Assembly (NCBI RefSeq): GCF_036059255.1
Contig: NZ_CP107947.1
Location: forward strand, 1,674,001 to 1,738,000
Direction: 5' to 3'
DNA from: Micromonospora sp. NBC_00389
GTDB taxonomy: Bacteria; Actinomycetota; Actinomycetes; Mycobacteriales; Micromonosporaceae
DNA length: 64,000 nucleotides
Positions 1-64,000 of the stretch are shown here, piece by piece (position 1 is the stretch's first letter; each line of letters opens with the position of its first letter). The notes beneath the pieces are model-generated. The model ran no database searches, was not told the DNA's origin, and saw only the letters and a list, made by a program, of their open reading frames with translations. A program made the position numbers and the translations under genes.

Positions 1-243
1 TTCGTTGGCTGAGTACTCCAGGCCGAGCATCACCAGCAGCAGGATCACGCCGATCTCGGCGCCGACCGCGAAGAACTCCTCGCTGGCGTTGAGCGGGAGC
101 AGCCCGCCGTGCCCGAACGCCAGCCCGGCGAGCAGGTAGAGGGGAATGGGTGAGAGGCCAACCCGGCGGCTGAGCCGGCCGAGGACCCCAAGCAGCAGCA
201 GCAGCGCGCCGACTTCGACGAGCAGAGTTGTGGATTCGTGCAT
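1..243 (-). CDS. Cation:proton antiporter, KefB/CPA2 type (N-terminal part, runs off the window)
   Basis: About 81 residues are visible, beginning MHESTTLLVEVGALLLLLGV and ending in a second hydrophobic segment with the pattern GVILLLVMLGLEYS. This is how the transmembrane domain of CPA2-family K+/H+ or Na+/H+ antiporters begins; the GLEYS/GLE turn is typical of the family. The ATG at 243-241 follows, after 5 bases, the stop of a TrkA-C regulatory gene, so the two are very likely one operon encoding a membrane antiporter and its cytosolic gating subunit. The remainder of the protein lies outside the window, so ion specificity and completeness cannot be judged. Confidence 0.8.
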   Translation of the reverse strand, partial: MHESTTLLVEVGALLLLLGVLGRLSRRVGLSPIPLYLLAGLAFGHGGLLPLNASEEFFAVGAEIGVILLLVMLGLEYSANE

Positions 244-248
244 CCGCC

Positions 249-749
249 TCAGCCGTCCGGGTCACTGTCGGCGAGGATGGCGGACACGCCGTCGAGACCC
301 TTGCGGGTCCCGACAACGACCACCACGTCGCCGGCTGCGAAGCGGAAGGTGGGAAGCGGCGAGACGATAACCTCGCCGTCGCGCAGCACCGCCACGATGG
401 AGGCGCTGGTGCGGGTACGCGCCTTGGTGTCACCGAGCTGCCGGTTGACGTACCGCGACCCGGCCGGGATGGCGAACTGCTCGGTGAGCAGACCGGCGGC
501 CTGTTCGCGCAGCCCGGAGAGCTGGCCGAGCATCAGCGACGCGCCGAGGATGTCGGCCAGCGCCTCCGCCTCGTCGTCGGTCAGCGGGATGTCCGCCTGG
601 CAGGAGTCGGGATCGTCGGGGTCATAGAGGACAAGATCACGACGGCCATTGCGGTGGGAGACGACGCCCAAACGGCGTCCGGACTCCGTCACCAGATCGT
701 GGCGTACCCCGATGCCTGGTAAGGCGGTCTGCTCGACACGTACTCGCAC
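249..749 (-). CDS. Antiporter regulatory subunit with TrkA-C (RCK_C) domain, KhtT-like
   Basis: A 166-residue soluble protein starting at a GTG. The C-terminal half (about residues 80-160) has the TrkA-C pattern: a GSRYVNRQLGDTK segment, then ASIVAVLRDGEVIVSP and a final AGDVVVVVGTRKGL strand. The N-terminal half resembles the KhtT/YhaT N-terminal domain (VEQTALPGIGVRHDLVTESG). Proteins of this kind bind nucleotides or ions and gate a partner CPA2 antiporter, which here is encoded directly downstream. The regulatory-subunit role rests on family knowledge and gene order. Confidence 0.85.
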   Translation of the reverse strand: MRVRVEQTALPGIGVRHDLVTESGRRLGVVSHRNGRRDLVLYDPDDPDSCQADIPLTDDEAEALADILGASLMLGQLSGLREQAAGLLTEQFAIPAGSRYVNRQLGDTKARTRTSASIVAVLRDGEVIVSPLPTFRFAAGDVVVVVGTRKGLDGVSAILADSDPDG

Positions 750-829
750 CCGCCAAGGCTACCGCTTCGTGAACCGGGCTTAGATCTTGGTCGAACTCGG
801 CCCGTCCAAGGGCCGTTTCCTTCCAGGAT

Positions 830-1051
830 CTAGGGCTTGTCGCTGACGTACGTGCCCTTGCCCTGGTGGCCCTCGATCAGGCCCTCGGCTTGCAGGATCA
901 GCAGAGCGGAACGGACCGGCTCGGCGGACACGCCGTAGTGCGCGATCATCTCGCGCAGCGAGGGCAGCTTGTCGCCGGGCGCGTATTCGCCCGAACTGAT
1001 CTTGTCGCGAATGTCCTGTGCGATGCGTTGGCGGTCCGAGACTCGGGGCAT
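830..1051 (-). CDS. Small GntR-family winged-helix regulator
   Basis: A 73-residue protein that is essentially only the GntR DNA-binding domain: MPRVSDRQRIAQDIRDKISSG, then GDKLPSLREMIAHYGVS, VRSALLILQAEGLI and a final GKGTYV wing. The ATG at 1051 is preferred over an upstream in-frame start at 1075 because AGGAG lies 8-9 bases before it. No effector-binding domain follows; such GntR 'heads' are common in actinomycetes, often in pairs with small hypothetical genes. The divergent side carries a palindrome (1143-1157) and a small conserved protein (1322-1585), so autoregulation or control of that gene is plausible. No ligand can be inferred. Confidence 0.8.
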   Translation of the reverse strand: MPRVSDRQRIAQDIRDKISSGEYAPGDKLPSLREMIAHYGVSAEPVRSALLILQAEGLIEGHQGKGTYVSDKP

Positions 1052-1142
1052 GGGGCAACTCCTGGTAGGCCCCAAGATCCTCCCATGCGTGTGGCCGGTC
1101 GGCCAACACTTCGCGTGCTAAGCATGGTCACTGGTTGTCTTG

Positions 1143-1157
1143 CAATGCTTTGCATTG
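1143..1157. promoter_or_regulatory. Palindrome between the GntR gene and a small divergent gene
   Basis: CAATGC-TTT-GCATTG is a perfect 6-bp inverted repeat about 90 bases upstream of the GntR start and 165 bases upstream of the divergent gene. It lies in an otherwise non-repetitive, less GC-rich spot. It is a candidate binding site for the adjacent GntR protein; no -10/-35 elements were confidently placed. Confidence 0.4.
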
Positions 1158-1321
1158 TATGTTGGCCGTGCGGGCGCTTGGGAGTGGAAAGCCTGGTAGG
1201 CAACCGGCCCTCGGCCTGGTCGTCCGCATTGGCTGGCACGGTCGCCCGCTCGGCCGTGCCAGCAGCCATCCACCAGAGAGGGTGATGCCATGACGTGTGA
1301 ACCGACGGCCGTGCGACTCCA

Positions 1322-1585
1322 ATGAGCGGGCGTTTTGTCATCCATCTGCCGGTGGCCGCGCCCGACCTGGCTCGCGCCAAGATGCTGGGTCGGACCGCCG
1401 GCCGGTCGCTGGCCTTCCTGGCCCGGATCGACCTCGGTGGGATCACCGTCTCGACCGAGGACGACCAGGGGGTACGACACTGGGTCTTCTGCGATCGGCG
1501 GCTGGACGGTGGTCGCCGTTGCGTGCTGCGAGCCGACCACGAGACTCCCTGCACCGCCCGCCTGCCCCGTCGAACCGGCCGGTGA
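1322..1585 (+). CDS. Small conserved hypothetical protein next to GntR gene
   Basis: An 87-residue basic protein (MSGRFVIHLPVAAPDLARAK...) with a WVFCDR and GGRRCVLRAD pattern and no recognised domain or membrane segment. Its ATG overlaps the TGA of an 11-codon upstream ORF (ATG at 1290, sequence MTCEPTAVRLQ), giving an ATGA-type junction that suggests translational coupling to a leader peptide. It is divergent from the small GntR regulator with a palindrome in between. Function unknown; it may be a DNA-associated partner of the regulator, but nothing in the sequence proves this. Confidence 0.6.
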   Translation: MSGRFVIHLPVAAPDLARAKMLGRTAGRSLAFLARIDLGGITVSTEDDQGVRHWVFCDRRLDGGRRCVLRADHETPCTARLPRRTGR

Positions 1586-1669
1586 TGTCGTAACCGTTTC
1601 AGCTCGACAGGCGCCGGACGCGCCGGTGCCCGCCCCGACGGAGCGGAGCGGGCACCCGGGCGCGACTGG

Positions 1670-2806
1670 TCAGCGAAGGCTGGCGAAGAACTCGCGGATG
1701 TCGGCGACCAGCACATCGGTGGCCTGGTGGGCGGCGTAGTGGCCGCCGACGTCTCCGCGGCCGTCGACGTCCGTCTCGTACGCCGTCCACCGGACGATGT
1801 TCGCGTGGTCCCGGTCGGCGAAGCGACGGATGGACTGGAAGTCGCCGGGGAACATGGCCAGCGCGGTCGGCACGGTGGTCGGGTCGGTCGGCGGCTGGCC
1901 GGCGTGCGCGTCCTCCCAGTAGAACCGGACCGCCGAGGCGGCCGTGCCGGTGAACCAGTAGACCGCCACGTTGGCCAGGATGAAGTCGGCCTCCAGGCTC
2001 TCGTCGAAGAGTTGGGCGTTCCAGGCCAGCAGCCCGACCGGCGAGTCGGCCAACCCGAACGCCAGGGTCTGCGGCTGCTGGCTGTGCACCTGGTTGAAGG
2101 AGAACTTGTTCTCGTAGAACCACTGGAGGTGCTCAAGCGCCGCCTGGTCGGCCTCGGAGAGCCCGGCGAACTCGGCCGGGTCGCCCGAGGGGAACGAGAA
2201 GAGCTGGGTGACGTGCACGCCGAGCACGTGCTCCGAATCGGTTCGGCCCAACTCGGGCGCGATCATCGAGCCGGCGTCGTTGCCGATGGCGCCGTAGCGG
2301 TCGTACCCCAGTCGGTTCATCAGCTCGGCCCAGGCGCGGGCGGTGCGGTACCGGTTCCAGCCGGCGCTGCGGGTCGGGCCGGAGAATCCGAAGCCGGGCA
2401 GCGACGGGATGACCAGGTGGAAGGCCGGCGCGTCCGGTGCGGTCGGCTCGGTGAGTGGGGCGATCACGTCCAGGTACTCCAGCACCGAGCCGGGCCAGCC
2501 GTGGGTGAGCACCAGCGGGGTGGCGTCCGGGCGGGACGACCGGACGTGCAGGAAGTGGATCTGCTCGCCGTCGATCTCGGTGACGAACTGCGGGTGGGCG
2601 TTCAGTTGGGCCTCGACGGCCCGCCAGTCGAACCCGTCCCGCCACCGGTCGGCGAGGGCGCGGACCCGGTCGTTGCTCATCCCGTACGCGTCGCCCGCGC
2701 CGGGGAGGTCGGCGGGCCAGATCGTGCGGCCCAGTCGGTCAGCCAGGTCGTCGAGGGCGGCCTGCGGGATCTCGACGCGGAACGGGCGGATCGCGGTGCC
2801 GGTCAT
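1670..2806 (-). CDS. Epoxide hydrolase (microsomal-type, EHN plus alpha/beta-hydrolase fold)
   Basis: A 378-residue protein with the epoxide hydrolase N-terminal domain (residues about 5-110, beginning IRPFRVEIPQAALDDLADRL) followed by an alpha/beta-hydrolase fold. HGWPGS (oxyanion-hole region) and the nucleophile-elbow-like GNDAGSM are visible, with a GGHYAAHQ motif near the C-terminus where the catalytic His belongs. The family hydrolyses epoxides to diols through an aspartyl-ester intermediate. It is transcribed divergently from a TetR regulator, and two inverted repeats lie between them, so repression by that TetR protein with induction by a lipophilic compound is likely. No signal peptide is seen. 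Substrate unknown. Confidence 0.88.
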   Translation of the reverse strand: MTGTAIRPFRVEIPQAALDDLADRLGRTIWPADLPGAGDAYGMSNDRVRALADRWRDGFDWRAVEAQLNAHPQFVTEIDGEQIHFLHVRSSRPDATPLVLTHGWPGSVLEYLDVIAPLTEPTAPDAPAFHLVIPSLPGFGFSGPTRSAGWNRYRTARAWAELMNRLGYDRYGAIGNDAGSMIAPELGRTDSEHVLGVHVTQLFSFPSGDPAEFAGLSEADQAALEHLQWFYENKFSFNQVHSQQPQTLAFGLADSPVGLLAWNAQLFDESLEADFILANVAVYWFTGTAASAVRFYWEDAHAGQPPTDPTTVPTALAMFPGDFQSIRRFADRDHANIVRWTAYETDVDGRGDVGGHYAAHQATDVLVADIREFFASLR

Positions 2807-2821
2807 CTCGGAACTCCTTCG

Positions 2822-2839
2822 GAACGGAATGTTTCGTTC
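2822..2839. promoter_or_regulatory. TetR-type operator candidate 1 (epoxide hydrolase side)
   Basis: GAACGGAA-TG-TTTCGTTC is an 18-bp imperfect palindrome with seven of eight base pairs matching. It lies 16 bases upstream of the epoxide hydrolase start. It shares the GAACG/CGTTC core with the second site 20 bases away, as expected for two sites of one repressor. Confidence 0.6.
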
Positions 2840-2859
2840 TGCAATCAGAGTAGCAGACC

Positions 2860-2874
2860 GGAACGATCCGTTCC
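2860..2874. promoter_or_regulatory. TetR-type operator candidate 2 (tetR side)
   Basis: GGAACG-ATC-CGTTCC is a perfect 6-bp palindrome, 17 bases before the ATG of the tetR gene. It carries the same GGAACG half-site as the site at 2822-2839, so the neighbouring TetR protein probably binds both and controls both divergent genes. Confidence 0.6.
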
Positions 2875-2891
2875 ACTGTTAGTCTGGAGTC

Positions 2892-3545
2892 ATGCCGACT
2901 CCCCCCGGAAAGAACGACGTGCCGCTGCCCGGCCGCCGTGCCCAGGCCGCCCGCAACGACGAGGTGATCCTCGAAGCCGCCCGCGCGGTCTTCCTCGAGG
3001 ACCCGAAGGCCCCGATCGCCGCCGTCGCCGAACGCGCCGGCGTCGGCATCAGCGCCCTCTACCGGCGGTACGCGGGCAAGGAGGACCTGCTGCGTCAGCT
3101 CTGCCACGACGGGCTGCGCCGGTACATCGCGGTGGCCGAGGCGGCCCTCGCCGAGCCGGACGACTGGGCCGCGTTCGCCGGCTTCATGGCCCGGGTGGTC
3201 GACGCCGATGTGCACTCGCTCACCGTCCACCTGGCCGGCACCTTCACTCCGACCGAGGAGATGGGTCGGGCCGCGACGCGCGCCAACGAGCTGGCCACGG
3301 TGCTGTTCGAGCGGGCTCACGCCAGCGGGCGGCTGCGTCCGGACGTGGTCGTACAGGACCTGGGGCTGGTGCTGGAGGCGTGCGCCGCGGTGCGCGTACC
3401 CGATCCGGAGCGGACCGGGCAGTTACGCCAACGCCAGCTCGCGGTGCTGCTGGCCGGCCTGTCGACGACGCCGGACACGGATCCGCTGCCCGGCCCGCCC
3501 CCGGCGGCCGGGGAGTTCGACTGGCGGTGGCGCCGCCCGGAGTGA
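2892..3545 (+). CDS. TetR-family transcriptional regulator, divergent from epoxide hydrolase
   Basis: A 217-residue protein. The N-terminal helix-turn-helix spans about residues 20-65 (ARNDEVILEAARAVFLED... IAAVAERAGVGISALYRRYAGKEDLL), which is the standard TetR pattern. The C-terminal ligand-binding half is mostly helical (SETI/TetR_C-like: FAGFMARVVDADVHSLTVHL, RATRANELATVLFERAHASGRL). It faces the epoxide hydrolase gene across 85 bases holding two GGAACG palindromes. The likely role is repression of itself and the hydrolase; the ligand is unknown. Confidence 0.88.
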   Translation: MPTPPGKNDVPLPGRRAQAARNDEVILEAARAVFLEDPKAPIAAVAERAGVGISALYRRYAGKEDLLRQLCHDGLRRYIAVAEAALAEPDDWAAFAGFMARVVDADVHSLTVHLAGTFTPTEEMGRAATRANELATVLFERAHASGRLRPDVVVQDLGLVLEACAAVRVPDPERTGQLRQRQLAVLLAGLSTTPDTDPLPGPPPAAGEFDWRWRRPE

Positions 3546-3564
3546 TGGGCGTCACAGCGCTAAG

Positions 3565-3585
3565 GTTGAGCGGAATACGCTCAAC
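3565..3585. promoter_or_regulatory. HAIR box (HspR operator) upstream of clpB
   Basis: GTTGAGCG-gaata-CGCTCAAC is an 8-bp perfect inverted repeat that contains TTGAG-N9-CTCAA, the exact spacing of the HspR-associated inverted repeat (CTTGAGT-N7-ACTCAAG). It lies 46 bases before the clpB ATG. In actinobacteria HspR with DnaK represses dnaK and clpB through this element, so heat-shock control of clpB is well supported. The hspR gene itself is not in this window. Confidence 0.85.
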
Positions 3586-3631
3586 TCTGGTTGTGTCCAA
3601 CCCAGTGGACAACGCCGATCCGGGGGAGCCC

Positions 3632-6223
3632 ATGAACACCGAACGCCTCACCACCAAGAGCCGCGAGACCATCACGGGTGCCGTCGCACTGGCCAACCAG
3701 CGCGGCCACGCCACCGTGGAGCCGTGGCACCTACTGCTGTCCCTGCTGGACACCGACGGCTCGACCGCCGCCGGCCTGCTGCGCGCCGTCGGGGCCGACC
3801 CCGCCGAGCTGCGCCGGGCCGCCCAGCGTGCGGTCGACGGCCTGCCCGCCGCGCGGGGCTCCAGCATCGCCGAGCCGACCCTGGCCCGAGAGTTCGTCAA
3901 CGCCATCGGGGCCGCCGAGCAGATCGCCCGGCCGCTGGGCGACGAGTACACCTCCACCGAGCACCTGCTGGCCGGCCTGGCCCGGGTGGGCGGTGCGGTG
4001 TCCGGAGCGCTGAAGTCAGCCGGCGCCACCGAGGAGGCCCTGGTCGCCGCGTTCCCGACCGTCCGGGGTGGGGACCGGCGGGTCACCACCGCCGACCCGG
4101 AGCAGACCTACCAGGCATTGACCAAGTACGGCGTCGACCTCACCGCCAGCGCCCGGGACGGCAAGATCGACCCGGTGATCGGCCGGGACTCGGAGATCCG
4201 CCGCGTCATCCAGGTGCTCTCCCGGCGTACCAAGAACAACCCGGTGCTGATCGGCGAGCCCGGCGTCGGCAAGACCGCGATCGTCGAGGGCCTGGCCCAG
4301 CGGATCGTGGCCGGTGACGTGCCCGAGTCGCTACGCGACAAGAAGCTGATCTCGTTGGACCTCGGCGCGATGGTCGCCGGCGCGCAGTACCGCGGTCAGT
4401 TCGAGGAGCGGCTGAAGTCCGTGCTGGAGGAGATCAAGAACTCCAACGGGCAGGTCATCACGTTCCTCGACGAGCTGCACACCGTGGTCGGTGCCGGCAA
4501 GGGCGAGGGCTCGATGGACGCCGGCAACATGCTCAAGCCGATGCTCGCCCGCGGTGAGCTGCGCATGGTTGGTGCCACCACGCTGGACGAGTACCGCGAG
4601 CACATCGAGAAGGACCCGGCGCTGGAGCGTCGCTTCCAGCCGGTGCTGGTCGGCGAGCCGACCATCGAGGACACCATCGGCATCCTGCGCGGGCTCAAGG
4701 AGCGCTACGAGGTGCACCACGGCGTCCGGATCACCGACGCCGCACTGGTCGCCGCCGCGTCGCTGTCGAACCGCTACATCACCGACCGGTTCCTGCCGGA
4801 CAAGGCGATCGACCTGGTCGACGAGTCCGCGTCCCGGCTCCGGATGGAGATCGACTCCCGGCCGGTCGAGGTGGACGAGATCGAGCGGGCGGTCCGCCGG
4901 CTGGAGATCGAGGAGATGGCGCTGGCCAAGGAGCCGGACGCCGCCTCCGCCGAGCGGTTGGTGCGGCTGCGCCAGGAACTGGCCGACAAGCGCGAGCAGC
5001 TCACCGTACTCTCCGAGCGCTGGCAGACGGAGAAGAGCCACATCACCAAGCTCTCCACCGCCAAGGAGGAGCTGGAGCGCCTGGGTGGCGAGGCCGAGCG
5101 GGCCGAGCGCGACGGGGAGTTGGAGCGTGCCGCCGAGCTGCGCTACGGCCGGATCCCCGCGCTCAAGGTCGAGCTGAAGCAGGCCGAGGAGGAGCTGGCC
5201 CAGCTCCAGGCCGACGGCGCGATGCTCAAGGAGGAGGTCGGCGCGGACGACATCGCCGCGGTGGTCGCCTCCTGGACCGGCATTCCGGCCGGCCGGCTGC
5301 TGGAGGGCGAGACGGCGAAGCTGCTCCGGATGGAGGAGTCGTTGGGCGGCCGGGTGGTCGGCCAGGTCGAGGCGGTGGGTGCGGTCTCCGACGCGGTGCG
5401 CCGGGCCCGGGCCGGTGTCGCCGACCCGGACCGTCCGACCGGCAGCTTCCTCTTCCTCGGCCCGACCGGGGTCGGCAAGACGGAGCTGGCCAAGGCGCTC
5501 GCCGAGTTCCTCTTCGACGACGAGCGGGCGATGGTCCGCATCGACATGAGCGAGTACGGCGAGAAGCACTCCGTGGCCCGCCTCGTCGGTGCCCCGCCCG
5601 GCTACATCGGCTACGAGGAGGGTGGCCAGCTCACCGAGGCGGTGCGCCGCCGGCCGTACTCGGTGGTGCTGCTGGACGAGGTGGAGAAGGCCCACCCGGA
5701 CGTCTTCGACGTGCTGCTCCAGGTGCTCGACGACGGTCGGCTCACCGACGGTCAGGGCCGCACGGTGGACTTCCGCAACGCGATCCTGATCCTCACCTCC
5801 AACCTCGGGTCGTCGGTGATCGGCGATCTGACGCTGGGCGAGGAGCAGCGTCGGGAGGGGGTCCTCGCGGTGGTCCGCTCGCACTTCAAGCCGGAGTTCC
5901 TCAACCGGCTGGACGACATCGTGGTGTTCGCCGCGCTGCGCGGGGACGATCTGCGCTCCATCGTGGACATCCAGCTGGACCGGATGCGGCGGCGACTGGC
6001 CGACCGCCGATTGGCACTGGACATCACCGAGTCCGCGCGTCAGTGGCTCGCCGAGCACGGCTACGACCCGATCTACGGCGCCCGCCCGCTACGCCGCCTG
6101 GTCCAAACGGCGATCGGCGACCAACTGGCCAAGGCCCTCCTGTCGGGCACCATCCGCGACGGCGACACGGTAAAGGTCGACCTGACCACCCCCACGAACA
6201 CCCTCACGGTAACCCCCGCCTGA
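3632..6223 (+). CDS. clpB: ATP-dependent chaperone ClpB (disaggregase)
   Basis: An 863-residue Hsp100 protein, the normal length for ClpB. In order: Clp N-terminal repeats (residues about 1-145), AAA+ domain 1 with Walker [10 protein letters not shown] and Walker [10 protein letters not shown], the long coiled-coil M-domain (about 400-520, rich in Glu/Arg/Lys), and AAA+ domain 2 with Walker [10 protein letters not shown], Walker [13 protein letters not shown] and C-terminal D2-small ([11 protein letters not shown]). It works with DnaK/DnaJ/GrpE to resolubilise aggregated protein. The ATG at 3632 follows GGGGGAG and starts with the typical [12 protein letters not shown]; a long in-frame extension further upstream is not coding. 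The HAIR box just upstream indicates HspR control. Confidence 0.97.
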
Positions 6224-6232
6224 CCAGCGCGG

Positions 6233-6288
6233 TGATCAAGAGGTTTGCGTCATCGAGATGTCTTCTCATGACGCAAACCTCTTGATCA
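6233..6288. repeat. TGATCA-capped inverted repeat, family A, copy 1
   Basis: A perfect 21-bp inverted repeat (TGATCAAGAGGTTTGCGTCA plus T, at 6233-6253 and reversed at 6268-6288) around a 14-base loop, just after the clpB stop. The same arm recurs at 26052-26107. It can act as a transcription terminator on either strand, but its conserved sequence suggests a dispersed palindromic element. Confidence 0.85.
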
Positions 6289-6327
6289 ACAGGGTGAGGT
6301 GGGGGCGGGCGGGGAAAGGATGGGGTC

Positions 6328-6708
6328 ATGTTCGGGATCGGGAAGAAGTGGGAACGGGAACTGGACGCCGCCGTCGACGAGTTGGTGGGGGCCGACACGC
6401 TCGCCTTTGGCGGGGTTGGCATCGCGGGCACAATGCTGCCCGTGACCGAGGCTTACCAGCGGGTCTGGGCCGCTCTCGACGACCACCCCGAGGAGGTACG
6501 ACGGCAGCTCGACCGGCTGCTGGCCGAGGGCTCACCCGCCGGTAGGGCGTACGCGGCCACGCTGCTGGAGCGGATCGACCCGGCGACGGCCCGGGCAACC
6601 TGGACGTCGCTGCGGGACGACCCGACCGAGTTCACCACCTTCGTCGGCTGCGTGATGGGTCGCACCACCCTCGGCGACTACGCCACCCAACGACTCGCCG
6701 CAGCATGA
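6328..6708 (+). CDS. Hypothetical protein (helical, 126 residues)
   Basis: A 126-residue soluble protein, MFGIGKKWERELDAAVDELV..., with mostly helical composition, a GGVGIAGTML patch near residue 30, and a DPATARATWTSLRDDPTEF region. It has the look of a small HEAT-like or conserved actinobacterial protein but I do not recognise a family. The ATG is preceded by GGGGAAAGGATGGGGTC, an adequate ribosome binding site. It stands alone between clpB and a DUF4178-like gene. Confidence 0.6.
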   Translation: MFGIGKKWERELDAAVDELVGADTLAFGGVGIAGTMLPVTEAYQRVWAALDDHPEEVRRQLDRLLAEGSPAGRAYAATLLERIDPATARATWTSLRDDPTEFTTFVGCVMGRTTLGDYATQRLAAA

Positions 6709-6850
6709 TCCGTTCGCCGATCGGAGCTACCCGATCGGCCCTGCCGACCGCCGACGGCCCACCGCGCGTTGAGCTATCGGCCACAGCACGAGCCTCCCGG
6801 GTGCCGAGGGTTGTTACCGTCTGCGCCGACGTACCTGGGGAGGTGGTCGG

Positions 6851-7471
6851 GTGGACGCACCGGTGATGTACCTGGTGGCGGCGGTGGTCGTACTCGCGGT
6901 GGTCGTGATCGTGATCGTCGTGCGGGCCCGTCGGCGGGCGACGGCCCGGCCCGGCGGTGCGCCACCCCGCAGACGGCCCGAGCGCGGCCGGGTGGCGGAG
7001 TCGCCGCGCGGCGGCCCGCACCGCCTGGCCCCGGGCGACCGCGTGCGGATCCACGACCAGGAGTACGCCGTGAGCGGCACGATCCGCCTGGTCGAGGGGG
7101 ACTGGAGTTGGGTGCAGCACCTGCTCGACGACGCCTCCGGCACCCGGCACCGTCTCTCCGTGGAGGACGGCCCCGACCTGGAGTTGGTGCTCTGGACCGC
7201 CGAGCCTGGCGCGACCGTCACCCCCGGCGCCCCGACCATCGACCTCGGCGGCCGGCGCTACACCTGGGCCGAGACCGGGCAGGCGCGCTACACCGCCATC
7301 GGAGAGACCGGGCTGCTGCCGGCCGGGACCATGCGTTACCACGACTACCAGTCCGGCGGCGACGCGCGGCTCTCCTTCGAGGCGTACGGCGAAGAGGGCT
7401 GGCGGGTGGCCCGCGGCGACCTGCTCGACCCCGCCGACCTGACGATCCAGCCCGCTACCGACGACCGCTGA
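6851..7471 (+). CDS. Membrane-anchored DUF4178-like protein
   Basis: A 206-residue protein starting at GTG. It begins with one transmembrane helix (residues about 5-25, MYLVAAVVVLAVVVIVIVV) followed by a run of Arg residues, which places the rest in the cytoplasm. The C-terminal 150 residues match the DUF4178 layout: APGDRVRIHDQEYAVSGTIR, then WSWVQHLLDD, a LELVLW strand and YTWAETGQARYTAIGETG. Function is unknown; DUF4178 proteins are often found with PspA/shaft-type membrane-stress genes, but none is adjacent here. Confidence 0.7.
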   Translation: MDAPVMYLVAAVVVLAVVVIVIVVRARRRATARPGGAPPRRRPERGRVAESPRGGPHRLAPGDRVRIHDQEYAVSGTIRLVEGDWSWVQHLLDDASGTRHRLSVEDGPDLELVLWTAEPGATVTPGAPTIDLGGRRYTWAETGQARYTAIGETGLLPAGTMRYHDYQSGGDARLSFEAYGEEGWRVARGDLLDPADLTIQPATDDR

Positions 7472-7563
7472 GCGCGACCCCGACGGGCGCGCCGGGGTCG
7501 TCACGGCATGCCAGAGTGGCCGGTTGTCGATACGGTGTGGGCGCGATCTAGGGAAGGAGAATC

Positions 7564-8388
7564 GTGGTCGATTCCCAGAGCACGCCGGCCCGCCAGCGGC
7601 CATCCATCGTGACGATTTCCAGCTACCTGCTTTTTCTGTTCCTGGCGTGCCAGGTGATCAGTCTTGTCCTCACCCTCGCCACCGCCGGCAAGACCCGTGA
7701 CGCGCTCCGTGAGGCGTACGAGGGCAGTACCGCCGAGGGCGCCGACCAGGTGGCGGATGTCTTCTACGCCATCGGCCTCGGCAGCAGCATCCTGCTGCTC
7801 CTGCTCGCGGTCGTGCTGGGCGTGCTGGCCCTGTTCAACAACCAGGGCCGCAACGGCGCCCGGATCACCACCTGGATCGTCGGCGGCATCATGGTCTGCT
7901 GCGTGGGTGGCAGCCTGCTCAGCGGCGCGGCCGGCAGCCTCACCACCGGTGGGGACACCAGCGGTGACATGCCGAGCGCCGAGGAGATCCAGCGTCGGCT
8001 GGACGAGGCCCTGCCCTCCTGGCTCACCCCGGTCAGCATCCTGCTCGGCGTGATCAGCCTGCTCGCACTGCTCGCGGCGCTGATCCTGCTGGCGCTGCCG
8101 AAGGCCAACGAGTTCTTCCGCAAGCCCGCCGTGGGCTGGGAGCCGCCGACTCCGGGCGCCAGCTACCCGGGCTACCCGCAGGCGCCGGGCCAGCCCGGCT
8201 ACCCGCAGGCCCCCGCCGAGCCGGGCTATCCGTCGACGCCGGGTTACCCGTCGACGCCGGGTCAGGCGCCCGGGTCGGATCAGCCGGGCTACCCGCCGCC
8301 GCCCTCGACGGGCACGGCCGGCACGGACCGGCCGGACGACACGCCGCCGGCCGACCGCCCCGGACAGAACCCGCCGTCGACGAGTTGA
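7564..8388 (+). CDS. Four-helix membrane protein with Pro/Gly/Tyr-rich tail (paralogue of the next gene)
   Basis: A 274-residue integral membrane protein with a GTG start after GGGAAGGAGAATC. Hydrophobic helices lie at about residues 17-40, 72-92, 99-122 and 158-180. They are followed by a cytosolic or exposed tail made of GYPQAPGQPGYP/GYPSTPG repeats (about residues 198-274). The loop after helix 1 contains ALREAYEGSTAEGADQ. The following gene shares the same four-helix plan and related loop sequence, so the two are probably a tandem duplication. No enzymatic motif is visible. Confidence 0.7.
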   Translation: MVDSQSTPARQRPSIVTISSYLLFLFLACQVISLVLTLATAGKTRDALREAYEGSTAEGADQVADVFYAIGLGSSILLLLLAVVLGVLALFNNQGRNGARITTWIVGGIMVCCVGGSLLSGAAGSLTTGGDTSGDMPSAEEIQRRLDEALPSWLTPVSILLGVISLLALLAALILLALPKANEFFRKPAVGWEPPTPGASYPGYPQAPGQPGYPQAPAEPGYPSTPGYPSTPGQAPGSDQPGYPPPPSTGTAGTDRPDDTPPADRPGQNPPSTS

Positions 8389-8459
8389 CCGCTCGATAGC
8401 CACGACACCGACGATCCCTCCGATAGGTTGCAACCCGACGCCTACCGGAGGGATTCGTC

Positions 8460-9125
8460 GTGTCGTACCCGGAATCGGCACCGGTCCGCCGGCCCGCCGT
8501 GGTCCTGCTGGCAACGGCTGTGCTGCTGGTGATGGCGGTCGCCGCACTCGCGTACACCGTCGTCGACCTGGCGGTGCTGGGCCGGACGGTCGACGCCTTC
8601 CGCTCCGCCGCCCGGGACACCTCGGCGAGCGCGCAGCAGATCGACGACGTGGTGACCCTGCTGCGAGCCTCCGCGGCACTGTCGGCGGTGGTGGCCGCGC
8701 TCTCCGCGCCAGTGCTCGCCGGCCTGGCCCTCGGGCTGCTGGCCGGTCGATCCGGCGTCCGGGTGGCCACCTGGGTGGTCTGCGGGCTCGGTCTGCTCGC
8801 CGGCTGTTGCAGCGTGGCGGTGGTCATCGGTGAACGGGCCGCACCACTGCGGTTGGGCGACGGCGAGCGGGCGACCGCCGAGCTACTGGGCCTGATCGGT
8901 GACGCGTACCCGTCGTGGTGGATCCCGTTGAACGCGGGGCTTTCGGTCGGACAGTGCCTCGGTTACCTTGTGGTAGCTACGCTGCTGACCCTGCCAGCGG
9001 CGAACGCCTGGTTCCGTCGGCACCGCCCGACGACGCCGACCGCACCGACCGTTCCACCCCGGTTCCCACCCGCCCCGCACCAGCCGCTGCCGGCGCCGCC
9101 CACGCCCCCGTACCCGCCCAGGTGA
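8460..9125 (+). CDS. Four-helix membrane protein, paralogue of the preceding gene
   Basis: A 221-residue membrane protein with four predicted helices (about residues 14-36, 66-92, 98-120, 156-180) and a short Pro-rich tail. The block DAFRSAARDTSASAQQIDDVV corresponds to DALREAYEGSTAEGADQVADV of the upstream protein, and both end in LPAANAWFRR / LPKANEFFRK, which supports duplication. GTG start at 8460 after CCGGAGGGATTC. Function unknown. Confidence 0.65.
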   Translation: MSYPESAPVRRPAVVLLATAVLLVMAVAALAYTVVDLAVLGRTVDAFRSAARDTSASAQQIDDVVTLLRASAALSAVVAALSAPVLAGLALGLLAGRSGVRVATWVVCGLGLLAGCCSVAVVIGERAAPLRLGDGERATAELLGLIGDAYPSWWIPLNAGLSVGQCLGYLVVATLLTLPAANAWFRRHRPTTPTAPTVPPRFPPAPHQPLPAPPTPPYPPR

Positions 9126-9135
9126 GGACCCGCCC

Positions 9136-9945
9136 GTGACGCTCGACCCGACGACCGCTGAGCGACGGGCCCTGATCACCGGCGCCACCGCCGGCATCGG
9201 CGCGGCGTTCACCCGCCGATTGGCCGCCGACGGTTGGCACCTGGTGCTGGTCGCCCGGGACGCGGGCCGGCTGACTGAGTTGGCTGCCGAGTTGGGCTCC
9301 CGGTTTGGCCGCGAGGTGGAGACGATTTCGGCGGACCTGTCCACGGACGACGGCTGCGCGACCGTGGAACGGCGCCTCGCCGACGGAAGCCCGGTGCACC
9401 TGCTCGTCAACAACGCCGGGATCAGCCTGAACAAGCCGTTCCTGCGCTCCTCCGCCGAGGACGAGGCACGCCTGCTGCGGCTCAACGTCCACGCGGTTAT
9501 GCGGCTGACCCTGGCGGCGCTTCGTCCGATGACCGAACGGCGGGATGGGGCAGTGATAAATGTCTCTTCGGTTGCCGGATTCGGCACGGTGATGCCCGGG
9601 TCGACCTACTCGGCCAGCAAGGCGTGGGTCACCAATTTCAGCGAGTCCGTCGGCCAGTCGACGCGCCCGTTCGGCGTCCGGGTGATGGCCCTCTGCCCTG
9701 GCTACACCCGCACCGAGTTCCACGAGCGTGCCGGCATCAACATGTCGAAGACGCCGGAGTGGATGTGGCTGCGGGCCGAGGATGTGGTCGACGAAGCCTT
9801 GCGTGACCTGGGCAAAGGCAAGTTGGTCAGCATCCCGGCGTGGAAGTACAAAGTGGCCGTCGCCGGTCTGCGCCTCGCGCCGCGCCGGCTGCTCCAGGCG
9901 GTCGCCCGGGACACCCGTGGCCGGATAGGTCGCGACGAGAGCTGA
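9136..9945 (+). CDS. Short-chain dehydrogenase/reductase (SDR)
   Basis: A 269-residue classical SDR. The N-terminal Rossmann motif is TGATAGIGAAF (TGxxxGIG). NNAG is at about residue 92, the catalytic Ser is in NVSSVAGFG (about residue 140), and the Tyr-Lys pair is in YSASKAW (about residue 155). It lacks a Tyr-based substrate signature that would name the substrate. The sequence pattern is closest to the DltE/YqjQ-like oxidoreductases that act on acyl or keto substrates using NAD(P)H. GTG start; it begins 10 bases after the preceding membrane protein gene and may be co-transcribed with it. Confidence 0.85.
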   Translation: MTLDPTTAERRALITGATAGIGAAFTRRLAADGWHLVLVARDAGRLTELAAELGSRFGREVETISADLSTDDGCATVERRLADGSPVHLLVNNAGISLNKPFLRSSAEDEARLLRLNVHAVMRLTLAALRPMTERRDGAVINVSSVAGFGTVMPGSTYSASKAWVTNFSESVGQSTRPFGVRVMALCPGYTRTEFHERAGINMSKTPEWMWLRAEDVVDEALRDLGKGKLVSIPAWKYKVAVAGLRLAPRRLLQAVARDTRGRIGRDES

Positions 9946-10114
9946 GCCTCCACGGGCCGGCCGGTCCGCGGGCACTGTCGCCGGGAGGTTGGCGCGCCGC
10001 AACTGGCACGGTCGCTGAGCGTAGTCGAACATCGCCAACCGTCGGTCCCCCGGCGGGCTGATCAGGGTGGACCCCACATACGGCGTTCAGACTTGCGCAG
10101 TAATCTCTATCGCC

Positions 10115-10654
10115 ATGGGGGACCACGACGACCTGCGTAAATTCATTACCGACCTGGCTGTGGTCCACGGACGGGTCGTGCTCTCCTCGGGGCGCGAGGC
10201 AGACTGGTACGTCGATCTGCGGCGTGTCACGCTCCATCACCAGGCCGCCCCGCTGGTCGGTCGGGTGTTGCTTGACCTCACCGCCGATTGGGAGTTCGAC
10301 GCCGTCGGTGGGCTCACCCTGGGCGCGGACCCCGTCGCGCTCTCGATGATGCACGCCGCCGCTCCAACCGGTCGGGCACTGGACGCCTTTGTGGTGCGCA
10401 AGGCGGGCAAGGCCCACGGTCTACAGCGGCGGATCGAGGGACCGGAAGTGGCCGGCCGTCGCGTGTTGGCGGTGGAGGATACGTCCACGACGGGTGGAAG
10501 TGTGTTGACGGCGGTCGAGGCGCTTCGTGAGGCCGGAGCCGAAGTCGTGGGTGTGGCGGTTATTGTTGATCGAGGCGCCGGCGACGCGGTGCGAGCCGCC
10601 GGATTGCCGTACCGGGCGGCCTATACGTTGGCTGACCTCGGCCTTGTGGCGTAA
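10115..10654 (+). CDS. pyrE: Orotate phosphoribosyltransferase
   Basis: A 179-residue PRTase of the actinobacterial PyrE type: FITDLAVVHGRVVLSSGREADWYVDLRRVTL at the N-terminus, GGLTLGADPVA, and the PRPP-binding loop VLAVEDTSTTGGSVL. It converts orotate and PRPP to OMP in pyrimidine synthesis. The ATG at 10115 is chosen because the preceding in-frame residues do not resemble the family and the conserved GDHDDLRKFI follows it directly. The gene stands apart from any other pyr genes in the window, as is usual in Micromonosporaceae. Confidence 0.92.
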   Translation: MGDHDDLRKFITDLAVVHGRVVLSSGREADWYVDLRRVTLHHQAAPLVGRVLLDLTADWEFDAVGGLTLGADPVALSMMHAAAPTGRALDAFVVRKAGKAHGLQRRIEGPEVAGRRVLAVEDTSTTGGSVLTAVEALREAGAEVVGVAVIVDRGAGDAVRAAGLPYRAAYTLADLGLVA

Positions 10655-10711
10655 AAGTTTGCCGATTCGGATCTGCTGATATGCAGGCGGATCGATGCTG
10701 CTGGTGGAAGG

Positions 10712-11089
10712 ATGGAATACGTGGGAACTGCGTTGGCCGAAATGACTATGCCTCAGATCTCGCCGCTTGCCGGCGAGCCGATCGAACGTGCCGATGCCGA
10801 GCGTCTCGCGGGGGTCCTCAAGGCCCTTGCCGATCCCGCCCGGTTGCGGCTGCTCAGCCTGATCCAGTCGGCCCCAGAGGGCGAGGCGTGCGTCTGTGAC
10901 CTGACGGCGCCGCTCGGCCTCTCTCAGCCGACGGTCAGTCACCACCTGCGTATCCTCACCGAGGCCGGCTTGCTGGAGCGGGAGAAGCGCGGTGTCTGGG
11001 CGTACTACCGGCTGGTCCCGAGTGCGATCGCGACGATCGCCGACCTGCTGACCCCGCCGCGTAAGCGGGCCACCAAGAAGGCCCGCTGA
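10712..11089 (+). CDS. ArsR-family metal-responsive repressor
   Basis: A 125-residue winged-helix protein: ALADPARLRLLSLIQS, the metal-site motif ACVCDLT in helix 3, LSQPTVSHHLRILTEAGLLE as the recognition helix, and RGVWAYYRL in the wing. The CVCDL box is the alpha-3 metal-binding site of ArsR/SmtB repressors. It sits 57 bases after pyrE, and no metal transporter or arsenate reductase gene is adjacent, so its target is probably elsewhere. A Lys/Arg-rich C-terminus (PPRKRATKKAR) follows. ATG at 10712 preceded by GGAAGG. Confidence 0.87.
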   Translation: MEYVGTALAEMTMPQISPLAGEPIERADAERLAGVLKALADPARLRLLSLIQSAPEGEACVCDLTAPLGLSQPTVSHHLRILTEAGLLEREKRGVWAYYRLVPSAIATIADLLTPPRKRATKKAR

Positions 11090-11211
11090 AGTAGGCACTG
11101 CACACCGTCCCGCGTTGGGATGGTGTCCGGTGGCGAGCCAGGGGTGGCGCCATCGGTGAGTGACACCTGCTCGTCCTCGGCCGCACCGCCGGAGGCCGGG
11201 TCCGACATGCC

Positions 11212-11245
11212 GACGGCCGACCCCCTCACCAGGGGGCCGGCCGTC
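11212..11245. terminator. Bidirectional terminator hairpin between arsR and dedA
   Basis: Two 15-bp arms (GACGGCCGACCCCCT and AGGGGGCCGGCCGTC, one mismatch) around a 4-base loop lie between convergent genes. There is no long T-run, as usual for high-GC actinobacterial terminators. Confidence 0.75.
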
Positions 11246-11258
11246 GTCGTACCTCGGA

Positions 11259-12080
11259 TCAGCGCTCCTGGCCGTGCTCCGGACGCCGACGGTCGTGCGG
11301 GTGCTCGTCGTGGTCGAACGTCTCGCGGACCGCTTCCACCGCGCCAACGGCGCTGGCCGTCGCGACCACAGCGACCGCCTCGCCGCGCTTGCGGGCCCGA
11401 CGGTCGCGGAGGAACTCGAAGAAGATCGGCAGCACCGAGATCACGATGATCAGGGCCACCACCGGCAGGATGTAGTGGTCGATCTTGTCGCCGATGGCCT
11501 GGTAGATCTGCTCGGCCAGCAGGTAGCCGATCAGCAGGATGCCGTCCACCCAGAGCACCGCGCCGACGATGTTCCAGAGCAGGAACTTCCGCGCCGGCAT
11601 GCCCAGAGCGCCGGCGACCGGGTTGAGGAAGGTCCGGACGATCGGGATGAAGCGCGCCAGCACCACGGCCTTCGCCGGGCCGAACTTCTGGAAGTAGTAC
11701 TCCGCCTTCTCCACGTACTCCTTCTTGAAGAGCCGGGAGTTCGGCCGCTCAAACATCCGCCGGCCGTACCGCGCGCCGAGCCAGTGCCCCAGCTGGGCAC
11801 CGACGATCGCGCAGATCGGCCCACCGATCAGCAGCCCGGCCAGGGAGAGTCGGGTGCCGTCGCCGAAGATGGCATCCGCGACCGGCGACGAGGCCACCCC
11901 GGCCAGGAACAGCAGCGAGTCGCCGGGGAAGAAGAAGCCCACCAGCAGGCCGGTCTCGGCGAAGAGAATCACCCATACGCCGATCAGCCCGAAGGTCTGC
12001 AACAGCTCCTTGGGATCGAGCGGGTTCAGGGCGACGCTCTCCGCGAGCGCGCGGGTCTTCTCAGCTGTGTCCACGGCCAC
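11259..12080 (-). CDS. DedA-family membrane protein (first of three in the window)
   Basis: A 273-residue DedA/SNARE-associated protein. Motifs seen: FAETGLLVGFFFPGDSLLF, the family signature G-x-x-x-G in GAQLGHWLGARYGRR, and the conserved arginine segment VLARFIPIVRTFLNPVAGALGM. Several hydrophobic helices follow, and the tail is charged. DedA proteins are proton-dependent flippases of undecaprenyl phosphate and related lipids; which lipid this one moves is unknown. It starts at GTG. A strong terminator hairpin lies downstream. Confidence 0.9.
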   Translation of the reverse strand: MAVDTAEKTRALAESVALNPLDPKELLQTFGLIGVWVILFAETGLLVGFFFPGDSLLFLAGVASSPVADAIFGDGTRLSLAGLLIGGPICAIVGAQLGHWLGARYGRRMFERPNSRLFKKEYVEKAEYYFQKFGPAKAVVLARFIPIVRTFLNPVAGALGMPARKFLLWNIVGAVLWVDGILLIGYLLAEQIYQAIGDKIDHYILPVVALIIVISVLPIFFEFLRDRRARKRGEAVAVVATASAVGAVEAVRETFDHDEHPHDRRRPEHGQER

Positions 12081-12160
12081 AAAGGGTACCGAAGGCTGGG
12101 CCTCGTAATGCGCCGGACCGCCCCCACCACCCGACGGCGAATCCTGCGTGCCACAACGAC

Positions 12161-12194
12161 GGTGCCCCGCCGACCGAATGGTCGGCGGGGCACC
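12161..12194 (-). terminator. Terminator after the LPVTG surface-protein gene
   Basis: A perfect 15-bp inverted repeat (GGTGCCCCGCCGACC and its complement) with loop GAAT, 17 bases past the stop of the minus-strand gene. Confidence 0.8.
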
Positions 12195-12210
12195 GGTGGT
12201 GCGGGGTGGA

Positions 12211-13776
12211 TCAGGCGACGAAGCGGGTCCGGCGGCGCTTGGCCACCAGGTAGCCGCCGACGCCGGCGGCGAGCAGCAGCGCGCCGATACCGGCGATCAG
12301 GCCGGTGGACTGACCGGTGACCGGAAGGCCGCCGCCGTCACCGTTGTCGCCACCGCCGTTACCGCCACCGCCGTTACCGCCGCCCGCGGAGGTCGGGTTG
12401 ATGACGATCTTCGCGGTGTCGTTGCTCTTGTTCGGGTCACCGGTCAGCGCGGTGGTGATGGCACCCGTGGCGTCCGGGACGACCTTGTCGATCCGGAGCG
12501 CGAACTCGTACGAGGTCTCGTAGTCCTTCCCGGTCTCGAGGACCTGGCAGGCGTACTCCTTGGCGCCCGGCTCACCCCAACCTGCGGTCCACGGGTCCCA
12601 TTCCTTCTCCGGCACGAATGGCACGCAGTCGTACGGAGCCTCGATCACCGTCGTGTCGGCCGGGACAGACACCCGGACCGGCAGGTCCTCGAGCCGGATG
12701 CCCGGCGTGCCCTGGCCCTGGTACTCGAGCACAGCCGGCCCCAGGTTGGTGAAGCTCGGCGCGACGGTGACCACGTCGCCCTTCTTGCCACTCGCGGTCA
12801 CGCCCTTGGTCGCCAGGTCCGCCTGGTTGTCGCCGGTCACCCGGACGGTCCCGACGGTGGTGCTGTTCATCTTGTCCACGTCGGTCTGAGGCACCCGCGC
12901 CGCCTGCATCGACTGCGCGACGAGACGAAGCTCCTTGCCCTTGCCGGGCTTGACGTCGTCCAGGAACCAGTCCTTGAACGCCAGGTTCCAGTCGTCCGTG
13001 GTCCACCAGTCCAGCTGGACCGGGAACTTGGCGCCCGTACGTGCCTCCGGGGCCACCTTGATGGGCAGGTCCCCGGAGAGCTTGTACGACTTGCCGGGCT
13101 CGATCTTCGTGTCGAACGCGCAGAAGGCGGTCATGCCCCACTCGTCAGACTTGCAGTTTGAGAAGTCCCCGCCGTAGGCGGCGAGGTATTCGGCCTGCAC
13201 GACCAGGACGGTGCCATCGACGGTGGTCTCACCAGCGTTGCGTACCACGCCCGGCAGGCCCGCGCTGCCACCCGGAGCGCCGCTGGTCTCGACGGTCGGG
13301 TCGCTCACCAGGTCAACGCCTTCGGCGATGGTGATGTCGGCCGTCGCCTTGGCCGTCTTGCCGCCGGAGGTGATGCTGATCGCCAGGGGACCCTTCTGCC
13401 CCGGCTTCGCGTCGTCCTTACCCGTGACCATGTAGTCGAAATAGGGCGAGTTGCCATCTTCGATGTCGGTTTCGCAGTGCAGCTTGGTCGGCGATACGTC
13501 GCACGTCCAGCCCCACGCCGGCTCCAGAGTGGCGAAGTCCGCGACCGCGGAGAGGTCGATGTCCACGGAGGTGCGACCGAACTTCGGCTCCGCCTCGCTG
13601 TCGGTGTGCGTAGCGTAGAACCAGCCGTAGTCCAGGTGGCCGGGTGCGACGAGCAGGTCGTGCGTCGAGATCTCGAAAGGGGCCTCAGCCGCGACGGCCG
13701 GGCTGGCGGAGGCAGCGACGAACGCGCCTGCTACGCCCAGTCCGGCGAGCCAGCGCCGGGTGGAGTGGGTGAGCAT
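12211..13776 (-). CDS. Sortase-anchored secreted surface protein (LPVTG)
   Basis: A 521-residue exported protein. A signal peptide occupies about residues 1-29 (basic start, hydrophobic stretch LGVAGAFVAASASPAVA, cleavage near AVAAEA). The middle is a beta-rich extracellular region with repeated Ig-like elements and several cysteines. A Gly/Asn-rich linker precedes LPVTGQ, a hydrophobic helix and a final RRRTR, the standard sortase-anchoring signal (LPxTG), so the mature protein should be covalently attached to peptidoglycan. No catalytic motif is visible. A strong hairpin terminator follows. No sortase gene is adjacent. Confidence 0.85.
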   Translation of the reverse strand: MLTHSTRRWLAGLGVAGAFVAASASPAVAAEAPFEISTHDLLVAPGHLDYGWFYATHTDSEAEPKFGRTSVDIDLSAVADFATLEPAWGWTCDVSPTKLHCETDIEDGNSPYFDYMVTGKDDAKPGQKGPLAISITSGGKTAKATADITIAEGVDLVSDPTVETSGAPGGSAGLPGVVRNAGETTVDGTVLVVQAEYLAAYGGDFSNCKSDEWGMTAFCAFDTKIEPGKSYKLSGDLPIKVAPEARTGAKFPVQLDWWTTDDWNLAFKDWFLDDVKPGKGKELRLVAQSMQAARVPQTDVDKMNSTTVGTVRVTGDNQADLATKGVTASGKKGDVVTVAPSFTNLGPAVLEYQGQGTPGIRLEDLPVRVSVPADTTVIEAPYDCVPFVPEKEWDPWTAGWGEPGAKEYACQVLETGKDYETSYEFALRIDKVVPDATGAITTALTGDPNKSNDTAKIVINPTSAGGGNGGGGNGGGDNGDGGGLPVTGQSTGLIAGIGALLLAAGVGGYLVAKRRRTRFVA

Positions 13777-13953
13777 GAAGGGGTTCCTCCAGAGGGAGAT
13801 TCAGGTGCAGCCTGCGGATCTTAAGGAAACCCACAGGTTGGCCGCCGCCCCGATCGCCGCTCATCCGGGAGGACCAGCCGAAAGGCTGAACAGCATCACC
13901 GCAACGTTCGGGCCGTCCGCTCCCGTCATCTGAGCAGGAGCCCGGGAGGTGCA

Positions 13954-14439
13954 GTGACGTACGAGGAGTTCGCGGACACGCGACTTGCCCCGCTGCTGCG
14001 GTACGCGGTGATGCTCACCGGCGATCCGCATCAGGCGCAGGATCTGGTGCAGGAGACGATGGTCCGGGTCCAGCTCAACTGGCGACGGGTCGCCCGGGCG
14101 GACTCACCCGAGCGCTACGTGCGCCGGATGCTCACCAACCAGTACGTCGACTGGCGGCGCGGCTCGTGGATGCGCCGGGTGCTGCTGCGCGGGGAACCCG
14201 ACGAGGCGGTGCCGGAGCCAGCCGACCATGCCCAGTCCGCCGTGGACCGGGACCAGATCTGGTCCTGGCTGTCCCGGCTGCCGCGCCGGCAGCGGGCCAC
14301 CCTGGTGCTGCGCTACTACGAGGACCTGCCCGACGCCGAGATCGCCGACATCCTCGGCTGCGCCGTCGGGACCGTACGTTCGTCCATCTCCCGGGCCCTG
14401 GCCACGCTTCGGGCCGAGTACGTGGAGGCCTGTTCATGA
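13954..14439 (+). CDS. SigE-family RNA polymerase sigma factor
   Basis: A 161-residue ECF-like sigma factor of the actinobacterial SigE type. Region 2 has LLRYAVMLTGDPHQAQDLVQETMVRV; region 4 has LSRLPRRQRATLVLRYYEDLPDAEIADILGCAVGTVRSSISRAL. The start GTG at 13954 follows GGGAGG. The stop overlaps the ATG of a LytR-CpsA-Psr gene (ATGA), which takes the place where an anti-sigma factor gene is usually found, so translation is coupled. The promoters it recognises cannot be derived here. Confidence 0.9.
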   Translation: MTYEEFADTRLAPLLRYAVMLTGDPHQAQDLVQETMVRVQLNWRRVARADSPERYVRRMLTNQYVDWRRGSWMRRVLLRGEPDEAVPEPADHAQSAVDRDQIWSWLSRLPRRQRATLVLRYYEDLPDAEIADILGCAVGTVRSSISRALATLRAEYVEACS

Positions 14440-15494
14440 TCGAGGACGACCTGCGTGCCGCCTTCGCCCGGCACGAGCCGCTGACCCCGCCGACCGGCCC
14501 GCTGCGGGCCACGATCGACCGGCTGGCGAACGGCCGGCGGCGGCGCCGCCGACGGTGGCAGACCGGTGGTACAGCGCTGGCCCTGCTCGGCGTACTGGGG
14601 ATCGGGGTGCCCCTGTTCACCCCGGAGCGCTCCGGGCCACCGCCAACCGCCGATCTGCTCGGCGAATCGAGCCGGCCGGTGGTGACGGGTGCGCTGAACA
14701 TCCTGCTGCTCGGCATCGACGGCGACGGGCGGGAGGTATCGCGAGCAGATTCGGTGCTGTTGGTGCACATTCCGTCCGACCAGAGCCGCCCGTACCTGGT
14801 CTCGTTGCCGCGTGACCTGGGGGTGCCGATCCCCGGCCACGGGACCGACAAGCTGAACGCCGCGTTCGCGTTCGGTGCCGGGTTCACCCGGCCGGACATG
14901 TCCAAGGGCTACGAGCTGACTCGACGTACGGTCGCCGAGCTGACCGGGGTACACGTGGATGCCGGCGTGGTGCTGACCTACCCCGGGCTGCGCAAGCTCG
15001 CCGACGCGGTAGAGGGCGTGCCGGTCTGTCTGCCCCAGCAGGTGCGCTCCGTCCACACCCGGCGGATCTTCTCGGCCGGCTGTCAGCGTCTCGACGGTGC
15101 CGCGTCGGTCGACCTGCTTCGCCAGCGGCGTGGGCTACCCGAGGGCAGCCTGGACCGGGACCGTAACGCCCGGCTCTTCGCCGCCGGGCTGGTCCGACAG
15201 GCCACCGACCAGGGCGTGCTCACTAACCCGGTACGACTCTCCACGCTGTTGGGAACCGTCGGCCCGGAGCTCCTGGTGTCACCCGACCGAGCCGCCGTGC
15301 TGGACTTGATGCGGCTCGTGCCCACGCTGCGATCGGTCGAACCGATCGGGCTCAGCCTGCCGGTTACGGAGCCCGCCGGGCCGCCTTATCACCTGATCGC
15401 CGATCCGAAGCTCGCCCCGGAATTCCTGACCGCGCTCCGTGAGGATCGGCTCGGCGACTGGGCGGCCCGCCACCCGGAGCGGGTCGACCGCTGA
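14436..15494 (+). CDS. LytR-CpsA-Psr family protein coupled to a sigma factor
   Basis: A 352-residue protein. The N-terminal 40 cytosolic residues (MIEDDLRAAFARHEPLTPPTG..., then an Arg run) look like the cytosolic end of actinobacterial anti-sigma proteins. One transmembrane helix follows (about residues 45-62). The rest is an extracytoplasmic LCP domain: ALNILLLGIDGD, RADSVLLVHIP, SLPRDLGVPIPGHG, KLNAAFAFG, GVPVCLP and an RQRRGLPEGSLDRDRN block. LCP enzymes transfer glycopolymers from lipid carriers to peptidoglycan; the conserved Asp/Arg residues are present. It overlaps the sigma factor gene by 4 bases. It may combine LCP activity and sigma control, which is inference. Confidence 0.85.
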   Translation: MIEDDLRAAFARHEPLTPPTGPLRATIDRLANGRRRRRRRWQTGGTALALLGVLGIGVPLFTPERSGPPPTADLLGESSRPVVTGALNILLLGIDGDGREVSRADSVLLVHIPSDQSRPYLVSLPRDLGVPIPGHGTDKLNAAFAFGAGFTRPDMSKGYELTRRTVAELTGVHVDAGVVLTYPGLRKLADAVEGVPVCLPQQVRSVHTRRIFSAGCQRLDGAASVDLLRQRRGLPEGSLDRDRNARLFAAGLVRQATDQGVLTNPVRLSTLLGTVGPELLVSPDRAAVLDLMRLVPTLRSVEPIGLSLPVTEPAGPPYHLIADPKLAPEFLTALREDRLGDWAARHPERVDR

Positions 15495-15512
15495 AGCTCG
15501 CCGCGTGCGGCG

Positions 15513-15725
15513 TCAGCGGTAGTCGTCCTCGTCTCCGCTGACCACCCGGGCCTGCTCCATGGCGTCCCAGTCGCCGACCTCCAGGCCGCGGTGCGGCTCG
15601 GCGTCGGTGTCGTCCGGGCCGACCACTGCGGCCTGCTCGACCGCGTCGGCCGGCTCCGCCTCGGGGTCGCGTTCGTCCGCGTCGAGGTGATCGCCGGGGG
15701 TGAAGTCCTCATCGGGCTGACCCAT
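15513..15725 (-). CDS. Small very acidic protein
   Basis: A 70-residue protein starting MGQPDEDFTPGDHLDADERD and ending SGDEDDYR. It is dominated by Asp and Glu with no hydrophobic core, so it is probably disordered. The ATG at 15725 has GGGAGGGACG just before it. It is convergent with the LCP gene (18-base gap) and divergent from the phage-holin-like gene. No function can be assigned. Confidence 0.65.
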   Translation of the reverse strand: MGQPDEDFTPGDHLDADERDPEAEPADAVEQAAVVGPDDTDAEPHRGLEVGDWDAMEQARVVSGDEDDYR

Positions 15726-15848
15726 CGTCCCTCCCGGGGGCTCGGTGCACGGTTCCCACCCACCGTACGGGGTGTGCCGGTGCCGCGCCTGGAAGCCGAG
15801 TCGGCGGAATCTCCCCTGGGCGACACGACCCGGTGCCAGGATGGGGCG

Positions 15849-16232
15849 GTGGGCTTCCTCATCCGGCTGGCGATCACGGCGGTCGCGTTGTGGATCACCA
15901 CGCTGATCGTGCCCGGGGTCGACGTGCACGGCCGCTCGGGTGGCAACACCGTGCTCACGCTGATCGTGGTGGCGCTGATCTTCGGCGTGATCAACGCGGT
16001 GCTCAAGCCGATCATCAAGGTGGTCGGCTGCGTCTTCTATCTGCTGACCCTGGGCCTGTTCGCGCTGGTGGTCAACGCGCTGCTCTTCCTGCTCACCGAC
16101 CGGATCGCCCGCGGGCTGGACCTGCCGTTCCAGGTGGACGGTTTCTGGGCGGCGTTCTGGGGAGCGATCGTGATGACTGTGGTCACCTGGCTGATCAGCG
16201 TCATCGTGCCGGACAACCTGGACAACCGGTGA
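15849..16232 (+). CDS. Phage holin family IV-like membrane protein (PF04020 type)
   Basis: A 127-residue protein with four hydrophobic helices: FLIRLAITAVALWITTLIVPG, TLIVVALIFGVINAVLKPIIK, VFYLLTLGLFALVVNALLFLL and AAFWGAIVMTVVTWLISVIVP. The G-x-x-N-A-x-x-KP-I pattern in helix 2 and VNALLFLLTD in helix 3 are characteristic of the 'mycobacterial 4-TMS holin' superfamily, whose members are chromosomal and not phage-borne. GTG start at 15849 with AGGA upstream. Function unclear; possibly membrane maintenance. Confidence 0.8.
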   Translation: MGFLIRLAITAVALWITTLIVPGVDVHGRSGGNTVLTLIVVALIFGVINAVLKPIIKVVGCVFYLLTLGLFALVVNALLFLLTDRIARGLDLPFQVDGFWAAFWGAIVMTVVTWLISVIVPDNLDNR

Positions 16233-16375
16233 GCGGATCCCGGCCGGAACCCGGGTCGGTTGTTCCGGCGCACCTCACCTACGGGATACTTCCGGGCGGA
16301 GGACAGCGCGGTCCGGCGCACAAATGAACAACAGCGGCCAGCACGGCCGAGAGTGGTAAGTAAGGAGCGTTCGAC

Positions 16376-17401
<1,026 letters not shown>

Positions 17402-17413
17402 CGACGTTCCCAC

Positions 17414-17446
17414 CGACGGCCGGCTCCCCTCGGGGGCCGGCCGTCG
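17414..17446. terminator. Bidirectional terminator between fbaA and the LOG-family gene
   Basis: CGACGGCCGGC-TCCCC paired with GGGGGCCGGCCGTCG around a 2-base loop, located between convergent stops at 17401 and 17455. Confidence 0.8.
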
Positions 17447-17454
17447 TCGTTTCG

Positions 17455-18654
17455 TCAGGCCGGCGCGGTGAGCAGGCGGACGGCCTCACGTACGTCGTCG
17501 GTCAGGTGGATCGTCGACGACAGGTCGCCGAACGGGGAGGCGGCCAACAGCGGACGCAACAACGCCTGCACCGGCAGCTCCTGGGTCCAGTACGCGCGGT
17601 CCAGGAAGATGTACGCCCCGCTCGCCCCGTCGGTGCCGTAGTAGGTCTTGGTGGCGGCCTGGAACACCTCCTGCACCGTGCCCGCCCGTCCCGGAGCGAA
17701 GACGATGCCGCCCCGGGCGAGCCGCAGGATGGTGTCCTCCCGGATCGCGTTCGAGAAGTACTTGGCGATCCGCCCCGCGAACAGGTTCGCCGGCTCGTGC
17801 CCGTACAGCCAGGTCGGGATGGCCAGCCCGCCGGCCCGCGCCCATCCCGCGTCGGCGCCGCGCTGCCGGGGCACGCCCGCGTACCGCTGCCGGATCTCCA
17901 GCGCCGTGGCGGTGTACCGGTGGTGGTCGGTGAAATCGGGCGCGGTGGCCAGCAAATCGATCGCCGCGGTCAACTCCGCCGCCGGTTGGTCCGCCAGGTA
18001 GGCGCCGAGGTTCGCCGCCTCCATCACCCCGGGGCCGCCGCCGGTCACCACCAGCCGGTCGGCCCGCGCCAGCTCCCAACCCAGCACGGCCGCCATCCGG
18101 TACGCCGGGCTGCCGCGCCGCACCGCGTGCCCGCCCATGATTCCCACCACCGACTGCGGCCCGTGCCCGGCCAGCCAGGCGCGGGTGGCGTCGGCCAGCG
18201 CGTTGTCCACGCCGTGGTCGTGCAGTCGCTGACCGAGCGCCTCCTTGACGTCCGGCAGCGCGCCGCCGTGCGCCCGGTAGTGCTCGTACACCCGGGTGTC
18301 GTACATCCCGGCGAACCCGCCCTCGGCGAACCCGGCGGCCAGCTCCTCCGGGGTGTAGAGGTGCGTCGGCTGGGTCGGGTAGGGCAGCCCGGAGAACGGG
18401 GGCACCACGTTCGCGCCGCGCCGGACCAGGTCGGCGCCGACCTCCCGGGAGGCGAACCGGCAGCCGACGAAGAGGGTGCCGGTGACCTCGACGCCGGTCA
18501 GGTCGGGGGCCGGGGCGAGGTCGAGGCGGAGCCCCTGCACGGTCAGCCCGGTCAGGCGGCCGGTGGCCAGGCGCTGGTCGAGCTCGTCGCGGGTCTGGAT
18601 CTCGTTGGCGTGCAGGTGCGGCTCGATGACGTCCGCGGGAGGTGGGGTCGGCAC
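17455..18654 (-). CDS. LOG-family (lysine-decarboxylase-like) Rossmann protein, long form
   Basis: A 399-residue protein. The C-terminal half carries the two LOG motifs: VVTGGGPGVMEAAN (GGGxGxM) at about residues 203-216 and APGRAGTVQEVFQA (PGGxGTxxE type) near residue 325. The N-terminal 120 residues (TRDELDQRLATGRLTGLTVQG...) hold pentapeptide-like and unknown sequence. LOG enzymes hydrolyse nucleoside 5'-monophosphate conjugates such as cytokinin ribotides; in bacteria many act as AMP/IMP-type phosphoribohydrolases. The second motif has R where most members have G. Substrate unknown. A short ORF with a terminator lies upstream. Confidence 0.78.
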   Translation of the reverse strand: MPTPPPADVIEPHLHANEIQTRDELDQRLATGRLTGLTVQGLRLDLAPAPDLTGVEVTGTLFVGCRFASREVGADLVRRGANVVPPFSGLPYPTQPTHLYTPEELAAGFAEGGFAGMYDTRVYEHYRAHGGALPDVKEALGQRLHDHGVDNALADATRAWLAGHGPQSVVGIMGGHAVRRGSPAYRMAAVLGWELARADRLVVTGGGPGVMEAANLGAYLADQPAAELTAAIDLLATAPDFTDHHRYTATALEIRQRYAGVPRQRGADAGWARAGGLAIPTWLYGHEPANLFAGRIAKYFSNAIREDTILRLARGGIVFAPGRAGTVQEVFQAATKTYYGTDGASGAYIFLDRAYWTQELPVQALLRPLLAASPFGDLSSTIHLTDDVREAVRLLTAPA

Positions 18655-18712
18655 CGGGCCATCCTGCCCCTCCGGCGGGGGCGGCCAAACCCCGGGCCGG
18701 AGGCGGAAACGA

Positions 18713-18746
18713 CAGGAGCCCGGTGGTCGTGGCCACCGGGCTCCTG
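18713..18746 (-). terminator. Strong hairpin between a 10-codon ORF and the LOG-family gene
   Basis: A perfect 14-bp inverted repeat (CAGGAGCCCGGTGG and complement, 6-base loop) is followed on the minus strand by TCGTTTCC. It lies 59 bases upstream of the LOG-family start, so it would end transcription before that gene. It could be an attenuator or the terminator of a small RNA. Confidence 0.6.
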
Positions 18747-18777
18747 CTTAACCGGGTCCTGGGGAGGCTCCGGACCA

Positions 18778-18810
18778 TTAGTTGTAGTGGAAAACACCTG
18801 GCGGCGGCAT
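18778..18810 (-). CDS. Possible 10-residue leader peptide
   Basis: A minimal ORF encoding MPPPGVFHYN and ending in TAA, 31 bases before a strong hairpin terminator and upstream of the LOG-family gene on the same strand. A GAGGAG sequence occurs about 20 bases before the ATG, too far for an ideal ribosome site. The arrangement (short ORF, hairpin, gene) suggests an attenuation leader or a small transcript, but the ORF could be chance. No amino-acid run points to a regulatory substrate. Confidence 0.25.
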   Translation of the reverse strand: MPPPGVFHYN

Positions 18811-18903
18811 AGGCCGCAGGCGTGACCAACTCCTCAGCCGTTCAGCCGAACGCGTTGGCCGACCCGCTCGCGTGCCACCCCACCCAGCGGGTTGAATGGG
18901 GCG

Positions 18904-19332
18904 ATGCAGAACCTTTTGCCAGAGCCACCGGCCACGCTCCTCCCCGTGAACGACGAGGCTGACGCCGCCCTGGCCGGCGCCGAGGCGGTCGGCACCGATG
19001 AGGCGTACGCCGAGGTGGCGGCCCGCTTCCCGACCTACAGTGCGGCCTGGGCGGAGCTCGCGGCGCGGGCGTTCGCGCAGGGCCAGGTGGTGACGGCGTA
19101 CGCCTACGCGCGCACCGGCTACCACCGTGGCCTGGACCAGTTGCGCCGCAGCGGCTGGAAGGGCCACGGCCCCGTGCCGTGGTCGCACGAGCCGAACCGG
19201 GGCTTCCTCCGGTGCCTGTACGTGCTTTCCCGGGCCGCGGACGAGATCGGCGAGGCCGACGAGGCGGCTCGCTGCGCCCAGTTCCTTCGCGACTGCGACC
19301 CGGCGGCGGCGGACGCGCTGGCCAGCAACTGA
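18904..19332 (+). CDS. DUF3151-domain protein
   Basis: A 142-residue protein fitting DUF3151: MQNLLPEPPATLLP at the start, AAWAELAARAFAQGQVVTAYAYARTGYHRGLDQLRRSGWKGHGPVPW in the middle (TPR-like helices), and PNRGFLRCLYVLSRAADEIGE at the end. It is a small soluble protein nearly universal in actinobacteria and of unknown role. The ATG at 18904 was chosen over an ATG at 18892 because the family begins close to this methionine; both are possible. fbaA lies nearby, an arrangement often seen in actinobacteria. Confidence 0.85.
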   Translation: MQNLLPEPPATLLPVNDEADAALAGAEAVGTDEAYAEVAARFPTYSAAWAELAARAFAQGQVVTAYAYARTGYHRGLDQLRRSGWKGHGPVPWSHEPNRGFLRCLYVLSRAADEIGEADEAARCAQFLRDCDPAAADALASN

Positions 19333-19340
19333 CACCCGTC

Positions 19341-19379
19341 CCGACGGCCGGTCCGGGTCACGCCCGGGCCGGCCGTCGG
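19341..19379. terminator. Bidirectional terminator after the DUF3151 gene
   Basis: 17-bp arms (CCGACGGCCGGTCCGGG against CCCGGGCCGGCCGTCGG, one mismatch) around a 5-base loop between convergent stops at 19332 and 19384. Confidence 0.8.
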
Positions 19380-19383
19380 CGGG

Positions 19384-21855
19384 TTACAACCCCTCGGCGA
19401 CCGCAGCGGCGATCTTCAGCCAGGCGTCGCGGGTGGCCGAGGAGAGCCCGCCGTACCGGATCGGCTCGCCGCTGTCGATGAGCCGCTCGTACGGGGCCAG
19501 CAGCACCGCCCGGGTCCGGGCGGCGAAGTGCTCCTGGATGGCCGGCAGGTCGATCTCCTTGCGGGACGGCGGCATCGACACCACCGTCACCGCCTGCCGG
19601 ACCAGCCGTTGCCGGCCGCTCTGCTCCAGATGGTCGAGCATCCGCGCGGCGGTCTCCGCCGAGTCGTTCCGCGCCGACATGGTGACGACCAGTTGGTCGG
19701 TGGCATCCATCGAGGCCTGCCAGTTCTGCGCGCGGACGTTGTTGCCGGTGTCCACGAAGATCAACTTATAGAACCGGCTGACCACCTCACGGATCTCGGC
19801 GAACGCGGCCGCCGTGAGCATCTCGCCGCCGGTGGCCGACTCGTCCGAGGCGAGCACGTCGAACATTCCCTCGCCTTGCGAGCGGACGTACTGCGACAGG
19901 TCACCGACCCGACCGTGCGCGCCCTGGAACTGACCGAGGTCACGCAGCATGTCCCGCACCGTGCGCGAGTGGAAGTCCTGCTGGGCACGCATCCCGAGGG
20001 TGCCCTGGGTCTCGTTGTTGTCCCAGGCCAGCACGTAGCCACCGCGCTTCTGGCCGAACGTCATCGCGAGCAGCAGGATGGCCACCGTCTTGCCGGCGCC
20101 GCCCTTCGGGTTGACCACGGTCACCTGCCGCAGCCCGCCGAAGTTGCGGCGCACCATCTCGATGTCCCGCTTGAGCTCCTGCTCCTGCCGCCCGGGAGCG
20201 AGCCGGAGCAGCCCCATCTTGTTGACCACCGCGCGCACGCCCATGGTGGCCACCGGGTCGGCGGGCCGTACCTGCCGACGCCGGGCGAAATCCTCGGCGG
20301 TCGGTGCTGCGGTGGTCTCCGGTGTCCAGGTGGCGTCCGGATAGCCGGTGGACGGCACCCGGGTCACCCCCTCGGCCTCCTGGTACTGCTGCGGCGGCCC
20401 CGGCGTGGCCCCGGGCGTGCCCTGCTGCCAGGGCGGCGGGTACCAGCCCGGTGACGGCGGGAACGGCCCCGGCGGCGGGGCCACCGGCGCACCCTGCTGC
20501 GGCAATGGGTTGCTCTGCGGCGGACCGCCGAACTGGGTCACGTCCGGTGGTGGCGGGATCGGCGCCGGTCCGGCCTGGCCGGGAACCCCAGCGGCGTACG
20601 TCTGCCCCGAGTACGTCTGCCCGGAGTAGGTCTGCCCGGGGTACGTCTTTCCGGGGCCGGCCTGCGGGGCGGCGGGGCCGCCGGGGTGCGATTGCTGCGG
20701 ACCGGGCGGAGCGGGGATCGGCGGCAACGCGTTGGCGGCCTCGTCGTGGGCCGGTCCGGACGCGCCGGCCGGCCGCTGCGGCGGAAGCGCCCAGGGCGAT
20801 TCGGTGGTCGGCCGCGCCGGCGCCACGGAGGGTCCATCCTCCCCGGTGCCGGTGCCGGTGCCGGTGCCGGTGCCGGTGCCGGTGCCGGTGCCGGTGCCGC
20901 CATCCGAGGTCGCCGCCGGACCGGCCGCCGCGGGGTCGGCGGTCGCGGGGTCGGCAGGCGTCCTGCTCTCGACGGGCACGGCGGCTGCCGCCGGGCGGTC
21001 CAGGGAGAACGGCTGGTCCAGGTCGACGCCGCCCGGCACGATCGGCGGGGCCGGGACGGCTGGAGGATCACCGGCCTGCGTCGCTGCCACCCCGGCCGCC
21101 GGTGCGGCTGCCCACGGCGTGGCGCCGGCCGCCCCGGACGCGGTACTCGCTGCCTCGGGCGCGCTGTTCGTCGGCGCGGAGGCGGTGCTCGCCGGGCTGC
21201 CCGGCGTTGCGGTGCTGCCCGGCGTTGCGGTGCTGCCAGGCGTTGCGGTGCTGCCCGGCGTTGCGGTGCTGCCCGGCGTTGCGGTGCCGCCCGGGGTCTC
21301 GGTGGTGCTGCTCGCGGGATCGGACGCTGAACCGGCCGCCGGGCCGGCGGTGCCGACCACTGCGCCGTTCGGGGCGGGGCTGGTAGCCGGCGGGCCAGGC
21401 AGGGCATCGGTGGTCGACGGCGAGGGCGAAGTGTCGCCGGCCGTCGGGCCGGGAGCGTCGGGTGTCGGCGGGTCGGCCGGCGGCGTCCAACTCGGCTGCG
21501 GCGGGGCCCAGCCCGGCGCGGCGCCGGACGGGCCGGTGACTCCCCAGCCGCCGGGCGGCGGCACGGCACCGGTGAGCGACGGGTAGTCGGACGGCGACGG
21601 CGGGGTCGCGGCCGGGGCCGGGGATTGCCAGGGGACCGGCGGACCACCCGTCGACGGTGCGGCCACCGGCGGCAGCACGGTCGACGATTCCGCGGCCGAC
21701 GACGGGGCACCCCGCTGGTTGGCGACCGAGGCCCATGGCGGTGCCACGTTGCCCGCGCCGGAGTCGGCTGGATCAGGTGGCCAGAGTGGTTCGATGTCCC
21801 GCTCCGGCACCGGCTGCTGGCCGGGCACCTGCGCCCGGTCGGCTTTCTCGTCCAT
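19384..21855 (-). CDS. MinD/ParA-like ATPase with long repetitive Pro/Ala-rich N-terminal region (EspI-like)
   Basis: An 823-residue protein. The first 530 residues are low complexity (Pro, Ala, Thr, Gly), including (GT)n and TPGSTA repeats. The last 280 residues form a P-loop ATPase of the MinD/ParA class: VVNPKGGAGKTVAILLLA (deviant Walker A), VLAWDNNETQGTLG, and KLIFVDTGNNVRAQNW (Walker B region). This plan is that of EspI (Rv3876) and similar actinobacterial proteins linked to type VII secretion, where a Pro-rich domain precedes a MinD-like ATPase. No ESX genes are adjacent, so that role is only suggested. The ATG at 21855 is the only plausible start. Confidence 0.8.
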   Translation of the reverse strand: MDEKADRAQVPGQQPVPERDIEPLWPPDPADSGAGNVAPPWASVANQRGAPSSAAESSTVLPPVAAPSTGGPPVPWQSPAPAATPPSPSDYPSLTGAVPPPGGWGVTGPSGAAPGWAPPQPSWTPPADPPTPDAPGPTAGDTSPSPSTTDALPGPPATSPAPNGAVVGTAGPAAGSASDPASSTTETPGGTATPGSTATPGSTATPGSTATPGSTATPGSPASTASAPTNSAPEAASTASGAAGATPWAAAPAAGVAATQAGDPPAVPAPPIVPGGVDLDQPFSLDRPAAAAVPVESRTPADPATADPAAAGPAATSDGGTGTGTGTGTGTGTGTGTGEDGPSVAPARPTTESPWALPPQRPAGASGPAHDEAANALPPIPAPPGPQQSHPGGPAAPQAGPGKTYPGQTYSGQTYSGQTYAAGVPGQAGPAPIPPPPDVTQFGGPPQSNPLPQQGAPVAPPPGPFPPSPGWYPPPWQQGTPGATPGPPQQYQEAEGVTRVPSTGYPDATWTPETTAAPTAEDFARRRQVRPADPVATMGVRAVVNKMGLLRLAPGRQEQELKRDIEMVRRNFGGLRQVTVVNPKGGAGKTVAILLLAMTFGQKRGGYVLAWDNNETQGTLGMRAQQDFHSRTVRDMLRDLGQFQGAHGRVGDLSQYVRSQGEGMFDVLASDESATGGEMLTAAAFAEIREVVSRFYKLIFVDTGNNVRAQNWQASMDATDQLVVTMSARNDSAETAARMLDHLEQSGRQRLVRQAVTVVSMPPSRKEIDLPAIQEHFAARTRAVLLAPYERLIDSGEPIRYGGLSSATRDAWLKIAAAVAEGL
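20845..20898. repeat. Hexanucleotide tandem repeat inside the MinD-like gene
   Basis: Nine perfect copies of GGTGCC (54 bp). On the coding strand they specify a (Gly-Thr)n run. Because the unit is 6 bp, copy-number change keeps the frame and only alters linker length. Confidence 0.9.
21197..21286. repeat. 18-bp tandem repeat inside the MinD-like gene
   Basis: Five copies of an 18-bp unit (CTGCCCGGCGTTGCGGTG), one with a single base change in the third copy. They encode TATPGS-type hexapeptide repeats in the disordered region. A sixth, diverged unit follows. Confidence 0.9.
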
Positions 21856-21924
21856 TACGGCCTCCCCAGTCCTCCTGCGAGGATAGGCCCACCGGCCGAG
21901 GAGGGCCGGCCGGCGCAGCCGGGG

Positions 21925-24394
<2,470 letters not shown>

Positions 24395-24462
24395 TCCGAA
24401 AACTGAGGGTGGGTGGGCGCGCGGCAGCGTCCGGCGGAGCCGGACTCGGTGTGGTGGTGCGG

Positions 24463-25746
24463 TCAGGCTGCGGTGGGTAGGTGGGTGCGTTCGGCGGTGA
24501 CGGTGTAGCCGAGGGCTTCGAGTTGTCGGATGTGGTTGCGGGCGCGTCGTTCGGGGTTGACGCGGGTGTCGTAGAAGTCGGCGCCGAGGTCGTGGAATGT
24601 GGCCTCGGGGTCGTGGAGAAGGTGCCAGATGATGATGAGGGTGGATCGGCCGACTGCGACGATGGCGCGTTTGGCGCCGCGTCGGCGGGCGATGCGGCGA
24701 TAGCGCTCGCCGAGGAAGGTGGGGGTGCGGGCGGCGCTGACGGCGATCTGGCCGAGGACGCGGGCCAGGTAGGGGTTGCCGTGGCTGGTGGAGCCGCTGC
24801 CTTTCTTGCGGCCTGCGGATTCTTTCACGGTGGGTGAGAACCGGGCCCATGAGGTCAGGTGGGCCGGGGTTGGGAAACGGCTCATGTCCACGCCGATTTC
24901 CGCGATGATCGCCCGCGCGGCCACCGGTCCCACGCCGGGGATGTGCTCAAGCCGGCTGGCCGCCTGCGCGAAAGGGGCGATGCAGACCTCGATCTGCGTG
25001 TCGACGTCGGCGATGTCGGCCTCGATCGCGTCGACGCGGGTGAGCATCTTGCTCAGCAGGAACGCGTGATGGTCGGTGAACCGACCGACGAACGCCTCTT
25101 CCAACATGCTGATCTTGCGGCGGAGGCTGGACCGGGCCAGTTGCGCGAGCTGGCGCGGGTCGCGTTCACCGGCGATCAACGCCGCCATCATGGCCCGCCC
25201 GGAAGTGCCGAAGATGTCGGAGGCGACCACGGACAGCTTGATCTGCGCGTCTTCGAGGAGCTTCTCGGCCCGGTTCTTCTCCGCTGTCTGCGCGGCGACG
25301 AGATCGACTCGATAGCGGGTCAGGTCGCGCAGCATCCGAATCTGCGGCGGCGGCACGAAACTCGGCCGCAGCATCTGCCGCTCGGCGACCTTACACAGCC
25401 ACACCGCGTCCAACCGATCGGTCTTGGGTCGTCCCGGCAGGTGTTTGACATCGCGGGCGTTGACCAGCCACGTCTCGAACCCGGCTGCTTCCAGCAGATA
25501 GAACGCCGGCTTCCAGTAGTCGCTGGTCGCCTCCATCACCACCCGGGTCACACCCAAGCTGCGCAGCCGCTCGGCCATCCGCCCCAGCGACCGGGTCATC
25601 GTCGAGAAGGTCTCGACCTCCTGCACCCGCCGACCCGGTCTGTCCGGGTGGGGCAGCCGCACACAACACACGAGCGAGGACTTACCGATATCCAGCGCGG
25701 CGATCCGCTCGATGATCTCCTCGCGCTCCTGAGTCTCCTCCAACAC
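24463..25746 (-). CDS. IS110-family transposase/recombinase (copy 1)
   Basis: A 427-residue protein. The N-terminal DEDD (RuvC-like) domain shows ALDIGKSS (Asp19), VVMEATSDYW (Glu72) and KTDRLDAVWL (Asp110, Asp113). A coiled-coil-like middle follows, and the C-terminal Tnp_2 domain shows LEHIPGVGPVAARAII and GSGSTSHGNPYLAR, which includes the conserved serine region. All expected motifs are intact, so it may be active. The GTG at 25746 is preferred over an upstream ATG at 25800 because AGGGAGG lies just before it. The translation is identical to that of copy 2. Confidence 0.93.
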   Translation of the reverse strand: MLEETQEREEIIERIAALDIGKSSLVCCVRLPHPDRPGRRVQEVETFSTMTRSLGRMAERLRSLGVTRVVMEATSDYWKPAFYLLEAAGFETWLVNARDVKHLPGRPKTDRLDAVWLCKVAERQMLRPSFVPPPQIRMLRDLTRYRVDLVAAQTAEKNRAEKLLEDAQIKLSVVASDIFGTSGRAMMAALIAGERDPRQLAQLARSSLRRKISMLEEAFVGRFTDHHAFLLSKMLTRVDAIEADIADVDTQIEVCIAPFAQAASRLEHIPGVGPVAARAIIAEIGVDMSRFPTPAHLTSWARFSPTVKESAGRKKGSGSTSHGNPYLARVLGQIAVSAARTPTFLGERYRRIARRRGAKRAIVAVGRSTLIIIWHLLHDPEATFHDLGADFYDTRVNPERRARNHIRQLEALGYTVTAERTHLPTAA

Positions 25747-26016
25747 GTGACCCTCCCTGCCCGCGCCGAACCCGCCAACGGCGTCGCCCGCGGTGACCAC
25801 AGAGGGACAGCGAATCTAATCCTCGTGCTCGAAGCAACAGTGAAGGGCCCATCAGCGTGGCCACCAGCATCCGACTAACCCACGGCCTGAACCGAACCAA
25901 GGAGGCGACGACGTCAGCGGGCGACCCCACCACGGCACCACCAACCACCGGCACAGCGCAACAGGCGAGAACAGTTTTCAGCCCGGAACGGGCCACCCAA
26001 CAGGGAGACGGAGACT
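25747..26016 (-). ncRNA. Candidate bridge RNA region of IS110 copy 1
   Basis: The 270-bp segment upstream of the transposase is where IS110-group elements encode their bridge RNA. Read on the minus strand, it contains GGGTTAG (25881-25875), identical to the target sequence flanking the insertion through the AG core, and further on GGATTAG (25822-25816), identical to the element's own terminal sequence through the core. The order target motif then donor motif agrees with the known bridge RNA layout. Secondary structure was not calculated and the RNA ends are unknown. Confidence 0.5.
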
Positions 26017-26051
26017 AACCCCCGGGGTTGGCCTCACCGTCGTCGTCCCGG

Positions 26052-26107
26052 TGATCAAGAGGTTTGCGTCAGGATCCCGCTCGAAATTGACGCAAACCTC
26101 TTGATCA
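26052..26107. repeat. TGATCA-capped inverted repeat, family A, copy 2
   Basis: A perfect 20-bp inverted repeat (TGATCAAGAGGTTTGCGTCA and complement) around a 16-base loop. The arms are identical to those of the copy at 6233-6288, while the loop is unrelated. It lies between IS110 copy 1 and the AbiEi-like gene. Confidence 0.85.
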
Positions 26108-26124
26108 ACTTTGTCCTGGCACGG

Positions 26125-26154
26125 TTGTCCACAGGGTGGTGGGGGTTATCCACA
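26125..26154 (+). promoter_or_regulatory. Two tandem DnaA-box-like 9-mers
   Basis: TTGTCCACA at 26125-26133 and TTATCCACA at 26146-26154 both match the DnaA-box consensus (TTGTCCACA is the form preferred in actinomycetes). They lie directly upstream of the AbiEi/DUF559-like gene. The region is far from any recognisable oriC, so they may titrate DnaA, regulate the gene, or be coincidental. Confidence 0.45.
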
Positions 26155-26194
26155 GGGGCTTTGGGTGGGTGGGGCCGGTGGGCAGGCTGGGGTG

Positions 26195-27121
26195 GTGGGA
26201 CCACACCAGCTACTTTGCGACATAGCGGCCGGGCAAGACGGGATGGTCACCCTGGCGCAGGCGCTTCGCGCCGGCCTGACCAGGGATCAGGTCCGACACC
26301 TGTGTCGATCCGGCAGGTGGCAACGGCTCCTCCGTAGCTGCTTCGTACCGAATGCGAAGTTGAGCTACTCAACACTGCAGCGAGCGCGGGTTCGGGCAGC
26401 AGTCGCGAGCCTTGGCCCGGGTGCCTTCGCTGTCTTCGGCACCGCACTGGAGCTGTACGGCATCGCAGGTCTCCGCCGGGCTCCGCTGGTCCACGTTTCG
26501 GTCCCGGTTGATCGGCCACGGCCCCAACGCCCTCTGGCGCCATGGCTGATCGTGCACCAGTTGACCGTCGGCCCCGGCGACATCGCTGAGGTCGCGGGTG
26601 TCCGCGCGACCGCTCCGCTCCGCACCGTCTCGGACGTCATTCTCCAAGTTGATCGTTACCCCGCGGTCTCGGTCCTCGACTCGGCGCTGAACCAGGGCCG
26701 GATCACCTCAGCGCAACTGGCGCTGATCCCGAGCCTGATCCGCGGCAGGCGGGGCGCGGTCGCGGCGCGGGCCTGTCTGGCAGAGGCGGACGGGCGGGCG
26801 CAGTCGCCACTGGAGACGCGAACCCGATTGCGGTGCGTGGACGGCCGGGTGCCACCGGACGCCCTCCATTTGGAGATTCGCGACGACGACGGATACCTCG
26901 GCATCGGTGACCTCGGCTGGCGCGGGCCCCGGATCATCGCCGAGGCCGACGGTCGCGACGCGCACGGCAGCCCGGAGGCGGCCTTCGCCGACCGACGCCG
27001 GCAGACCCGTCTGGTCAACGCCGGCTGGACCGTCCTCCGCTTCACCTGGTCGGACACCCTCCGCCCGGACTACATCCCGTGGACCGTCCGCCAGGCGATC
27101 GCCGCCGCCCGGCGCCGTTGA
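26195..27121 (+). CDS. AbiEi-like winged-helix protein with C-terminal DUF559/Vsr-type nuclease fold
   Basis: A 308-residue protein. The N-terminus matches the AbiEi antitoxin N-terminal domain (LLCDIAAGQDGMVTLAQALRAGLTRDQV...). The C-terminus has the PD-(D/E)XK-like pattern of DUF559: LGIGDLGW, IIAEADGRDAH, and RRRQTRLVNAGWTVLRFTWSD. Such actinobacterial proteins are often annotated as type IV toxin-antitoxin AbiEi antitoxin domain or endonuclease domain proteins. No AbiEii nucleotidyltransferase toxin gene is next to it, so a toxin-antitoxin role is not supported here. The GTG at 26195 is one of two adjacent GTG candidates; the start is uncertain. Its TGA is part of an inverted repeat. Confidence 0.7.
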   Translation: MGPHQLLCDIAAGQDGMVTLAQALRAGLTRDQVRHLCRSGRWQRLLRSCFVPNAKLSYSTLQRARVRAAVASLGPGAFAVFGTALELYGIAGLRRAPLVHVSVPVDRPRPQRPLAPWLIVHQLTVGPGDIAEVAGVRATAPLRTVSDVILQVDRYPAVSVLDSALNQGRITSAQLALIPSLIRGRRGAVAARACLAEADGRAQSPLETRTRLRCVDGRVPPDALHLEIRDDDGYLGIGDLGWRGPRIIAEADGRDAHGSPEAAFADRRRQTRLVNAGWTVLRFTWSDTLRPDYIPWTVRQAIAAARRR

Positions 27122-27175
27122 CCATGAAGTTATCGCCATGACACGCCGAGACGGCGGGCAACAACTTCATGATCA
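27119..27175. repeat. TGATCA-capped inverted repeat, family B, copy 1
   Basis: Imperfect arms: TGACCATGAAGTTATCGCC at 27119-27137 against GGCAACAACTTCATGATCA at 27157-27175, with three mismatches, around a 19-base loop. The stop codon of the preceding gene is part of the left arm. A better-conserved copy lies at 51936-51992. Confidence 0.75.
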
Positions 27176-27222
27176 CCGGCTGTCGCCGGCGGGCGGGGGT
27201 GGGGGCAGTAGGATTTCGGGTC

Positions 27223-28473
27223 GTGCGGGTTCTTCTGGTGGGTGGTGGGGGGCGGGAGCATGCGCTCGCGCTCGGGTTGGCGGCGGATCCGGCTGTCACG
27301 GCGCTGATCGCGGCGCCTGGTAATCCGGGGATCGCCAGCGTGGCCGAGGTGCGGGCGGTCACTCCGACCGACCCGGCCGCCGTGGCCGCGCTGGCCGTGG
27401 AGACCGCGGCCGACCTGGTGGTGATCGGGCCGGAGGCGCCGCTGGTCGCCGGCGTCGCCGACGCGGTACGCGCCAAGGGCATCGCCGTGTTCGGCCCCTC
27501 GGCCGAGGCCGCCCGGCTGGAAGGGTCCAAGGCGTTCGCCAAGGACGTGATGACCGCCGCCAACGTGCCGACCGCCCGGGCGTACGCCTGCACGGACGAG
27601 GAGAGCACCGCGCGGGCGCTGGATGAGTTCGGCGCGCCGTACGTGGTGAAGGACGACGGGCTCGCCGCCGGTAAGGGCGTGGTGGTCACCGACGACCGGT
27701 CCGCCGCGTTGGCGCATGCGCGGGAGTGTGGCCGGGTCGTGGTCGAGGAGTTTCTCGACGGCCCGGAGGTCAGCCTGTTCGTGGTCACCGACGGCGAGGC
27801 GGCGCTGCCACTGCTGCCCGCACAGGACTTCAAGCGGATCGGCGATGGCGACACCGGCCCGAACACCGGCGGGATGGGCGCGTACGCACCGCTGCCCTGG
27901 GCCCCGCCCGGCCTGGTCGACGAGGTCATGCGCGACGTGGTCCACCCCACCCTGGCCGAGATGCACCGCCGGGGCACGCCGTTCGCCGGCCTGCTCTACG
28001 TCGGGCTCGCGATGACCGCCGCCGGCCCCCGCGTGATCGAGTTCAACGCCCGCTTCGGTGATCCGGAGACCCAGGTGGTGCTCGCACTGCTGGAAACCCC
28101 GCTGGGCGGGCTGCTGCACGCGGCGGCCACCGGCACGCTGGCGGAGCATCCGCCGCTGCGCTGGCAGCCCGGCGCCGCGGTCACCGTGGTGCTCGCCGCG
28201 CAGGACTATCCGACCGCACCGCGCACCGGCGACGTGATCACCGGCGCGGACCGGCCGGGCATCATCCACGCCGGCACCGCCCGCCGGGCCAGCGACGGCG
28301 CGTTGCTCTCCGCCGGCGGCCGGGTGCTCTGCGGTACGGCCACCGGCGCCGACCTGGCAGCCGCCCGGACCGCCGCGTACGCGCTGGTGGACGGGGTGGA
28401 GCTGGCCGGCTCGCAGCACCGCACCGACATCGCCGCCGCCGCGGTCGACGGCCGGATCACGATTCCCGGCTGA
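27223..28473 (+). CDS. purD: Phosphoribosylamine-glycine ligase
   Basis: A 416-residue ATP-grasp enzyme that joins glycine to phosphoribosylamine in purine synthesis. Seen: [14 protein letters not shown] at the N-terminus, [38 protein letters not shown] (ATP-grasp lysine loop), [30 protein letters not shown], and [12 protein letters not shown] (metal-binding). The start GTG at 27223 is placed so that the protein begins with the standard [14 protein letters not shown] is 10 bases upstream. It lies alone, apart from purSQL and purF/M in this window, as is usual in actinobacteria. Confidence 0.96.
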
Positions 28474-28530
28474 ACCCGGGCAACCCCCGGCCGCCTAACC
28501 GCCGTTTGACCGGTGAGGTGAGGGGGTGGG

Positions 28531-29193
28531 TTGCCGGCCGACGTCGAGGGCTACCGCGACTATGTCGCTGCGCGCAACCGCCGCCTGGGCGAGAGTGTCG
28601 CCTTCCCGGCGACCGTCCTGGCGGTGGCTGTGTTCCTGTCCCTCGCCGCCTAGCTGGTGGAGGCGGAAGCGTCGGCGATCGGCTGGATCGCCGCCGCGCT
28701 GCCGGCGCTGGGCTTCCTGACGATGGTGAAGATCGCCCTCGGCCGCGCCGACCCCGCCCCACCCGAGCGCACCGCCCGGCCCACGCGGGTCGCCCCAGGA
28801 CCGCCGCTGATCGTCGAGGCCGGGGTCCCGGACACCCGCGAGCCGGTCCCCGCACCGCCACTGCCGGTCCCCGCGAACACCGCCCCGGTCCGGGACTTCA
28901 CCACCGCAGTCCCCGCCCCGGCGGACCAGGACCCGGCGGTCCCGGACCGACGGGCCCACGACCCGACTGTCCGGGACCGGGGTCCGGAGATCGCCGCGCT
29001 GGTCCCGGCCGCCCGGACCGCCGCCCGCACCCTGACCGCCGAGGGGACACCGCTGTCCCGCAAGGCCCTCGCCCAACAGTTGCGCGCGGACGGACGCCAA
29101 CTGTCCAACGCCACCGCCTCCACGCTCGTGCGCGTTCTGCGCGCCGAGACCACCCCACCCGCGCCGGACCTGTCACACCGGGAGGCGGCGTGA
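28531..29193 (+). pseudogene. SpdB/DUF2637-like transfer protein, 5' truncated with an in-frame stop
   Basis: The reading frame from about 28531 encodes EGYRDYVAARNRRL and a hydrophobic segment VLAVAVFLSLAA, then TAG at 28651-28653, then continues with LVEAEASAIGWIAAALPALGFLTMVK, a second helix, a Pro-rich linker and a C-terminal helical DNA-binding-like part (LSRKALAQQLRADGRQLSNATASTLV). The TAG most likely arose from CAG (Gln). The frame is also closed just upstream (TGA at 28519), so the N-terminal helices of DUF2637 proteins are missing. DUF2637/SpdB2 proteins belong to mycelial transfer modules of actinomycete integrative elements. A GTG at 28657 could allow a 178-residue remnant to be made. 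Confidence 0.55.
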
Positions 29194-29281
29194 CAGAACC
29201 ACAACCCGTCACTTCTGTCAGACCGAGCCGTTCCCGTGAGACCAACACACGCGTCTGTCAGGAAACCCGCCTCCTGACAGA
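29191..29281. repeat. Cluster of TGACAGA/TCTGTCA repeats forming two hairpins
   Basis: TGACAGAA (29191-29198) pairs with TTCTGTCA (29213-29220), and TCTGTCAGGA (29254-29263) pairs with TCCTGACAGA (29272-29281, 8-base loop). All four carry the heptamer TGACAGA. They lie in the junction between two decayed transfer/replication genes of an integrative element, so they may be old operators or replication sites. Confidence 0.6.
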
Positions 29282-29396
29282 ACCTGACTCGACCTGGCAC
29301 AGCGACCACCAGCCCGCCCGCCCGCGGCAGGGCGACCAGTGCACGCCTCGCCATCCATCCCGCATTCCGATCCTCGAAGGAGCAACAAGCATGCTG

Positions 29397-29659
29397 ACCC
29401 AGCTCAGCGGCCCCCCACCCGCGCCACCAGGGCCGTCGCCAACGTGAGGCGCACAACCTTCCACGCCATCGTTTCAGTGGACCCGGTGTCGCCGGCCGTG
29501 TCGACGTCGGTGTCGATGCCCGTTGCACCGTCCGTCTTGATACTGACCCCCGAACTAACCCCCGGCACTCGCTCACAGCCCAGGTCAACCCGACTCTCAT
29601 CGCTCCTGATCGGCTCCAGACACACCCTCATGTGTGGGGTGTCCCCCCAGGGGCCGCCC
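29397..29659 (+). other. Non-coding remnant before the replication-relaxation pseudogene
   Basis: GAAGGAG at about 29378 precedes ATG at 29391, which opens an 18-codon ORF (MLTQLSGPPPAPPGPSPT). In complete elements of this type a TraB/FtsK-like gene usually sits at this position, so this may be the start of a deleted gene. The rest of the stretch has no supported gene. Confidence 0.3.
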
Positions 29660-30597
29660 ATGCGTAAACCGCTACCGGCTGCGGACCCGCTGCTGCGTCT
29701 ACAGGCCAGCATCACCGCCCGCGACGACCGCCTCCTCGGCTGGCTCTACGACCATGGAGTCCTCACCACCGATCAGATCGGCGCCGCACTGTTCCCGTCC
29801 CTGGACTTCGCCCAACGCCGACTACGCCGCCTCACCGTCCTGCGGGCGACAGACCGGTTTCGACCCAACCGGGCCTACGGCGGCTCCTACCCGTACCACT
29901 AGTCCTGGACCAACTCGGCTACGGACACGTCCGCGCCCAACGTGGCCTTGGTCCACCCCGCCGGGACCAGGCCCGCCGCCGCAAGCAATCCCTCACCGGC
30001 CGGCCGGACCTGCCGCACCTGCTCGGCGGCAACCAGGTCTTCATTGACCTCGCCGCCCACGCCCGCACCGACCCCGACACGGCCCTGGACCGGTGGCAGC
30101 CCGCGTCCGCCTTCCACGAGCCCGGGGTGTTCTACCGCAGAGGCAGCAACCCGGGAAATTTGGTCCACGGACCGAGCGGGCTGACTCGCCCGGACGGTGC
30201 CGGGGTGTGGATCGAGCACGGACGGTCCGTGCCGTTCTTCCTCGAGTACGACACAGGCCGCGAACGCCTCGACATCCTCACCGAGAAAATTGCCAAGTAC
30301 GAACGGCTCTTCGCCTTGAGCACATGGACGTGGCCAGTGCTGTTCCACCTACCCTCCGCCCGCCGTGAGGCGAACCTGCACCACCGCCTCGCCGGCACCG
30401 GCCTGGACGCGGTCATCGCCACCACTACCACCGAGCTGCGCCTCGCACTCGGCGCCAGCCCCGCCGAGCAGGTTTGGCAACTGACCGGCGGCAGCACCGG
30501 CCGCCACCGCCTCATCGACGTGCCCTACAGCGACACCCACCACGACGACGAGTTCCCGACCCGCACCGCGCCCCGCACGAGCGTGCGGGCAGCCTGA
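29660..30597 (+). pseudogene. Replication-relaxation family protein, single-base frameshift
   Basis: The first frame (ATG at 29660, after AGGGGCC) encodes DPLLRLQASITARDDRLLGWLYDHGVLTTDQIGAALF... NRAYGGSYPYH, then stops at TAG 29900-29902. From 29902 the next frame continues without a break (VLDQLGYGHVRAQRGLG...) through WIEHGRSVPFFLEYDTGRERLD to SVRAA at 30597. Restoring one base in TA-GTC joins the two halves into one winged-helix replication-relaxation protein (PF13814 type) of about 312 residues. These proteins are part of pSAM2-like integrative elements. The gene is therefore broken by a 1-base deletion, unless it is a sequencing error. Confidence 0.75.
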
Positions 30598-31050
30598 TGA
30601 CCCAGGCCAGGTGGGGCGTCACGCGGCCTGCGAGGCCGACACGCCCGCCCCCACACCGCCCCCTAGGCGCGGCCGTCGACCGCCGTACGGCCCTACCGGG
30701 CGAGACAAGGGCGCGGGCGGCACACAGCCAGCGCCAAATATCGGCGACCACGCCGGTACTCACCCATCTGTCAGCACGGCGCTCCGGTGACAGGCCAGCG
30801 ATCCAACCGCGCACTCACACCAGCCACCCGCGACGTGACAGATCGCGTGAGTGGCGACCCCGTTCGCTTCCGCAGCCACCGGAGGTACCCTCCGCGGCCC
30901 TCGCCCCTGTCGTCGGTCCATCGCTGTCTGAGCGAGCGGCACGACCTGGCGATCAACCCTGATGCCAGTTCCCACGAGAAGGAGTTGCCGATGACCCGAT
31001 ACCTCGACCTCACGCCATGAGCCGTCCTGGGAGGGACATGGCCACACGCC
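30598..31050 (+). other. Gene-free stretch in the element relic
   Basis: No supported gene is seen over 450 bases. A 9-codon ORF (ATG at 30991, MTRYLDLTP) has a good ribosome site, AGAAGGAG, and could be the truncated start of a lost element gene. Overlapping ORFs in this stretch lack coding character. Confidence 0.4.
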
Positions 31051-31326
31051 GTGACCAGCGATCACGCGCGAACACAACACACCCGTCGCCGGCGGCCAGC
31101 GTCACGAGGACATCCGCCGACGAGCCCGGGCCGCGCACCCCGACACCGAGCCCTCACCCCAGTCAGGGACGCTGTCGATGGCCACTACCTGACCGACCCC
31201 GAGACCGAAGACGAAATCCAAGCCCTCGCCGCCGAAGCCGGCCTACCCGACATCGACCAAGCCGCCAAGCTCGCCCGACTCCTGCGCTTGCACCACCAGC
31301 CCGCCGCCCCACCACACGCCGCTTGA
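31051..31326 (+). CDS. Small hypothetical protein in the element relic
   Basis: A 91-residue ORF starting at GTG. The first 40 residues are Arg/Pro-rich and of doubtful coding quality. The last 50 (DAVDGHYLTDPETEDEIQALAAEAGLPDIDQAAKLARLL) look like genuine helical protein. It ends just before a 12-bp perfect hairpin. The true start may be further in, for example near residue 42. Function unknown. Confidence 0.4.
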   Translation: MTSDHARTQHTRRRRPASRGHPPTSPGRAPRHRALTPVRDAVDGHYLTDPETEDEIQALAAEAGLPDIDQAAKLARLLRLHHQPAAPPHAA

Positions 31327-31327
31327 C

Positions 31328-31355
31328 CTGCGCCCGCCCCGCTGGGCGGGCGCAG
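31328..31355 (+). terminator. Terminator after the small hypothetical gene
   Basis: CTGCGCCCGCCC and GGGCGGGCGCAG form a perfect 12-bp stem with a 4-base loop, 2 bases past the stop at 31326. Confidence 0.7.
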
Positions 31356-31379
31356 CCGCTGCTACCGCCAGCCCGAACT

Positions 31380-31503
31380 CGGCAGGCAGGGCGGACTGGA
31401 ATTACACCCTCGCCGAGGTCTACTTCGCCGTGCACGCCTCGGTGACATCCTGCAGGAGCTGGTCGAGCTGGCGCGGGCACCGGGCCTGACCCTCTACCCC
31501 TGA
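31380..31503 (+). pseudogene. Possible frameshifted gene fragment
   Basis: One frame reads DWNYTLAEVYFAVHA and a shifted frame continues RLGDILQELVELARAPGL-TLYP before TGA at 31501-31503. Both pieces have protein-like composition, and together they suggest the C-terminal end of a lost gene with a frameshift near 31440. No family is recognised. Confidence 0.25.
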
Positions 31504-31511
31504 TTGGTCGG

Positions 31512-33074
31512 TCAGCTGTAGTAGCGGCGTAGTTCGCGGCTGAGCACCTTGCCGGTGGCGTTGCGGGGCAGGAACTTCACGAAGACCACGTCCCGCGGGA
31601 CGGAGAAGCGGGCCAGGTAGTGCCGGACGTACTCGCGGACCGCCTCGGGATCGAGCGTCTCGCCGGGGTGCAGGGCGAGGAACGCGGCCAGCCGCTGGCC
31701 GTACTCGGGGTCGGGTACGCCGATCACGGCCGCCTCGCGTACCTGCGGCAGTCGGGCGAGCAGGTCCTCCACTTCGGACGGGAAGACGTTCTCGCCGCCG
31801 GAGACGATCATGTCGTCGGCCCGGCCGTCGACGAAGAGCAGCCCGTCGGCGTTGAGTCGCCCGAGGTCGCCGGTGTCGAGCAGTCCGTCCCGGATCTCCC
31901 GGCTGCTACCGGAGGTGTAGCCCTCGAAGAGCATCTCGTTGCCGACGAAGATCCGCCCGACCCGGCCGTCGGGAACCGGCTTGCCGGCGTCGTCGAGCAT
32001 CTGCAGGCGGGTGCCGTGCGGCGGCCGGCCGGCCGTGGTGGGCGCCTGGCGCAGGTCCTCCGGACCGGCGATGGAGGCCCAGGAGACCTCGGTGGAGCCG
32101 TAGAGGTTGTACAGGACGTCCCCGTAGACGTCCATGAACTTCGGTGCCAGCCCGCCGGGTAGGGCCGATCCGCTGATCGCGACGACCTTGAGTGGGGGGC
32201 GCGGGTCTGGTGGGGGCACTTCCAGCAGCCGCTGCACCATCACCGGTACGGCGAACAGTGCGTCGCACTGGTGTGCCACCAGGGCGGCGAGCGTGGCGGC
32301 CGGGTCGAAGCGGCGGTGCAGCACGATGGTGGCCCGCAGGGCGAAGCAGACCTGGAGGGCGGCGAACCCCCAGGTGTGGAAGATCGGTGCCGCGATCATC
32401 ACCCGGTCGCGGGTGTGCAGTGGGATCCGGTCGATGATGGACACCAGCGGGCCGAAGCCGTTCGGCGTGGGGCGGCGGGCCCCCTTCGGCGCACCGGTGG
32501 TGCCCGAGGTGAGCACGATGATGCGGCCGTCCCGCTCCGGCGGGCGCAGCTCGCCCGGCAGTGCCCCGGCCACCATCTCCTCGCGGGCGCGTTCGTCGAG
32601 GCGCGACAGCTCGGTGGGGAGGCCGATGACCCGCTCGGCGAACTCGTCGTCGTGCACCAGCAGCCGGAGCTGCTGCTCTTCGGCGACGGTGGCCAGTTGG
32701 GCCGCGGAGAGCCCGGTGTTGACCAGGACCGAGTCGACGCCGAGCAGGGTGGCCGCGACGATCGTCTCGATCAGCCCGTGGTGGTTGCGGCAGAGCACGC
32801 CGATCCGGTCGCCGGCCTGTACGCCGAGGCCCGCTCGCATCGACCGGGCCATCCGTTCTGCCCGGTCGAGCAGGTCCTGATAGGTCAGCTCGACGCCGTC
32901 CTCGTCGATGATCGCCGGTCGGCCGGGGTCCCGGGCGGCTGCCTGGCGTAGCTCGCCGGCCAGGCTCCATCCCCACGTGCGCAAAGCGTTGAGCTGCGAG
33001 GCGACCCGGATCGGCCGGCCGGGGGTGAGCAGCCCTCGACGGGTCAGCGTGGCAATGACGAACGGCAGGTCCAT
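31512..33074 (-). CDS. Acyl-CoA synthetase (AMP-forming), FadD-like
   Basis: A 520-residue ANL-superfamily enzyme. Seen: P-loop IVLTSGTTGAPKGARR, AAPIFHTWGFAALQV, LYGSTEVSWASI (substrate-site motif), LLDTGDLGRLNADGLLFVDGRADDMIVSGGENVFPSEVE (hinge and adenylation motifs) and the catalytic lysine in LPRNATGKVLSREL. It activates a carboxylic acid to an acyl-CoA. The start at 33074 is chosen for AAGGAGG just upstream. It is on the same strand as, and downstream of, an acyl-CoA dehydrogenase and an SCP2 protein, forming a probable fatty-acyl or sterol side-chain degradation unit. Confidence 0.92.
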   Translation of the reverse strand: MDLPFVIATLTRRGLLTPGRPIRVASQLNALRTWGWSLAGELRQAAARDPGRPAIIDEDGVELTYQDLLDRAERMARSMRAGLGVQAGDRIGVLCRNHHGLIETIVAATLLGVDSVLVNTGLSAAQLATVAEEQQLRLLVHDDEFAERVIGLPTELSRLDERAREEMVAGALPGELRPPERDGRIIVLTSGTTGAPKGARRPTPNGFGPLVSIIDRIPLHTRDRVMIAAPIFHTWGFAALQVCFALRATIVLHRRFDPAATLAALVAHQCDALFAVPVMVQRLLEVPPPDPRPPLKVVAISGSALPGGLAPKFMDVYGDVLYNLYGSTEVSWASIAGPEDLRQAPTTAGRPPHGTRLQMLDDAGKPVPDGRVGRIFVGNEMLFEGYTSGSSREIRDGLLDTGDLGRLNADGLLFVDGRADDMIVSGGENVFPSEVEDLLARLPQVREAAVIGVPDPEYGQRLAAFLALHPGETLDPEAVREYVRHYLARFSVPRDVVFVKFLPRNATGKVLSRELRRYYS

Positions 33075-33291
33075 GCCGCAGACCTCCTTGGGGGGTGCGC
33101 GGACGGGGCAAGGGACCCCCCGTCCGTCAGGGCGTCTTCCTTGATCATGCACTGGGCTCGGCACCCTGCCCAGCCGGCGGCGGCGCGGGGTGACGAAGAC
33201 GGCACGGATCGTGGGATCAGGGGCGGTGGGTAGGGGAGTACGCCGGCAAGCCCCTGGCCGGCCCCGGCGAGACGGGACCGGCCAGGGCTGG

Positions 33292-34506
33292 TCAGCGGAT
33301 CTGCATTCCGGAGATCGCCCGGGAGATCACCAGCCGCTGGATCTCGGAGGTGCCCTCGAAGATGGTGTAGATCTTCGCGTCCCGGTACCAGCGCTCCACC
33401 GGGTGGTCGCGGAGGAAGCCGGCGCCGCCGAGCAGCTGCACCGCCTTCTCGGTGACCGACACCGCCACCTCGCCGGCCTTGAGCTTGGACATCGAACCCT
33501 CGCCAGCGGTGAACGGGCGGTTGTTGCGGCCCATCCAGGAGGCCCGCCAGACCAGCAGCCGCGCCGCGTCGATCTCCATCCGCATGTCGGCCAGCGCGAA
33601 CGCGACCGCCTGGTTCTCGATGATCGGCCGTCCGAACTGGACCCGGTCCTTGGCGTACTCCAGCGCGTACTCGTAGGCGGCCCGGGCCACGCCGAGCGCC
33701 TGCGCGCCCACCGTGGGTCGGGACAGCTCGAAGGTGCGCATCGCGGCCTGCCCGCTGGCGCGCTGCCCGGAGCGGGCCCGGTCCAGGCGTTCCAGCAGGG
33801 CGTCCCGGCCGCCGAGCAGGCAGCGGCCTGGCACGCGTACCCCGTCGAGGAAGACGTCGGCGGTGTGCGACGCCCGCAGGCCCAGCTTGCGCAGCTTGCG
33901 GGTGGCGGCCAGGCCGGGGGTGCCCGGCGGTACGACGAACGCCGCCTGGCCCCGGGAACCGAGCGTGGGGTCGACCGAGGCGGTGACCACGTGCACCCCG
34001 GCGATGCCGCCGTTGGTGGCGTACGCCTTCTGCCCGGTCAGCACCCACTCGTCGGTGGCCTCGTCGTAGACCGCCCGGGTGCGCATCGCACCGACGTCGG
34101 AGCCGGCCTCCGGCTCGCTGGTGCAGAACGCGGCGACGGCCGGCGAGTCGATGTCGCCGAAGCACTGCGGCACCCACTCGACCATCTGGTCCGGAGTGCC
34201 CGCGCCGTAGATGGCGGCGACGGCGAGGGAGGTGCCGAAGATGCTCAGCCCGATGCCGGCGTCACCCCAGAAGAGTTCCTCGCTGGCGATGGGAAGGGAG
34301 AGCCCGGTCGGGTCTGCCCAGCAGGTGGCGAGGAACTCGAAGCCGTAGAGGCCGACCTTGGCGGCCTCCTGGATCACCGGCCACGGGGTGTCCTCGCGCT
34401 CGTCCCACTCGGCGGCGGCCGGGCGCACGACCTCGGCGGCGAAGCCGTGCACCCAGTCGCGCAGATCCCGCTGTTCCTCGGTCAGGTCGAGCGAGAACTC
34501 GGCCAT
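33292..34506 (-). CDS. Acyl-CoA dehydrogenase
   Basis: A 404-residue flavoprotein of the ACAD family: FSLDLTEEQRDLRDWVHGFA at the N-terminus, FCTSEPEAGSDVGAMRT (FAD/substrate loop), QKAYATNGGIAG, VQFGRPIIENQAVAFALADM, and IYTIFEGTSEIQRLVIS, which contains the catalytic Glu. It introduces a double bond at alpha-beta in an acyl-CoA and passes electrons to ETF. The SCP2-domain gene ends 1 base upstream on the same strand, so the two are translated from one message. The divergent TetR gene and its operators probably control the unit. Confidence 0.95.
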   Translation of the reverse strand: MAEFSLDLTEEQRDLRDWVHGFAAEVVRPAAAEWDEREDTPWPVIQEAAKVGLYGFEFLATCWADPTGLSLPIASEELFWGDAGIGLSIFGTSLAVAAIYGAGTPDQMVEWVPQCFGDIDSPAVAAFCTSEPEAGSDVGAMRTRAVYDEATDEWVLTGQKAYATNGGIAGVHVVTASVDPTLGSRGQAAFVVPPGTPGLAATRKLRKLGLRASHTADVFLDGVRVPGRCLLGGRDALLERLDRARSGQRASGQAAMRTFELSRPTVGAQALGVARAAYEYALEYAKDRVQFGRPIIENQAVAFALADMRMEIDAARLLVWRASWMGRNNRPFTAGEGSMSKLKAGEVAVSVTEKAVQLLGGAGFLRDHPVERWYRDAKIYTIFEGTSEIQRLVISRAISGMQIR

Positions 34507-34507
34507 C

Positions 34508-34960
34508 TCAGGCCTTGGGGATGTCGAACAGGTTGGCGATGTTGGCGGCGAGGCCGAGGTCGCCCTTCGCCTTCAGCTTGCCGGTCATGAACATCATCAC
34601 GGGGTTGGCGCCACCGGAGACGATCTTCAGGAACTCCACCGGGCCCATGGTCAGGCTCAGCTTCGGGTCGTGCTGCGGGGTCTCGTTCACGTCGCACTTG
34701 CCGTCGGCGATGACCACCTCGTAGGTGTCGCTGCCGCCGTCCGGGCGACCGGTGACGACCCAGTGGATGACCGCGTTGGTGGAGCCGGCCCGGTCCGCGC
34801 GGAACAGCGACGGCATCCGGCCGAACACCTCGCCCAGGATCTTGCCGCGCAGGTCACCGGACATCACCTGGGCGATCTTGTCGTCCGGGGTGGACTTGAC
34901 CAGCTGGGCGAACTCCTTGGGGCCGACGTTGGCGAAGGTAGCCGGGTCGAAGTCAGTCAT
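34508..34960 (-). CDS. SCP2 sterol/lipid-carrier domain protein
   Basis: A 150-residue soluble protein with the SCP2 fold: DLRGKILGEVFGRMPSLF, AVIHWVVTGRPDGGSDTYEVVI, DPKLSLTMGPVEFLKIVSGGANPVMMFMTGKLKAKGDLGLAANI. The last part is the conserved hydrophobic lipid-binding signature. It probably binds fatty acyl or sterol-like ligands for the next enzymes in the operon (acyl-CoA dehydrogenase and acyl-CoA synthetase). It is the first gene of the operon and faces the TetR regulator. Confidence 0.9.
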   Translation of the reverse strand: MTDFDPATFANVGPKEFAQLVKSTPDDKIAQVMSGDLRGKILGEVFGRMPSLFRADRAGSTNAVIHWVVTGRPDGGSDTYEVVIADGKCDVNETPQHDPKLSLTMGPVEFLKIVSGGANPVMMFMTGKLKAKGDLGLAANIANLFDIPKA

Positions 34961-34990
34961 GGGGGAAACACCTCTCGGGCCGTCCGACTT

Positions 34991-35023
34991 GGTTACTCTG
35001 GCGTAACCCTACGCACGAGTAGG
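34991..35023. promoter_or_regulatory. Two overlapping TetR operators (YTAC-N6-GTAR)
   Basis: GGTTAC-TCTGGC-GTAACC (34991-35008) and CCTAC-GCACGA-GTAGG (35008-35023) are perfect palindromes with the same 6-base centre spacing. They lie 13 bases before the tetR GTG and 31 bases before the SCP2 ATG. A third copy of the second form is at 45477-45492. Confidence 0.7.
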
Positions 35024-35035
35024 TATGCTCGCAAG

Positions 35036-35674
35036 GTGTCCACCCCTCCCGCCTTCAAGCGCCTGCCACGGGCCGTCCGTGAGCAGCAGATGCTCGACGC
35101 GGCCGTCAAGGTCTTCTCCCGGCGGGGCTTCCACGCCGCCAGCATGGACGAGATCGCGGAGGATGCCGGCATCTCCAAGCCCATGGTCTACGCGTACCTC
35201 GGCACGAAGGAGGAGCTCTTCGTCGCCTGCCTGCATCGGGAGGGCACTCGGATGATGCAGGCCATCGCCGGTGCGGCCGCCCCCGACCTGCCGGCCGACG
35301 AACGACTCTGGCGAGGGCTGAGGGCGTTCTTCGGCTTCGTCGGCGCGCACCGCGACGGTTGGGCCGTGCTCTACCGGCAGGCTCGGGGCGAGCAGCCGTT
35401 CGCCACCGAGCTGGCCACCATGCGGGCCCGGCTGGTCGAGGTGGTCGCCGGGATGCTCGATCACGCGCTGCGCGCCGAGGGCCGCGAGATCGCCGCCGTC
35501 GACCTGGAGGTCGTCGCGTACGCGCTGGTCGGCGCGACCGAGTCGCTGGCCGACTGGCTCGCGGACCACCCGGACGCCGACCCGGAGAAGACCGCCACCC
35601 GGATGATGAACGTGGCCTGGCTCGGCGCCGGCCAACTCCTGCACGGTGTCACCTGGCGCCCGCCGGCCGAATGA
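35036..35674 (+). CDS. TetR-family regulator of the acyl-CoA catabolism genes
   Basis: A 212-residue protein with an N-terminal HTH (EQQMLDAAVKVFSRRGFHAASMDEIAEDAGISKPMVYAYLGTKEELF), the classic TetR pattern, and a helical ligand domain with RLVEVVAGMLDHALRAEG. It is divergent from the SCP2-ACAD operon with two operator palindromes in between. It probably senses an acyl-CoA and represses the unit and itself. The htdX/fabG4/fadA2 region at 43-47 kb shares the operator type, so its regulon may extend there. The GTG at 35036 has AAGG nearby. Confidence 0.88.
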   Translation: MSTPPAFKRLPRAVREQQMLDAAVKVFSRRGFHAASMDEIAEDAGISKPMVYAYLGTKEELFVACLHREGTRMMQAIAGAAAPDLPADERLWRGLRAFFGFVGAHRDGWAVLYRQARGEQPFATELATMRARLVEVVAGMLDHALRAEGREIAAVDLEVVAYALVGATESLADWLADHPDADPEKTATRMMNVAWLGAGQLLHGVTWRPPAE

Positions 35675-35690
35675 CCGACCCGACCTGTCG

Positions 35691-36335
35691 TCACCGCGCC
35701 GGTGTCCGGCTCACCGGCGCGGTCGTCGACACCGACGGCCCGGAACGGCGGTGCCGGCCGAGCCAGCGGACCACCTCGACGACCAGGGTCACCGTCAGCG
35801 CGAGACCCAGACCGAGCAGCAGGCCGCGCAGCGGATCCTGCTCGAAGGCCATCCCGCCGAGGTAGCCGACCAGCGCCGAGTAGAGCCCCCACGAGCCCGC
35901 GGCGAGCGCGTCGAAGGCCAGGAAGCGTCGACGGGGATAGTGGATCGCCCCCATGGTGAGGGTGACCGCGGTCCGGCCGCCCGGCACGTAGCGGGCAACG
36001 GTGAGGATCAGACCGCCCCGGGCGGCGATTCCCCGGCGGGCACGCTCGACGGCGGCCCGGCGCCGGCCGTCGGGCGGAAGCCGGTCGAGCAGCCGGGTGC
36101 CACCACCCCGGCCGATGGCGTACGAGATGTGGTCCCCGACCAGCGCGCCGACGGCGGCCACCAGGATCACCGCGGGCAGGTACGGCGCGCCGGAGGCCGC
36201 GAACACCCCCGCGGTGATCACCGCTGTCTCGCTCGGCACCACCGGGAAGAAACCGTCGAGCACCGCGATCGTGAAGATCGCCAGGTACACCCACGGTGAG
36301 GACATCGTCTGATGTAGCAGGTCGAGCAGATCCAT
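35691..36335 (-). CDS. DedA-family membrane protein (second of three)
   Basis: A 214-residue DedA protein: WVYLAIFTIAVLDGFFPVVPSETAVI, GALVGDHISYAIGRGGG, the conserved arginine segment LILTVARYVPGGRTAVTLTMG, and YPRRRFLAFDALAAGSW. The ATG at 36335 aligns with the start of its paralogue at 38329-38958; a start at 36371 would add 12 residues. The sequences of the two are closely related, and they flank a two-component system, which suggests a local duplication. Probably an undecaprenyl-phosphate-type lipid transporter. Confidence 0.88.
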   Translation of the reverse strand: MDLLDLLHQTMSSPWVYLAIFTIAVLDGFFPVVPSETAVITAGVFAASGAPYLPAVILVAAVGALVGDHISYAIGRGGGTRLLDRLPPDGRRRAAVERARRGIAARGGLILTVARYVPGGRTAVTLTMGAIHYPRRRFLAFDALAAGSWGLYSALVGYLGGMAFEQDPLRGLLLGLGLALTVTLVVEVVRWLGRHRRSGPSVSTTAPVSRTPAR

Positions 36336-36505
36336 GATCTCGATGCTGGTGCCGGCGACGGCTCCCGCCATCGGCCAGTGGTCAGCCGGGCGACATCACT
36401 TAGGTAGCGTCCGGCCCGGACGGCGGGTAGGGGTCTTCCCCCACCGCACCCGGGTCTGTCGGGCGCGGGCGGCCCGACCCGCCGGTGGAGCCCTACGCTC
36501 GCTGC

Positions 36506-37657
36506 ATGGCCTCCAGCGCCGTCGTGCTCCGGCGGGTCGTCGACCGGTACGCCTCGCTGCTGCTCGCCGTCGTGGTCGCCGCCGCTGTCTGGGCCAGTGC
36601 GACCGGCGCGATCGGGGTCCGCTCGCCGCTGCCGCCCGTCGTCGTGCTGCTCGTCGCCGTGGCCTCCGGTTGGGCCGCTGGCCTGGTCCGGGCCCGCCGC
36701 TGGCCGCTGTTCCTGGCCGCCGCGATCGGCTGGTTGGTGCTCGCTGCCGCGGCACCCGGGGTGGTCGCCTCGTACCAGGCGGGCCTGCGGCTGCGCGGCC
36801 GGCGGCTCACCGGGTTCCTCGTCGGGGCCGCCCTGGTGCTGGCCGGTGGGGTGCTGGTCGGGCTGGCGGTGGGCGGCGTGCGCCGGCTCACCACCGCCAC
36901 CTTCGGCAACGTGCTGCTGCTCGCCGCCTGTCTGGTCGGATTTCCCCTGGTCGTCGGCCTCTGGGTGCGGGCGCGCCGGGACACGCTCGCCGCGCTACGG
37001 GACCGGGCCGAACGCCTGGAACGCGAGCAGGAGGCCCGTGCCGACCGGGTTCGCGCCGAGGAACGGACCCGGATCGCCCGGGAGATGCACGACGTGGTGG
37101 CGCACCAGGTGTCGCTGATGGTGGTGCACGCCGGCGCACTGGAGGTGACCGCCGCCGACCCGGCGACCGTCGAGGCCGCCGCGCTGATCCGCGAGACCGG
37201 CCGGCAGGCGCTCACCGACCTGCGCGAGGTGCTGGGCGTGCTGCGGCAGGCCGGTCCGGCCACGGTGCCGGAGCGCGGGCTAGACGCCATCGATGAGCTG
37301 ATCGGGGAGTCCCGCTCCGCCGGGCTCCGGGTCCGGCGACGGGACGAGGGCGTGCCGTCGGCGCTGCCGGCGACCGTGGGACGCACCGCGTACCGGGTGG
37401 TTCGGGAGGCGCTGACCAACGTGCGCAAGCACGCCGCCGAGGCCGAGACGACGGTCTGCCTTCGCTACCTGCCCGACGGGCTGGAGGTGGTGGTAAGCAA
37501 CGGCCCGTCCGAGGGCGGGCAACCCCTGCCCGGTGCCGGGCAGGGGTTGCTCGGGCTGCGCGAGCGGGTGGAACTGCTCGGCGGTCGGCTGGAGGCGGCG
37601 CCCGTCGACGCCGGGTTCCTGGTCCGGGCACTGATCCCGGTGGTGGATGCGGCGTGA
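36506..37657 (+). CDS. Sensor histidine kinase (NarL-type, HisKA_3)
   Basis: A 383-residue membrane sensor with four to five hydrophobic helices in the first 150 residues, then a coiled-coil (RDRAERLEREQEARADRVRAEE). The dimerisation/phosphoacceptor motif RTRIAREMHDVVAHQVSLMVVHAG contains the His. The HATPase part has YRVVREALTNVRKHA and GAGQGLLGLRERVELLGGRL. It phosphorylates the LuxR-type regulator encoded next, with which it overlaps by 4 bases. The sensing part lies in the membrane with no large external domain, typical of cell-envelope sensors. An in-frame GTG at 36485 is an alternative start. Confidence 0.9.
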   Translation: MASSAVVLRRVVDRYASLLLAVVVAAAVWASATGAIGVRSPLPPVVVLLVAVASGWAAGLVRARRWPLFLAAAIGWLVLAAAAPGVVASYQAGLRLRGRRLTGFLVGAALVLAGGVLVGLAVGGVRRLTTATFGNVLLLAACLVGFPLVVGLWVRARRDTLAALRDRAERLEREQEARADRVRAEERTRIAREMHDVVAHQVSLMVVHAGALEVTAADPATVEAAALIRETGRQALTDLREVLGVLRQAGPATVPERGLDAIDELIGESRSAGLRVRRRDEGVPSALPATVGRTAYRVVREALTNVRKHAAEAETTVCLRYLPDGLEVVVSNGPSEGGQPLPGAGQGLLGLRERVELLGGRLEAAPVDAGFLVRALIPVVDAA

Positions 37658-38295
37658 TCCGGGTGGTGGTGGTTGACGACGAGCAACTCGTCCGCGCCGG
37701 GCTGCGACTCATCCTGGAGGCGGCGGAGGACATCACGGTGGTGGGCGAGGCCGCGGACGGCGCTGGCGCGCTGGAGCAGGCCCACCGGTTACGCCCCGAC
37801 GTCGTGCTGCTCGACGTGCGGATGCCGGGCATCGACGGGCTGACCGTCGCGCCCGAGGTGGTCGCCGCCGGACCGAAGGTGATCATGCTGACCACCTTCG
37901 ACCTCGACGAGTACGTGCACCGCGCGCTGCGGGCCGGAGCGGTGGGTTTCCTGCTCAAGGACACCCCGCCCCGCGAGCTCGCCGCCGCCGTCCGCACGGT
38001 GGCCGCCGGGAACGCGATGCTCGCCCCGACGGTGACCCGGCGCCTGATCAGCTCGTTCGCCGAGCGTGGTCCGGCCCGTCGGGACGCGGCGCGCCAGCGA
38101 CTCGCCCCGCTCACCGCGCGTGAGCTGGAGATCGTCCGGGAGGTGGCGCGCGGGCACGGCAACGCGGAGATCGCCAGGCGGCTGACGATGAGCGAGGCCA
38201 CCGTGAAGGCGCACGTCAGTCGGGCCCTGGCGAAGCTCCAGGCGGGCAACCGGGTGCAGTTGGCGATCCTGGTGCACGACGCTGACCTGCTGTGA
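37654..38295 (+). CDS. LuxR/NarL-family response regulator
   Basis: A 213-residue regulator. The receiver domain has VVVDDEQLVRAGLRLIL (acidic pocket), VVLLDVRMPGIDG with the phosphorylatable Asp, MLTTFDLDEYV and FLLKDTPP (conserved Lys). The LuxR HTH at the C-terminus is LTARELEIVREVARGHGNAEIARRLTMSEATVKAHVSRALAKL. It overlaps the sensor kinase gene (GTGA), forming a strict pair. It is flanked by two dedA genes pointing the opposite way, so envelope lipid genes may be among its targets (inference). Confidence 0.93.
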   Translation: MIRVVVVDDEQLVRAGLRLILEAAEDITVVGEAADGAGALEQAHRLRPDVVLLDVRMPGIDGLTVAPEVVAAGPKVIMLTTFDLDEYVHRALRAGAVGFLLKDTPPRELAAAVRTVAAGNAMLAPTVTRRLISSFAERGPARRDAARQRLAPLTARELEIVREVARGHGNAEIARRLTMSEATVKAHVSRALAKLQAGNRVQLAILVHDADLL

Positions 38296-38328
38296 GGGTG
38301 GCAGCCCAGTCCAGTCCAGCCTGGCCGG

Positions 38329-38958
38329 TCAGTAGCGGGCGGCGGCGCGGCGGTGCGCCCGGCGACGCAGCCAACGGACGCCCTCGATGCCCAGCGTGAC
38401 GATCACCGAGAGGCCGATCCCGGCGAGGATGCCCTTGATGGGGTGGCGCTCGAAGGCCAGCCCACCGAAGTAGCCGAGCAACCCGCAGTAGAGCGCCCAG
38501 GTGGTCGTCGCGATGCCGTCGTAGAGCAGGAAGGACCGGCGTGGGTAGCGCACCGCGCCCATGGTGAGGGTGACCGCCGTCCGGCCGCCCGGCAGGTACC
38601 GGGAGGTGGTCAGGATCAGCCCGCCGCGCCGGTCCACCGCGCGTCGGGCCCACTCGGAGCTGGCCCGCCGGCGGCTGCCGTGGGGAAATCGGGCGAGCCG
38701 GTTCGCGCCGCCGCCGCGCCCGATGGCGTACGAGATGTGGTCGCCGATCAGCGCGCCGAGCGCGGCGGTGGCGATCACCGCGACCAGGTTGGGATGAGCT
38801 CCATCGGCGGCGAACACCGCCGCGGTGATCACCGCCGCCTCGCCCGGTACCGCGGGGAAGAACGCGTCGACCGCGGTGAGTCCGAAGATCAGCAGGTACA
38901 CCCACGGTGAGGTGACCAGCTGTCGGAGCAGGTCGAGCAGGGCTTCCATGCCCCCCAT
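38329..38958 (-). CDS. DedA-family membrane protein (third of three)
   Basis: A 209-residue DedA protein closely similar to that at 35691-36335: WVYLLIFGLTAVDAFFPAVPGEAAVI, GALIGDHISYAIGRGGG, LILTTSRYLPGGRTAVTLTMG and YPRRSFLLYDGIATTTW. The conserved glycine and arginine motifs are intact. It is convergent with the response regulator (33-base gap), and its stop is the first base after that short gap. Confidence 0.88.
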   Translation of the reverse strand: MGGMEALLDLLRQLVTSPWVYLLIFGLTAVDAFFPAVPGEAAVITAAVFAADGAHPNLVAVIATAALGALIGDHISYAIGRGGGANRLARFPHGSRRRASSEWARRAVDRRGGLILTTSRYLPGGRTAVTLTMGAVRYPRRSFLLYDGIATTTWALYCGLLGYFGGLAFERHPIKGILAGIGLSVIVTLGIEGVRWLRRRAHRRAAARY

Positions 38959-39028
38959 GCTCGCCGGGCGCGACCTGCCCGGTGGCCGAGTCGCCGGATC
39001 ACCCGACTCCGGCCGCAGGCGTCAGGCG

Positions 39029-40291
39029 TCAGGCCGAGCGGACCAGGGCCGGCGGGGCGAGCAGCGGGCCGTGCGGGGTCTTGTCGCTGGCGGTGGGGCC
39101 GTGCGAGGTCAGCACCACCGGCGTGTTCAGCTCCGCGCACACCGCCTCCGCCCAGTCGGGCGGCGGGTCGTCGTACAGCGGGCGGGAGCGCAGCAGGCGG
39201 GCGGTGAGCGCGGCCTGCCGGTCCAGGTCGCCGGGCGGGCCCGGGGTGAGCCGGTCGGTGGTGTCGTAGCGGCGGCAGATCCGCAGCCCGGGGCCGGTGA
39301 GGTCGAGGTGGGTCAGCGCCAGGCCGTCGACCCCGCCGGCCGCGGCGAGGGCGTACCGGTGGGCGACCGCGTCGAAGTGGCCGAACCGGAACCGGCCCTG
39401 CCAAGGGTTCGTCGGGTTGTGTGGGTCGGCCAGTGGCAGGTCCGGGTCCTCGGTCACCAGCGGACCGGCCCCGTGCCGGGTGGTGACCAGCCGCAGCACC
39501 CCGATCCGGGTCGCGCCGTCGGGCAGACCCGCCTCGGCGAGCAGGCTGTCGGCGTTGGCGAACGTGGTGGTGCTCCAGGTGGTGTACGGGTGGAAGCCGT
39601 GCCACTCGTCGAGCAGCACGCCCTGCGCGCCCTCGAAGACGCAGGTCCCGGCGCGCAGCGCCCCGGCGAGCCAGCTCCGCTCGACGATCGCGACCCGCCC
39701 GGCGAACCCGGTGAACGCGGGCAGGCAGTCCTCGACCGGTGGCGCGTCCAGCGGGCCGAGTTCGGCGGTCAGTCGGTCCCGCAGGGCGGTCAGCCTGCGG
39801 CGCAGCAGCGCCGGGCTGTGGCAGTCGACGACCCGGGGTGCGTCGTCGGGGTGGGCGAGACCGTACGCGACGGCCTCGCCCACCCCCAGCCCGCAGGAGC
39901 CGTGCCGGTCGGCTCCCCGGGCGATCTCCCGGGCCCGGTTGGCGGCCCGGTGGTACGGGGTGGCGAGCAGCGCCTCTCCGTCGACGGTCAGCCGGTCGAG
40001 CGCGTCGGGCACCCCGACCGTGGCGAGATGGTCGGCCTCGGCGGCCAGCGCCAGCGGGTCCACCACCACGTGCCGCGACAGGTGCGTACGGACCCCGGGA
40101 TGGAACGTGCCGGCGCCGAATTGCGCGAACGTGTGGTGCCGCCCATCGCGCAGCACGACGTTGTGCGCCGCCTGCGCGCCCCCGTTGAAGCGGACCACCG
40201 TGTGCACGGGGCGGGTGGCGCAGAGCCAGTCCACCACTGTGCCCTTGCCGGCGTCGCCGTAGCCGAGGTCGACCACCGCCACGTGCCTCAC
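39029..40291 (-). CDS. Divergent adenylosuccinate-synthetase paralogue (PurA-like ligase)
   Basis: A 420-residue PurA-family protein. The GTP loop is DLGYGDAGKGT, keeping the catalytic Asp at position 13; the catalytic His is in GGAQAAHN (residue 43); EGAQGVLLD (220-228) and TRHGAGP (271-277) are recognisable. The IMP-binding loop (TGRGIGPAY in the canonical enzyme) is replaced by GSCGLGVGEAVAY, and the aspartate loop ([12 protein letters not shown]) by NPWQGRFRFGHFD. The fold and GTP-driven ligation are therefore likely, but the nucleotide or amino acid is probably different. GTG start overlapping the vWA gene by 4 bases; last gene of a four-gene operon. The real purA is at 23105-24394. Confidence 0.85.
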   Translation of the reverse strand: MRHVAVVDLGYGDAGKGTVVDWLCATRPVHTVVRFNGGAQAAHNVVLRDGRHHTFAQFGAGTFHPGVRTHLSRHVVVDPLALAAEADHLATVGVPDALDRLTVDGEALLATPYHRAANRAREIARGADRHGSCGLGVGEAVAYGLAHPDDAPRVVDCHSPALLRRRLTALRDRLTAELGPLDAPPVEDCLPAFTGFAGRVAIVERSWLAGALRAGTCVFEGAQGVLLDEWHGFHPYTTWSTTTFANADSLLAEAGLPDGATRIGVLRLVTTRHGAGPLVTEDPDLPLADPHNPTNPWQGRFRFGHFDAVAHRYALAAAGGVDGLALTHLDLTGPGLRICRRYDTTDRLTPGPPGDLDRQAALTARLLRSRPLYDDPPPDWAEAVCAELNTPVVLTSHGPTASDKTPHGPLLAPPALVRSA

Positions 40292-41247
40292 AGCCTGGTC
40301 ACCTCACCGCCGGTGTCGCGGAAGGCCGGCAGCGTCGACACCTCGGCCCGCCGCCCCCGGCCGAGGCGGGCCAGCGCCTTCGACACGGTGCCGGTGGTGC
40401 CAGAGCCGGTGCGGTCCAGGTGGCGCAGGCCCTCGTCCAGGTCGATGGCCTGCTCACCGAGGCCGATGGTGAGCGCGATGGTCTCGCAGACCGCGTCGAG
40501 GTCGTCGAGCACGACGGCGTTCTGCCCGAGCAGGTCCCGCCAGAAGTCGAGCACCTTGGCGTTGCCGGCGTAGTGGCTGCCGGCGGGGAGCAGGTAGTAG
40601 GTGTCCCAGCGGCGGGTCACCTCGTCGACGACCTGCCGCAGCGGTACGTCCTCGGTCAGGTCGTCGCCGATCAGGCCGGCCACTTCCCGGGCCTTCGCCT
40701 GCGGGTACGCCAGCTCGTCGCCGATGATGAACAGGTAGCCGCGCCGGCCGCGCTTCTCCCAGCTGTCGGTGACGGTGTGCCGGGCCATGAAGTACATGGC
40801 CAGCTCGTACGACTCGCTCATCTGCCCGCCGCCACCGCCCTCCAGGACGATCCGGCCGAGGTCGTCGTCCATCCGGTTGTCCGACTCGAACTGGCCGACC
40901 TGCAACGGCACCCGGTCGCAGGTGGCGTCGCCGATCGCACCGAACATGATCTGCGGGTCGCTGGCGTAGCCCTGCCGTTGCAGCAGCCCGAGCAGCTGCG
41001 GCAGCTTGGTCTGCAGGACGCGCGGCACCTTGCGCATCGAGCCGGTCACGTCGAACAGCACCGCGATGGGCGTCGACCGGGGGTGCTCGTCGGAGTCGCG
41101 GCTCTCGCGCGTCGCGTCCCGGGGGTCGAGCGTGGGGTGCACGGTGCGCGCCCCACTGTCGCTGTAGGAGAACGCGCTGCGGCCGGTGGAGCGCCGGTAG
41201 CGGTCGGCGGCGTCGTACACGTCGGTGGACCAGATTCCACTGCCCAT
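40288..41247 (-). CDS. vWA-domain protein with intact MIDAS
   Basis: A 319-residue soluble protein. After about 60 residues rich in charge (TDVYDAADRYRRSTGRSAFSYSDSGAR) comes a von Willebrand A fold: PIAVLFDVTGSMRKVP with the MIDAS motif D66-x-T68-x-S70, then MFGAIGDATCDRVPLQVGQFESD, LEGGGGGQMSESYELAMYF, and GYLFIIGDELAYPQ. A C-terminal region contains GLGEQAIDLDEGLRHL. MIDAS-bearing vWA proteins mediate metal-dependent protein-protein contacts and often pair with AAA+ or kinase partners. AAGGAG lies 7 bases before the ATG and overlaps the kinase-homologue stop, so the genes are translated in sequence. Confidence 0.85.
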   Translation of the reverse strand: MGSGIWSTDVYDAADRYRRSTGRSAFSYSDSGARTVHPTLDPRDATRESRDSDEHPRSTPIAVLFDVTGSMRKVPRVLQTKLPQLLGLLQRQGYASDPQIMFGAIGDATCDRVPLQVGQFESDNRMDDDLGRIVLEGGGGGQMSESYELAMYFMARHTVTDSWEKRGRRGYLFIIGDELAYPQAKAREVAGLIGDDLTEDVPLRQVVDEVTRRWDTYYLLPAGSHYAGNAKVLDFWRDLLGQNAVVLDDLDAVCETIALTIGLGEQAIDLDEGLRHLDRTGSGTTGTVSKALARLGRGRRAEVSTLPAFRDTGGEVTRL

Positions 41248-41256
41248 GACAGCTCC

Positions 41257-42228
41257 TTACGGGGTGAGGGTGAAGGGTCGGAAGGTGCGTGGCCCGTAGA
41301 GCCGGTCCAGCACCTGGTCGAGTTCGCGCAGCAGGCGCCAGGCGTCGTCGGGCCGGGCGTCCAGGGACCGTTGCCGGCAGCCATGGGCGAAGTTGAGCAG
41401 CTCGCGCGGCGCCTGGCGGTTCATCAGCGAGGTCATGCAGCGGCTGGCCATCGCAATGTCGGTGCCCGGCCCGCAGGGCAGCTTCTTGAGGACCTCGGGC
41501 GGGTACCAGTCCTCCTGGCCGGGCACCAGCGCCGGGATCGTGCTCCCGACGGGGGCGGAGAAGCACCAGTCGATCAGCACCACGCCGTGGGCGTCCGGCT
41601 CGATCAGCACGTGTCGCGGCAGGACCGCACCGTGCACCACGCCCGCCCGGTGGGCCAGGCCGAGCACCACCAGCAGCCGCCGCCACATCCAGGCCACGTC
41701 CCGGGCGTCCAACCCGTCGGGGTACGCGCGCCGCACCTCGTCGAGGTCGTGCAGGCCGGGCGCGGTGGCGAGCACGTTGATCCGCCGCTCGGCGCCGGTC
41801 GCCACGTCCCGGTGCCGGAAGTCGTCGACCAGCCGGGGCACGTACGGCAGGTAGCGCGGGTCGCCGCGCTCCGCGATGGTGCGCAGGGCGTGCGCCTCGC
41901 GGGCCATCAGGTCGTTGTCGGTGGGCCGTCGGGGGAGCTTGAGCAGCCGGTCGTCGCCGACGTCGTAGAGATCGGCCAGGTCGCCCGAGTGGACCGGCGG
42001 GCCGAGGCGATAGTCACCGAGGACGGTGACCTGCCGGGCCTGCCACCGCGTGGTGACGTGGATGAACGCCTCGGTGGCCTCGGCGCGTACCGCCGGGTCG
42101 GTCGGCAGACGGTCGGGATGCAGGGCCGCGACCAGTTCCCGGTAACGCCGGGCCGGCTGGTCCGCGCCGAACAGGTCGGCGTCGGTGCGGGCCGCCGTGA
42201 CCAGGCGGATGGCCGCCGCGGTCCTCAT
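41257..42228 (-). CDS. J-domain/protein-kinase homologue lacking the HRD aspartate (probable pseudokinase)
   Basis: A 323-residue protein. Residues about 15-60 look like a J-domain, with RRYRELVAALHPDRL containing the HPD tripeptide (37-39). Residues 70-280 follow the protein-kinase plan: DDRLLKLPRR with the ATP-site Lys97, MAREAHAL with the alpha-C Glu111, VVHGAVLPRHVLI at the catalytic loop (199-206, where HRDxKxxN would stand), VLIDWCFSA with Asp220 at the DFG position, and TDIAMASRCM. In the catalytic loop the Asp, Lys and Asn are replaced by Ala, Leu and His, so phosphotransfer is unlikely in the usual way. It overlaps the Nudix gene by 4 bases. Confidence 0.75.
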   Translation of the reverse strand: MRTAAAIRLVTAARTDADLFGADQPARRYRELVAALHPDRLPTDPAVRAEATEAFIHVTTRWQARQVTVLGDYRLGPPVHSGDLADLYDVGDDRLLKLPRRPTDNDLMAREAHALRTIAERGDPRYLPYVPRLVDDFRHRDVATGAERRINVLATAPGLHDLDEVRRAYPDGLDARDVAWMWRRLLVVLGLAHRAGVVHGAVLPRHVLIEPDAHGVVLIDWCFSAPVGSTIPALVPGQEDWYPPEVLKKLPCGPGTDIAMASRCMTSLMNRQAPRELLNFAHGCRQRSLDARPDDAWRLLRELDQVLDRLYGPRTFRPFTLTP

Positions 42229-42980
42229 CGCACCGTCTCCTCGCGGGCGGGGCGTAGCAGCGCCGGGTGCAGCAGCCGGGCGTCGCCAGCGCGGTAGAGC
42301 CGGGCGCGGGGGCCGCCCCGGGCGCCGCCGCGCTCGGTGCTGGCGCCTGTGCTCTCCACGAAGCCCGGCACGGAGAGCACCTTGCGGTGGAAGTTGCCGG
42401 CGTGCAGCGGGTGACCCCAGACCGTCTCGTAGACGGCGCGCAGCTCGCTGATCGTGAACTCGGCGGCGAGGAAGCGCGTGGCGAGCGGGGTGTATTCCAG
42501 CTTGGACCGGGCTCGCTCCAGCGCGTCGTCGATGATCCGGCCGTGGTCGAAGGCGAGCTGCCGACTGGTCAGCGCGGTCAACGGCAGCCAGATCGCGTCG
42601 TCGGCGTCGGTGCCGGCGGCCGGGTCCGGCAGGTCGGGGGCGAACGCGAGGTGCGCGACCGAGACGACGCGCATCCGCGGGTCGCGGTCGGGGGTGCCGT
42701 AGCTGCCCAACTGCTCCAGGTGTACGCGGCGCAACCCTTCGCCGCCGAGCCCGGTCTCCTCGGCCAGCTCCCGTCGGGCGCCAGCGGTCAGGTCCTCGTC
42801 GGGGCGGACGAAGCCGCCGGGCAGCGCCCAGTGCCCCTCGAAGGGTGGCTGGCCGCGCCGGATCAGCAGCAGGTGCAGTGCGTCGTCGCGAATGGTCAGC
42901 GCCACCACGTCAACGGTCACGGCGACCGACGGGTAGGCCCCGGGGTCGTACGCGGCCAGGAAGTCCTGCTCGTCAACCAT
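42225..42980 (-). CDS. Nudix hydrolase with C-terminal NrtR-like winged helix
   Basis: A 251-residue protein. Residues 18-150 form a Nudix domain whose box G-x5-E-x7-REL-x-EE-x-G-L (residues 56-78, GGFVRPDEDLTAGARREL then AEETGL) is complete, so hydrolase activity is possible. Residues about 160-235 match the wHTH of NrtR regulators (EFTISELRAVYETVWGHPLHAGNFHRKVL, then a GGPRARLYR end). NrtR proteins sense ADP-ribose or NAD-related metabolites and repress target operons. It is the first gene of the operon with two tandem palindromes just before its ATG, so autoregulation is likely. Whether the Nudix site cleaves or only binds its ligand is open. Confidence 0.85.
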   Translation of the reverse strand: MVDEQDFLAAYDPGAYPSVAVTVDVVALTIRDDALHLLLIRRGQPPFEGHWALPGGFVRPDEDLTAGARRELAEETGLGGEGLRRVHLEQLGSYGTPDRDPRMRVVSVAHLAFAPDLPDPAAGTDADDAIWLPLTALTSRQLAFDHGRIIDDALERARSKLEYTPLATRFLAAEFTISELRAVYETVWGHPLHAGNFHRKVLSVPGFVESTGASTERGGARGGPRARLYRAGDARLLHPALLRPAREETVR

Positions 42981-42985
42981 GTCTC

Positions 42986-43014
42986 TCTCAATCTGAGAAC
43001 ATCTCGATCTGAGA
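42986..43014 (-). promoter_or_regulatory. Tandem operator pair before the Nudix operon
   Basis: TCTCA-ATC-TGAGA (42986-42998) and TCTCG-ATC-TGAGA (43002-43014) are 13-bp palindromes repeated with a 16-bp period. They end only 5 bases before the Nudix ATG at 42980. The spacing and position fit a repressor that blocks transcription of the operon, most simply the NrtR-like first gene product. Confidence 0.7.
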
Positions 43015-43036
43015 AGAACTTAGCGCATGAGAGCAA

Positions 43037-43067
43037 CCCTGCCAATCCCGAATCCGGGTCGGCAGGG
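43037..43067 (-). terminator. Terminator after the htdX-like gene
   Basis: CCCTGCC pairs with GGCAGGG, and an inner CCCG-AAT-CCGGG stem forms within the loop. The structure lies 6 bases past the stop of the htdX-like gene, between it and the Nudix operon promoter. Confidence 0.6.
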
Positions 43068-43072
43068 GTGTC

Positions 43073-44050
43073 TCAGTGCAAGAGACCCGCCAGGTGCGGC
43101 CGGCCGCGCGAGTCGTGCAGGGCGAACCCACCGTCCGGCAGGAGGGCGAAGCTCACCGTGCTCGGCAGCGGTACGGGCAGCTTGAAGGCGACCTCGACGG
43201 TGTAGGCGTCCGGCAGCCGGCTCTCCAGCGCGGCCAGGCAGCGCGCCTTGCTCCACATGCCGTGCGCGATCGGCCGCCGGAAGCCGAACAGCCGCGCCCC
43301 GAGTCGGGACGTGTGGATCGGATTGTGGTCCCCGGACACCCGCGCATACTGCGTGCCGACGCGGGGTTCCACCCGCCAGTGGGCTGTGGCGGCCGGCGCC
43401 TCGGGGCGCCCGCTCCCGTCGCGCCGCTCACCGCCGCCGGGCTTGCGCTCCCGACCGAGGTACGTCGAGACGCCGCGCCAGACCTCCTCCCCGTCGACCG
43501 AGCCGACCAGCACCACGTCCACCTGCCGCCCCCGGTCGTGCGGGCGCAGGTTCTCCGCGTACGTCGTGAAGTCGAGGGTCTCGTCGGCGGTGATCGGGCG
43601 GCGCACGGTGATCCGGTTACCGACGTGCACCACGCCGGTCAGCGGGATGGGGAACTCTGGCGCGGTCATCAGTCGCAGGGTCAGCGGGAAGCCCATGACG
43701 TGCGGAAACGTAGCGGGCAGCCGGTCGGTGAGCCGGAACCCGCAGACCCGGTCGTAGTCGGCCAGGTGCGCCCGGTCGACGGTCACCCCGCGCGCGGCCA
43801 ACTCGACCGCCGGCAGGCCGGGCCCGCGCCGCCCTCCGCCGAGGCCCGGCAGCGCACCGAGCAACGCCCGCCGGTAGAGCGCCCCGGCCGCCGGCATCCG
43901 GGGCAGCTCGACCGGGGTACGGCCGCCCGCGTCCGGCAAGCGTGCCGCGGCCCGGGTCTCCGCCGACAGCCTCTCCGTCGGGCCGTCGATCAGCTCGTGC
44001 AGGGACACGTCGTCCGGCCCGTCCGCCGGCTCCCGCCGCGCGCCGCCCAT
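43073..44050 (-). CDS. MaoC-like 3-hydroxyacyl-thioester dehydratase (HtdX-like)
   Basis: A 325-residue protein with two hot-dog halves. The C-terminal half has the MaoC hydratase motif YARVSGDHNPIHTSRLGARLFGFRRPIAHGMWSKA, with the catalytic Asp and His. The N-terminal half (LPATFPHVMGFPLTLRLM, HVGNRITVRRPI) is the second, degenerate hot-dog. It should dehydrate 3-hydroxyacyl-thioesters. It follows fabG4 with a one-base overlap (TGATG). This order and the divergent thiolase equal the mycobacterial htdX (Rv0241c)-fabG4 (Rv0242c)/fadA2 (Rv0243) region. Confidence 0.9.
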   Translation of the reverse strand: MGGARREPADGPDDVSLHELIDGPTERLSAETRAAARLPDAGGRTPVELPRMPAAGALYRRALLGALPGLGGGRRGPGLPAVELAARGVTVDRAHLADYDRVCGFRLTDRLPATFPHVMGFPLTLRLMTAPEFPIPLTGVVHVGNRITVRRPITADETLDFTTYAENLRPHDRGRQVDVVLVGSVDGEEVWRGVSTYLGRERKPGGGERRDGSGRPEAPAATAHWRVEPRVGTQYARVSGDHNPIHTSRLGARLFGFRRPIAHGMWSKARCLAALESRLPDAYTVEVAFKLPVPLPSTVSFALLPDGGFALHDSRGRPHLAGLLH

Positions 44051-45468
44051 CACGCCCCCAGCAGGCTCTGGCCGCAGACCCGGACCACGTTGCCGCTGAC
44101 CGCGCCGCTGGCGGGCCAGGCCAGCCAGCCGATCGTCTCGGCCACGTCCACCGGCAGCCCGCCCTGGGCCAGGCTGTTCATCCGCCGGCCCGCCTCGCGG
44201 ACCACCAGCGGGATACGTGCGGTCAGTCGGGTCTCGATGAAGCCGGGGGCCACCGCGTTGACGCTGATCCCCTGGTCGCGCAGGGCCGGGGCGAGCGAGC
44301 CGACCAGCCCGATCACGCCGGCCTTGCTGGTGGCGTAGTTGGTCTGCCCCCGGTTGCCGGCGACCCCGGCGATCGAGGAGACCGCGACGATCCGCCCGCC
44401 GGCCGGAATCAGCTCCCGCTCCAGCAGCACGTCGTTGATCCGCTCCTGACTGGAGAGGTTGACGTCGATGACCTGGTCCCACCGGTCGGCGTCCATCCGG
44501 CCGAGCGTCTTGTCCCGGGTGATACCGGCGTTGTGCACCACCACGTCGACCCGGCCGTGCCGGCTGGCCAGGTGGTCGGCGAGCCGGGTCGGCGCGTCCG
44601 GTGCGGTCAGGTCGAGCTGGACGGCGGTCCCGCCGATGTCGTTCGCCACCGCTGCCAGCGCGTCCCCGGCGGCCGGGATGTCCAGCGCCACCACCTGGGC
44701 GCCGTCGCGGGCCAGCACCCGGGCCAGCGCGGCACCGATGCCCCGGGCGGCGCCGGTGACCAGCACGATCTGCCCGTCCAGCGGGCGGTCCCAGTCGGCC
44801 GGTGCGCTCGCGTCGCCGGCACCGACCCGAATGACCTGCCCCGAGACGTACGCGGACCGCCCGGAAAGAAGAAATCGGAGGGTCGATTCGAGGCTCGTGA
44901 GCGTGCCGGCTGAGAGGTCCGGGCCGTCCGGAAGGCTTGAGTGGTCCGGGCGGGCCTGGGCGGCGGTGCCGGTACGGGTCACGTAGACGAGTTGTGCGGT
45001 GCTGCCGCGGCCGAACTCCTTGCCGATGCTGCGGACCAGCCCCTCCAGGGCACGCTGGGCGGTCGCCTCGCGCGGCGTCGGGCACTCCTCCGGCGGGGTC
45101 CCCAGCACGATCACCCGACCGCTGGGCAGCACGGCCCGCGCCTGCGGGTGGAAGAAGTCGTAGAGCTGGCGCAGGCCGGTCGAGTCGGTGATCCCGGTGG
45201 CGTCGAAGAGCAGTGCGCCGTACCGCTGCGAGGAGTCACTGGCGGGGGCGGCGGCCGGGTCGGCCAGCTCGACCCCGGCGGCGGTCAGGATCTTGGTGGT
45301 CGGCTCGGCGAGCCGGCCGCCGGTGGCCGCGCCGAGCAGGGCCGGCCCGGGCAGCAGCGGGTCGCCGGGGTGGTGTCGGCGCAGTCGCGGCGGGTCGGGC
45401 AGCCCGAGGCGCTTGACCAGCGCGCGGCCGGCGGCCGATTGGACGAAGCTCGCGTACCTGTCGGTCAT
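44050..45468 (-). CDS. fabG4: High-molecular-weight 3-oxoacyl-thioester reductase (FabG4-like)
   Basis: A 472-residue two-domain SDR. The N-terminal 210 residues form a degenerate Rossmann domain (no NADH motif). The C-terminal half is active: VLVTGAARGIGAALARVLA, VDVVVHNAGITRDKTL, VAVSSIAGVAGNRGQTNYATSKAG with catalytic Ser, Tyr and Lys, and NAVAPGFIETRLT. FabG4 enzymes reduce 3-oxoacyl-CoA or -ACP and work with long-chain substrates. It is the first gene of the divergent unit and its upstream region holds a CCTAC-N6-GTAGG palindrome. Fused domains of this size are the norm for FabG4. Confidence 0.9.
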   Translation of the reverse strand: MTDRYASFVQSAAGRALVKRLGLPDPPRLRRHHPGDPLLPGPALLGAATGGRLAEPTTKILTAAGVELADPAAAPASDSSQRYGALLFDATGITDSTGLRQLYDFFHPQARAVLPSGRVIVLGTPPEECPTPREATAQRALEGLVRSIGKEFGRGSTAQLVYVTRTGTAAQARPDHSSLPDGPDLSAGTLTSLESTLRFLLSGRSAYVSGQVIRVGAGDASAPADWDRPLDGQIVLVTGAARGIGAALARVLARDGAQVVALDIPAAGDALAAVANDIGGTAVQLDLTAPDAPTRLADHLASRHGRVDVVVHNAGITRDKTLGRMDADRWDQVIDVNLSSQERINDVLLERELIPAGGRIVAVSSIAGVAGNRGQTNYATSKAGVIGLVGSLAPALRDQGISVNAVAPGFIETRLTARIPLVVREAGRRMNSLAQGGLPVDVAETIGWLAWPASGAVSGNVVRVCGQSLLGA

Positions 45469-45476
45469 GCGCGTAG

Positions 45477-45492
45477 CCTACTGGCGAGTAGG
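45477..45492. promoter_or_regulatory. TetR-type operator between fabG4 and fadA2
   Basis: CCTAC-TGGCGA-GTAGG is a perfect palindrome with the same outer half-sites and spacing as the site at 35008-35023. It lies 8 bases from the fabG4 start and 31 bases from the thiolase start, so one repressor could control both directions. Confidence 0.65.
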
Positions 45493-45523
45493 GTTCGAGC
45501 AACACATCTCAAGGAGGCGGATC

Positions 45524-46816
45524 GTGCAGAGCATCCGACGGGTCGCGGTCATCGGCGGCAACCGCGTCCCCTTCGCCCGTTCCAACTCCCGCTATGCGGA
45601 CGCGTCCAACTCGGACCTGCTCGGCGCGGCGCTGGACGGTCTGATCGCCCGGTACGGGCTGGCCGGCCAGCGGGTCGGCGAGGTGGTGGCCGGGGCGGTC
45701 CTCAAGCACTCCCGTGACTTCAACCTCGCCCGCGAGGTGGTGCTCGGCTCCCGGCTCGACCCGCACACCCCTGCGTACGACATCCAGCAGGCCTGCGGCA
45801 CGGGCCTGGAGGCGGCGATCCTCGTCGCCAACAAGATCGCCCTCGGGCAACTCGACGTGGGCATCGCCGGCGGCGTCGACAGCACCTCCGACGCACCGCT
45901 CGCGGTCAACGAGGAGATGCGGCGCACGCTGCTCAAACTCAACTCCGCCCGGACGCTGGGCGAGCGGCTCAAGATCACCGCGAAGCTGCGCCCGCTCCAG
46001 CCGTTCAAGCCGGAGATCCCGCGCAACGCCGAGCCTCGTACCGGCCTGTCGATGGGGGACCACGCCGCCCGCACCGCGCTGCGCTGGCAGATCGACCGGC
46101 GGTCCCAGGACGAGCTGGCGCTGCGCTCGCACCAGCGGCTGGCTGCCGCGTACGACCGGGGCTTCTTCGACGACCTGATGACGCCGTACCTGGGGCTGAC
46201 CCGCGACCAGAACCTGCGCCCCGACACCAGCCTGGAGAAGCTCGGCTCGCTCAAGCCGGTCTTCGGCACCCGGGAACCGGACGCCGAGCAGGCCACCATG
46301 ACCGCCGGCAACTCCTCGCCGCTGACCGACGGCGCGTCGACCGTGCTGCTGGCCAGCGAGGAGTGGGCGAGTGCGCACAGCCTGCCGGTGCTGGCCTGGT
46401 TCAGCTGGTCGGAGACGGCGGCGGTGGACTTCGTGCACGGCGACGAGGGGCTGTTGATGGCCCCCACGTACGCGGTGCCGAGGATGCTGTCCCGGGCCGG
46501 GCTGACGTTGCAGGATTTCGACTACTACGAGATCCACGAGGCGTTCGCCTCGCAGGTGCTGGCCACCCTGGCGGCCTGGGAGTCGCCGGAGTTCTGCAAG
46601 GAGCGGTTGGGCCTGGACGCGCCGCTCGGTGCGATCGACCGGGAGAAGCTGAACGTCAACGGCTCGTCGTTGGCGGCCGGTCACCCGTTCGCCGCCACCG
46701 GCGGCCGGATCGTGGCGACCCTGGCGAAGCTGCTGGCCGAGAAGGGCAGCGGGCGGGGGCTGATCTCGATCTGCGCGGCCGGTGGCCAGGGCGTGACGGC
46801 GATCCTGGAACGCTGA
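45524..46816 (+). CDS. fadA2: Acetyl-CoA C-acyltransferase (thiolase), FadA2-like
   Basis: A 430-residue thiolase. Motifs: IQQACGTGLEAAILVANKIALGQLDVGIAGGVDS with the nucleophile Cys, MTAGNSSPLTDGASTVLLASE, YYEIHEAFASQVL, NVNGSSLAAGHPFAATGGRI with the catalytic His, and ISICAAGGQG with the second catalytic Cys. It cleaves 3-oxoacyl-CoA (or forms it) at the end of a beta-oxidation cycle. GTG start at 45524 after AAGGAGG. It is divergent from htdX-fabG4 with a shared operator, the same arrangement as in mycobacteria. Confidence 0.93.
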   Translation: MQSIRRVAVIGGNRVPFARSNSRYADASNSDLLGAALDGLIARYGLAGQRVGEVVAGAVLKHSRDFNLAREVVLGSRLDPHTPAYDIQQACGTGLEAAILVANKIALGQLDVGIAGGVDSTSDAPLAVNEEMRRTLLKLNSARTLGERLKITAKLRPLQPFKPEIPRNAEPRTGLSMGDHAARTALRWQIDRRSQDELALRSHQRLAAAYDRGFFDDLMTPYLGLTRDQNLRPDTSLEKLGSLKPVFGTREPDAEQATMTAGNSSPLTDGASTVLLASEEWASAHSLPVLAWFSWSETAAVDFVHGDEGLLMAPTYAVPRMLSRAGLTLQDFDYYEIHEAFASQVLATLAAWESPEFCKERLGLDAPLGAIDREKLNVNGSSLAAGHPFAATGGRIVATLAKLLAEKGSGRGLISICAAGGQGVTAILER

Positions 46817-46955
46817 CGGCTGGGGCGTTCGCAGCCGTCGTACTGCGCAGGGCGGACGCGGGACCATTTCCGGTGACCGCGTTCCGGTGCCCCGGATGCT
46901 GGCGAAGGCTGTTGTCCTAGCCTGAGTCGTTCCTCTGTCTACAGTCGACCGAAGG

Positions 46956-48671
46956 ATGGCTCCGGTGTCTGCCACCCCCATGCCCATGTCCGACCCCAAG
47001 GCTCCTCTCGCGCCGCCGCCGACGAGCCCGGCCGGTCCCGGGTCGTCCGGGGGCGTCGGGATCGGCCGGAGCGCCCAGGTCGTCGCCGGCCTGCTGCTGC
47101 TCGTGCCGGCGGCTGCCGCTCTGCTCTGGTCGTACGTGCTGCCGTCGGTCCGCACGCTGTCGGAGAGCTTCAGCCGCGGCGACGCGCTGGGCGGCCCGGC
47201 CGAGGCCGCCGGCGGCGACAACTACGCGCAGGTGTTCGAGCGCGGGTTCCTCGGCGACCTGGGCTACGCGCTGCTCCTCGCCCTCGTGCCGCTGCTGCTC
47301 GCACTGCTCGCCGCCCCGCTGCTCGCGCTCGCCGCGGCGCGGGCCGGCCGGGTGCCCCGGCTGCTGGCCCGGGCGCTGCTGACCTTGCCGCTGGCCGCCT
47401 ACGCCCCGCTCGCTGTGGGGGCGGTGTGGACGATGGACCGGTTCGAGGCCGAGGGGGACGCCTGGGCGCAGGCGCCCACGCTGACCGCCGTACGCACCGT
47501 GGCGCTGCTGACGGCCGGGCTGGTGGTCGCGGTCGGTGCCACCGTCTTCCTCGCCGCGCTGCGCCGCAGCCCCGGCGGCGGCCGTTCCGGCCCGGCTGCC
47601 CTGGCCGTCGGCGGCGTCCTCGGGCTGACCGTCGTCGCGGTGGCCGTGCAGTCCTGGTCCCTCCAGTCGCCCGTTCTCTTGGGGCAGGGCGACCAGATCG
47701 GCCCGGTGGTGCGGATCGTCCGCGAGAGCCTGGTCCACTTCCAGTTCGGCGTCGGCGCCGCCGGCAGCGTGCTGCTGCTGGCGCTGCTGGCGGTGCTCGG
47801 CATCCTCGCCGTCGTCCTGCTCCTGGCCACCCGGACGAGGATCGCCTTCACCGGGTGGCGCGACCGCCCGGCCGACGACCCGGCCGTCCGCGCGGTCGGC
47901 ACCCACAAGCCGGTTGCGCTCGGGCTGCTGGCGGTGGGACTGCTCGCGTTCCTCGGGGTGCTCGGCTATGTGCTGACGCCATGGCTGCGGGCGCTCACCT
48001 CGGACGCCGGAGAGTTGCCCGCCAGCCTCTCCGCCAGCGAAATTCAGGCCAACACCTGGCTTCCGCCACTGATCTCCACGGTGGTCGGGGTGGGCCTCGC
48101 CGCCCTGGCCGGCTTCGCCATCGGTGGCCTGCGCCCGCTTGGCCGCGCCAGCGAGCTGCTCCTGCTGCCGTTCGCGCCCTGGCTCTTCGTCGGCGACGGC
48201 CCGCTGGCCATCGCCAACTTCCTGCGGGCCCGTGAGGCCGACCAGCTCAACACCTTCGTCGGGTCGATCCCGCCGGGCTGGCTCTGCATCCCCGCGCTGG
48301 TGGCGTTCACCCTCTTCTTCCGGGGCCAGCGGGAACGCTGGGCGGGCGGCGGCCGGTTCGGCGCGACCATGCTGCTGCCCGCCCTCCCCCTGCTGGCGGG
48401 CGTCGGGCTGCTCGACTGGCTGGTCGGCGCGCAGAGCTGGCTCTGGCCGCAACTGGTGGTCCAGGACCCCGAAAATGCGCCGGCGACCAACCTGCTCGTC
48501 ATGCGGATCGCCCAGTCCTTCGGCGCCGAGGACGCGGCGCAGGGGATGGTGGCCCAGGTGCTGCCGCTGCCGATGCTGGCGCTGTTCCTCGTCGCGTTCG
48601 TGGCGTTGCAGGTGGGCTACCTGGACCGGCTCGTCGTCCGGGCGGGGTCGACGGAGGAGCGGCGCGACTGA
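46956..48671 (+). CDS. Large integral membrane protein, resembling a fused sugar ABC-transporter permease
   Basis: A 571-residue protein with about 11-12 hydrophobic helices after a Pro/Ala-rich cytosolic N-terminus. The order of helices and long loops (VLPSVRTLSESF... ATWLPPLISTVVG... PAGMVAQVLPLPML) recalls MalF- and MalG-like permeases joined in one chain, as seen in some actinobacteria. However, I cannot see a clear EAA loop, no ATPase or binding-protein gene is adjacent, and other polytopic families are possible. ATG at 46956 is reasonable. Function remains open. Confidence 0.5.
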   Translation: MAPVSATPMPMSDPKAPLAPPPTSPAGPGSSGGVGIGRSAQVVAGLLLLVPAAAALLWSYVLPSVRTLSESFSRGDALGGPAEAAGGDNYAQVFERGFLGDLGYALLLALVPLLLALLAAPLLALAAARAGRVPRLLARALLTLPLAAYAPLAVGAVWTMDRFEAEGDAWAQAPTLTAVRTVALLTAGLVVAVGATVFLAALRRSPGGGRSGPAALAVGGVLGLTVVAVAVQSWSLQSPVLLGQGDQIGPVVRIVRESLVHFQFGVGAAGSVLLLALLAVLGILAVVLLLATRTRIAFTGWRDRPADDPAVRAVGTHKPVALGLLAVGLLAFLGVLGYVLTPWLRALTSDAGELPASLSASEIQANTWLPPLISTVVGVGLAALAGFAIGGLRPLGRASELLLLPFAPWLFVGDGPLAIANFLRAREADQLNTFVGSIPPGWLCIPALVAFTLFFRGQRERWAGGGRFGATMLLPALPLLAGVGLLDWLVGAQSWLWPQLVVQDPENAPATNLLVMRIAQSFGAEDAAQGMVAQVLPLPMLALFLVAFVALQVGYLDRLVVRAGSTEERRD

Positions 48672-48751
48672 CCGCGTGACCGCCGCACAGCAGCAGGCCG
48701 CCGCGTTCGATCCGGCGGTCGCCCTGGCCGGGCGGTAGGACGTCGGCGGGA

Positions 48752-48791
48752 GGTCGCCGGCTGGTGGCGTGCGCGCCGCCGGCCGGCGACC
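48752..48791 (+). terminator. Hairpin between the membrane-protein gene and purB
   Basis: GGTCGCCGGC pairs with GCCGGCGACC around a 20-base loop, followed by CCCCC; probably the terminator of the upstream gene. The 190-base gap has no other feature. Confidence 0.45.
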
Positions 48792-48868
48792 CCCCCGGCT
48801 GTCGCCGCTGGTGAGCAGCCGGACGTCCACAACGGGACCGCGTCCGCGGGCATGAAAGACTGAGGTAC

Positions 48869-50290
48869 GTGACGATCCCGAACGTGCTCGCCAACCGGTA
48901 CGCCTCGCCCGAGTTGGTTGCCCTCTGGTCACCCGAGGAGAAGGTCCGGATGGAGCGGCGGCTCTGGCTCGCCGTGCTCCGCGCACAGCGCGACCTCGGC
49001 GTGCCCGTGCCAGACGGCGTGGTCGAGGCGTACGAGCGGGTGCTCGACCAGGTCGACCTAGCCTCGATCGCGGAGCGGGAGCGGGTCACCCGGCACGACG
49101 TGAAGGCCCGGATCGAGGAGTTCAGCGCGCTCGCCGGGCACGAGCACGTGCACAAGGGGATGACCTCCCGGGATCTCACCGAGAACGTCGAGCAGCTCCA
49201 GGTGCGCGCGTCGCTGGAGTTGATTCGGGACCGGGTGGTCGCCACCCTGGCCCGCCTGGCCTGGCTCGCCCACGAGCACTCCGAGTTGGTGATGACCGGC
49301 CGTTCGCACAACGTGGCCGCGCAGGCCACCACGCTCGGCAAGCGCTTCGCGTCGGCGGCGGAGGAGCTGCTGATCGCGTACGAGCGGCTGGAAGACCTGA
49401 TCAACTGGTATCCGCTGCGCGGGATCAAGGGGCCGGTCGGCACCGCCGCCGACCAGCTCGACCTCTTCGACGGCGACGCCGACAAGGTGGCCGAGCTGGA
49501 GCGCCGGGTGGCCGAGCACCTGGGTTTCACCCGGGTGCTGGACAGCGTCGGGCAGGTTTACCCCCGCTCGATCGACATGGCCGTGCTCGCCGCGCTCTCC
49601 CAGGTCGCGGCGGCACCGAGCAGCCTGGCCACCACGATCCGGCTGATGGTCGGCCAGGAGTTGGTCACCGAGGGCTTCAAGCCGGGCCAGGTCGGCTCCA
49701 GCGCCATGCCGCACAAGATGAACACCCGCTCGTCGGAGCGGGTGAACGGCTTCGCGGTGATCATCCGGGGATACCTGTCGATGGTCGGCGAGCTGGCCGG
49801 TGACCAGTGGAACGAGGGGGACGTCTCCTGCTCGGTGGTTCGCCGGGTGGCCCTGCCGGACGCGTTCTTCGCCGCCGACGGGCTGTTCCAGACCTTCCTC
49901 ACCGTGCTCGACGAGTTCGGCGCGTACCCGGCGGTGATCAACCGGGAGTTGGAGCGGTTCCTGCCCTTCCTGGCCACCACGAAGATCCTGGTGGCGGCGG
50001 TCCGGCGCGGCGTCGGCCGGGAGGTCGCGCACGAGGTGATCAAGGAGCACGCGGTCGCCGTGGCGCTGGCCATGCGCGAGAAGGGCGCCCCAGAGAACGA
50101 TCTCTTCGACCGGCTGGCCGCAGACGGCCGGCTCGGTCTGTCCCGCGCCGACATCGACACCCTGGTCGCCGACCGCACCGCCTTCGTCGGCGCCGCCTCC
50201 GCCCAGGTGGCAGCGGTCACCCGCCGCATCACGGCCGTCGTGACAGCCCACCCCGAAGCCGCCACCTACTCCCCACCCCCCATCCTCTAA
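48869..50290 (+). CDS. purB: Adenylosuccinate lyase
   Basis: A 473-residue enzyme of the fumarase/aspartase superfamily. It splits adenylosuccinate to AMP and SAICAR to AICAR. Seen: VTRHDVKARIEEFSALAG, HKGMTSRDLTENVEQLQVR, MTGRSHNVAAQATTLGKRFA (catalytic His region) and the family signature GSSAMPHKMNTRSSERV. Length normal. GTG start at 48869. The stop TAA at 50288-50290 is completed by the first bases of IS110 copy 2, as at purA. Confidence 0.96.
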   Translation: MTIPNVLANRYASPELVALWSPEEKVRMERRLWLAVLRAQRDLGVPVPDGVVEAYERVLDQVDLASIAERERVTRHDVKARIEEFSALAGHEHVHKGMTSRDLTENVEQLQVRASLELIRDRVVATLARLAWLAHEHSELVMTGRSHNVAAQATTLGKRFASAAEELLIAYERLEDLINWYPLRGIKGPVGTAADQLDLFDGDADKVAELERRVAEHLGFTRVLDSVGQVYPRSIDMAVLAALSQVAAAPSSLATTIRLMVGQELVTEGFKPGQVGSSAMPHKMNTRSSERVNGFAVIIRGYLSMVGELAGDQWNEGDVSCSVVRRVALPDAFFAADGLFQTFLTVLDEFGAYPAVINRELERFLPFLATTKILVAAVRRGVGREVAHEVIKEHAVAVALAMREKGAPENDLFDRLAADGRLGLSRADIDTLVADRTAFVGAASAQVAAVTRRITAVVTAHPEAATYSPPPIL

Positions 50291-50358
50291 TCCGAAAACT
50301 GAGGGTGGGTGGGCGCGCGGCAGCGTCCGGCGGAGCCGGACTCGGTGTGGTGGTGCGG

Positions 50359-51642
50359 TCAGGCTGCGGTGGGTAGGTGGGTGCGTTCGGCGGTGACGGT
50401 GTAGCCGAGGGCTTCGAGTTGTCGGATGTGGTTGCGGGCGCGTCGTTCGGGGTTGACGCGGGTGTCGTAGAAGTCGGCGCCGAGGTCGTGGAATGTGGCC
50501 TCGGGGTCGTGGAGAAGGTGCCAGATGATGATGAGGGTGGATCGGCCGACTGCGACGATGGCGCGTTTGGCGCCGCGTCGGCGGGCGATGCGGCGATAGC
50601 GCTCGCCGAGGAAGGTGGGGGTGCGGGCGGCGCTGACGGCGATCTGGCCGAGGACGCGGGCCAGGTAGGGGTTGCCGTGGCTGGTGGAGCCGCTGCCTTT
50701 CTTGCGGCCTGCGGATTCTTTCACGGTGGGTGAGAACCGGGCCCATGAGGTCAGGTGGGCCGGGGTTGGGAAACGGCTCATGTCCACGCCGATTTCCGCG
50801 ATGATCGCCCGCGCGGCCACCGGTCCCACGCCGGGGATGTGCTCAAGCCGGCTGGCCGCCTGCGCGAAAGGGGCGATGCAGACCTCGATCTGCGTGTCGA
50901 CGTCGGCGATGTCGGCCTCGATCGCGTCGACGCGGGTGAGCATCTTGCTCAGCAGGAACGCGTGATGGTCGGTGAACCGACCGACGAACGCCTCTTCCAA
51001 CATGCTGATCTTGCGGCGGAGGCTGGACCGGGCCAGTTGCGCGAGCTGGCGCGGGTCGCGTTCACCGGCGATCAACGCCGCCATCATGGCCCGCCCGGAA
51101 GTGCCGAAGATGTCGGAGGCGACCACGGACAGCTTGATCTGCGCGTCTTCGAGGAGCTTCTCGGCCCGGTTCTTCTCCGCTGTCTGCGCGGCGACGAGAT
51201 CGACTCGATAGCGGGTCAGGTCGCGCAGCATCCGAATCTGCGGCGGCGGCACGAAACTCGGCCGCAGCATCTGCCGCTCGGCGACCTTACACAGCCACAC
51301 CGCGTCCAACCGATCGGTCTTGGGTCGTCCCGGCAGGTGTTTGACATCGCGGGCGTTGACCAGCCACGTCTCGAACCCGGCTGCTTCCAGCAGATAGAAC
51401 GCCGGCTTCCAGTAGTCGCTGGTCGCCTCCATCACCACCCGGGTCACACCCAAGCTGCGCAGCCGCTCGGCCATCCGCCCCAGCGACCGGGTCATCGTCG
51501 AGAAGGTCTCGACCTCCTGCACCCGCCGACCCGGTCTGTCCGGGTGGGGCAGCCGCACACAACACACGAGCGAGGACTTACCGATATCCAGCGCGGCGAT
51601 CCGCTCGATGATCTCCTCGCGCTCCTGAGTCTCCTCCAACAC
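50359..51642 (-). CDS. IS110-family transposase/recombinase (copy 2)
   Basis: A 427-residue protein identical to the copy 1 product: DEDD residues Asp19, Glu72, Asp110 and Asp113, and the C-terminal serine domain. The start (GTG at 51642) is set by the AGGGAGG ribosome site. Identity to copy 1 shows that one or both insertions are recent. Confidence 0.93.
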   Translation of the reverse strand: MLEETQEREEIIERIAALDIGKSSLVCCVRLPHPDRPGRRVQEVETFSTMTRSLGRMAERLRSLGVTRVVMEATSDYWKPAFYLLEAAGFETWLVNARDVKHLPGRPKTDRLDAVWLCKVAERQMLRPSFVPPPQIRMLRDLTRYRVDLVAAQTAEKNRAEKLLEDAQIKLSVVASDIFGTSGRAMMAALIAGERDPRQLAQLARSSLRRKISMLEEAFVGRFTDHHAFLLSKMLTRVDAIEADIADVDTQIEVCIAPFAQAASRLEHIPGVGPVAARAIIAEIGVDMSRFPTPAHLTSWARFSPTVKESAGRKKGSGSTSHGNPYLARVLGQIAVSAARTPTFLGERYRRIARRRGAKRAIVAVGRSTLIIIWHLLHDPEATFHDLGADFYDTRVNPERRARNHIRQLEALGYTVTAERTHLPTAA

Positions 51643-51912
51643 GTGACCCTCCCTGCCCGCGCCGAACCCGCCAACGGCGTCGCCCGCGGTGACCACAGAG
51701 GGACAGCGAATCTAATCCTCGTGCTCGAAGCAACAGTGAAGGGCCCATCAGCGTGGCCACCAGCATCCGACTAACCCACGGCCTGAACCGAACCAAGGAG
51801 GCGACGACGTCAGCGGGCGACCCCACCACGGCACCACCAACCACCGGCACAGCGCAACAGGCGAGAACAGTTTTCAGCCCGGAACGGGCCACCCAACAGG
51901 GAGACGGAGACT
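51643..51912 (-). ncRNA. Candidate bridge RNA region of IS110 copy 2
   Basis: Same sequence as the region upstream of copy 1. The two guide-like motifs are at 51777-51771 (GGGTTAG, target-like) and 51718-51712 (GGATTAG, donor-like) on the minus strand. The target at purB (sense strand CGGGGTTAG at the left side) agrees with the first motif just as the purA target does. Confidence 0.5.
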
Positions 51913-51935
51913 AACCCCGCGACCGCCCCACTGGT

Positions 51936-51992
51936 TGATCATGAAGTTGTTGCCCCGACACGCCGAGGCGGAGGGCAATAACTTCATGATCA
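51936..51992. repeat. TGATCA-capped inverted repeat, family B, copy 2
   Basis: TGATCATGAAGTTGTTGCC (51936-51954) and GGCAATAACTTCATGATCA (51974-51992) form 19-bp arms with one mismatch around a 19-base loop. The loop shares ACACGCCGAG with copy 1 at 27119-27175. It begins 24 bases after IS110 copy 2. Confidence 0.85.
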
Positions 51993-52021
51993 CCGGGTCG
52001 GGGTGGGGTGGGTTGGGGTGG

Positions 52022-52480
52022 TTAGTCGCCGGTGGGGGTTTCTGCTGCGCTGCGGAGGTTGGGGGCGCTGGCTGGTTCGGCGATGCCGCCCGGTGCCTCC
52101 ACGACCGTTGGCTGCTGCGCGGTCTCCGCCGCGATCGCGGGCTGGTCGGCGGGCATGATGTCCGGCATGACGGGTACGACGATCACCGCCGTGCCGTAGG
52201 CGCAGATCTCCATCCACATCTCGCCGCAGTCCCGGCTGTCGAACCGCATGCCGATCACCGCGTTCGCACCCAGCCGCAGGGCCTCCTCGCCGAGCCGGGC
52301 CACCGAGTCGGTGCGCCACCGGGTCAGGTTGTCCGGCGCCATCGGGTCGTACGCGCCACCGCGCAGGTTCTTGACCCCCTCGCGGTACGGGTTGCGCGTC
52401 CTGGCCATCGATGACACCACCTCACCGAGAATCTGGCGGATCTCGTAGCCGGGCAGTTGCTCCGTCGTGACGACCAGCAC
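52022..52480 (-). CDS. YbjQ-family (UPF0145) protein with extended tail
   Basis: A 152-residue protein. Residues 1-110 follow the YbjQ/UPF0145 pattern: VLVVTTEQLPGYEIRQILGEVVSSMARTRN, then ARLGEEALRLGANAVIGMRFDSRDCGEMWMEICAYGTAV. The family forms pentameric beta-barrel-like structures of unknown role, sometimes tagged as heavy-metal binding. The last 40 residues are low-complexity and unusual. GTG start at 52480, placed at the family's first residue. Confidence 0.82.
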   Translation of the reverse strand: MLVVTTEQLPGYEIRQILGEVVSSMARTRNPYREGVKNLRGGAYDPMAPDNLTRWRTDSVARLGEEALRLGANAVIGMRFDSRDCGEMWMEICAYGTAVIVVPVMPDIMPADQPAIAAETAQQPTVVEAPGGIAEPASAPNLRSAAETPTGD

Positions 52481-52609
52481 GTTTCCGATGCTGTCAGGAG
52501 CAGCGCGACCCGATCGTGTGCATTGTTCACCTGATCGGATGCTGCAAAACGACGCGGCGCGGACGGCCGGAACGACGCCGACCATCCGCACCGCGCCGGG
52601 CGCTAACCG

Positions 52610-53293
52610 TCAGACACCAGCCACCGAGGTGATCCAGGCCCGGTTGTACGCAACGCTGCCGTAGTTCTGGATGGTCGTCCCGTTGGCCGTGGAGGCGACG
52701 CCGACCTGCTGGCCGTTGTAGAACTGCGGGCCACCGGAGTCGCCGCGCCAGGCGTTGCCGTTGATCCTGGTGCTGCGGATGGCCTGCCCGCCGTACGCGT
52801 CGGTGGCGCTGTTGCTGGTCACCCGGACGGTGGCGGTCTTCAGTTGGGTGGACGCGGAGCAGCCGCTGTAGCAGGTCATGCCCCAGCCGTAGATCGAGTT
52901 CGTCGAGTTGATCGGCGGGTTGCTGTTGGCCAGCGTCACCGTCGAGGTGCTGACGGCACTGGAGAGCCGCATGAGGGCGAGGTCGCTACGGGTGTAGGTG
53001 GCGCTGATCGTGCGGGTGACCCCGCCGGAGGTGCGGTTCACGCTGCCGATCCGGACGGACATGGTGCCGCTGATGCAGTGTCGGGCGGTGAGCACCCACT
53101 GGGAGGCGATCACGCTGCCGGAGCAGGTGAACGAGCCGTTGCTGAGCACCGCGGCGGCCCAGGGTGCGGACGAGACGGTGCCGCCGCCGATGATGGGTTG
53201 CGGGCCGGCGGGGGCGGCGACGGCGCCGGAGGAGGCGCCGAGGACGCCGATCAGCGCGGTGCCGAGCAGGGCGAGCAGAGGGCGGATGCGCAT
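52610..53293 (-). CDS. Secreted trypsin-like serine protease
   Basis: A 227-residue exported protease. A signal peptide covers about residues 1-27 (LLALLGTALIGVLGASSGAVA). The mature part starts near IIGGGTVSSAPWAAAV. Triad residues: His in VLTARHC, Asp in RSDLALMRL, Ser in WRGDSGGPQF. Cys pairs around the triad are present. It has the short S1 plan common in actinomycetes, with no extra binding domain. The ATG at 53293 is favoured because a signal peptide follows it directly; an upstream extension has no signal character. Confidence 0.92.
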   Translation of the reverse strand: MRIRPLLALLGTALIGVLGASSGAVAAPAGPQPIIGGGTVSSAPWAAAVLSNGSFTCSGSVIASQWVLTARHCISGTMSVRIGSVNRTSGGVTRTISATYTRSDLALMRLSSAVSTSTVTLANSNPPINSTNSIYGWGMTCYSGCSASTQLKTATVRVTSNSATDAYGGQAIRSTRINGNAWRGDSGGPQFYNGQQVGVASTANGTTIQNYGSVAYNRAWITSVAGV

Positions 53294-53647
53294 CGGGGGA
53301 CTCCTTGGACGGGGCGGGCCCGGGGTCGCCGGGCGCGGGAGGACGACAGCGGGGATCCCCGCTGCCGCTGACATCGAATCGTGTCGATGTAGATTAGGGC
53401 GCGCGGTGGCCGTTTTCAAGGATCTGATCGAGATTGATCAATGTAACGATTTGGCTACCCGCAGTGCCGTATATCGCCTGGTGAGGCCGCGTGTCACGCG
53501 TACTGGCCCGTTCCGGCCGCCGGTTATGTTGATCACTGCCTGAACTGCGGCCGGCCGGTGCGTCTGCGGCGGAATCTGCCAGGTAGGCTGGCTGCGCTCG
53601 CCCGTTGTGGGTCGGCACCCAACTGCGTACACAGTCAGGAGTGCCCA
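53294..53647. other. Intergenic region between the protease gene and purS
   Basis: About 350 bases with no supported gene. It is more AT-rich than its surroundings around 53390-53470, where the divergent promoters of the protease and the purSQL operon should lie. No riboswitch or clear repeat was recognised. Confidence 0.5.
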
Positions 53648-53911
53648 GTGCCTCGCGTCGTCGTCGACGTCATGCTCAAGCCCGAGATCCTCGATCCGCA
53701 GGGCCAGGCCGTCGCAAACGCGCTGCCCCGGCTCGGCGTCAGCGACGTCGCCTCGGTTCGGATCGGCAGGCGGATCGAGATCGAGTTCACCGGTGAACCG
53801 GACCTGGACCGGGCCCGGGAGATCGCCGACAAGCTGCTCGCCAACCCGGTCATCGAGGACTTCACCGTCCGCCTGGTCGAGACCGACGAGACCGCGGACG
53901 CCCGCTCGTGA
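53648..53911 (+). CDS. purS: Phosphoribosylformylglycinamidine synthase subunit PurS
   Basis: An 87-residue protein: [42 protein letters not shown], and [15 protein letters not shown]. PurS bridges PurL and PurQ in the three-part FGAM synthase. It overlaps purQ by 4 bases (GTGA), so the two are coupled. The GTG start at 53648 is placed by the family beginning. Confidence 0.94.
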
Positions 53912-54591
53912 CCGCCCGGGTCGGTGTGGTCACCTTCCCCGGCTCGCTCGACGACGGGGACGCGGCCCGAGCCGTCCGGATCGCCGGTGCCGAGCCGGTT
54001 CGGCTCTGGCACGGTGACCCGGGGCTGTACGGGGTCGACGCGGTCGTGCTGCCCGGCGGCTTCTCCTACGGTGACTACCTGCGCTGCGGCGCCATCGCCC
54101 GGTTCGCTCCGGTGATGGAGACGATCGTGGACGCCGCCCAGGGTGGCCTGCCGGTGCTCGGCATCTGCAACGGCTTCCAGATCCTCTGCGAGGCGCACCT
54201 GCTGCCCGGCGCGCTCACCCGCAACCAGCACCTGCACTTCCGCAACCGGGACCAGATCCTGCGCGTCGAGTCGGCCGGCACCGCGTGGACCAACGCGTTC
54301 CAGCCCGGCCAGGAGGTGCTCATCCCGGTCAAGAACGGCGAGGGCTGCTACGTCGCCGACACGGCGACGCTGGACCAGCTCGAAGCCGAGGGCCGAGTGG
54401 TCGCCCGCTACGTCGGCGGCAACCCGAACGGGTCGCAGCGCGACATCGCAGCGATCACCAACCCTGCCGGCAACGTGGTCGGCATCATGCCGCACCCCGA
54501 GCACGCGGTGGAGTCGCTCACCGGCCCCTCGCTGGACGGCCTCGGCTTCTTCACCTCGGTCCTCAAGCACCTGGTGGGGGCGCCGGCGTGA
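53908..54591 (+). CDS. purQ: FGAM synthase glutaminase subunit PurQ
   Basis: A 227-residue class I glutamine amidotransferase: [63 protein letters not shown] with the nucleophile Cys, and [10 protein letters not shown] with the catalytic His and Glu. It provides ammonia to PurL. It is coupled to purS and followed 67 bases later by purL. Confidence 0.95.
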
Positions 54592-54658
54592 CCGGCGACA
54601 CGATCATCGGTCAGCTCAACCGCCGGTCGGGCGGGCACGAGCGCAGCGAGGAGAGGTC

Positions 54659-57385
54659 ATGACCACCCATCCGGACCCGGTACGGGACACTCCGGAGGCG
54701 TACTCCGCCCCGGCGCAGCCGACCGAGCCGCGCCCGGCGCAGCCCGCCGCCCCGGCGACCGCCCCCGTCCAGCCGGTCACCGCCGACTGGACCGACGGCG
54801 TGGACACCGTGCCGCGCGCCGGTGGCACCCCGGGCGAGCTGCAGCCGTACACCGAGCTGGGCCTTCGCGACGACGAGTACGACCGGATCCGGCAGATCCT
54901 CGGCCGCCGGCCCACCCAGTCCGAGCTGGCGATGTACTCGATCATGTGGAGCGAGCACTGCTCCTACAAGTCGAGCAAGGTGCACCTGCGTCAGTTCGGT
55001 GAGAAGACCCCGCACAGCGACCGGCTGCTCGCCGGCATCGGTGAGAACGCCGGCGTGGTGCAGGTCTCCGACGAGCTGGCCGTGACCTTCAAGGTCGAGT
55101 CGCACAACCACCCGAGCTTCGTCGAGCCGTACCAGGGCGCGGCGACCGGCGTCGGCGGCATCGTCCGGGACATCCTCGCCATGGGCGCCCGCCCGATCGC
55201 GGTGATGGACCCGCTGCGCTTCGGTGCCGCGGACCACCCCGACACCGCCCGGGTGTTGACCGGCGTGGTCGCCGGCGTCGGCGGCTACGGCAACTGCCTC
55301 GGCCTGCCCAACATCGGCGGCGAGCTGGTCTTCGACCCCTCCTACCAGGGCAACCCGCTGCTCAACGCGCTCTGCCTGGGCGTGCTGCCGGTCAACCGGC
55401 TGCAGAACAAGGCCGCCGCCGGCCCCGGCAACGTGGTCGTCCTGATGGGCGCCAAGACCGGCCGGGACGGCATCGGCGGCGTTTCGGTGCTGGCCAGCGC
55501 CACCTTCGACGAGGGCAGCGAGCAGCGCCGCCCAGCCGTGCAGGTCGGTGACCCGTTCACCGAGAAGCTGCTCATCGAGGCGTGCCTGGAGCTGTACGAC
55601 GGCCAACTGGTGGTCGGCATCCAGGACCTCGGCGGCGCCGGTCTGACCTGCGCGCTCACCGAGACGGCCGCCGCGGCCGGCACCGGCATGCGGGTCTGGC
55701 TGGAGCGCGTGCCGCTGCGCGAGCCGTCGATGGACCCGCACGAGATCCTGGCCAGCGAGTCCCAGGAGCGGATGCTGCTGGTCGTCGAGCCGGACAAGCT
55801 CGACGCGGTGCTCAAGACCGCCGAGAAGTGGGGCGTGCTGGCCACCGCGATCGGCGAGGTCACCGCGCCGGAGCCGGACGGCCGTCCGGGCCGACTGCTG
55901 ATCACCTGGCAGGACCACCTGGTGGTCGACGTACCGCCGGGCTCGCTGGTCGACGACGGCCCGGTCTACGCCCGGCCGATGCGCGAGCCGGCCGACCTGA
56001 TCCTGCTCCAGGCCGACCGCGCCGAGACGCTGCCCCGCCCGGCCGACCCGGAGGCGCTGCGGGAGACCGTGCTGCGCATGATCGCGTCGCCGAACCTGGC
56101 CGACAAGACCTGGGTCACCGAGCAGTACGACCGCTACGTGCTGGGCAACACCGTGCTCGCCCAGCCGGAGGACGGCGGCGTGATCCGGATCGACGAGCGG
56201 ACCGGGCTCGGCGTGGCGCTGTCCGTGGACGGCAACGGCCGGTACACCCGGCTCGACCCGTACAACGGCACCAAGCTCGCGCTGGCTGAGGCGTACCGGA
56301 ACGTGGCGGTGACCGGCGCGAAGCCGATCGCCGTCACCAACTGCCTCAACTTCGGCTCCCCGGAGGACCCGGGCGTGATGTGGCAGTTCGCCGAGGCCGT
56401 GCGCGGCCTGGCGGACGGCTGCCTGGAGCTGGGCATCCCGGTCACCGGCGGCAACGTCAGCTTCTACAACCAGACCGGCGCGGCGGCCATCCACCCGACC
56501 CCGGTGGTCGGCGTGCTGGGTGTGCTGGACAACGTCGCCGACCGGGTGCCGATGGGCTTCGTCCCGCGCGCCGGTGGCGACCACGACCAGCTCTACCTGC
56601 TCGGCGAGACGAACGTGGAGCTCTCCGGCTCGGAGTGGGCCTGGGTGACGCACGAGCACCTCGGCGGCATCCCGCCGCAGGTCGACCTTGCCCGGGAGAA
56701 GGCGCTCGCCGACCTGTTGGCCGAGGCGGCCCGGGTCGGTCACCTGACCTCCGCGCACGACCTCTCCGACGGTGGCCTCGCCCAGAGCCTGGTCGAGTCC
56801 TGCCTGCGTCGCGGCGTCGGCGCCCGGATCGCCGTGCCGGAGCACTTCGCCGGCGGCTCGATGCCGTTCGTCTACCTGTTCAGCGAATCCGCCGCGCGGG
56901 CGCTGGTGTCGGTGCCGCGCGGTCACGACAAGGCGTTCGCGGCGCTCTGCGCCGAGCGGGGGGTGCCGTTCGAGCTGATCGGCGTCACCGACCCGGCCGG
57001 CGGCGCGCTGGAGGTGCACGGCCAGTTCCGGATCGGCCTGGACGAGCTGCGGGCCGCGCACACCGAGACGCTGCCCCGCCTCTTCGGCGGCGCGGCGGCC
57101 GTCGAGGTGCCCGCTCCGGCGGCTGGTGTGGCGGGCGCGGTCGAGGCCGTGCCGCTGCCGGTCGCATCGGACGCGGAGGTCGCACCGGTGGACCCGGCGG
57201 CGGTTGCCAGCGAGCCGATCGCTTCGGCCGGGCCGGCCCCGCAGACCGGGGCCGCCGAGCCGATCGCCGAGGCGCCGGTCGAGTCCGCCGAGCCGGAGCA
57301 GCCGACCACCGCCGAGCCCGCCGGGCCCGGCGGGTCGTCCGAGTCTGACTCCGGTGTCGCCGAACCGTCGCCTGACGAGCGCTGA
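54659..57385 (+). CDS. purL: FGAM synthase large subunit PurL, with extended tails
   Basis: A 908-residue AIRS/ATP-type enzyme. The catalytic core runs from about residue 60 ([23 protein letters not shown]) to about 815: [62 protein letters not shown] and [16 protein letters not shown]. The N-terminal 55 residues ([15 protein letters not shown]...) and the C-terminal 95 residues are low complexity, rich in Ala, Glu, Pro and Val, and are not found in the core family. The end overlaps the next gene by 32 bases. It forms FGAM with PurS and PurQ. Confidence 0.95.
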
Positions 57386-58145
57386 GGCGTTGGCCGCGGC
57401 CGTCTACGGCCAACCCGGCTCCGGTGCCCGGTTCGACTGGGGGCTGACCGGGGCGGCCGAGCTCGGTCGGGTCTGCGCGGCGTTGGTGGTGGTGGACGTG
57501 CTCTCGTTCACCACCTCGGTGGAGGTGGCGGTCGGCCGCGGCATGCGGGTGCACCCGTTCCCCTGGGGTGAGCAGGCCGCCGATTACGCGCTGCGGGTCG
57601 GCGCGGTGGCCGCGGTGGGCCGTCGGCGGACGACAGCGGACCATCCGTGGTCGCTCTCGCCCGCCGCGCTGAGCACCGCGCCGGTTGTGGCGGACCTGGT
57701 GCTGCCCTCCCCGAACGGCTCGGCGATCAGCGCCGCCGCGAGCGCCACCGGGCTACCGGTGGTCGCGGCGTGCCTGCGCAACGCCCGCGCCGTCGGGCGT
57801 TGGCTGCGCCACCAGGGGTACGGCGCGGCGGACGCCCCGATCGGTGTGATCGCCTCCGGGGAACGCTGGCCGGACGGGTCGCTGCGCCCGTCGGTGGAGG
57901 ACCAGCTCGGCGCGGCCAGCGTGCTGGACGCTCTTTCCGGCGTCCCCGGCGGGTTGTCGGTGGAGGCGGCCATGGCGCTCGCCGCGCTGGCCAGCACCCC
58001 AGACGTGCCCGCCGCGGTGCGCGGCAGCGTCTCCGGGCGCGAGCTGACTGAGAGTGGTTTCGCCGAGGACGTGGAGATCGCCGTCCGGGTCGGCGTGTCG
58101 GACGTCGTCCCGGTGCTCCGCCACGGCGTGTTCTCCGCCGCCTGA
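57354..58145 (+). CDS. ComB-like 2-phosphosulfolactate phosphatase family protein
   Basis: A 263-residue protein: [32 protein letters not shown] near the start, [21 protein letters not shown] with the SPNG motif, [12 protein letters not shown], and [24 protein letters not shown]. This is the plan of the ComB family (Mg-dependent phosphatase in coenzyme M synthesis in archaea); the substrate in actinobacteria is unknown. The GTG at 57354 lies inside the end of purL. It is likely co-transcribed with purSQL. Confidence 0.8.
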
Positions 58146-58188
58146 CCCCGCGTCGATTTCACTGACCACGAGTGGATCCAGCAATAGC

Positions 58189-58222
58189 GAAACGGCTACC
58201 CGGAGATCCGGGTAGCCGTTTC
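58189..58222. terminator. Bidirectional terminator, ComB-like gene and repeat-rich membrane protein
   Basis: 15-bp perfect arms (GAAACGGCTACCCGG and complement) around AGAT, with TTTCC on the plus strand side, between convergent stops at 58145 and 58239. Confidence 0.85.
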
Positions 58223-58238
58223 CTTGCGTTGTGGTCGG

Positions 58239-60296
58239 TCAGTCATCCAGCCAGTCGAGGCGTCGGCCGCCCCGCTCGGTCGGCGGCGGGGTGTCCGGCC
58301 GGGTCCGGCCGGTCTGCTGGCCGTAGCCGCCGCTCTGGTCGTAGCCGCCCCGGTCGTCGTAGCCGCCGCGTTGCTGCGGGGGCTCCTGGCCGTAGCTGCC
58401 GCCCTGGTCGTACCCGCCGGCCTGCTGGCCGTAGCCGCCGCTCTGGTCGTAGCCGCCCCGGTCGTCGTAGCCGCCGCGTTGCTGCGGGGGCTCCTGGCCG
58501 TAGCCGCCGCCCTGGTCGTAGCCACCGCCCTGGTCGTAGCCACCGGCCTGCTGCCCGTAGCCGCCCTGGTCGTACCCGCCGGCCTGCTGGCCGTATCCGC
58601 CGGTCGGTTCGGCCGTCCGACCGCTGTACGGGGTCGTCGGGTCAGGCTGGCCGTAGCCCTGGCCCTGCTCCGGCTGGTAGACGCCGGTGGCGTACGGGTC
58701 GGCCGGGGCCGGGTACTGGGTGCTGTCGCCGGTGTACCGGCCGGTGGGCTCGTCGAAGCGCTCGCCATAGGCCGCGCCGCCAGCGGCGCCAGCGGGGGCC
58801 GTGTAGTCGCGGCTGCCGTAGCCGCCGCCGGAGGCCGGTGCGCCGCCGTAGCCGCCACCGGAGGCCGGTGCACCGCCATAGCCGCCACCGGAGGCCGGTG
58901 CGCCACCGTAGCCCGCGCCGGAACCGGGTGCGGCGCCGTAGGCGTCTCCGGCCGCGCCGGCACCGTAGCCACCCTCGGGGTTCGCCGCCGTGCCGTAGCC
59001 GCCGCCCGAGGCGGGAGCGTTGCCGTAGCCGCCGTACCCAGCGGGCGCTGGCTCCTCGCCGTAGCCGGCGCCGCCCCAGCCCTGCTGGCCAGCCGCGCCG
59101 TACGGCTGCGCGGGCGCGCCGTACGGGTCCGGCGGAACGTCGTCGACCACGGGGCGGTGCATCATCGTCGGCGCCTCGCTCAGCGCCGCGCCACCGACCA
59201 TCGTCGGATCCGGTCCGCCTCCGGGCCGGCCGACCACCCGGGTCTGGTCGTCGGCGCCACGGAAGCCGCCGCGCGCCGCCGGGACCGCGCCGGCACCCGC
59301 CGGGGCGTCCTCGTCGTCGCCGTTCTCCTTGCGCTTCATCCAGAGCAGCACGATCGTGCCGACGCCCGCAGCCACCAGCAGGCCGCCGAGCAGGATGATC
59401 AGGTACGAGCCGAAGCCGCCACCGTCGTCCTCGTTGGCGGCGTTCGCCGCCGCGCCCGGGCTGGCCTCCTCGGAGGCCTGATCCTCGGCGCCCTCCTCGG
59501 TCGCCTCCTCGGTGGGGGTCGCCTCGGCGGAGGCCGACGGAGTGGGGCTCGGCGTCACCTCCACCTTGATCGCGAGGCTGATCCGCTGCCCGGTGATCGA
59601 CTGGTTGGCGCTCGCGTTGAGCGTCTTGGTCGCCAACACGTTGTCGAAGCTCGCGCCCAGGTCGATCCGGCCCGGCGCGATCGGCTTCTCGGTGGTGCCG
59701 GTGAAGCGGAAGTTGCCGCTGCCGTCGCTGGTGGTGTCGTAGCGCCGGCCGGTGCTGTCCTGCAGCATGACGACCGCGTTCGGCACGGCCTTGCCGTCGG
59801 CCTGCACGACCACCTTGCCGGAGACCGACCGAACAGTCTGCGTCTGCTGCTGCTGCGGTCCGCGAACAGTGATGTCGCGTTCAGCGCTGTCAGAGTCGCC
59901 GCCAACGCTTGCACTGATCTGAACCTTGCCGGATTTGGTGTCGCCCGGAGCTACGTTGCCCGCAACCAGGTTAACGGTGTAGGTGCCGGACTCGCCGCGG
60001 TTGATCTCTTCCGTGAAGTCGCAGCGACCGTCGCAGCTGAGTTCGCCGAAGCTGGTGCTGACCTTGATGGTTACGGAGTCGGAGTTCAACGGTGGCAGCT
60101 TGACGTTGTTGTTCGTCACTCTGAACGAGAGGGTCGCCCGCTGCCCGGAGGTCAGGGTGCCCGACGATAGGCCGGTGATCTGTACACCGGGATCGGCGGC
60201 CAGGGCCGGTGTCGCGGGGACGGCGAGCAGAGCGCCAGCAACCAGCGCTACGACCACACCGGCCCGCTGCTTCCAGGCACGTCGGTGTGTTGACAC
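58239..60296 (-). CDS. Secreted single-pass membrane protein with Gly-Tyr-rich repetitive cytosolic tail
   Basis: A 685-residue protein. A signal peptide is at residues 1-34 ([20 protein letters not shown]). The extracellular part has a conserved-looking beta-sandwich ([17 protein letters not shown]) and a CarboxypepD_reg-like fold ([25 protein letters not shown]). After a Glu-rich stalk comes a transmembrane helix ([22 protein letters not shown]), then a long cytosolic tail of [12 protein letters not shown] / [10 protein letters not shown] repeats. The topology (sensor-like outside, low-complexity tail inside) resembles envelope proteins whose tails interact with cytosolic partners; function unknown. 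GTG at 60296 is preferred for spacing to GGAAGG; GTG at 60302 is also possible. Confidence 0.72.
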
Positions 60297-60456
60297 GTCC
60301 ACCGCCTTCCGGACTGACTTCCCTCAACCGGCGGGGCGCCGGGCCGGGGATTATCACGGTACGAATACGCCGTCGGCAACTATGCCTTGTCTTACTGGAT
60401 CGGCGCGACCCAGGGCCAGCGTCGGGTGCTCTGCCTGCGGGTCGTATCGTCCCGTC

Positions 60457-60810
60457 GTGTCCTCTCCGTACAGTAAGTCCACCGCCATTGCGGCGGCATT
60501 GTCGGCGCTCGACGAGGGGCGTACGCCCGAACGGCCGGTGCTCCGGGAGGCGGTCCGGTCCTTGTTGGCCGTCCTCGCGGAGCGCGCCCCCGGCCGATCG
60601 GTGGAGGTACGCGTCCCACCATACGGTGCTGTCCAGTGCGTTCCGGGTCCTCGACACACCAGGGGAAACCCGCCAAACGTGGTCGAGATGGCCCCGGACA
60701 CCTGGCTGAAGCTGGCCACCGGACGAATCGGTTGGACCGAGGCGGTTACCGACGGTCGAGTCCAGGTGAGCGGCGTCCGTGCGGACCTCTCCGCATATCT
60801 GCCCCTCTAG
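60457..60810 (+). CDS. SCP2-like small protein (sterol carrier family)
   Basis: A 117-residue protein with the C-terminal pattern [46 protein letters not shown], which is the MDMPI/SCP2-type C-terminal sterol-carrier fold. The N-terminal part ([34 protein letters not shown]) continues the domain. The family is common in actinobacteria next to purF. GTG start at 60457. Ligand unknown. Confidence 0.78.
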
Positions 60811-60978
60811 TTGCCCCAATGTCCGGGTGATCGTCACGCTCAGCAGGGAAATCGTGACTATCTGTATTGATGGCGATTCGCGTACACTGTCAGGCGACGA
60901 CAGTGGTCCCGGCCGAGGAGTGTGGATCCGCCCCGTGATCTCCGCCAGGCCGGTCCAGACCAGCATGAGGGAGCGGTA

Positions 60979-62517
<1,539 letters not shown>

Positions 62518-62578
62518 CACCAACCGGCGCGGCCCGGCCACCGCCGGTGCGGCACCGAGAACCACAAAGGGGAGAACC

Positions 62579-63733
62579 GTGACGCACGTGTCCGAGCGCA
62601 GCGGCGCAGGAAGCAGCCCGACCGGCGCCGGCGGCGACCGCCAGCTCTGGACGGCCGGCGCCGGCCGTCAGACCCGCAAACGCTCGGTCTCGTACGCCGA
62701 CGCGGGCGTCTCGATCGACGCGGGTGACCGCGCGGTGGAGCTGCTCAAGTCGAAGGTGCGTCAGACCCGTCGCCCCGAGGTGCTGGGTGACCTCGGCGGC
62801 TTCGCCGGCCTGTTCCGGCTGGACACGACCAAGTACAAGAACCCGATCCTGGCTTCCTCCACCGACGGGGTGGGCACCAAGCTGGTGATCGCCCAGCAGA
62901 TGGACATCCACGACACGGTCGGCATCGACCTGGTCGCGATGGTCGTCGACGACCTGGTGGCCTGTGGGGCCGAGCCGCTGTTCCTGCTCGACTACATCGC
63001 CACCGGCGAGGTGGTTCCGGACAAGGTCGCCGAGATTGGCGCGGGCATCGCCGACGGTTGCCGCTACGCCGGCTGCGCGCTGCTGGGCGGGGAGACCGCC
63101 GAGCACCCCGGCGTGCTCCGCCCGGACGAGTACGACATCTCCGCGACCGGCGTCGGCGTGGTCGAGGAGAGCGACATCCTCAGCCCGGATCGGGTCGAGG
63201 TGGGCGACGTGGTGATTGCCATGCGCTCCTCCGGCCTGCACTCCAACGGCTACTCGCTGGTCCGGCACGTGCTGCTCGGCGCGGCCCGGATGCGGCTGGA
63301 CATCGTGATCGACGACTTCGGCCGGCAGCGGACCCTGGGTGAGGAGCTGCTCACCCCGACCAAGATCTACGCCAAGGACTGCCTGAAGCTGATCGCCGAG
63401 GCCGAGGTGCGGGTGCTGGCCCACGTCACCGGCGGCGGCATCCCCGGCAACCTGGTCCGGGTGCTGCCCGAGCACGTCGACGCGGTGGTCAACCGGTCCA
63501 CCTGGAAGCCGCAGCCGGTCTTCGACCTGATCCAGTCGAAGGGTCGGATCGACGACCAGGACATGGAGTCGACCTTCAACATGGGCGTCGGCATGTTCGC
63601 GATCGTCTCGGCCGAGGACGCCGACCGCGCGCTGGCCACGCTGACCGGTCGTGGGGTCGAGGCGTGGCAGGCCGGCGAGATCATCGAGGGCACCGGCAAC
63701 GTGCAGATGGTTGGCCAGCACACCCGCGGATGA
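62579..63733 (+). CDS. purM: Phosphoribosylformylglycinamidine cyclo-ligase
   Basis: A 384-residue AIR synthetase. Residues from about 38: SYADAGVSIDAGDRAVELLK, ILASSTDGVGTKLVIAQQMD, GIDLVAMVVDDLVACGAEPLFLLDYIATG, CALLGGETAEHPGVL, MRSSGLHSNGYSLVRHVL, HVTGGGIPGNLVRVLP. It forms AIR from FGAM. The N-terminal 38 residues are a Gly/Ser/Arg-rich extension not in the core family. GTG at 62579 after GGGGAGAACC; it follows purF by 61 bases and is likely co-transcribed. Confidence 0.96.
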   Translation: MTHVSERSGAGSSPTGAGGDRQLWTAGAGRQTRKRSVSYADAGVSIDAGDRAVELLKSKVRQTRRPEVLGDLGGFAGLFRLDTTKYKNPILASSTDGVGTKLVIAQQMDIHDTVGIDLVAMVVDDLVACGAEPLFLLDYIATGEVVPDKVAEIGAGIADGCRYAGCALLGGETAEHPGVLRPDEYDISATGVGVVEESDILSPDRVEVGDVVIAMRSSGLHSNGYSLVRHVLLGAARMRLDIVIDDFGRQRTLGEELLTPTKIYAKDCLKLIAEAEVRVLAHVTGGGIPGNLVRVLPEHVDAVVNRSTWKPQPVFDLIQSKGRIDDQDMESTFNMGVGMFAIVSAEDADRALATLTGRGVEAWQAGEIIEGTGNVQMVGQHTRG

Positions 63734-63789
63734 TCACGTTCTGGTGATCGTACGGGCACCTGATCAGGGCTTCACCCGAGTGGCCAATG

Positions 63790-63824
63790 CCGCCTAGCCT
63801 GAAGGGCACCCTCAGGCTAGGCGG
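63790..63824. promoter_or_regulatory. Inverted repeat before the radical SAM gene
   Basis: CCGCCTAGCCTGA (63790-63802) and TCAGGCTAGGCGG (63812-63824) form a perfect 13-bp stem with a 9-base loop. It ends 9 bases before the ATG of the radical SAM gene, next to its GGAGGAGGG ribosome site. It may terminate purM or act as an operator or RNA switch on the next gene. Confidence 0.55.
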
Positions 63825-63833
63825 AGGAGGGCG

Positions 63834-64000
63834 ATGGCTGCTCGGGAACGGTCGTTCAGCGGGATGCGCGGTCTGGCCGCGGTCCCGTCGTACGTCGTCA
63901 TGCAGCCCACCACCCTCTGCAACCTCGACTGCGCGTACTGCTACCTGCCGTTCCGGGCCGCCGACCGGCGAATGCCGGTGCCGGTGGCCGAGGCGGTGGC
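63834..64000 (+). CDS. Radical SAM protein, start of a peptide-maturase-like enzyme (runs off the window)
   Basis: About 55 residues are visible: MAARERSFSGMRGLAAVPSY, then VVMQPTTLCNLDCAYCYLPF with the CxxxCxxC cluster motif for the SAM-bound iron-sulfur cluster. The PTxLCNLDCxYCYLP pattern is typical of SPASM-type peptide maturases in actinomycetes, including those that form cyclophane RiPPs. GGAGGAGGG precedes the ATG. No precursor peptide is seen in the preceding 100 bases; it may lie downstream. The function beyond radical SAM chemistry is a suggestion. Confidence 0.7.
   Translation, partial: MAARERSFSGMRGLAAVPSYVVMQPTTLCNLDCAYCYLPFRAADRRMPVPVAEAV

What the first reader, a model, noticed from the sequence alone, without database searches (positions are those of the whole stretch)
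39029..42980. Four-gene operon combining a Nudix/NrtR regulator, a J-domain pseudokinase, a vWA protein and a PurA paralogue
Four genes lie on one strand with overlaps of 4 bases (Nudix/kinase homologue and vWA/PurA-like) and a 9-base gap in the middle, so they make one co-translated unit. The proteins are a metabolite-sensing Nudix/NrtR-like regulator, a J-domain fused to a kinase fold without the HRD Asp, a MIDAS vWA protein, and a ligase of the adenylosuccinate-synthetase family with altered substrate loops. The neighbours (dedA, htdX) are unrelated. I know of no described pathway with this set. A working idea is a nucleotide-signalling or nucleotide-modification system in which the ligase makes an unusual amino-acid/nucleotide conjugate, the Nudix protein senses or removes it, and the vWA/J-pseudokinase pair is a protein-handling module. 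That idea is inference.
Basis: partly seen in the sequence, partly recalled or inferred. Interest (0 to 1): 0.85.

Follow-up and report, generated by a model that had tools for sequence, protein, structure and literature searches.

The report
Undescribed PurA-like/vWA operon shared with phages
A four-gene bacterial operon with no described function that I could find is one form of a module also seen on plasmids and in large phages, whose central enzyme looks like a purine-synthesis enzyme rebuilt for a different substrate.

Summary
In detail: four same-strand genes at 39029-42980, a Nudix/NrtR-type regulator (NUD), a J-domain pseudokinase (JK), a vWA/MIDAS protein (VWA) and a PurA paralogue (PAL). 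All four occur in this order in 75 of the 80 bacterial loci examined. VWA and PAL occur in exactly the same genomes in two overlapping samples (22 of 101; 20 of 246). JK-VWA-PAL, or VWA-PAL alone, also lies on plasmids of actinobacteria and proteobacteria and in phages (VWA near PAL in 77 of 80 viral contigs; 190 mycobacteriophage records for each gene).

The core is VWA+PAL. JK is a replaceable partner. NUD is a sensor-regulator of the cellular forms, with tandem 16-bp operators on its own promoter. PAL is a separate PurA clade: catalytic Asp13/His41/Gln224 kept, aspartate-binding loop and 5'-phosphate pocket changed, so neither adenylosuccinate synthase nor PurZ. In phages it tends to lie near NAD-salvage genes (9 of 14 records that have NAPRTase; controls 1 of 14 and 0 of 9).

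Best guess: a GTP-dependent purine-6 ligase using a non-aspartate amine and a substrate altered at the 5' end, possibly NAD-related. Substrate not shown. Ten literature searches found no description.

The parts
42225..42980 (-). NUD: NrtR-type regulator, Nudix domain plus C-terminal winged helix, Nudix box intact
   Evidence: Pfam NUDIX 76 bits and NrtR_WHD 45 bits; NCBIfam NtrR 134 bits, far under its cut-off of 400
41257..42228 (-). JK: J domain (HPD) fused to a pseudokinase (HRD Asp replaced by Ala; beta-3 Lys and DW- motif kept)
40288..41247 (-). VWA: vWA/beta-I fold protein with MIDAS DVTGS; core component
   Evidence: PHROG phrog_2971 (unknown function) by its Acetobacter relative
39029..40291 (-). 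PAL: PurA-family paralogue with rebuilt aspartate and 5'-phosphate sites; core component
   Evidence: PF00709 194 bits; residue table on 99 PAL sequences; separate clade 99/91
43017..43045 (-). Putative promoter TTGGCA-N17-TAAGTT
   Evidence: general TTGnCA-N15-19-TAnnnT in 21 of 78 upstream regions, window included
42986..43015 (-). Two tandem 16-bp-spaced operator palindromes TTCTCAnnnnGAGA (43002-43015 and 42986-42999) just downstream of the -10 box
   Evidence: 48 of 78 upstream regions by a loose rule, 0 in 100 shuffles; the pair is unique in own genome

Best explanation
The operon is a cellular, self-regulated form of a mobile VWA-PAL module. Shown by comparison: VWA and PAL go together in nearly all loci looked at closely; JK is a frequent, replaceable third part; a Nudix/winged-helix regulator accompanies the cellular forms in three arrangements, here with tandem operators on its own promoter. 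Inferred: PAL uses GTP to phosphorylate the 6-oxo group of a purine (Asp13, His41, Gln224 and P-loop kept) and then joins an amine other than aspartate, on a nucleotide whose 5' end is not a simple monophosphate (N38, T129, R143' changed). VWA holds or presents PAL's partner through its MIDAS metal, and JK docks Hsp70 (DnaK) through its HPD. The Nudix domain of NUD binds a nucleoside-diphosphate-type compound made or consumed by the pathway and releases the operators. Closeness to NAD-salvage genes in phages and the NrtR-type regulator make an NAD/ADP-ribose-like substrate the first candidate.
For: Co-inheritance: VWA and PAL in the same 22 of 101 and the same 20 of 246 genomes (the samples overlap); 77 of 80 viral contigs; distance-matrix correlation r 0.76 over 91 loci, 0.66 for the 75 viral ones, permuted maximum 0.08. 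PAL residues: D13, H41, K16, Q224 in 99 of 99; N38 to Q 97, T129 to C 90, V273 to H 99, T301 to Q 98 of 99; Asp loop one residue shorter, R303 gapped in 99 of 99. R303 contacts IMP O2' and aspartate (PMC8342488, section 8 read). Operators. Regulator beside plasmid-borne modules. NAD context: NAPRTase within 8 kb of PAL in 9 of 14 phage records that have one (expected 1.5), PF01467 6 of 12 (expected 1.9), against ribonucleotide reductase 1 of 14 and thymidylate synthase 0 of 9.
Against: No substrate, product or activity is shown. The Asp-loop alignment is ambiguous by a residue or two, so one binding Arg may be kept. The NAD link was noticed first and tested after on the same contigs, phages are not independent, 28 of 42 records have no NAPRTase match, and no NAD gene lies in the bacterial operon. 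The roles of N38, T129, R143' and T239 are recalled, not retrieved. A NUD ligand is assumed from the NrtR family; the operator scan shows no other place with the same paired operator, so no NAD gene under it. The vWA and J parts do not by themselves suggest metabolite synthesis.
Confidence: 0.42

Rival explanations
1. A protein-handling machine: PAL is a GTP-driven switch rather than a ligase, VWA captures a client peptide by its MIDAS, and JK (or, in phages, a Met-rich protein) brings Hsp70 or the client, to assemble or mature a protein complex.
For: J domain HPD invariant in 18 of 18 aligned JK; MIDAS in 78 of 78 VWA; Met-rich partner families stand upstream of VWA in 33 of 53 viral loci without a JK match; vWA proteins act as co-chaperones of MoxR ATPases (PMC7159879, passages).
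Against: PAL keeps the residues for 6-oxo phosphorylation (D13, H41, Q224 in 99 of 99), which a mere switch would not need. The conserved unit holds no AAA+ gene. J domain missing in L024, L025, L032, L043 and JK missing in L033, L046.
Confidence: 0.2
2. An NAD-centred conflict module: it makes or repairs an NAD/ADP-ribose derivative that protects phages or cells against NAD-depleting defence, in the manner of phage NAD reconstitution pathways.
For: NAPRTase and NMNAT-like genes close to PAL in phages; NrtR-type regulator; sparse, patchy distribution in bacteria and presence on plasmids and phages.
Against: No PADLOC hit to PAL or VWA; NAPRTase found in only 14 of 42 phage records; no NAD gene in the bacterial operon; the Micromonospora copies lie 8-18 kb from purA in 8 genomes of the genus and look resident.
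Confidence: 0.18
3. A PurZ-like enzyme making a modified deoxynucleotide for phage DNA, secondarily taken up by bacteria.
For: Wide phage distribution; PHROG names it '2-aminooxy adenylosuccinate synthetase'; like phiVC8 PurZ it has Ser128 and a gap at R303, the residue that contacts IMP O2' in PurA.
Against: phiVC8 PurZ has Ser for Asp13, PAL has Asp in 99 of 99, and PurZ keeps N38, T129 and V273; PAL is a separate clade (99/91); no dATPase or MazG-type or polymerase-I family among the ten widely shared viral neighbour families scanned, one member each.
Confidence: 0.1
4. A plain second adenylosuccinate synthase (dosage or inhibitor-resistant copy) in a chance operon.
For: PF00709 194 bits and conserved catalytic residues; canonical purA lies about 15 kb away.
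Against: NCBIfam purA models far below cut-off (149 of 402; 113 of 396 bits); aspartate loop rebuilt in 99 of 99; strict VWA partnership; a PurA match other than PAL was found in all 101 genomes of the order sample.
Confidence: 0.03

Closest known systems
Adenylosuccinate synthetase PurA (E. coli, EC 6.3.4.4)
   Same: Fold family PF00709; P-loop, Asp13, His41, Gln224, Thr239 conserved
   Different: Aspartate loop (ATTGRRRR in E. coli) replaced by a shorter (W/F/Y/H)QG..R loop, Val273 to His, Asn38 to Gln, Thr129 to Cys; vWA partner; separate clade
PurZ/PurZ0 (2-aminoadenine phages)
   Same: PurA-family paralogue in phages; the same product name in some records; phiVC8 PurZ shares Ser128 and the gap at R303
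   Different: PurZ has Ser at the Asp13 position and works with DatZ/MazZ- or DutZ/DmtZ-type enzymes (PMC12884076, passages); PAL keeps Asp, has His273 and works with VWA
NrtR regulators (M. smegmatis MSMEG_3198; BtAraR seen in a search listing only)
   Same: Nudix domain plus winged helix; autoregulation predicted
   Different: The paired operator occurs only at its own operon; tandem 16-bp TTCTCAnnnnGAGA sites instead of the 23-bp GTTTTCGA-N7-TCGAAAAC palindrome (PMC6800001, passages); intact Nudix box in type I
MoxR-vWA ternary systems (PMC7159879, passages)
   Same: vWA protein in a conserved multi-gene unit
   Different: No MoxR gene in the conserved unit; PurA-like enzyme instead
Phage NAD reconstitution pathway NARP1 and NAMPT/NMNAT salvage sets (PMC12774641, PMC7824862, passages)
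   Same: Genes of these kinds lie near VWA-PAL in some phages
   Different: PAL and VWA are not named in the passages I saw of either paper as parts of these pathways
Mokosh MkoA (PADLOC)
   Same: Weak similarity of JK, E 8e-9
   Different: MkoA is a 1112-position model of which only positions 9-258 match, and JK lacks the HRD Asp

Membership tests
Adenylosuccinate synthetase (PurA) | PF00709 above gathering score | tested here: met
   193.9 bits against 27
Adenylosuccinate synthetase (PurA) | Equivalog score (NCBIfam PRK01117 402; TIGR00184 396) | tested here: not met
   149.4 and 113.2 bits
Adenylosuccinate synthetase (PurA) | Catalytic Asp13 and His41 | tested here: met
   99 of 99 PAL
Adenylosuccinate synthetase (PurA) | Aspartate loop with Thr300/301, Arg303, Arg305 | tested here: not met
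   T301 to Q 98 of 99, R303 gapped 99 of 99, R305 column Leu/Phe/Ile/Met/Trp in 98; alignment ambiguous by a residue or two
PurZ | Ser in place of catalytic Asp | tested here: not met
   phiVC8 PurZ Ser, PAL Asp 99 of 99; the general rule for phage PurZ is from PMC12884076 (passages)
PurZ | Groups with PurZ in a tree | tested here: inconclusive
   PAL is its own clade 99/91, but the one PurZ row has an end branch of about 6 changes per column
NrtR regulator | Nudix plus NrtR winged helix | tested here: met
   76.1 and 45 bits, both over cut-off
NrtR regulator | NCBIfam NtrR equivalog cut-off 400 | tested here: not met
   133.7 bits
NrtR regulator | Controls NAD synthesis genes | tested here: inconclusive
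   paired operator found only at this operon in own genome; single sites not scanned
J-domain protein | HPD motif and J fold | tested here: met
   HPD in 18 of 18 of A7 and 70 of 76 loci; missing in L024, L025, L032, L043, and in L028, L062 whose starts are uncertain
Active Ser/Thr protein kinase | HRD catalytic Asp | tested here: not met
   Ala in 76 of 76 (68 by pattern, 8 by inspection)
vWA domain | MIDAS D-x-[ST]-G-S and vWA fold | tested here: met
MoxR-vWA ternary system | MoxR AAA+ gene in the conserved unit | tested here: not met
   the conserved unit is NUD-JK-VWA-PAL; no further family shared by five or more of 22 genus groups; no domain search for AAA+ in single neighbourhoods was made
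Ter stress system | TerD/TerC/TelA neighbours | not tested
   no dedicated search made
Known anti-phage defence system | PADLOC model match for core parts | tested here: not met
   none for VWA or PAL at E<=1; only weak kinase and Nudix hits for JK and NUD

The most novel reading that the evidence does not exclude
VWA-PAL makes a so far unknown N6-substituted purine dinucleotide (an NAD- or ADP-ribose-type molecule with its 6-position joined to a non-aspartate amine), used both by large phages and by bacteria as a protected cofactor or signal, with NUD sensing it in the cellular forms.
Probability: 0.12. Interest if true: 0.93.

Novelty: categorically new. Interest (0 to 1): 0.76.

Why it matters
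A two-protein core found in 77 of 80 viral contigs examined, in a whole subcluster of well-studied mycobacteriophages, on plasmids and in a minority of actinobacterial genomes has no function that I could find described. Its enzyme is a further branch of the PurA family beside PurA and PurZ, with a sharp residue signature that allows direct assays. It may reveal a new purine-derived metabolite and a new tie between phages and NAD metabolism, and it puts in doubt the current phage label '2-aminooxy adenylosuccinate synthetase' for these proteins.

Tried and rejected
Plain PurA copy and PurZ: rejected on residues, model scores and clade. Chance operon: rejected on co-occurrence. Nudix as core enzyme: weakened by the degenerate box in type II and in the Acetobacter and Rhizobium relatives and by no winged-helix match in 80 viral loci. 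Rfam scan of 38500-43500: nothing. Profile search of solved structures with VWA gave no meaningful hit. NCBI source names for VWA were mostly 'hypothetical protein', with 'VWA domain-containing' from some. In VIA-align the first 55 residues of VWA were barely tested.

Literature: 10 searches in an open-licence PMC library found no description of the set; subscription papers are not covered. Seen as passages only: PMC6800001, PMC7159879, PMC12599244, PMC9476963, PMC12884076, PMC7824862, PMC8504454, PMC12774641; passages and sections 7 and 8 of PMC8342488. Other listed papers were seen as search listings only.

Weak points: many loci are close kin (Micromonospora); some gene starts are mis-set (L023, L024, L028, L031, L045, L057, L074 show large false overlaps). 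The counts of 325 bacterial and 526 viral relatives may include other PurA-family proteins; only the best 80 of each were examined. L110 and L120 were dropped as duplicates from the residue table and the distance correlation (not from the 77, 27, 17, 16, 12 and 11 of 80), where loci without VWA or with VWA under 200 bits, and the interrupted C1 VWA, were also left out; in the tree every third viral row was kept; the NAD and control scans used 42 records: 40 of the 80 viral loci (the long contigs, L120 standing for L119) plus L097 and L098, with coordinates copied by hand into. Shuffles keep base content only. Operators were not looked for in type II or proteobacterial forms.
Full report
OBSERVATION. 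The window lies in a 7.87-Mb genome; its closest relatives by PAL are Micromonospora species at 90-95% identity. The true PurA is another gene, 23117-24364 on the plus strand, so PAL is a second, divergent PurA-family protein.

CO-INHERITANCE IN BACTERIA. Of these 80, 75 hold all four genes in the order NUD-JK-VWA-PAL on one strand. Of the five others, L014, L054 and L066 are cut by contig ends, while in L033 and L046 NUD is present and no JK was found. The 80 span Micromonospora, Virgisporangium, Asanoa, Dactylosporangium, Catellatospora, Actinomadura, Thermomonospora, Streptosporangium, Allonocardiopsis, Embleya, Streptacidiphilus, Wenjunlia and Streptomyces. In a sample of 101 genomes of the order, PAL (over 160 bits; other PurA matches stay under 139) is in 22 and VWA in the same 22; one further genome, G084, has only a 77-residue PAL piece. 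In 246 genomes of the class, PAL (E<=1e-44) is in 20 and VWA in the same 20, though in G223 only part of VWA matched. The two samples overlap. Among 39 loci in 22 genus groups no further family was shared by five or more groups; the wide matches listed were other-frame readings of the four genes or of the downstream Nudix gene of type II.

THREE CELLULAR FORMS. Type I is the window's form. On plasmids of Acetobacter persici and Rhizobium leguminosarum a gene with an NrtR winged helix (54.6 and 69.2 bits) stands divergently just upstream of JK; in the Acetobacter frame the start of the Nudix domain is missing. None was found in the Variovorax and Methylorubrum stretches. The Nudix box is intact or nearly so in type I (57 of 77 by a strict pattern, the other 20 with an inserted stretch or a few changed residues) and degenerate in the 6 type II proteins aligned and in the two proteobacterial ones. 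The winged helix of type II is weak in Pfam (16 and 14 bits for the two plasmids, none for L088 and L095). A sensor kept, with catalysis optional, fits best.

REGULATION. Upstream of NUD lies TTGGCA-N17-TAAGTT (43045-43017) followed at once by two palindromes TTCTCAGATCGAGA and TTCTCAGATTGAGA, 16 bp apart (43015-42986). Arrays of this kind stand at the same place in many type I loci: 48 of 78 by a loose rule, window included, 0 in 100 shuffles. In the whole genome the exact pair occurs only here; the two other places have 3 mismatches, and the reversed control also gives one match. This is the picture of a dedicated autorepressor. Repression itself is inferred.

PHAGES AND PLASMIDS. At E<=1e-5 PAL matches 226 phage records (some of them other PurA-family proteins at about 25-31% identity); VWA matches 208 at E<=0.01 and JK 191 at E<=0.1. 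Each of the three counts holds 189 Mycobacterium and 1 Mycolicibacterium phage records; that they are the same records was not checked one by one. Pinkcreek shows kinase-VWA-small ORF-PAL at the right end of the genome, and its announcement lists the kinase and PurA-like genes among those conserved in and unique to subcluster C1 (PMC9476963, passage). In many of these phages the VWA match is in two pieces, and some records name an HNH endonuclease there. Rhizobium (10) and Vibrio (6) phages are in the PAL and VWA counts but not in the JK count; the two looked at, one of each, have VWA and PAL side by side. Plasmids of Rhodococcus, Tsukamurella, Acetobacter, Variovorax and Rhizobium carry JK-VWA-PAL; in the Methylorubrum stretch only VWA-PAL was found. 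In 33 of the 53 loci without a JK match, a Met-rich protein of one of two families lies upstream of VWA; one member of each was scanned, with no Pfam or PHROG match. No locus of the 80 had both JK and one of these. This looks like a partner swap.

THE ENZYME. In 99 PAL sequences (21 bacterial, plasmid and named phage, 78 viral) Asp13, Lys16, His41 and Gln224 are invariant, and Thr239 is kept in 98. Changed: Asn38 to Gln (97), Thr128 to Ser (98), Thr129 to Cys (90), Val273 to His (99), Thr301 to Gln (98); the aspartate loop is one residue shorter, with Arg303 gapped in 99 and one Arg kept near 306 in 97. The gap place is ambiguous by a residue or two. Asp333, which reads guanine (recalled), is kept in 79; 20 have Asn. 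PMC8342488 (section 8) states that R303 contacts IMP O2' and the aspartate substrate. That Asn38, Thr129, Thr239 and Arg143' hold the 5'-phosphate of IMP is recalled. Read together: base chemistry kept, amine site and 5' end changed. PurZ of phiVC8 has Ser for Asp13 and keeps Asn38, Thr129 and Val273; it does share Ser128 and the gap at R303 with PAL. PAL is one clade apart from PurA and PurZ, 99/91, though PurZ's own branch is very long and only three PurA rows were used.

NAD CONTEXT. While listing viral neighbours I saw a family linked by BLAST in 12 of 80 loci whose scanned member is a NAPRTase/NAMPT, and one in 11 whose scanned member is an NMNAT-Nudix fusion. A test on 42 whole phage records followed: NAPRTase occurs in 14 and lies within 8 kb of PAL in 9 (expected 1.5 at random places; 0 of 200,000 draws reach 9); PF01467 in 12, near in 6 (expected 1.9, P 0.005); controls: ribonucleotide reductase 1 of 14, thymidylate synthase 0 of 9. 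This is after-the-fact, on phages that share ancestry, and 28 of the 42 records have no NAPRTase match. The Rhizobium and Vibrio phages have no NAPRTase match either.

MECHANISM AND VERDICT. The unit, its core, its regulator and the altered active site are well supported. What PAL makes is not known; the ligase reading is favoured over a GTP-switch machine because the catalytic residues are kept. A NAD- or ADP-ribose-like substrate is the first candidate, from two hints: the NrtR-type regulator in cells and NAD-salvage neighbours in phages. Each protein fold is known and phage annotators have named single parts (kinase; PurA-like; phrog_1211, phrog_2971 and phrog_3043), but I found no description of the system in 10 searches of an open library. 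I rate it categorically new as a system, with a moderate-confidence mechanism.

Noticed in passing
window 23117-24364 and 39029-40291: The canonical purA lies about 15 kb from the PAL operon, and in seven other genomes of the genus the two are also about 8-18 kb apart.
   Followed up: no
window 35691-38958: Two DedA-like genes (35691-36371, 38329-38958) flank what reads as a two-component pair (36485-37657, 37654-38295); naming is from reading the translations only.
   Followed up: no
L116:6278-7063, L105:6691-7086: Two phage families of Met-rich proteins upstream of VWA, without Pfam or PHROG match for the member scanned, in 17 and 16 of 80 loci, never together with JK.
   Followed up: partly
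L024, L025, L032, L043; L033, L046: Natural variants: JK without a J domain, and operons with NUD and VWA but no JK.
   Followed up: partly
L102:5141-5797 (-), L103:4989-5774 (-): Divergent NrtR-type genes with degenerate Nudix part upstream of JK on proteobacterial plasmids, a third arrangement of the regulator.
   Followed up: partly
L096:6888-8711: The VWA gene of C1 mycobacteriophages has its homology split by an extra stretch in many phages; some records name an HNH endonuclease there.
   Followed up: no
L068:4249-5127: A second NUD-like gene on the opposite strand next to a type I operon in a Streptosporangiaceae MAG.
   Followed up: no
PHROG phrog_1211: The product name '2-aminooxy adenylosuccinate synthetase' is given to PAL proteins in some phage records and also to phiVC8 PurZ; for PAL it is probably misleading.
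   Followed up: partly
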